The notes beneath the pieces were generated by a model. The model was not told the DNA's origin and ran no database searches. It saw only the letters and a list, made by a program, of their open reading frames with translations. Below are positions 1 through 64,000 of a stretch of 64,000 nt of DNA, one piece after another. Numbering within the stretch: position 1 is the stretch's first letter; each line of letters begins with the position of its first letter. The translations under genes were made by a program, and so were the position numbers. Source of the stretch: Owenia fusiformis (lineage: Eukaryota; Annelida; Polychaeta; Sabellida; Oweniidae); assembly GCA_903813345.2 (NCBI GenBank), contig CAIIXF020000002.1:17243467-17307466 (forward strand), read 5' to 3'.

Positions 1-830
1 CAGTTTTGAAGAAAAACAAAAAAAACAAATGTTTCAAATGGTTCTAGAAAATATTTCTTCATAATTATAGGAGCAAGAAGACTGCCAAGAGCTCTTGATT
101 TTACTTTAGTCATTCCATCCTTCTTTGTTCGAATGTATTATGTTTATTTACGTCTGTTCTGTGGTCAGAATCTATTTCCGGGTTCATTTTTCACAACAAA
201 GTCAAGACGAAATAAGAAAACATTTGTAGTACAAAATCCTACACATTTCTCTATCAAATTTATCCAAAATGTGCTTAAGTATTGTAACAATCAATCGAAC
301 ACTTTACTTTATCGATAGATTTAAAGATACTCACCATGTCAGACGAATAAAAACTTGTGAAAACTTTTTTCAAAACATTTTCTCCATCCGAAGATTGGTC
401 GTAATGTAATGTCGCAAAAGGGAAACGGGCACCTGTTGCAACTCCTTTACGGTATAATTGCGGGAAAGTTGAAACGAAAGTGGAAAATTGTCATCTTGAT
501 TTCATGTATTTTTACCACTTTCAGACACTAATGTGAGTATTATTGTAACTCCTAAAGTTATATGGCAACATTTCTAATAGTCTGTTATGAAATCATTTAT
601 ACTGGAAGGCCACACTTCGAAAATATTTGAGAGCCTAAGTTCCTGTCGATTTTTTTCAGTCCAGTCCAGGCATGATGATCAATTTCTTCCAGAAATTATG
701 GGATTCATGATTTGGATATCAATTTGGTGTAAAATTTGGGTAACTCGCAACAAGTGCCTAATTTTAAGTCAGTCCATGGGCATGGTCAGTCAAATCTTAC
801 TGAACACTAGATCTAGTGGTTCGGTGCGTA
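1..830. other. Intergenic, no gene recognised
   Basis: No reading frame here resembles a known protein and no clear repeat pair lies wholly inside it. The longest frames (133-318 and 587-853 on +) are short, low-complexity in composition and lack splice-site support. The right edge at 829-830 is the TA target site of the neighbouring small transposon. Confidence 0.6.
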
Positions 831-1547
831 CAGTTGGGGACATAAATAAATGACAGGTGGATTTGCTGACGTGAGGATTTCCTTACTCGAGTCTCTAGCT
901 TATAGCTAGACGAAACTTCATTGATTTCGTATGTACTGTGCTACACGCACCTACACGCACCTAAAACTCATTTTTAATAAATTTTATAAATATTTTTAAG
1001 AATATTAATCATATTTAGGATGAAGCGTTGCTTGTCTGGATTTAGATATTTCAAAATTTCATTTCGGAGTTTCAACACATGGTGAAATTTTCTCGCTGTA
1101 GCTAAAAATGGCTTCCGGTTCTGGACGTGAATAACATTTGAAATTATTCTCGCTTAAAGAAATCAAATATAACAATAGATTCAGACGGGGATGTGAGCTG
1201 GTGTTCTTCAAATCTATACATCAAGGTATATTTCATATTATTATGCCATATTTACTGTGCGTGTGACACAATGATTTACAATATTTATAATACTAAGGCA
1301 GCTCAATCTTCCTCCTCAAAGCCGGAATATAGAGAAGGCTTTGGACCGAAGTAAGGATTTCCCATGTTAAAAATAAGAGAATTTACAAGAGGCCATACAT
1401 CAGTGGATGAGATTATACAAAATGTAAAATATACAAATTTTAAGGGATATATATCTAGACAATATTGGAAATTATGGGCTTTCAGACCACCATAATTAGG
1501 AAATGGTGATCGAAAATCGACCTGTCGTTTATTTTTGTCCCCAACTG
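831..1547. mobile_element. Tc1/mariner-type MITE, 717 bp
   Basis: The ends form an inverted repeat of about 28 bp starting CAGTTGGGGACA, seen at 831 and, reverse-complemented, ending at 1547. Both ends are flanked by TA (829-830 and 1548-1549), the target duplication of the Tc1/mariner superfamily. There is no transposase frame inside, so it is a non-autonomous (MITE) copy. It sits directly against the left arm of the palindromic element that starts near 1550. Confidence 0.75.
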
Positions 1548-1684
1548 TACATGTTATCTAGTTCCACCATCCTCTTCGTTTCTGGTCTTGGGGGATCCAT
1601 CCATTGAAACACACAGTATTTTTCAAAAGTTGAAATTTAACGGTGTTAGGTACGCATATATTTCTTACCTCTATCGACTCTTAA

Positions 1685-2691
1685 GGCGACGCTATATTAA
1701 ATAATAAGTACAAAAAATGACTGCCATATTTTTTTGATAAAGACACATGTTTTTAAAATCTGTTTACCTTGTATATGAATTGTGTATCTTGACTAATGAA
1801 ACATGTCAAAGTTAACATCACACATAAACGCATTTTTCCAAACTATGAATTGGAGGTGCATGGATCCCCAAAGCTAGCATGAAGAGTGCGAAGTGAGGCT
1901 AATTTTTGAAAGTTTAAAGGAGTAGCCTTGCAAAAGTCACACATTTGCAAGAGTCTAAAATTTCCACAAATCATCTTACCTTTCCCAGGAACAACGAAGG
2001 AGCATGAAAATGTGCACTTTTTGCATTGTTAGAGTATAATAAACCTCAAACCATTGTAAATTCCAAATATTTCATGTCCACATTTTGTTTGCCGGAACTA
2101 CTTCTAGACTTCCTGATTAATCCTCATGCAAGTTTTGTGACTACACCAAGTGGCATGGATTATCACTTGTATGTTTTATCTATTACAGTGTAATTATCAT
2201 GATAGATACATGATAGAGGCTTTATGAATGATAAACAATGGAAACATGAATGAAGATAACTCTGGACTAAAAAATAGTTCCAGGAAACAAAATGGTGGAC
2301 ATGAAATATTTAGAATTCACAATGGTTTGAGCTTTATTATACTCTAACAATGCAAGAAGTACACATTTTCGTGCTCCTTCGTTGTTCCTTGGTAAGGTAA
2401 GATGATTTGTGGAAATTTTAGACTCTTGCAAATGTGTGACTGTTGCAAGGCTACTCCTTGAAACTTTCCAAAATTAGCCTCACTTCACACTCTTCATGCT
2501 AGCTTTGGGGATCCATGCACCTCCAATTCATAGTTTGGAAAAATGCGTTTATGTGTGATGTTAACTTTGACATGTTTCATTAGTCAAGATACACAATTCA
2601 TATACAAGGTAAACAGATTTTAAAAACATGTGTCTTTATCAAAAAAATATGGCAGTCATTTTTTGTACTTTTTATTTAATATAGCGTCGCC
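1685..2691. mobile_element. TTAA-flanked palindromic MITE, 1007 bp
   Basis: Nearly the whole element folds back on itself: about 1685-2170 pairs with about 2270-2691. The termini read GGCGACGCTATATT and its complement. TTAA lies on both sides (1681-1684 and 2692-2695), the target duplication used by piggyBac and Kolobok transposons. No coding capacity. The right-hand TTAA is shared with the next element, which starts at 2696. Confidence 0.8.
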
Positions 2692-2695
2692 TTAA

Positions 2696-3099
2696 GGTAC
2701 AGCTGGAAAGTAACATTTTGGTAAAAAATTGCTATACCTGCACATGTTATTTTCTGGTACAAAATAAAATATGAAGGCATGTGTCAATTTCCTTGCTTTT
2801 TTCAGGAAAGTATCATTACATTGTCTTCTTTTAGAATATCTGGTAGGGGTTCAATGGAAACTCCAGGAAATTCTGATATTTCACACTTTCTATTTTTCCA
2901 AATTTTCTTTCAAAGTTTCCAGACAACATAGGAGCTACCATTGACCTGTTTCTAGATATTCTATAAGTAAACAGTGTAATGATACTTTCCTGAAAAAAGC
3001 AAGGAAATACACACACAACTTCATACTTAATTTTGTACCAGAAAATAACATGTGCAGGTATAGCAATTTTTTACCAAAATGTTACTTTCCAGCTGAACC
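2696..3099. mobile_element. TTAA-flanked palindromic MITE, 404 bp
   Basis: The ends (GGTACAGCTGG at 2696; its near-complement ending at 3099) are inverted repeats that continue inward for well over 100 bp. Flanking TTAA sites are 2692-2695 and 3100-3103. It is butted against the 1007-bp element with one TTAA between them, so one inserted at the border TTAA created by the other. Non-coding. Confidence 0.8.
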
Positions 3100-3766
3100 T
3101 TAACACCAAAAGAAATGTTCTCCCCAAGCCAGAAAAGACGCGGCTGTCTCAAACTGCAGTTATATACACTTAAATCTTCGAGTCGACCAGTATAATTCAG
3201 CTTATTTCAAAATGTCTGCCATGAACATTTCATCCAGTGCCTACATTTCAATCTCTTTTTCCCGGGAACATTATCCTTCAAACTTGAGAAATTAGTTCGC
3301 TCAATTAATACGGAACCAAGTCAAACAACATTGATAAATCGTGAGTAACGATGTATTTGAATGATTTCACTGGAAATTGCTGTTGTATTTGACGTGTTGT
3401 TAGATAAAATGCAAGGACATTCCCTCAACTGATCGGTGGCAGCCAACGCTGAATGCTAAATCTTCATTTATATATTACTACGCGTCATGTAGGTTAAAAA
3501 AGTTCGAAAGTGACGTCAACAAATTCATGGATGACATTTTGGAAAACCGGTAGATTTGAAGTTTGAAGTGTATATTACTCAGCGATTTGAGACAGCCGCA
3601 ACTTTTTTGCCTTTAGAAGAATGTTTCTCGTGATGTTAAGAATCGATAGAGGTAAGAAATATGTGCGTAGCTATCGCAGATAAATTTCAACTTTTGAAAA
3701 ATAACATGCGCTTCAATACATCCCCCGCAAGACTATAGTCTTGGAACGAGATAACGTACATGTACA

Positions 3767-5986
3767 TGTAGAATCTGAACACAAATTCTCGGTAGAAGTT
3801 CATATGGTGAAAATAACGAAATAATGAAATGTTACTCTGTGTCTACTTAGCAGTTTGTTCTATGTCATCCCTCCTGCAAGGTTACATTGTTGAACTCAGC
3901 CAAACACGACAATGAAGCACAGATAGTGGGAAGTCCTCCATCTAGGAGGTACATATTTTTTATTATCCCATCGAACGAAGTTCGGAGGGATATAGGGAAC
4001 GCCTCCGTCCGTCCGTCCGTCCGTCCGTACGTACATCCGTACGTACATCCGTCCGTCCGTCCATCCGGGCAATTACTCAAATACCGTTGGCCCGATTTTA
4101 TTCATATTTTGTACACATATACCCTATGAGAGTAGAAGTTCTGCTCGAAAGCCGATTTTCAAAATGGCCGCTCATTTAAAAATGGCGGCCATTTTAGTGC
4201 TGATTTTACAGTAATTTAGGTGCAATATGTAAAACTGTAATAGCAATATGTTTTAAATGTAAAAAAACTATATAGGACATTAATAAAGCTAGAAATGTAG
4301 ATATTGAAAAAGCACATGGCAGCCATCTTGAAAAATGGCGGCCTTTACTCGTTATTTTACGAAAAGTAGTGGAGCGATTTTGTTCATATTTGGTATGTGA
4401 ATACTATAAGCATGGCACACTGTCTAATGACACTTTTGGTAGAAGGCGGCCATTTTGAAAAATGGGGGACATTTTGAAAAATGGCCGCCATTTTAACTTA
4501 TTTTACTAAAACTCGAAAAGTAGTGGAGCGATTTTGTTCATATTTGGTACGTGAATACGTATAAGAATGCCACACTGTCTAATGACACTTTTGGTAGAGG
4601 GCGGTTTTTTTTCAAAATGGCCGCCATTTTAACGTATTTTACTATAACTTGAAAAGTAGTGGAGCGATTTTGTTCATATTTGGTATGTGAATACTGTAAG
4701 CATGGCACACTGTCTAATGACACTTTTGGTAGAAGGCGGCCATTTTGAAAAATGGCAGACATTTTGAAAAATGGCTGCCATTTTAACTTATTTTACTATA
4801 ACTCAAAAAGTAGTTGAGCGATTTTGTTCATATTTGGTACGTGAATACGTATAAGCATGGCACACTGTCTAATGACACTTTTGGTAGAAGGCGGCCATTT
4901 TGAAAAATGGCCGCCATTTTAACGTATTTTACTATAACTCGAAAAGTAGTAGAGCGATTTTGTTAATATTTGGTATGTGAATACTATAAGCATGGTACAC
5001 TGTCTAATGAGACTTTTGGTAGAAGGCGGCCATTTTTCAAAATGGCCACCATTTTAACGTATTTTACTATAACTCGAAAAGTAGTAGAGCGATTTTGTTC
5101 ATATTTGGTATGTGAATATTATAAGCATGGCACACTGTCTAATGACACTTTTGGTAGAAGGTGCCCCTTTTGAAAAATGTTCGGTGGGATTCGCTACGCT
5201 TTGGCGTTGCCGTTGCCGTTGTTCTGGTTTTGGATGGAAGCTTCGTAACCTGAGAAATAATATAAGTAATATATGGAGGACTTCCCATAACTGTGCAATG
5301 AAGGCAGTATTCTGAGGTTATAAAATCTAAATCGTAAAAATTTCCAATTTCTTCTTCTTCTGCAGCCCCTTGGAGACTTCCGGAATTGAACAAAGTAGCG
5401 AACGTTGCGATCTTTCAACTAGTTCGTTGTTTTTCACCACTTAATGTGTAGTGTTTTCATTTAGGAGGCGGTCTTATTTGAATGCATCATTTCAGGTCTT
5501 TAAGAATCAATAGATCAATAAGCAGACTAAAATACAATTTTTAGCAGTTTCTTTCATTGCGTATTGGGCCTGTTAGGCACGAAATACAATTTAGCTGTTT
5601 CGTTCGTTGCGTAATTGGGCCTTCTATAATCAGTAGCAAATGCTCGGAAAACATTTTCCAAAATATTTACTTCCGTTTTCCTTGACATGGTTGGGGGACA
5701 CGTCATTAAGTCACATGATCGATACAGTAACTAGTCACATGATCAGACACGTATCACGTGTCAGTCACTTGAGCTAGCAAAATGGACGATCTAAATTTCC
5801 AAAAATTCTGCTAAGATCAACATCGACGTGTTGTTGCCTTCAGTGTCGTGTTTGGCTGCGTTCCACAATGTAACCTAGCAGGATGGATGACATAGAACAA
5901 ACTGCTAAGTAGACACACGGTAACATCTCATTATTTCGTTATTTTCACCATATGAACTTCTACCGAGAATTTGTGTTCAGATTCTA
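3767..5986. mobile_element. Foldback element interrupted by a pearl-like element
   Basis: The left arm (3767-3950) pairs with the right side (5265-5300 and 5810-5986) in inverted orientation. Shared landmarks include the sequences around the CCATATGAAC-type motif near 3800 and 5950. The right side holds about 450 bp with no partner in the left arm. The centre is occupied by a (CCGT)n-bearing pearl-like element at 3960-5227. No coding frame. Confidence 0.65.
3960..5227 (+). mobile_element. Pearl/HINE-like element, family A, complete copy
   Basis: It starts with TTATTATCCCATCGAACGAA, then a (CCGT)n microsatellite (about 4006-4060), then a tandem core. Core copies are marked by a CACACTGTCTAATGAC motif near 4415, 4570, 4705, 4860, 4996 and 5131, a spacing of about 135-155 bp. 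It ends with a conserved tail containing TACGCTTTGGCGTTGCCGTT. Bivalve pearl elements (non-autonomous, Helentron-associated) have this order: 5' segment, microsatellite, tandem core, 3' tail. The family assignment is by architecture only; other copies lie at 10767, 13032 and 37702. Confidence 0.7.
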
Positions 5987-5997
5987 GGCCCGGGAAC

Positions 5998-6064
5998 ATG
6001 TATAAAAAATTGAGTCGACATATGTACTTTTAATACATAAGTCGACTTGATTTTTTCATACATG
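5998..6064. repeat. 67-bp imperfect hairpin
   Basis: CATGTATAAAAAATTGAGTC at the left is matched, with few mismatches, by the inverted sequence ending in TTTTTTCATACATG at the right. Only a few unpaired bases lie at the centre (around 6030). It lies just outside the right end of the foldback element at 3767-5986. Confidence 0.7.
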
Positions 6065-6420
6065 GTGTGTTCAGAAGTCAAATTTAAAATGCTGTCATTA
6101 GAAAATATCGAAGGTGCATTTTTTCTGCCCCTTATCTCAGTTTAAAATATATATCTCACACACATATAGACCAAAAACATCTCAGGTTCTGGTCTTGCAG
6201 ACGATTCATAAAACCTCATGCTATATTTCAAAAGTCAGTGCTATAGCTTTAAATTGTACATGTTGTATGCACATATTTCTTATTTCCCAATCTATTCTCT
6301 GTCTCTACAAATCTACAAAAATTTGCTTTTTTGTTACCCTTTGCATTCGTTTGACTTCACTTCTTAAAAGAGAGCTTCGTCTTCACTCTTTCAAACTAAA
6401 ATAAACCTGTGAACTCACAG

Positions 6421-6610
6421 CGCCAATCAGTGTTCGTCGGCCAAATTTGACCGACGTTCTAGATATGGCCATTCCTTCTGACGTCATCGTTGAGCCCGGA
6501 ATTGACCAATGACATGTGCATATTTAATTAGAACGCATTTGGCGTATGTTTATTTATGTGTAATTTATTACCCAAACTGTCACTGGTACCCGCCGTGGGG
6601 GCGGGGCTAC
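6421..6610 (+). promoter_or_regulatory. Likely RAD50 proximal promoter elements
   Basis: Within 190 bp there are CCAAT boxes at 6423-6427 and 6506-6510, a perfect palindromic CRE (TGACGTCA, 6479-6486) and a GC box (GGGGCGGGGC, 6597-6606). These lie 460-640 bp before the RAD50 start codon. CCAAT, CRE and Sp1-type sites are common in housekeeping promoters. No transcription start can be fixed from sequence, and a 5' UTR intron is possible. The rest of 6611-7064 shows nothing specific. Confidence 0.45.
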
Positions 6611-7064
6611 TAAACTGCAATATGGTCTCTACTAGGCAGAGTGTAGTTTAACTAGACTCTGCATGCAGGGTACTTTTTTGTGCAAATTCAAATGTCAATT
6701 GCAAAATTCTGGCGCAAAAAGGAAGAAGAGCAAGAAATTTGAAGTTTCTTCTGAAGTTAGTGCATAAAATTGCAAAGTTGATGCAGTCCTTTAAGTTTTT
6801 ATATCGCAAAATCAACAATGTTACTTGCAAAATGAAAGAAGTACAAATTTCTAAAGGAACAGTATTCTAAACACCATATATGTGCTTTAGAAGCCAAAAA
6901 AGTTACAGCTCTCTCAAATTGTAGATGTATTCACTTCAATCATTAAATCGGTATGTACATGTATGCATGCATAAGCAAATGTTTTTGGATGCATATTTTT
7001 TATAGGTACAAGTAAACCAGTTTAACACCAAAGGATAAAATAGGTTCCACAACCTATTATCAAG

Positions 7065-36756
<29,692 letters not shown>

Positions 36757-37240
36757 AGAACAGTTGCTTATTTGACACTAGTCAACTTAACATAATTAAG
36801 GTGCTGGACAAAATTAAGACTCTTAAGGAAGAGCTACATGTACCATCTCTTTAAACGATTGGAGGACATTGGCATAGTGTGTTTCGCCATAGAAGAGACA
36901 TGGTTCAGAAAAAGCATGGATGGATAGACCTTTTCAATGAACCCATAACTTTTGCGGTATACCAAAGATTAGTTCTTGAACATTTAAAAGGCTCCAGGAT
37001 TCATTATTGCTAATCAAAACAGGAGCCAAAGTAAATGTATCTACAATATAACAGTTTGTGAAGCCTTACATTATACAGTGCAAAAATGCAATGGTGCCAG
37101 TATTGCAATTGCCATTTGTCATATGCAGCATTAATATCTTGTATCCAAATAAATTGGTCAAATGCTTGCTTAAAAACTAGACCTACTTGACAATGAATGT
37201 ATGTAAGTTTGATGAAGATCAGCAATTATTACGATAAAGT

Positions 37241-37305
37241 AATAAAAATCCAAAAAGGAAAATTTAATACTAAATATAGCTTGTTTATTTTTTTTCGAAA
37301 ATAAA
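37241..37305 (+). terminator. Candidate RAD50 polyadenylation signals
   Basis: AATAAA occurs at 37241-37246 and again at 37300-37305, about 485 and 545 bp after the RAD50 stop codon. On the other strand TTTATT at 37341-37346 gives an AATAAA for the convergent protease homologue, about 150 bp beyond its stop. The two 3' UTRs may therefore come very close or overlap. The stretch 36757-37493 holds no other feature that I can see. Confidence 0.5.
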
Positions 37306-37493
37306 TCATACAATGTTATGTTTCAAATGGTTGTTTCGTGTTTATTAAACTTTTATAATTTTGAGTTATAGTCCATAATTCCTGCATTCAGTTGATGATT
37401 TTACATTAAGAATTCATACATTTCCACATATCAATCAATTTGAGTTCATGTTTATGGAGTAGATAATGACATCCACCGCTGCTGTAGTCTACT

Positions 37494-40400
37494 CTAGGGT
37501 CTGTTACAATATGCAAGTGCGCCATCAGTCTCTTCACAGATCCATGTCTTGTATTCAGAGACTCTGGTATAGACCGAGGGCTTGTAGAGGCACCCATTGA
37601 CGACAAATGAAGACACACCAGCAAGTACAGTCTGGCCATTGTGTTGACACATCATAGGGCTTCCCTCGTCACCCTGGAGATGAGAATGTATACAATGTAA
37701 ACCAGAACAACGGCAACGCCAAAGCGTAGCGAATCCCATCGAACATTTTTCAAAACGGCCACCTTCTACCAAAAGTGTCATTAGACAGTGTGCCATGCTT
37801 ATAATATTCACATACCAAATATGAACAAAATCGCTCTACTACTTTTCGAGTTATAGTAAAATATGTTAAAATGGTGGCCATTTTGAAAAATGGCCGCCTT
37901 CTACCAAAAGTGTCATTAGACAGTGTGCCATGCTTATACGTATTCACATACCAAATATGAACAATTATCGCTCCACTACTTTTCGAGTTTTAGTAAAATA
38001 AGTTAAAATGGCTGCCATTTTTCAAAATGTCCGCCATTTTTCAAAATGGCCGCCTTCTGCCAAAAGTGTCATTAGACAGTGTGCCATGCTTATAGTATTC
38101 ACATACCAAATATGAACAAAATCGCTCCACTACTTTTCGAGTTACAGCAAAAATCGTAAAATAACGAGTAAAGGCCGCCATTTTTCAAGATGGCTGCCAT
38201 GTGCTTTTTTAATATCTACATTTCTAGCTTTATTAATGTCCTATATAATTTTTTTTACATTTAAAACATATTGCTATTACAGTTTTACATATTGTAGCTA
38301 AATTACTGTAAAATCAGCACTAAAATGGCCGCCATTTTTAAAAGAGCGGCCATTTTGAAAATCGGCTTTCGAGCAGAACTTCTACTCCCATAGGGTAAAT
38401 GTGTACAAAATATGAATAAAATCGGGCCAACGGTATTTGAGTTATTGCCCGGACGGACGGACGTATAGACGGACGTACGTACGGACGGAGGCGTTCCCTA
38501 TATCCCTCCGAACTTCGTTCGATGGGATAATTAACACTGAAGGCTGCTAGGCTAGTGTGGGGCTTCATACTGGAGACAAAAACTTGTTTCTTTTTTTGGT
38601 AATATTAGATTACAACTTTGAATTTAGAATTAAATGTCTCCAAATATCACATGAGATTGTTTCAGCATAAATATTTAAAAATAAAAAAATTAGTACCGTG
38701 GGTACTGGGCTCACATGGTCACATTTTTTGCTGATTTTTTGTTACAAAATTATTTCAAGCCATCTGTCTCTCAGTCAATTAAAATGGTTGAAAAAAAAAT
38801 GGATATAATTTTTTGCAATAATTTGTAACAAAATTATTTCATACAACTACTCTTTACACCTGAAATTATTTGTAAAGCTAGGAAATGGGCCAAAATTGAA
38901 TTTCGCGAGACAAAAATGGCGACCATTTTGAAATCAGGCAAGCTTTTGAACCAGGAGTCATGGGGGAGTTTTTTGTATTGATGTTGAACAAAAATAACTT
39001 GAAACTGGAATCCTATCGACAGAGGTTTTAAGCAAATGGTCCAAAAGAGGATTTCGCGAGACAGATGGACAAATCAATGTTAACTAAAATGGCTGAAAAT
39101 AAAAAAAAACGGATATAATATTTTGCAGATTTTTTGTAACAAAATTATTTCATACAACTACCTTTTACAGTGACATGGCTTTTTACAATGCTGAGGACAG
39201 CTGAAATTATTTGCTTTTTACAATGCAGGACAGCTGAAATTATTTGTAAAGCTATGAAATGGGCAAAAAGTGAATTTCGCAAAACAAGAATGGCAACCAT
39301 TTTGAAAATAGGCGAGCTTTTGAACCAAGAGTCATAGGAGAGTTTTTTGTATTGATGTTGAACAAAATTAATTTAAAATGGGAATCCTATCGACAGAGGG
39401 TTTAAGGTAAATGGTCCAAAAGTGGATTTTGCGAGACAGATGGACAAATCAATGTTAACTAAAATGGCTGAAAATAAATAAATGGATATAATTTTTCACT
39501 GATTTTTCATAACAAAATTATTTCATACATCTACTCTTTACATTGACATGGATTTTTACAATGTAGGACACTTGAAATTATTTGTAAAGCTAGGAAATGG
39601 GTCAAAAGTAAATTTCGCGAGACAAAAATGGCGGCCATTTTGAAAATAGGCGAGCTTTTGAACCAGGAGTCATAGGGGAGTTTTCTGAATTCATGTTGAA
39701 CAGAAATAACTTAAAACAGGAATCCTATCGACAGAGGTTTTAAAACGTGCCACTGTTATTGACAGAAAGTGGATTTCGCGAGTCAGATAGACAAATCAAT
39801 GTTAACTAAAATGGCTGAAAATAAAAAAATGGATACAATTTTTCGCTGAATTTTTGTAACAAAATTATTTCATATATCTAATCTTTACTTTGACATGGAC
39901 TTTTACAATGTAGGACACCTGAAATTATTTGTAAAGCTAGGAAATGAGCCAAAAGTGAATTTCGCGAGACAAAAGTGACGGCCATTTTGAAAATAGGCGA
40001 GCTTTTGAACCAGGAGTCATAGGGGGGTTTTCTGTATTGATGTTGAACAGAAATAACTTAAAACAGGAATCCTATCGACAGAGGTTAGCTAGGAAATGGG
40101 CTAAAAGTGAATTTCGCGAGACAAAAGTGACGGCCATTTTGAAAAGAGGCGAGCTTTTGAACCAGGAGTCATAGGGGGGTTTTCTGTATTGATGTTGAAC
40201 AGAAATAACTTAAAACAGGAATCCTATCGACAGAGGTTTTAAAACGTGCCACTATTGTTGACGGACAGACAGACAGACGGACAGACAGACGGACAAGTGA
40301 GTGATTGCAAAAGCTCACCATGTGAGCTAAAAACATAAGAACGCATTTTGCACAACATAATGTTCAACTTGGGTCTCCACAGAGGCTCATATTTTTATTA

Positions 40401-43400
40401 TTATTATGTCACCACCAGAAGTGGTGCCATATTGTTATGGTCTCAAACTGTGGACCGAGTTTGGCAGGTAGTTTAGAGGTTGGCATCTGTAACAAATGGC
40501 AGGTGGTTACAGTTTCCATGTTAATGCCTGTATGGAGATGTTACATTTAGAGATTTTACTGTATTAACAAAATGTACATTGTATGTAGTTGAATGCAAAG
40601 ACAAGTTACTCACGTTACATGCACTGATCCTGTCGCTGGTATCATATACACATATATGAGTTGTCTGGTTTGCCTGTGGCCAGTATAACAAACACTGCTC
40701 CCCTGTCAACACTGGCAGACTTGTTTTTCTAAGTTCATCAGCATATACTACAAAAAGATGCATGAGATAATTAATAATAGTGATAATGAGTTTTGAGTCA
40801 GTAAAAAGTCTGAACTGATTTGAGGGTAGATGGCCAATAACCAAATAGGGTAATTGTCTTAAGTAGGAATTTGTATTCAACACTCCTCGATTTCTGCAAG
40901 TTGAAATAATGAATTTTGCAAGTGAAGTTAGTGAATTCTGCATAGAAAAAACGCTAATTGTGCGGGTTCGAGTCAATGGCAGTTCCTTCACTGTACCAAT
41001 AAATGAAGAACAGACTAAAGTGCTGTGGTCAGTATTTCCAATTGGAGGTGTTACATTTGAAGAGGATATAAGATTTGGTTGATTAGTAATAAGTAGATCA
41101 ACGCAGGATTGGCTTCTATTTGTGACACGAGTTGGTTGGTCTAATAGCTGTGAAAAAAACAGAATTTGGAGATGGTTATTAAGCTCATTTTCAGTAAACT
41201 TTTCTATATTGTCAGCTTCCCACCAAATTTTGTTGCGAGCATTAAAATCTCCATAAATGACAAACAGGTCAGCATTGGCATTAGTCAAAACTTCAATTCA
41301 GTTTTCATAAATATCTCAATTATCATTAAAGTTACAAGAAAGATTCAAGCGAGAGAACTTTGTTCCTAGCCAACAATGGAAGAAAATTATGGAATACATT
41401 TCAGTACATTTCCCTATTTCATACTCACTTCCAGGACGTGTCATTCCCCAGCCCACAATGGTACAAGACTGGCCAGCAAACGTGTTACTCTCAGGTGGAA
41501 GTTCAATCACTCTTGCTGTTATATTGTCCAGAACAACATTAGTTGCTAACTCAAGGAGTGCTATATCATTTGGGTGACCTTTGTTGATATTTGCTTCAAA
41601 ACCTGGATGCTGAAATACAACATATTCCTGAACTTTAATCTCTGGGCATATTTATTTAATAAATAAATAAGTATACAAATATAAAATAAATAAGTAAATA
41701 TACAAATAGCATGTTCCTGTAATTAGCGAGTTAACATAGATGTAATACTGATAGACTTACTATGATGACATCTTGCACAGTGTGTGCCTGCTCTCTGCGG
41801 GTACATGTGCTACAGCCCCTGTTATGACCCCCTGCCATAACCGCATAATTGTCTGGGTAATTTGCATCGCTGAAAAAATATTGGTCAAAATGTCATTGTA
41901 AAATTAGATCAACTTTGAATTTGTAACATGGTGCTCGACACAACACCTACTGTGTCACATTTAACATCAATTAGGAATATTTAATCCTGAGCATATCACT
42001 TCTGCAAATAATACAATATTTTATACTCAGCACTCTAGGTCCAAGTCCATTGTATAATATTCACTTAAAAGTAACTTGTTCCTGCTTCAATGCATTTTTG
42101 TTGTTTAGCCACCCATTCATGGAAAACAATGCAAAATTTATTTTGTTCTATCTTATCTAGTTTTAATCTGGCTGCCCTTTCAATTTTCACATTGGAATGA
42201 AAGCGTTGACTCTTAAGTAGTTATTCATCTGGTGAGTAATGGGGAAGGTCTACATTTTAAATTCTAGACTCTGCACTCCCTCCTTTGTCAACTTTGCAGT
42301 ATGACATGCAATGGTGCAGCTACTTTCAACAAAACCCGTTTTATCCGATGACATTTATACCTTTGGCAGACTTTCCAACTAAGTTATATACTCATGTAAA
42401 TCACAGTCGCCAAGTTACTGTGGCAACCATTATTTCATTGGTTGTAGGAAGCAATTTGTCTAAGCAAAAATATTCAACTTACCAATATTGTTGATTTTGA
42501 AAAAGTATATCATCAATCTAGAAAATATATATTACAGTTTCTTTGATGTACCATTAGGTGGCAGGGTTTTATGAAAAGGTCAATTGTAAGGAGGATTGGA
42601 TCCCAGAATGCAATCTTGATATTCTACCATATATGGTGTTATGACATTATTATTGCTGTGTACTAAATTCAAAATCAAACATTCAGCATTTCTCACTCTA
42701 GAATTTGAATCACCAGTTTTGGTATTATTACCAAACAAAAAAATTCCAAATGCACAAAATGTGTACAAAATGTCCCCACCAATGGGTGATCCCATCAAAT
42801 GGTTATCCTGAAAATGAGTAGACAAGACTTTACTGACACAATTTGGGGAGGGAAAGTCCAAAATGGCCACCTTAAAATTTACCCAGAATCCCCAAAAATT
42901 AGCTAGTTCTAGATTTTCATACTAAGAACCACCCCTGAAAATTTGAAATTGATCCGTCAAACAGTTAAACAAGACTTTACAGACACGATTTTAGGACGGA
43001 AAATCCAAAATGGCTGCCTTAACATTTACCCAGAATGTCAAAAAACTAATCAGTTCTAGATTTTCATACTAAGAATCATCCCTGAAAAGTTGAAATTGAT
43101 CTACCAAACGGTTCACCTGAAAACGCGTAGACAAGACTTTACAGACAAGATTTTAGGACAGAAAATCCAAAATGGCTGCCTTGACATTTACCCAGAATGC
43201 CAAAAAACTAATCAGATCTAGGTTTTCATACTAAGAATCATCCCTGAAAATTTGAAATTGATCTAACAAACGGTTCACCTGGAAATGCGTAGACAAGACT
43301 TTACAGACAAGATTTTAGGACGGAAAATCCAAAATGGCTGCCTTGACATTTACCCAGAACGCCAAAAAAACTAATCAGATCTAGATTTTCATACTAAGAA

Positions 43401-44884
43401 TCATCCCTGAAAATTTGAAATTGATCTACCAAACGGTTCACCTGGAAATGCGTAGACAAGACTTTACAGACAAGATTTTAGGCATAAAATCCAAAATGGC
43501 TGCCTTGACATTTACCCAGAACGCCAAAAACTAATCAGATCTAGATTTTTATACTAAGATTCATCCCTGAAAATTTGAAATTGATCTACCAAACGGTTCA
43601 CCTGAAAACATGTAGACAAGACTTTGCAGACAAGATTTTAGGACGGAAAAAACCAAAATGGCCGACAATAAAAAAGTGATAATGAGTTTTTGCTGATTTC
43701 CTTTTACAAAATTATCACATATAACTACTGTTAACAATTACATAGGCTTTTTCAACAAAGTACACCTGAAATTATTTATAAAGCTACTAAATAGTTAAAG
43801 TATGAAAACTCAAAAACACCATTCAATATGATACAAAGTATTATCGCGCGCTAACTTTTCTTCAGACATTCAAAATGGCTGACATGACTGGGCTAACAGG
43901 TCCAAAACCTAATCAGATGTAGAATGAAGTGAGCTGAACAAGATGTTAAAGTTTTAAAAGCAACTGTGAAGCCGTTTTTCTTAAAGTTTGCAGACAAGGA
44001 TTTTAGCATTTGACCTCAAAATGGCCGACAGGAAGTAGCTATCGAGATAAGTTTTTTTCATCCATATCTGTATGCACTCACAAATTATTCCTGAAAATTT
44101 GAAGGTGATACCTGTAGCGGTTTTGGAGAAAACTGCCGGACGTACAGACGGACAGACAGACAACCAGACAGACAGACGGACGGACGCGCGTAGGACGACA
44201 ATATGGCCCCACACTATGTGGTGGGGACATAAAAAAGTAATCAAGATCTTTTGAATGAAATTATGAATTTGTAGCCAGATAACTGTCAGACAATAATGAC
44301 GCTAGGTTTGTTGGAAAATATCAAGTTAGAACCCTGGGATCTAATCGTCCTTGGGTCTAATGTTAAGAAATATGTGATTTACCGCTGAACACAGTTAGCA
44401 GATGTCAATGCCCATTTCTCATGAATCAGAACAGCTCCACATGCGTAGCTGAAACTGTGGATTAACATGAGTTGCCAAGGGAATTCATGCTCCTCTGCTA
44501 AAACCCCTCTTATAATCTGAGAATCCACCCGCTCAATGGCTTGACCTTGACCTGCTGAAAATGGTAAGTCATGAAATATAATAATCTCTCTTTTATTTTT
44601 ATTGTAACAGTCCAATCTCGATATAAGGCCCTATTGTTTTCTTTAGATGAACAATATTTAAATATAAAATTATTTCAATTACTCAAATGATATTTCTAAA
44701 GATAGTGGTTACATATTGTAAAGTAGCAGCCCTCCTACCCCAGTATGTTACACATTTTGCTACAATTTTTGGGGGTGGAGGGGTGCAATACTTAAGGCTA
44801 AGACTTTTAATATAAACTCATTAAAATACATAAAGTTACATATTTCTTACCCAGAATTGTCAGCAAAAGAAACAGACATATCAT
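37494..44884 (-). CDS. Secreted chymotrypsin-fold serine protease homologue, predicted inactive (6 exons, 269 aa)
   Basis: Exons on -: 44884-44851, 44554-44383, 41869-41761, 41609-41429, 40747-40614, 37673-37494; all are GT-AG and join in phase. A hydrophobic signal peptide (MICLFLLLTIL) is followed by a short propeptide and a IIRG site (25-28) in place of the usual IVGG. The S1 landmarks FPWQ, CGAVLI, NDIALLEL and GWG are present. The active site is not: the TAAHC motif reads TSANC (Asn65 for His57), and GDSGGP reads GDEGSP (Glu213 for Ser195). Asp120 (Asp102) is kept. Disulphide cysteines are largely conserved, so the fold should hold while catalysis should not. Known serine protease homologues act as cofactors or binding proteins in invertebrate immunity; the role here is unknown. 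The frame is open throughout, with no sign of decay. Confidence 0.9.
37702..38533 (-). mobile_element. Pearl-like family A element, reverse copy, protease homologue intron 5
   Basis: The tail (CCAGAACAACGGCAACGCC at 37702) and the 5' end (GAACTTCGTTCGATGGGATA, to 38531) match the copy at 3960 in reverse orientation, with the microsatellite near 38450-38490 and about three core units. The tail lies only about 28 bp from the acceptor of the last exon (37674), so the element may supply branch-point or polypyrimidine sequence. Confidence 0.7.
38680..40335 (-). mobile_element. Pearl-like family B element, reverse copy
   Basis: Its ends GTGGGTACTGGGCTCACATG (near 38699) and CTCACCATGTGAGCT (to 40330) match the family B copy at 13259 in reverse. 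The (GACA)n microsatellite is short (about 40260-40290). Four or more core units are marked by GGAATCCTATCGACAGAGG near 39006, 39380, 39718, 40066 and 40217. Confidence 0.7.
40860..41288 (-). mobile_element. LINE endonuclease fragment in protease homologue intron 4
   Basis: The translated - strand shows a LINE apurinic-type endonuclease segment: the GDFNARN motif followed by a W-W pair, then C-V-D-L-L-I-T and a TDHSTL motif. The frame runs on into the protease exon 5 by chance, and stops interrupt it upstream. There is no reverse transcriptase nearby, so it is a truncated, dead LINE piece in the intron between 40748 and 41428. Confidence 0.8.
42780..44236 (-). mobile_element. Pearl-like family D element, protease homologue intron 2
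   Basis: Six units of about 162 bp, each with a GACAAGACTTTACAGACA motif, begin near 42821, 42969, 43131, 43293, 43455 and 43616. A more diverged stretch follows, then a GACAGACGGACG microsatellite (about 44140-44185) and an end reading ATGTGGTGGGGACAT (about 44216-44230). The order, read on -, is end segment, microsatellite, core, as in families A and B, but the sequences are different. The left limit is approximate. Confidence 0.6.
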
Positions 44885-45184
44885 GTTTACCAGGTACTAG
44901 CAATAAATGATGGCGAATACAGTGCACCAGTTAGTCCAGCAAATATACAAATTAAGATAATTATTGTGTGGGACTCTGCCATATGTTTGTATATGCTACA
45001 ATATACAATATATTAATGGAGGGAACTTGATTTTGAAATACAGCAAGTGTTTTTAAGTATCATAGACTTTTTAAAAAATAATTTATCAGCTTATCAGTTG
45101 GCACTGAATATAGACTGGCCAGCTTTTATTCAGAATAGAAAGGCAGAATTTAACACTGAATATACAGTAACGCTGTAGACTAGT

Positions 45185-45190
45185 TTTATT
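45185..45190 (-). terminator. Candidate IMPACT polyadenylation signal
   Basis: TTTATT on + gives AATAAA on -, 65 bp beyond the IMPACT stop codon (45255-45257). The whole gap between this stop and the protease homologue start codon (44884) is only 370 bp, and it should contain both the IMPACT 3' end and the promoter of the downstream gene. Confidence 0.5.
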
Positions 45191-45254
45191 GAAGAATAAA
45201 TTATATTCAGGATAACACAAAGTACTGCAAATTTATGTTTTTATGAAAGTCCTA

Positions 45255-48200
45255 TCAACTTTTCTTGTCTTTGTTTTTCTTGCTGCTCACAGGTCCTTTC
45301 TTGTCATCCTAGAACAAAAAAAACTAAGATTAGAAAAAACTTTTGAAAAAAAAAACTTAATTAATTAGAAAACCTGAAATAAATGAACAAAGCTAAAGGC
45401 TCTTGGGATCTGTGAACAGCTTGTCAAATGTCACTACAGATAAGTAAATACAAAGTTTTTTATCTAGTTCTATATCTAATGAAATTGAAACCAAGAAGCC
45501 CTGCTCAAGAGAGGGTATTATGACATTTCATCAAGTAATCTCTGTTCCCCCTTGAATGATTCACCCCTTGGACATTTCACCTCTTAGAGGTTTCATCCAC
45601 TGGTCATTTCCCTTACTAACCTTCTGTTGTACATATCCATGTTGCTCTAATATATTCCTTGTACAATTGTTAATATGTTTGAATCTATCAGGCCCCAATT
45701 GTATGCCACCATACCACCGTGATACAATCACCAACACATTGTCTACCTCCAATATCTGAAAATATACACTTTTGAACTGATATGGCTTGCTCTATTTACC
45801 AATCTTTAATAGGGGGTTTATTAGAGCCTTAAATTAATTCTAAAATGTACTGACTGTTAACATTTCATACTCAACCCCTCTACAAAGACCAGTAGCTAGC
45901 TTTTGCCAAGGGGTTCAGTATTTAAAAGCGTTCAATAGGGACTCAAATTTAACTAAAATTGCATGACCCCCCACCCCCTGCTATGGACCTAATTCTGAAA
46001 CTGACCTGTAAAAGATGCAACATTCTTGATCCAGCATGTGTTTCTCCATCATCATCACAGTCTTGTTGCATACCACCATCCCCATTGGGAATCCTATAAA
46101 ATCAAGTGGAATTGAGCATGATAATGCTTTTTAACCAGTTTAGGCCCAAAGGATCTGTATTCTGCTGGTCAAAATGGCATTACAGACCAGATACAATGTT
46201 ATTTTCCTATAACAAGTGAAAAATCAACTGGTCCATATCAAAAGTAACCTGGTAATGACCAGCGGACTGCTTTAGGGCCTTCAATGCTTTTAAGGCTTCT
46301 TGAATGCACCCTACCATGACATACCATGACATCATACAGCTTATGTAGGGTGAAACAGGGAACTGTCCATATACAATAGTTTATACATACTATATCAACT
46401 ATAAAAGCATAAAGCGTTGCCTTACATAGAAGTAAATTAAATTTCCGAACCCCTTATGGAGCAGAAACAACTTATCAAAAGTATTTTCATCTCACCTATA
46501 TGCATACATATTGTGAGTGGCATTTGCAATCTTCTTGTTTTCATACAACTTATGAAGAACTGCATCTACTTGAGCTGTGTTTGTTACAATAGCAAGGTGT
46601 GGCTGGAAGACACTCTTCCTGTCTGTTATCACATCACCATGAAAGATCTCTGGTAATTGCACTATAACAAACAGTAAGTATAACAATTACATCAGCACAA
46701 TACAATGACAATACTAGTAGATCACATCTTCAAAATGTGATAAAGATATACATTATTGTAATGTATCTAAACATCTGAAGGAGAGAAATTGCACCAACCT
46801 GAGCATTGTATTGTTTAAAATATAATTGGTAAAAATGGAGCAGACTTGTGTTTGTTTTGTTTTGGATATCTTTTTCAATCCATGTGATATTCCTCATCTT
46901 TTATATTTCCTCAATAATGAAAATACAACCATATTTAATGACATGCCTAGGAGCATGACCAATGAATGATGCATTCAATTTACCTTTATTTTGTTGAGCA
47001 AGTTCAGATGGTTGACTATAGGTGGCACCCTGGTGAGGCACTGTATTTGTTATACTAAAATCACGAACATCTCTGAGTAATTGCTCCTCAGTTTCTGTTG
47101 TATCTGTCTCCTTGGCAACAGTTACTCTCTGTTTGTCATTCCTGTTTTCTAGAAATTCCCTCACACCCTCTATCCACATATAAATAATACTCTCACCTAA
47201 ATTCTCACTGAAAAAGAATTTTAATTGTTTATAAAATACATGTATATTAAGAAATGTCAAATCAGAATACCAACAAGGAGGTCATAGGTGTTTGATTTGT
47301 TGAAAAACAAATCTATCAAATCAAAAACTCCTTTAAACAATAATAACAGATATCAAAAAATATAATCAAATGTAAACTATTTCTTCATCATACAAAGAAA
47401 TGTATACAACTTGTAATGTCTGATGTTTTGGTTGGCCAACTTTTCAACTCACGTGTAAATACTTTCCAGAATATTTTGGAGTTCTACTCTTTCTTGTCCT
47501 CTTAACCAGGGGCAGCTAAAAATAAAATTAATTAACCTATTAATTTATTTATTTCAGTACAATGTATGTACATGTACTAGTATATTGAAACAAAATAAGG
47601 TATTAAGATGACAAAATGTCACTACATGGTAAGTTACTGCAATTTACAGCGATAACTTAACAAATACTGTTTAGACTGACTTCAATTTTGTCAAAATCAT
47701 CTAGAAGTTCAAATCAGCCTTTAAATTCAAGATATTACCTTCAATGACCTTCTCAAGGTCAAAAAAGGTCAAAAAGGTATTTTTCAACTTGCTTCATCAA
47801 ATTGGGCATTTTTTTTCAAAATCATTTACAAGTTCTCAGAAGTTCAAATCTGACTTTGGATTTGAAATTTGATCTTCAATAACCTTCTTAAGGTAGAAAG
47901 ACTTCAATGATCTTCTCAAGATCAAAAATGGTCAAAAAGGTCTTTTTGAACTTACTTCAAACTGACCAAATTTTCTCAGAAGTTCAAATCTGACTTTAAA
48001 AATTGAGATTTCACCTTCAATGACCTTCGCTGAGGGTCAAAAAAGGTAACTTCCAACTTGCTTCAAATTGACCAATTTTTTTCAAAATCATCTTCAAGTT
48101 CTCAGAAATTCAAAACTGACTTAAAGATGCATTATGCCATAGGTTTCTCCCCCAGACAATCAATGATGTCCTATTGTTATTGCTCATATAATATCTCACA

Positions 48201-49926
48201 TACCATGGATATATCTTGAGAATAACTTTTGGGTATATTATTGCCGAAATATCAGAAATAATAAACAGAACAACCAATCTCCAGAATTAAACACAATCTA
48301 TTCCTCGACTATCGAGGGGAATCCCCATTGAGTCACACAAGCGCCTTGAACCAGGGAGCCAATCAGGTTTATGATAAACAAATTCAACGACCAATCAGAT
48401 AACAGGAGGACTTTCCCAGAATATTCAAACTTCAGATTGAATTAATTTCTTCGAAAATAATAGATCTAAAATAATTAGATCAGCCAGCACAATCGCAAAA
48501 TTAACACTGAAAGAGGGGGATTTGGGACTTCTTCTTAGGTATGTAGATGGGTATATATGTGGTGAAACTCAATATGCAAAAAAGTCCAGAGGGGTCTTGA
48601 TTGTGCTATCCTATGGCATAGAGCCTCTTTAAGATTGAACATAAAATTGTAAGCACCTACATTAGGTGGTGACATTTTGTCATGTTATTAATGCCTTGTT
48701 TGTTATAGAAGCTAACCCCCAAACACTGAAACTGATGGGCAATCACGAAAGATATGTAAAAAAAAGTTTCAACACATCTTACATCTTGGTGTTGACATAA
48801 TGACCCTGTAAATGTAGGTATAAGCTTTAGGGCACAAACTAATGCACTATGAAAGTTATTTCAAGATTCTTGCCCTATAAAAGGATACCCCCTCCCCATC
48901 CTACCACCAAATCAGCCTCTTACCTGAGCTGATATGTTGGAGGGGCTTCACTTGGGTAACCCAGAGGAAGTTGCACCTGAAACGCAAAATTATGTAAGAC
49001 AGATTACAGTACATGTATATCCATAGGTTTTGAGTTGATATGTGAAGTATAAATAAAGCACAGATTGATTGCCCTGACATCTTTAATTAAAAATTTCTAC
49101 TGCCCTTTAGCCTATGATTATATTATTATATTAGTATACATTCTCATTCTAATAAATAAAACAACTAAAAGAAAAAAAAATCTTGGTTAAAAACATGGAG
49201 TATGGTTATACAGAATGTAAATGCTAATCACTCATTAATCGACTTTAATCTTTTCATGTCTTTTAAATACAATCAACTTCGACAAGGCATAATTCAAAAG
49301 TGAGGTCAATTTAACCTCTAGGGAAAATAATTAATCTCTAGGCCTATGAAAACTAACAAGGTCTTCATTTTAATCATTTTTGTTAGGCTTCTGACTTCTG
49401 CCTATAGATGCCAGAATCACCAACCTGCAAATTGATGCTTGTCGAGTCATGATTGATAGCAATACTGTATTTCCTCTCAGCTTCATCGTCAACCAGAAAC
49501 TCATCACCATATATGGACATCAGCGCCTCAATCTCGTCTGCCTGGAATACATTCTAAACTGTAGTATTTAATTTTTTTTCATATTTTCGAAACAAATGCG
49601 TGACATATACACATATTTCGGACCAAATGCTTGACATAAACGGCAATGGAGTGCAAATACTGAACGAAATGCGTTCGCTTTTTGCCGTTCGGATTTTTAC
49701 CGTATCAGCATTTCATAAAAACGATTTTTAAATAATATCAACATAATGCATGATTTGCGTGATATATTATCATACACGCTAAATAGATGTGTGATTTCTA
49801 TTTTTCCAGCAAATGCGTGACAATCACGCCTAATGCGTGAGGGTTGACAGGGCTGGTATCTACATTATCTACAGTATATTTAGGAGGCCTACAAAATATT
49901 ACCTGCAGCGTTAGATTTTCTTCCAT
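45255..49926 (-). CDS. IMPACT: IMPACT, RWD + UPF0029 domain regulator of GCN2 signalling (9 exons, 307 aa)
   Basis: Exons on -: 49926-49903, 49541-49425, 48976-48924, 47515-47453, 47207-46984, 46661-46496, 46093-46006, 45755-45621, 45308-45255; all are in phase. An N-terminal RWD domain (about 8-110; EIEALMSIYGDEF, then LPLGYPSEAPPTY) is the GCN1-binding module of this family. A charged linker follows, then the IMPACT/UPF0029 domain (about 165-285) with NMYAYRI, QDCDDDGETHAGSRML and VSRWYGGIQLGPDRFKH. The C-terminal tail is Lys-rich. IMPACT/YIH1 proteins compete with the kinase GCN2 for GCN1 and so restrain the amino-acid starvation response. Human IMPACT is 320 aa. The start gives the usual ME-N-L-x-LQ-x-DEIEAL opening. 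The gene looks intact. Confidence 0.95.
47690..48120 (-). repeat. ~165-bp imperfect tandem repeat, IMPACT intron 3
   Basis: Units containing TTCTCAGAAGTTCAAATCTG, AATGACCTTCTCAAGGTCAA and AAGGTCAAAAAGG motifs recur about three times, with indels. They sit next to a TTAA-flanked MITE at 48125. Non-coding. Confidence 0.55.
48125..48628. mobile_element. TTAA-flanked MITE, 504 bp, IMPACT intron 3
   Basis: AGATGCATTATGCCATAGG at left and CCTATGGCATAGAGCCTCT at right are inverted repeats, with TTAA on each side (48121-48124 and 48629-48632). No coding frame. This TTAA family is separate in sequence from those at 1685, 2696, 25774 and 35663. Confidence 0.75.
49570..49855 (-). repeat. GCGTGACA-rich element, IMPACT intron 1
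   Basis: The stretch is rich in AAATGCGTGACA motifs and their complements and ends GGGTTGACAGGGCTGG, the same end as the insertion at 50641-51166 (CAAGTTGACAGCCCTGT). The two share motifs but not a continuous alignment, so they look like two diverged members of one family. The left limit is uncertain. Confidence 0.5.
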
Positions 49927-50211
49927 TGTGCTATACGTTCATTGCTGGCTGCTCTAGCTATAAATAATGATGAGTTGGACTATCGGAGTTTTGACACATT
50001 TATATGCTTTGAGTCGAGGCTTGCTCTATTGACTTCTTTTTTCTAGACAAATTCCTGTGGAGTTTTGACTAATAAAGTTTTGACTAACTACTAAATAACC
50101 TTACATGACTGGTGCATCTACTGAATGCACTGTTATTTTATGTAACTAAAATAAATGACGAAATATTTTACGTTTACTGAAAATTTTAGTAAAAAGTTGT
50201 ACACTGGTTGT

Positions 50212-50917
50212 CATAGGAGACAGGTTACCTGAAAAGGAAGATAGATATCATTATCAAGGACTGAAACTGAGGCAAGTCTACCCTGGCTGAAATCAGCTCT
50301 GAAATAACAATTACTGCATGTCAAGCCGTCATTCAATGCTGATTTTGTAGAAAACAGATCTGTCCATCCTTCTACATGTGAGTTTTTCCCATAAAGATGC
50401 TTGATTAAGTAGAAATTCATCAAATTATACCCCTAGAATATCAAAGTTCAACTGTACATCAATCGCGTGAGGAAAAAAAACAAATCCATTCTTCACCTTC
50501 TGTTCACAAACCCTTCTTCTTCTTCTTGGAAAAGTTGTCCCTCATTTGACTAACAGCAAATGTGTATGTTTATGCAGCAATATATGTTAGTTTAGAAAAT
50601 GATTAATTACAATCTTACCTGTAGTTTACAGAAACATCCTAACAGGCCTGTCAACTGTCCCGCAATTTGCGTATTTGTCACGCATTTGCTGAAGAATTTG
50701 AAGTCACGCCAGTTTTTTTTGCGTGACACAAAATGTCACGCAAATACGCATTTTACCTGGTAATTGTCACGCAAATATGTTTCTGTAAAATTTTTTTCAA
50801 AATATGTTTATGATACGGTAAAAATACAAACGTCAGAAAAAAACGAACGCAGTTTGTTCGGATTTGTCACGCGAATCCCGTATATGTCACGCATGTTCAT
50901 TGGAAATTTTCGTACCT

Positions 50918-50967
<50 letters not shown>

Positions 50968-52321
50968 TTGACGACATCGCGAGCGTAGCGAGCGCGAAAA
51001 ATTTGAGGTGATAAAAGTTTAGCAAAGGTGCTCAAACTTTGGCCAAAGGTGTTTAAAAGTTGGCCAAAGGTGTTCAAAATTTGGACAAAAGTGCTCAGAT
51101 TTGGACTTCGGTGTCCAACATTTGTAAGTCACTCATATTAGGTGGTCCCAAGTTGACAGCCCTGTCCTAAGTATGAAAATATTTCACTAAAAATACATGC
51201 TTCCATTTTGTCACATGTTCATAATAATTTACATATTGACCATGTGATGTTGACAGGGAGTGTAAACGCACCTAGCGTACAGGAAATATGTTATGATATT
51301 TATTGAGAAATTAGGTATGGTAATCATTATTACTTATTGTATTAAGCCCCCAACCCACTTCACAAAGTTCATGAAGTACCAAGGAAAGACCAAATATTAA
51401 ATAAATTAGAAAAATTTGAATTTCCAAAAAAATCAAGTGGGTGATAATAGAGCCTCTGAAACATGGCAAAAGTGACATATTTTGTAATTTTCAATGCACT
51501 CCCGATAATTATCTATCATTGTGTGCTTTCCACACCATATCAAACTAATATTATCTAAAAATAATGTATGTAATAAGTTAATGAAGGAAAAATTTAATGT
51601 TTCAGAGACTCTATTATCGCCCACTTGATTTTTTGGGAAATTCAAATTTTTCTAATTTATTTAATATTTGGTCTTTCCTTGGTACTTCATGAGCTTTGTG
51701 AAGTGGGTTGGGGGCTTAATACAATAAGTAATAATGATTACCATACCTAATTTCTTAATAAATATCATAACATATTTCCTGTACGCTAGGTGCGTTTACA
51801 CTCCCTGTCAACATCACATGGTCAATATGTAAATTATTATGAACATGTGACAAAATGGAAGCATGTATTTTTAGTGAAATATTTTCATAAAAAGGATGTT
51901 TCTGTGAAGTACAGGTAAGATTGTAATTAATCATTTTCTAAACTAACATATATTGCTGCATAAACATACACATTTGCTGTTAGTCAAATGAGGGACAACT
52001 TTTCCAAGAAGAAGAAGAAGGGTTTGTGAACAGAAGGTGAAGAATGGATTTGTTTTTTTTCCTCACGCGATTGATGTACAGTTGAACTTTGATATTCTAG
52101 GGGTATAATTTGATGAATTTCTACTTAATCAAGCATCTTTATGGGAAAAACTCACATGTAGAAGGATGGACAGATCTGTTTTCTACAAAATCAGCATTGA
52201 ATGACGGCTTGACATGCAGTAATTGTTATTTCAGAGCTGATTTCAGCCAGGGTAGACTTGCCTCAGTTTCAGTCCTTGATAATGATATCTATCTTCCTTT
52301 TCAGGTAACCTGTCTCCTATG
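50212..52321. repeat. 2.1-kb palindrome upstream of IMPACT
   Basis: The left arm 50212-51460 (less an insertion at 50641-51166) and the right arm 51594-52321 are near-identical inverted copies, with a spacer of about 135 bp. A few base differences (for example in the segment around 51440 and 51615) show that the arms are not one sequence read twice. Each arm encodes the same 70-residue open frame reading outward (50423 down to 50211 on -; 52110 up to 52322 on +), ending at CTTTTCAGGTAACC. The frame is not recognised. The left arm ends about 285 bp before the IMPACT start codon. Confidence 0.85.
50641..51166. mobile_element. Small transposon inserted in one palindrome arm
   Basis: The ends ACAGGCCTGTCAACT and the complement of AGTTGACAGCCCTGT are inverted. 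CCT occurs on both sides, a candidate 3-bp target duplication. The other palindrome arm lacks the insert (51890-51905), which fixes its limits. The interior is full of TGTCACGC and GCGTGACA motifs and includes a 48-base C run at 50919-50966. Confidence 0.75.
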
Positions 52322-52589
52322 CTGGTTGTGTTGAAAATCTAGCACCACCTCCCTCCAATCCAACAATAAGATATTTCAACGATTACTACGAGACTCGGAT
52401 CACTATTGGCATAGTAACATTGACTCGAGTAGATTCAAATTGCTCAGTAATATGTCTGATTGTGTGGCAAATCCAGAATCAAATCTAAGCAGACATCTTA
52501 CTTCCGGTTTCTGAGTTCACCGAACGAAAAATGAAATTATATTCCCGGGACTAAGAAATTGCAATATCTGAGGAATACTTAAAAAGGGA

Positions 52590-53260
52590 TTTTATGTTTA
52601 TACAATTTCGTGTGTATTCGATTTGGAAGACATTCACCTTTCTAATATTACGTGAAAAGGTTTTCGTGCTCCTTTGTCATTTTTTCCCCTGTCCAATTAG
52701 CCATTTTACTGATATCCTTGAATTTTTTGATTTGTTGCTTCAACTGATTCATTCTTTGGTACTGTCAAGAAGATGGAACTATCATCAGCATATAAGAAAA
52801 GTTTACAATTATGAACTGAGTCTGCTAAGTCATTAATATATAACAAAAATAAGAGGGGGCCAAGAATTGATCCTTGGGGAACCCCACTATTTATTTCATA
52901 GGATCTGGAGTCTCGATTTTGAAGATTTTGAGGAATATTTGCACCAGCTTCAGCATTACATGAAATGTCTGAATAAGTATCATTGATCCTTACTTTTAAT
53001 TTCCTATCTGTTAGATATGAGATCAATACCTGTAACTCTATAATATTGTTGCCTAATCCATAAGATTTCATGTTTCCCAAAGTTACATCGATTATTGGTC
53101 GGTTGAAGTTTTAATAAATAATCACGTTTTTGCTAAAATAATTAAAATAAAAAAATCATAAGTGTACGTTGTCATTTCGATGTACGTTGTCCCATTGAAC
53201 TTACATATCTGAGTTCACAGTTAGCCCTTATGTAGACAACGTACTTTTCATAACACTAGG
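52590..53260. repeat. Diverged copy of a foldback arm with LINE insertion
   Basis: 52590-52695 and 53090-53260 match, in the same orientation, two parts of the right arm of the foldback at 53722-55796 (GTGTATTCG...GAAGACATT and the GTACGTTGTC block). A LINE fragment lies between the parts. The GTACGTTGTC block also pairs in inverted orientation with 56155-56300. Confidence 0.6.
52706..53080 (-). mobile_element. LINE reverse transcriptase fragment
   Basis: On - the frame shows the reverse transcriptase motifs GVPQGSILGPLLFLLYINDL and FLYADDSSIF, typical of non-LTR (CR1/Jockey-type) retrotransposons. The ADD catalytic pair is present. Only about 125 residues remain, with neither endonuclease nor 3' end attached. 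It lies inside the diverged foldback arm. Confidence 0.9.
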
Positions 53261-53721
53261 CCTAAGCTTAAGGGGAAGGGGATCAGATTCATTTAAAACT
53301 GAAACGGAACAATCCAGTATTACTAATTCAACTTGATTGAACTTTATTGAACCTCTGAACTTTCCAGATAGGCTATATAGCATAAACGGGATTTCGAAAG
53401 TCATCTTCGATTCGCAAGTAGGGCCTATAGATCTCGCCATGAACTCCTTAAGATTATTTAAATTTATAAAAGTGCAACATAACGTAACGTACCGACGCCG
53501 AATGGTCAAAGAGGTTGGAAGATAACACCCCATGGTCAAATGTTAATCACCATATCAACACTTTCATGAAATAAAATAGCATTCAACAAGGGGTACCTTT
53601 TTACTTGTTTATCTGTACCAGGGATACATGAATATGTCATTGAACATCACTTGTTACTCATAAAACCCTTACAATTAATGCGTTTTGAAATTAAATCATT
53701 CATTGTTTACATTTCAATTAC

Positions 53722-55796
53722 AGGGACAACGTACATTGGAGATGACATCGTACATTTTTGATTTTTAAAATTATACCAAATACAAAAACATGAATATTTA
53801 TAAAACCTTCAACCGTCTTAGATTGTGTAGTTCAGAGAAACATATTCTCATAAAAAATATTCGGCACTCTTAGACGACAGGAGAGAAAATGATCAAAGGA
53901 AATGTGTAAATAACACATTTTTCCAACCGGCCAATTACCCAAATGCGAGTAGGTAGTTACCAGTTTCACCATCAGGTGGCTGATTCGGGTCAATTAACAT
54001 GGCAGGTATTTAAGAAAGTTCCCTTAAACTTGAATATTATCAATTTAAGTGGCTCAATTTTCATATAACCCTTCTGTGTCTAATACTTACTAATGAAAAT
54101 ATGTCCAGTAAAGCAAAATATCATCTGTTCACTAAAAGAAAATATATTTCATTGTTTGTGATTTTATAGCATGGGGTCTATGGGGAATCTCCCCGAGCTA
54201 GAAGTCACATTTTCAAAGAAAAGTAATTTTTTCAAAGTTGATAAACACTTTTTAAAACCACATTTCTAGATGTAATTTTACATGTAGATTTCAAATATGA
54301 TATTACTTTGACTGAATTTTGAATTTTTAATGACGTAAATCAAGATTATTTTTACTCGCATCTGGGTTATTGCATGGGTAGATTAACAACGAAAAAATCG
54401 AGTAGTGCTCGAAAATCTTTTAACGTAATTAGAAAGGTAAATGTCTTCCAAATCGAATACACACGAAATCAAACATGAAATCCTTTATGTACTCCTCAAA
54501 TTTTTTTTTAAACCACAATCAAACCTAGATCATAGTTTTCGCTTCCAGTCAGTTAATAGTGACACCGTACACCTAAAGTGTACGACGGTTCATCTTGTCA
54601 CTATACGTTGTCGATGGTTAGGCTAGTAAGTAGGGCTCCCTAGAAAGGGGTAGTGAGGTCACTTTAGTCACTTTTAAAATTCTAAAATTGTCGTTTGTCA
54701 CATATGAATTTACTTGCCATATTTTGTCAGTTTCATTCCTTCACACATGTTATGTTGTCTTGTTTGATTACCGAATAAGACACCTTTACTTTCATCTATT
54801 AACATTCAGAATGAATTGTCTATTTTTGTCACATTCAAATCCATTGTCACTTGCAACATGTGACGGACTGGGGTCCTTGATATGTTATAAGTTTATGTCT
54901 TTTATTTATTTTGATCAAGTATCAGAGTCTAGTATTGTACCATTGTCAACCAATCACCATTGTTTATTTAGTTCAAGTTCTTATTCTTATATAGGCCGAT
55001 GGCTTTTACTTAGTGGCACAGTTATATTTTCATTGTACACAGATCATATATGTTTGTTCTGCTCTATTGTTTTGGACAACACCGTCATTCTTTCGGTTGT
55101 AAATGATAATTTGACATGCTAGCCACGTGTCATTAACCAATGGGCAAGACTGAGTAGTATTTCTGATTTTGGAATAATCCCTCCCCCTTGCTTTGTCTCT
55201 GACTGGGGAAGTATTTATAGTCCTAGCAAGGGATAACCCAGACGCTCAGAAGAATCAATCGGGGAATCAGTCGTTTTGCGCCCGGTTCTCGCGTTCGGTC
55301 ACGGTCTTCTCTTATAAACGCCTAACCATCGACAAGGTACAGTGACAAAATATACCGTAGTACACTTTAGATGTACGATGTCACTATTTAACTGATTTGA
55401 AGCAAAGACAATGATGTAGGTTTGATGTAGGTGTAAAAATAATAATCTGAGGAATACATTAAGGATTTCATGTTTGACTTTTGTGTATTCGTTTAGGAAG
55501 ACATTTAACTTTCTTTCTAATAACGTTAAAAGATTTTCGAACAGTGCTCGATTTTTGTTCGTAGTCAATCTACCCATATAATTGGTCGGTTGGAAAACGT
55601 TGTGTTTTTACACATTTCCTTTGATCATTTCCTCCCCTGTCGTCTAAGAGTGTCGAATATTTTTATGAGAATATGTTTCTCTATACTACACAATATAGGA
55701 CGGATGGAGATTAATAAACATTTAAGTATTTATTGTAATTTCAAATAAATCAGAAATGTGCGTTGTCAACTCGAATGTACGTTGTCCCTGTAATTG
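53722..55796. mobile_element. Long inverted-repeat (foldback) element, ~480-bp arms
   Basis: The right arm (about 55315-55796) is the inverted copy of a left arm (53722-54620). Shared landmarks: CAGGGACAACGTACATT at the ends, ACTCTTAGACGACAGG, GAAATGTGTAAA, and TCGATGGTTAGGC at the inner ends. The left arm is longer because an insert of about 420 bp (near 53945-54375) lies in it; that insert itself has inverted ends containing AATGCGAGTA and TACTCGCAT. The 700-bp loop (54620-55315) is unrelated and shows no gene. Confidence 0.75.
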
Positions 55797-56359
55797 TAAT
55801 TCACGAGATATACGTAATATTAAACAATGTAATGATTTAATTTCAAAATTAATGGTGTTAGCTTCCAGCCAAAACTTCCATCCAGTGTCTCGGAATAGAA
55901 TCAATATGTTGAAGAAGCACTGCCACGTAGTTTGCTTCCAGCCTCTTTAATTTGATTATTTGACGTCTATACCTTACATTTTGTTAGTTACATTGATAGA
56001 TAGATCTGTACTAGCTTATTGAATATGACTTTTTAAAATCCGGTTCATGATATATCTGGAAAGTTTCAATAGTTCAATCAAATAGAAATAATTCTGTAAT
56101 AGCTCTGTTTCAATTTTAAATGCATCTGACCCCCCCGTCTTTTAGTGTTATTAAAGTATACGTTGCCTGCATTAGGGTCAACTGTGAATTGAGTAAGTTC
56201 AATGGGACAACGTACATTCGAGTTGACAACGTACACTTATGATTTTTTAAATTATAGCCAAAACGTTAAGATTTATCAAATCTTCAACAGACCTTAATTG
56301 TGTTGTTTAAAGAAACGTATTCTCATAAAAATATTCGACACTCTTAGACGACAGTACAA

Positions 56360-56630
56360 ATTTTGTACTGAACACCTCAAAATCATCTGTTGTTTTATAC
56401 TGAACACCTAGAAATCATCTGTACGTTTGTACTGAACACCTGAAAATCATCTGTACGTTTGTACTGAACACCTCAAAATCCTCTGTCTGTTTACACTGAA
56501 TACCTAAAAATCATCTGTACATTTGTACTTAACACCTCAAAAGCATATGTCTGTTTCTACTGAACACCTCAAAATCAATCCAACATTTTTACTGAACAAG
56601 TCAAAATCATCTGTGCACCTCAGAGTGTAA
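56360..56630 (+). repeat. ~31-bp minisatellite, ACTGAACACCTCAAAATCAT
   Basis: About eight copies of a unit with TGAACACCTCAAAATCATCTG and TTTGTAC-type spacers. A second array of the same unit is at 59240-59450. Both arrays lie at the same relative place in the duplicated segment that holds the secreted-protein exon. Confidence 0.75.
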
Positions 56631-56639
56631 ATCGAGAAA

Positions 56640-58040
56640 AACAGTTTCATCGTTTGTGTAGCATTTTATTTCACCATAGTCAATTTTGTCATATGGAAAG
56701 TTGCATATTATTAATATCGTGTTATATTGATTGAGATAGAGTAGCGAAGAAATATCCAAATTGCTAAATGTCCATAGCATAACGAATATTACATTTTATG
56801 ACTTTATGCAGGATCACAAGTTGGTGCAGAGAAAGAACACGCTGGCACGATATCATAGAGAAAATTAGGTTTTGGAGATGTTCTAATGTCTTCATGGACT
56901 TCGTCAGTGGTCGATCGTCTAGTAGCATGTTATAAGAACTGTACAACCTTTTACTCCTGGTCCAGCAACGGTGTAGGCACATTCTCCTCCAAATCGGACC
57001 CATTTTTTGCTTGCACCAGTTCCTTGTGAAGCCACAAACACATGGCCTTGATACGTGTTAAATACCTAAAGACTGGTCCGGTTTTACGGTAAATGACAAT
57101 CGATCTGTGCTTCCATTCTGGTCCACCCAATATATAGTGACATCCTTATTGCAGGTATTCTTGAAATACTGTTTAAAATAATTTGAAATGTTAGAGTGTA
57201 ATTATCATGTACTCAACATGCATTAATTAGAGTGATGGAAATATAAATCGTAAAAAGTTATGCACTCAATGTTTTGGAATTATCTTGCACGTAATATGTC
57301 AAGAATTTCTCTCCTTGTCTATTAAATACCATATAGTAAATCAACCCAAAAGCATATAAGAAAAATGTGATTCTAGCATATTATTATTGACAAAAATGTG
57401 CTCTCTTGAAATTTGACCAATTTCGGACATTTAGAAAACGAATCATCAATTCTTATCAGTCTTAACATTTTCACCACATTTTTAATAACATCAAAATGCC
57501 GAATACTGAATGCAATAATCAAATTAAATTCACATGTACACCTTTAGCAAGGCAAGGTGTGTCCGATTCCAGTCAATCCGAACCTAATATCAATGAAATT
57601 GTGAAAATAGTAGTTTAATTCATTCTATAGCGAAGCAGTATGCAGTTAACCAATCCACGGCCTACATGGCCTATATATTTTCCAATTGGTGTTTTTAGAC
57701 AGCGTCCCAGCAGTTGAAGTGGTACTTCCACAACACAAAATATCACAATATCATCAAACGATGCAAGATGCAAAAATAACTTGTATGGATAGTGTATCTT
57801 GAACACCATTCTTTATGGATGCTTGGGACGCTGTATCACGGTGGGTATAGTCATTTTTTTATTCATTACAAGTTATATCAATCTGACTATGAGCTGGTGT
57901 ATTAGACACTGATGCACTGTTCTGCTTTCCAAAGTCAAGCTAAATTGATTGCATTGGCGCCCAAACATATGTGGCCATAACCTGATAAACTTGTACTTGT
58001 TAAGTAAGTGACTACTCGTTTTTAGTCAAACCATTATATA
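56640..58040 (-). repeat. Segmental duplication, copy 1
   Basis: This segment matches 59440-60640 along its whole length, with small indels and about 5-10% visible differences. It contains a copy of exon 3 of the secreted-protein gene and the following intron part. The match ends before the position of exon 2, so exons 1 and 2 were not copied. Beyond 58040 the sequence is unrelated. Confidence 0.8.
56919..57168 (-). pseudogene. Partial copy of secreted VHL-like gene (exon 3 only)
   Basis: It is homologous to exon 3 of the gene at 59687-62326. The splice acceptor (TTTAAACAG) and most codons are preserved, but it is one base longer (250 against 249). The extra base, near 57060, shifts the frame and brings a stop directly after the PDQSLGI equivalent. 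Exons 1 and 2 are absent. A downstream AATAAA on - (56665-56670) is also copied. It is therefore a partial, broken host-gene copy. Confidence 0.75.
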
Positions 58041-58349
58041 TTGATTCGAATGGGAACCAAAAATCATAACTGCTGTTAATATTAGCGCTTGTTCTTTCCT
58101 TCAGTTAACTATAGATACCCTTAGTACTATTACCAATGCTTTGAAAAGTGAAAGAACTGTCATGACTGCTGACGGCTCATTTTCGGATGGTTCATTCAAC
58201 GTGAGCAACGAGGTTGTATTGACATCAACTATTAAAGTACTTAATAACGAACGATAAGCCACAAGGCAGAAGCCCGAAATATTACTAATGGGGGCCACAT
58301 CCTCTAGGCTTTCGAACTCTAGGGTTGGTTTACAGTAATGGAAGGCGTA

Positions 58350-58495
58350 CATGCCCGTAGCCAGGATTTTCCTGGGGGTTCACTTTTGACAAATTTGGTC
58401 AAAAATGGCCAAAATCACTTAAAAAGTGCTCAGAATGGTAAAAACTGCACGATTTTGAAAGAATTTTTGGCCGGGGGGGGGGGGGGGGGTTCGCC
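58350..58495 (+). repeat. Family E repeat fragment with G run
   Basis: GCCCGTAGCCAGGATTTTCC and the later AAAATGGCCAAAATCAC and GATTTTGAAAGAATTTTTGG motifs match the family E copies in RAD50 introns 16 and 19. It ends in a run of about 20 G (58473-58490), as other copies end in C or G runs. The pyrimidine-poor minisatellite starts straight after. Confidence 0.6.
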
Positions 58496-58499
58496 TAGC

Positions 58500-59240
58500 G
58501 AACATGTCTTTTTTTGGCAAAGCGTTTTTTTTTGCAAAAAAGCCTCGAAATAAAACGTTTTTGCGCAATATAGCCTCGAAATGAAACGTTTTTGCTCAAA
58601 AAACTCGAAACAAAGCGTTTTTTTGCAAAAAGCCTCGTTTTCGCGCAGAAAAGCCTCGAACCAAAGCGTTTTTTTTGCTAAAAAAGCCTCGAAATAAAAC
58701 GTTTTTGCGCAATAAAGCCTCGAAATGAAACGTTTTTGCTCAAAAAACCTCGAAACAAAGCGTGTTTTGCAAAAAAGCCACGTTTGCGCGCAAAAAAAAG
58801 CCTAAAACCAAAGCGTTTTTTGGCAAAAAAGCCTAGAAATAAAACGTTTTTGCGCAAAAAAAGCCTCGAAACAAAGCGTTTCTTATAAAAAAAAGCCTCG
58901 CTTTCGCTCAAAAAAAGCCTCGAACCAAAGCGGTTTTTGCGAAAAAGCCTCGTAATAAAACATTTTTTGCCCCAAGAGCCTCGAAAAAAGCGTTTTTTTG
59001 CCAAAAAGCCTCGAAATAAAACATCTTTGAGCAAAAATGCGTCGAAAACAAAGCGTTTTTTGCCAAAACGCCTCGAAACAAAGTGTTTTGTTTTCGAAAA
59101 AGCCTCGAAATAAAACAATGGTTGCCCAAAAAGCCTCGAAACAAAGCGTTTTTGCAAAAGAGGCTCGAAAAAATCGTTTCTGCCGAAAAAACCTAGAATG
59201 AAAGCGTTTTTTTGCCAGAAAGCCTCAAAATAAAACGTTT
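58500..59240. repeat. ~30-bp minisatellite, GCCTCGAAACAAAGCGTTTTT
   Basis: About 25 imperfect units built on AAAAAGCCTCGAAA followed by CAAAGCGTTTTTTGC or TAAAACGTTTTTGCG. Two open frames on - (58678-59157 and 58908-59144) are products of the array: they read periodic KRFVSRLF/LFRGFLAKK blocks with no codon-level sign of selection. The array separates the two copies of the segmental duplication. Confidence 0.85.
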
Positions 59241-59439
59241 TTGTCTGTTTGTACTGAACATCTCAAAATCATCTGTTGTTTTATACTGAACACCTGGAAA
59301 TCATCTGTACGTTTGTACTGAACACCTCAAAATCATTTGTACGTTTGTACTGAACACCTCAAAATCATCTGTCTGTTTGTACTGAACAAAATCATATGAA
59401 CATTTTTACTGAACAAGTCAAAATCATCTGTGCACCTCA

Positions 59440-60640
59440 GAGTCATTTGTAAATCGAGATAAACAGTTTCATCGTTTGTGTAGCATTTTATTTCACCATA
59501 GTCAATTTTGTCATATGGAAAGTTGCATATTATTAATATCGTGTTATATTGATTGAGATAGAGTAGCAAAGAAATATCCAAATTGCTACTATTTCATGAC
59601 TTGATATCATACAGAAAATTAGATTTTGGAGATGTTCTAGTCTCTTCATGGACTTCATCATAGTGATTTCATCATTGGTCGATCACCTAGTAGCATGTTA
59701 TAAGAACTGTACAACCTTTTCCTTCTGGTCCAGCAACGGTGTAGGCACATTCTCCTCCAAATCGGAGCCATTTTTTGCTTGCACCAGTTCCTTGTGAAGC
59801 CACAAACACATGCCTTTGATACGTGTTTATACCTAAAGACTGGCCCGGTTTTACGGTAAATGACAATCGATCTGTGTTTCCATTCTGGTCCACCCAATAC
59901 ACCTGGACATTCTTTTTGCAGGTATTCTTGAAATACTGTTTAAAATAATTTGAAATGTTAAAGTGTAATTATCATGTACTCAACATGCGTTAATTTGAGT
60001 GATTGAAATATAAATCGTAAAAAGTTATGCACTCAATGTTTTGGAATTATCTTGCACGTAATATGTCAAGAATTTCTGGCCTTGTCTATATAGTAAATCA
60101 ACCCAAAAGCAAAAAATGTGATTCTAGCATATTATTATCAATCCGAACCTAATACCCGAGACTAACATAAAATTGTGAAAATAGTAGTTTAATTCATTCT
60201 ATAGCGAAGCAGTAGGCCTATGCAGTTAACCAATCCACGGCCTATATAATTATTTTCCAATTGGTGTTTTTAGACAGCGTCCCAGCAGTTGAAGTGGTAC
60301 TCTCACAACACAAAAAATCACAATATCATCGAACGATGCAAGATGACATGCAAGATGCAAAAATAACTTGTATGGATAGTGTATCTTGAACACCATTCTT
60401 TATGAATGCTTGGGACGCTGTATCACGATGGGTATAGTCATATTTTTCTTTTATTCATTACAAGTTATTTCAATCTGACTATGAGCTGGTGTATTAGACA
60501 ATGATGCACTGTTCTGCTTTCCAAAGTCAAGCCAAATTGATTGCATTGGCGCCCAAAATTATGTAGCCATAACGTGATAAACTTGTTAAGAAGCAAATGA
60601 CTACTATTCTAGTACTCGTTTTTAGTAAAACGATGCTAAT
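59440..60640 (-). repeat. Segmental duplication, copy 2
   Basis: Partner of 56640-58040. It carries the intact exon 3 (59687-59935) of the secreted-protein gene, the AATAAA on - at 59487-59492, and the first 700 bp of intron 2. The match with copy 1 stops about 70 bp before exon 2 (60708). Confidence 0.8.
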
Positions 60641-62326
60641 CAGTCGACAATGCACTGTCTCCAGGGCTGAAATCCTTAGTTAATTTACTCTTGTCTCAAT
60701 ATATTACCTGTAATATTTTCTGGTTATTAACATCCTTGGATTTTATGCCGCTTGGTTCTTTGCATTGGTCTGAAACATTTCAAACACAACGAAAATGACA
60801 TCAGCCTGTCTTCTTTATTTTGGTCTGTATGTTTCACGTGAAACAACAATTTAATGATGGTCATATACAAGGGGCGATCCATATATTCTGATAAAAATGC
60901 TCTCATTTTGTGATTATTTCACATATCCCTCTCATTCTTTCAGAACTTGAAGATTATGTAATTACACATACAATGCTAAAATATTATAGCTACAGTGTAT
61001 ATCTTAAATTATTTTTGAGATAAGGTTGCCATGGTAACCTGTATTTAGGGTAGGCAGGTCAGTTAAATTATAACGTATGAAATAGATAAATTTGTTAATT
61101 TAATCATTCCTCGGTACCTATTTCAAGCAGATCAAACGCATATCCAGGTCATTGCTCCATACCCCTGTTGCCCTTTTGTATGCTATTTGCACAGTGGAAT
61201 AGTTCTATTTTCATAAATTGCATCTCAAATCATCGTAGTGTTATTCTCTGTCCGCAAGACCTTCTTGCAACCAGATTGGGAATGACATTTAACAGTGACT
61301 AGCCTTCCTCAAATTTACAATACTACCTAGAGATCCTTAGAGCAGACATAACACGTTGTCCATACACTATACGAGACCATGCATGTCTCTGGCAGTATCC
61401 TCTTATTCTTGGTAGTACATAAAATATAATGGTACTCCTAATGTATCTGTTAATGTCACACTCTGCAACAGCCGCACTAACCTCATCTGATCTGTCATTT
61501 TGATATTTGGTGTGTCTCATGACATGTAATTCCAATTTGCCCATCCTGTCATACATTGATATTGTTAGTTGTTGTGATGTTATAGTGATCACAAATAAAC
61601 ATTTGTTTAGCAACAAACAACAAGAAACAATGCCAAACTTTTTTTAGAAAAAATGTATGATTTCCGCATGCTTTAAAATAATTAAAATAACAAGTTATTA
61701 TGATATTTTATATGTTATTATACATTAAATTCAATTGACCTGCCTACCCTTAATACAGGTTACCATAGTAACCCTATCTCTTAATTAATTTAAGATGTAG
61801 CTATAATATTAGAGAATTGTATGTGCAATTACATAATCTACATTTTCTGAAAATATGAGATGGATATGTCAAAAAATAGCAAAATGAGACCATTTTTATC
61901 AGAATATATGGATCGCCCCTTGTATATATATAAGTTTATATACCTATTATTTATTAGTTGTGTCTAATATTAAATGCGCTTATTTTAGAGAGGCACATTC
62001 ATACAAGACCTGCAATTTTTCAATTCGATCAAATATAAATGTATATGCATATGTTATATGTATGTATATGACTCATTTAATTATTTTTACTATATCATTT
62101 ATTTTATTCCATTGATTTTTTCCTCATATCACCCCATATAGAGGTTTTAGAGAGTATCATGAATTTAACTAAAAACCTAACTACTAAATGATGAATATTT
62201 GCTATATTATGATTTCAATAAAAGTAAATGATTAATTATAAAATAGAGTAATATACCGGGTATGGTGCATGCAAGTGCAATCGCCGGCAGAATCAAGATT
62301 ATGTATGCAATTACTGTCTTCGCCAT
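59687..62326 (-). CDS. Small secreted protein with VHL-beta-like domain (3 exons, 126 aa)
   Basis: Exons on -: 62326-62257, 60769-60708, 59935-59687; GT-AG, phases 1 and 0, joining to 126 codons plus stop. Residues 1-19 (MAKTVIAYIILILPAIALA) form a clear signal peptide ending in ALA. The mature part has six cysteines (20, 26, 50, 107, 119, 125), enough for three disulphides. Residues 54-92 (VQVYWVDQNG, then KPGQSLGINTYQRHVFV) follow the pattern of the von Hippel-Lindau beta domain (V-x-W-x-x-x-x-G, then PG-x(6)-SY-x-x-HLW). No VHL alpha domain or elongin-binding box is present, so an E3 ligase role is unlikely. Function unknown; the similarity is by eye. Confidence 0.75.
60868..61922. mobile_element. 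TA-type transposon, 1055 bp, ~200-bp inverted ends
   Basis: CAAGGGGCGATCCATATATT begins at 60868 and its complement ends at 61922, flanked by TA (TATA is also possible). The inverted ends extend about 200 bp inward, past a GGTTGCCATGGTAACCTGTA block at left and its partner near 61750. A 97-residue frame on - (61616-61323) lies in the centre but resembles no transposase I know. It sits wholly in intron 1 of the secreted-protein gene. Confidence 0.8.
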
Positions 62327-62396
62327 TCTTCTTTTGTTTCACTGCTTCTAATTAAATATATAATGAGAGCACATATATAAACATTACTAAACTGTA

Positions 62397-62949
62397 CACA
62401 AGGTGAGCCAAAAAAGGTTATGCAAACAAATGTTAATAACTCAGTCATCCAGACCCATCCAGCATGAGTTTTCCTCATATTTAGCGCACTTAATATTTGT
62501 TCATTGATCTTTTATTGTATAAAGTTTCACTGGTCTATTCTAAATAGTCATGATTGCATGGCAACTTTACAAAACGTTCTCCAAATATCGAAACATGTCA
62601 AAATCACCCAATATCAACCCCTAGAACCATATCTTTGGGGCTATTTCAAAGAGAATGTCTACACAATCAACCCTAGAGGCATCGGAGAATTGAAACAACA
62701 GATCCGAAGGAAAATAAGAGCCATTGCACAAGATATCTGTGAGTGTGTAGTCAGATGCGTTCAAGTTGCCTCCAGAGACGAGACCGCATTTTGAGCATGT
62801 TTTGTAAAATGGCCATAAAACCGTGTCCATTTGAAACTTTAGTGGAATGAAAGAACAATGAACAAGTTCCAATAAATTGTACCGAATATGGCGTTCAATG
62901 CTAGATGACAGCATTATTAACATTTGTTACATTTTTGGCTTACCCTGTA
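62397..62949 (+). mobile_element. Tc1/mariner-type transposase remnant with both ends
   Basis: The ends CACAAGGTGAGCCAAAAAAG and the complement of TTTTTGGCTTACCCTGTA are inverted and TA-flanked (62395-62396 and 62950-62951). Inside, the + frame 62504-62794 reads LWGYFKENVYTINPRGIGEL and RRKIRAI, the C-terminal end of an IS630/Tc1/mariner DDE transposase. The N-terminal DNA-binding part and the first catalytic residues are missing, so it is an internally deleted copy. It ends 71 bp upstream of the secreted-protein start codon. Confidence 0.82.
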
Positions 62950-62951
62950 TA

Positions 62952-64000
62952 TACTGCATATAATTACAATATGTTTAATATTTGAATCGGTCGAAATGGG
63001 CATTTGGAGGTGCCCCAACCAATAATTTGCAATTGTAAAATTAAAGAATATAACTATTAAGAATATGGCAAGAATTTCAAGCAAACTTACCTTTGTATGT
63101 TGAAGAGTATGCGCTTCTATATGCTCGTTCCTTTGAGTCGAGTAACAATGGATTGCGGACACGGGTTTATAAATGCCAGAGACATGGATGTGGTTAAACA
63201 CGATGCAAATGCACATTTTCAAATAATGGATGGCAATGGCTTTTAATGTTTTTGTGGAATCACACGCAGCAATTAGTATTTACCCTCCTCACCATAAGTT
63301 TGCCAACTGAAAGTCCACTTTTGGGTCACTTATCGAAGCCTGTTTATGATTGGAGGTCACAAAACTTCTAAAAACTGTTATATATTGTAAACAGAACAAA
63401 ATTAAGATTCAAACATCAAAATGCTTTGATATGATATCCACTGTCCCTGTTGCCAAACTTATGGAAAGGAGTGTATATCGCTTTTACCCCTAGAACACTA
63501 AACTTATAAGAAATTAAAAAACAACCATGCAGCGCTTATATACAGTGATCACAATGATAACGTTCTTTGATAGAGCGTATATATGAATATATGTTATTAG
63601 AGCGAAAGAACTTGAAGCATTTTGTTAAATGAAAACATATCTTGAAAGGAGCAATTCGCTATTATCACATGGAAAATATATCAAGATATGCTCTCGCAAT
63701 ACCAAGAAATGAGATGTCCAAAAGAAGAATGGAGATATGCTCTGTTGCGGATCAAATGATTTCCTGATTATACAGAGGTGCATGAAAGACATATTTTTTA
63801 TTCAGATTTAGACAGACATTTTAAGTAAAGAAAATGTGGAATAACTTCCAAGAGTAAAGGTTATACTTTCACAAAACCATAATTGAATTGTCCAATTCAG
63901 TTGAACCACAATTGCAAAAACAAACTTTTAGTTGCAATTAATTCATCCACAATTAATGTATTTTAACCATAAAATAAAATACTGTACTTGTAGATAATTG
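62952..64000. other. Intergenic, no gene recognised
   Basis: Short frames exist (for example 63222-62917 on -) but none resembles a known family or has splice support. No inverted or tandem repeat stood out by eye. This stretch should hold the promoter of the secreted-protein gene unless the transposase remnant supplies it. Confidence 0.5.

Follow-up and report, generated by a model that had tools for sequence, protein, structure and literature searches.

Within the 64-kb window, by which we mean the whole stretch of Owenia fusiformis DNA that was analyzed, a six-exon gene lies on the minus strand and runs from 44884 to 37494. Its exons are open and in phase, as the first-pass annotation had described; the five introns are all GT-AG, and the CDS of 810 nt including the stop codon gives a protein of 269 aa. 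The gene lies between RAD50 and UPF0029 on either side. Exon 1 (44851..44884) carries the start codon and the hydrophobic signal peptide MICLFLLLTIL, assigned by eye as MICLFLLLTILA, and ends in a GT donor. Exon 2 (44383..44554) encodes a short propeptide, a Gln-Ile activation bond, Cys42 and a SANC motif with Asn at position 57, and exon 3 (41761..41869) a CxxC loop (GCSTC) that is common to the paralogues L033 and L034A/B. Exon 4 (41429..41609) contributes Asp102 and a GWG motif. The 3' end of exon 5 (40614..40747) falls just ahead of the 195 motif, likewise in L031, L032 and L034A/B, and exon 6 (37494..37673) encodes GDEGSP, SSFV, the C-terminal cysteines also found in the clade and the stop codon. 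In-frame codon scores were positive for exons 2-6 (8.8 to 19.0 bits; 14.9 bits for exon 2) and above those of the other five frames, the margin being narrow in exons 3 and 5. Exon 1, which is short, scored weakly (-5.4 bits) and is therefore the least certain exon. The chance that 269 codons stay open at the stop frequency of the introns is ~7e-8. Rfam at gathering thresholds and ARAGORN returned no matches in the window.

The protein is a member of the S1A fold family, with a single match to the Trypsin domain PF00089 that spans the full profile (positions 1-220 of 220; E 9.9e-43, 146.9 bits); the Pfam search otherwise gave only a sub-threshold DUF1986 match. Its triad is not that of an active S1A peptidase and reads Asn57, Asp102 and Glu195. 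With two of three residues replaced it is a serine protease homologue, defined as an S1 domain with at least one triad residue replaced (PMC1761132). Asn65, at chymotrypsin position 57, is encoded by AAC (44394..44396) and Glu213, at position 195, by GAG (37665..37667), where all eight paralogues compared have His and Ser, respectively. Asp120, at position 102, is kept (GAT, 41565..41567). In comparison with each of the eight, the codon has two bases changed for Asn57 and three for Glu195, so that a single base error explains neither. These direct codon readings agree with the replacements reported in the first-pass annotation, as do the retained Asp and cysteines: 12 domain cysteines are present, including all that are conserved in the eight paralogues. 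Ser214, Gly193 and Asp194 are kept as well. That other exons might supply a normal HC and GDSGGP motif could be ruled out for the window, since GDSGGP, TAAHC, SAAHC and AAHC are absent from all six of its frames, so that it offers no other exon with which the triad would be complete.

Besides 57 and 195, two positions linked to the zymogen state are replaced. Met41, at position 32 (ATG, 44466..44468), stands where the seven paralogues covering the site have Ser, and Tyr48, at position 40 (TAC, 44445..44447), where all eight have His. The combination of these four changes suggests that a latency switch is needless once activity is lost. At the activation bond, between VDSQ and IIRG, P1 is Gln24 (CAG, 44517..44519) and not Arg or Lys. 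The processing site, listed earlier as remaining, is therefore retained in part: the new N-terminus (II.G) and Asp194 are kept, but P1 is Gln. We nevertheless rejected a loss of processing owing to the P1 Gln, because Gln occupies this position in L031, L033 and both copies of the tandem pair L056 (g1/g2), in the bee proteins SP22, SP27 (second domain) and SP43 (PMC1761132), and in KLK4, which MMP20 or cathepsin C can activate in vitro (PMC4082239). Phe233-Val234, at positions 215-216 (TTT GTC, 37602..37607), replaces the Trp-Gly of all eight paralogues; the same Phe-Val is present in salmon elastase 1elt, and a cleft blocked via 215/216 was dropped. A clip domain, as in the clip-domain homologues that are prophenoloxidase cofactors, was not found in the model, which has only 24 residues ahead of the domain.

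In the tree, the gene groups with the elastase-like paralogues L029-L034 of the same genome (UFBoot 84), and in a tree of a smaller set it was basal to this group with a support of 64. Identity to seven intact-triad members of the group is 42-46%. These paralogues resemble the gene in fold family, in most conserved cysteines, in the P1 Gln of L031 and L033 and, for four of seven models only (L031, L032 and L034A/B), in exon layout; the last boundary is shifted in L033, and L029 and L030 lack intron 4. They carry His57 and Ser195, however, and the window gene does not. The same holds for the earthworm fibrinolytic enzyme 1m9u, the best PDB match (E 1.5e-34), which belongs to the same fold family but keeps both residues. 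Identity to L035 is 36% for the gene against 41-44% for the paralogues, and to L001 31% against 33-39%. No close second copy of the gene was found in the 498-Mb genome, and no relatives were confirmed in collections of viral contigs and genome contigs.

Among 63 columns invariant in the paralogues, 49 are kept in the gene. Losses affect 6 of 11 catalytic, zymogen or substrate positions and 8 of 52 elsewhere (one-sided Fisher p = 0.011, with the 11 positions picked from textbook roles, but after the changes had been listed). A codon model with omega = 1 along the whole branch of the gene was rejected (lnL -5966.3 versus -5949.7 with omega free), on a branch that covers time both before and after triad loss and whose synonymous sites are saturated, the free omega and branch length having reached their bound. 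The NG86 dS from the gene to L033 is 2.1, and that to L029 was incalculable. By interpolation, a terminal neutral stretch could amount to at most roughly 0.4-0.5 substitutions per codon. The best tested value was 0 in the one-class models; in the two-class model it was 0.2 per codon, a preference that is not significant. Since the two-class model fits far better, the one-class models were dropped as main evidence, and both are given here.

A decaying pseudogene that is still open by chance would be in keeping with the missing catalytic residues and with a branch length of 0.93, the longest in a clade that otherwise spans 0.05-0.60, and the codon models permit a short neutral stretch. Against this stand the open frame with its five GT-AG introns and the retention of the cysteines conserved among the paralogues. 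Furthermore, in neutral simulations, which covered substitutions only, the frame stayed free of stops in just 6 of 2000 runs when there was enough change to hit 6 of the 11 machinery codons. With 0.2, 0.3, 0.5 and 0.9 substitutions per codon, 1, 1, 6 and 3 of 4000 runs, respectively, reached the joint outcome. Unrestrained neutral decay is a poor fit, and we regard a pseudogene as unlikely. The first-pass annotation had proposed a fixed non-catalytic role rather than decay; what stands of this is a role that is non-catalytic and still constrained, given the rejection of omega = 1, the limited neutral stretch and the rarity of an open frame under random change. The gene thus probably encodes a constrained non-catalytic protein. 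The low dN/dS of L056, a tandem pair of other inactive homologues in the same genome (values below), is in line with this reading.

Dead protease relatives are common in animals, and the gene, whose product is related to the digestive enzyme elastase, is a further example. Non-catalytic roles of S1 pseudoproteases are described in PMC13194640. The same paper covers PRSS23, which is secreted, has a dismantled zymogen switch and a proposed non-catalytic role like the window gene, but retains its triad. The earlier statement that homologues usually change one residue does not hold: among 125 homologues of Tenebrio, 42 retain His and 24 retain Ser (PMC11172050), which by arithmetic leaves at least 59 without both, and in the bee at least two catalytic residues are replaced in 6 of 13 (PMC1761132 Table 1). 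Loss of His together with Ser is thus nothing out of the ordinary in surveys of insects. The Ser-to-Glu change is rare, but to call it unusual was an overstatement, as Glu195 occurs in bee SPH54 (NDEGAP, with Ser57 and Asp102; PMC1761132), in beetle SerPH364 (triad S/D/E; PMC11172050) and, among the genes of this genome that were examined, in two others. Both insect proteins resemble the window gene in Glu195, a replaced His57 and a retained Asp102. They differ from it in Ser57 and in TM or SEA, EGF, LDL and SRCR domains, whereas the window gene encodes a single secreted domain with Asn57. If the two are orthologues, their listing in both species suggests a Ser57/Asp102/Glu195 homologue conserved across insects. 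Literature searches with five GDEGSP-type strings gave titles unrelated to S1 proteases among the matches listed, and those for mollusc, oyster and annelid homologues nothing relevant among the matches listed.

Read from the sequence itself, the nucleophile, the general base and two zymogen-linked residues are replaced, and most clade-invariant positions and all conserved cysteines are kept. The gene, for which the search points to a single copy, would encode a secreted, catalytically dead homologue whose origin is an elastase-like S1 paralogue. The protein would adopt a chymotrypsin-like fold and would bind instead of cut. Its most likely binding site would be the former cleft, and the residues predicted to line it (Ser189, Ala190, Val216, Ser226, Ser214 and Gly193; numbering assigned by us, geometry from alignment only) would still be elastase-like. 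At a given substrate or inhibitor it may either compete with the active elastase paralogues or assist them, and we put forward such a decoy or cofactor mechanism tentatively. If the protein is constrained as the data suggest, one more S1 domain has been taken up for binding.

Alternatively, Glu195, Asn57 and Asp102 could together serve a new positive function, for instance by holding a metal or ligand or as an acidic plug that has become fixed. A precedent is the pseudoprotease MamO, reported (PMC4794232) to bind metal through a surface di-histidine motif, and the bee and beetle proteins point in the same direction. Among the homologues of this genome that were examined, many of whose exons were chosen by likeness to a Glu195 query, Glu195 is found in three (the window gene, L056 g1 and L057) and Asp195 in L058 g1. 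The Glu195 genes sit on separate branches and Glu195 apparently arose independently in them; a change from Ser to an acidic residue takes two or more base changes. L056 g1 and g2 share the P1 Gln with the window gene, and g1 also Glu195 and a GVSSF motif, but both copies have Thr57 and Asn102 and are sister to L058, so that their loss looks independent. Co-inheritance of Glu195 with L056 g1 is not supported by the tree, although several nodes are weak. The L056 pair has a dN/dS of 0.12 (NG86) or 0.15 (YN00), a low ratio for which the intact pair L034A/B, at 0.43, is no tight control. Its copies differ at 195, with Glu in g1 and His in g2, and residue 195 can therefore vary at low overall dN/dS. 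This variation and the choice of exons speak against a new function of Glu195, which we consider improbable. That loss of catalysis in this elastase-like family repeatedly ended in an acidic 195, as a selected plug or pseudo-active-site ligand convergent with the insect Ser57/Glu195 homologues, seems doubtful to us as well. That acidic residues recur at 195 within a single genome is a minor curiosity that can be tested.

Some remaining or modified catalysis, in which Glu195 would stand in poorly as nucleophile or base, could still make use of the retained Asp102, Ser214, Gly193 and Asp194, but we know of no S1 enzyme with Asn57/Glu195, and with both the nucleophile and the His base gone such an activity is very improbable.

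Read on the minus strand from 44884 to 37494, the gene comprises six exons with GT-AG introns that encode a protein of 269 amino acids. Residues 25-255 match the S1 protease profile (PF00089, E 9.9e-43), and the best solved relative is the earthworm fibrinolytic enzyme 1m9u (E 1.5e-34). The motifs TSANC and GDEGSP, read by the first-pass annotation as loss of two catalytic residues, were confirmed: residue 57 is Asn (AAC), residue 195 is Glu (GAG) and Asp102 is retained (chymotrypsin numbering). Alternative exons do not supply normal motifs, as no GDSGGP or AAHC exon was found in the rest of the window. Domain and tail together contain 12 cysteines. The gene likely encodes a constrained non-catalytic protein.

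On contig C2 the window runs from base 17243467 to 17307466; the genome comprises 498 Mb in 525 contigs. A PF00089 profile search, in which 150 of 527 candidates were scored, returned at least 161 matches; S1 genes are therefore numerous even by this lower bound. Searching the genome with the protein itself gave at least 106 matches (143 of 237 candidates scored). Among these scored candidates, none outside its own exons exceeded 53% identity, which makes the gene single-copy within that scored set. Neighboring features are RAD50 on the plus strand (open frame 10375-10620, E 1.3e-17 to solved RAD50) and, upstream on the minus strand, an exon with a Pfam UPF0029 domain (45564-45791), which we take to be IMPACT-like.

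Close S1 loci of the same genome were compared as predicted spliced models from a purpose-written aligner. Eight models (L029, L030, L031, L032, L033, L034A, L034B and L035) combine TAAHC or SAAHC with Asp102 and GDSGGP, the L032 model lacking the first part of the domain. Against the seven models L029-L034B the window gene shows 42-46% identity; these seven share 53-91% among themselves. Its identity is 36% to L035 (paralogues 41-44%) and 31% to L001 (paralogues 33-39%), lower than that of the paralogues in both cases; identity to 1m9u is alike, with 38% against 37-40%. The exon layout is common to L031, L032 and L034A/B; in L033 the last boundary is shifted, and L029 and L030 lack intron 4. 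In a tree with 19 relatives the window gene falls inside the L029-L034 group (84% ultrafast bootstrap), adjoining L033 with only 52%; a tree of a smaller set places it basal to this group (64%).

Of 63 columns that do not vary among the eight paralogues (seven or more represented in each column), 49 are kept. The 14 lost columns are 17, 32, 40, 55, 57, 195, 197, 213, 215, 216 and four loop positions, as numbered by us from the alignment. Ser32 is the third member of the His40/Asp194 zymogen arrangement. We defined a set of 11 positions covering triad, zymogen switch, oxyanion hole and substrate strand (16, 32, 40, 57, 102, 193, 194, 195, 214, 215, 216). Six of these 11 changed versus 8 of the 52 others (one-sided Fisher p = 0.011, the set having been picked after the losses were seen). 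The His40-Asp194 pairing is described for trypsinogen in PMC13194640. All nine cysteines present in every paralogue are retained, namely the eight classic sites and one ending the last strand (WIC or WLC). Since Phe215-Val216 are the same as in elastase 1elt, they would not obviously block the cleft.

To weigh constraint against decay, we fitted codon models to nine sequences and 236 columns. An omega (dN/dS) of 1 on the window-gene branch was rejected (lnL -5966.3 versus -5949.7 with omega free; -5953.9 with a single omega for all branches). The free estimate itself carries no meaning, since the branch length reached the bound. We then modeled the branch as a constrained part plus a neutral one, excluding the 11 positions. 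With one site class the best neutral part was 0, and lnL dropped by 6.1 at 0.9 per codon. With two site classes and the alternative topology the best tested neutral part was 0.2, with lnL 1.4 above that at 0, and the drop at 0.9 was 8.5. In simulations, random change of 6 of 11 such codons took a median of 0.30 substitutions per site and brought a mean of 6.4 stops; 6 of 2000 runs were stop-free. The joint outcome of at least six changes and no stop occurred in 1, 1, 6 and 3 of 4000 runs at 0.2, 0.3, 0.5 and 0.9 substitutions per codon. Limited relaxation is compatible with these results; free decay is not favored.

The processing site, which the first-pass annotation had listed as retained, is present as a site of the clade type, with the correction that P1, the residue before the activation bond, is Gln. 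P1 is also Gln in L031 and L033, Phe in L029 and L030, and Leu in L034A and L034B; among further homologues it is Gln in both L056 genes and Arg in L058 g1. KLK4 is described in PMC4082239 as an active enzyme with Gln at P1. The site thus belongs to the type found in this clade, and the reading as a lost trypsin site was rejected.

The unusualness assigned to the triad loss was overstated. The bee survey (PMC1761132) lists 13 homologues, five with GDGG and six with at least two catalytic residues replaced; Asn57 occurs in three (TTANC, TCGNC, TAANC) and Glu195 in one (NDEGAP). The mealworm survey (PMC11172050) counts 125 homologues, with His57 retained in 42 and Ser195 in 24. The residues that replace Ser195 are Gly (26), Thr (21), Asn (11), Leu (10), Val (9) and Ile (7); A, M, D, E, K, R, Y and F each stand there in one to four homologues. 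Mealworm SerPH364 has an S/D/E triad with SEA, EGF, LDL and SRCR domains (PMC11172050); bee SPH54 has a similar layout, from which we infer orthology. According to these counts multiple loss is therefore ordinary and Ser195Glu rare but known, and the window gene adds one more member to an already known class of inactive S1 homologues.

Further inactive homologues occur in the genome. Residue 195 in 64 exon-6 matches (L001-L055) is Ser in 54, Gly in 3 (one a fragment), Phe in 2, Glu in 2 and Arg, Asp and His in one each; the L033 row starts inside the motif, its spliced model having GDSGGP. With the window gene included, Ser195 is absent in 11 of 65, a non-random sample, as L029-L054 were selected by likeness to a Glu195 query. 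L056 carries a tandem pair (1254-4424 and 7817-9847 of that locus) with Thr57, Asn102 and Glu195 or His195. The copies are 79% identical (dN 0.129, dS 1.103, ratio 0.117 by NG86 or 0.152 by YN00), and residue 195 differs despite this dN/dS of 0.12-0.15. Because both share Thr57 and Asn102, they would most simply have diverged after triad loss. Ratios for other pairs are 0.43 for the intact L034A/B (NG86), 0.08 and 0.13 for L058 g1/g2, 0.25 and 0.16 for L029/L030, and 0.28 for the window gene and L033 (NG86, dS 2.1). All three triad residues are replaced in L057, a partial minus-strand model with exons within about 170-1540 (Arg57, Asn102, Glu195), where Arg57 and Glu195 may possibly form a salt bridge. 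L058 g1 retains His57 and Asp102 and carries Asp195; its sister g2 is intact. The S1 clusters L010-L012 (C1:2.60-2.62 Mb) and L014-L015 (C11:20.76-20.78 Mb) have near-matching exons in the same order, GDFGGP homologues among them, and are probably a duplicated cluster on different contigs. L004, L006, L007 and L008 each encode a trypsin-like domain in one open frame, together with a C-terminal tail GGWG..S...C that presumably resembles a thrombospondin type 1 repeat.

The window also holds mobile-element traces on the minus strand: a retrotransposon endonuclease fragment in intron 4 (41019-41285, PF14529, E 1.3e-9), whose 258-residue open frame (40524-41297) continues through exon 5, and a reverse transcriptase fragment (52709-53110, PF00078, E 2.2e-10). 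The other open frame at 59690-59968, overlapping the one at 59661-59939, had no convincing match in Pfam/PDB comparison. A 73-residue open frame recurs at 50214-50432 (minus) and 52101-52331 (plus), forming an inverted repeat about 1.7 kb apart. The minus-strand open frames 56767-57057 and 59661-59939 have a nearly identical stretch of ~55 residues in common (CVCGFTRNWCKQKM).
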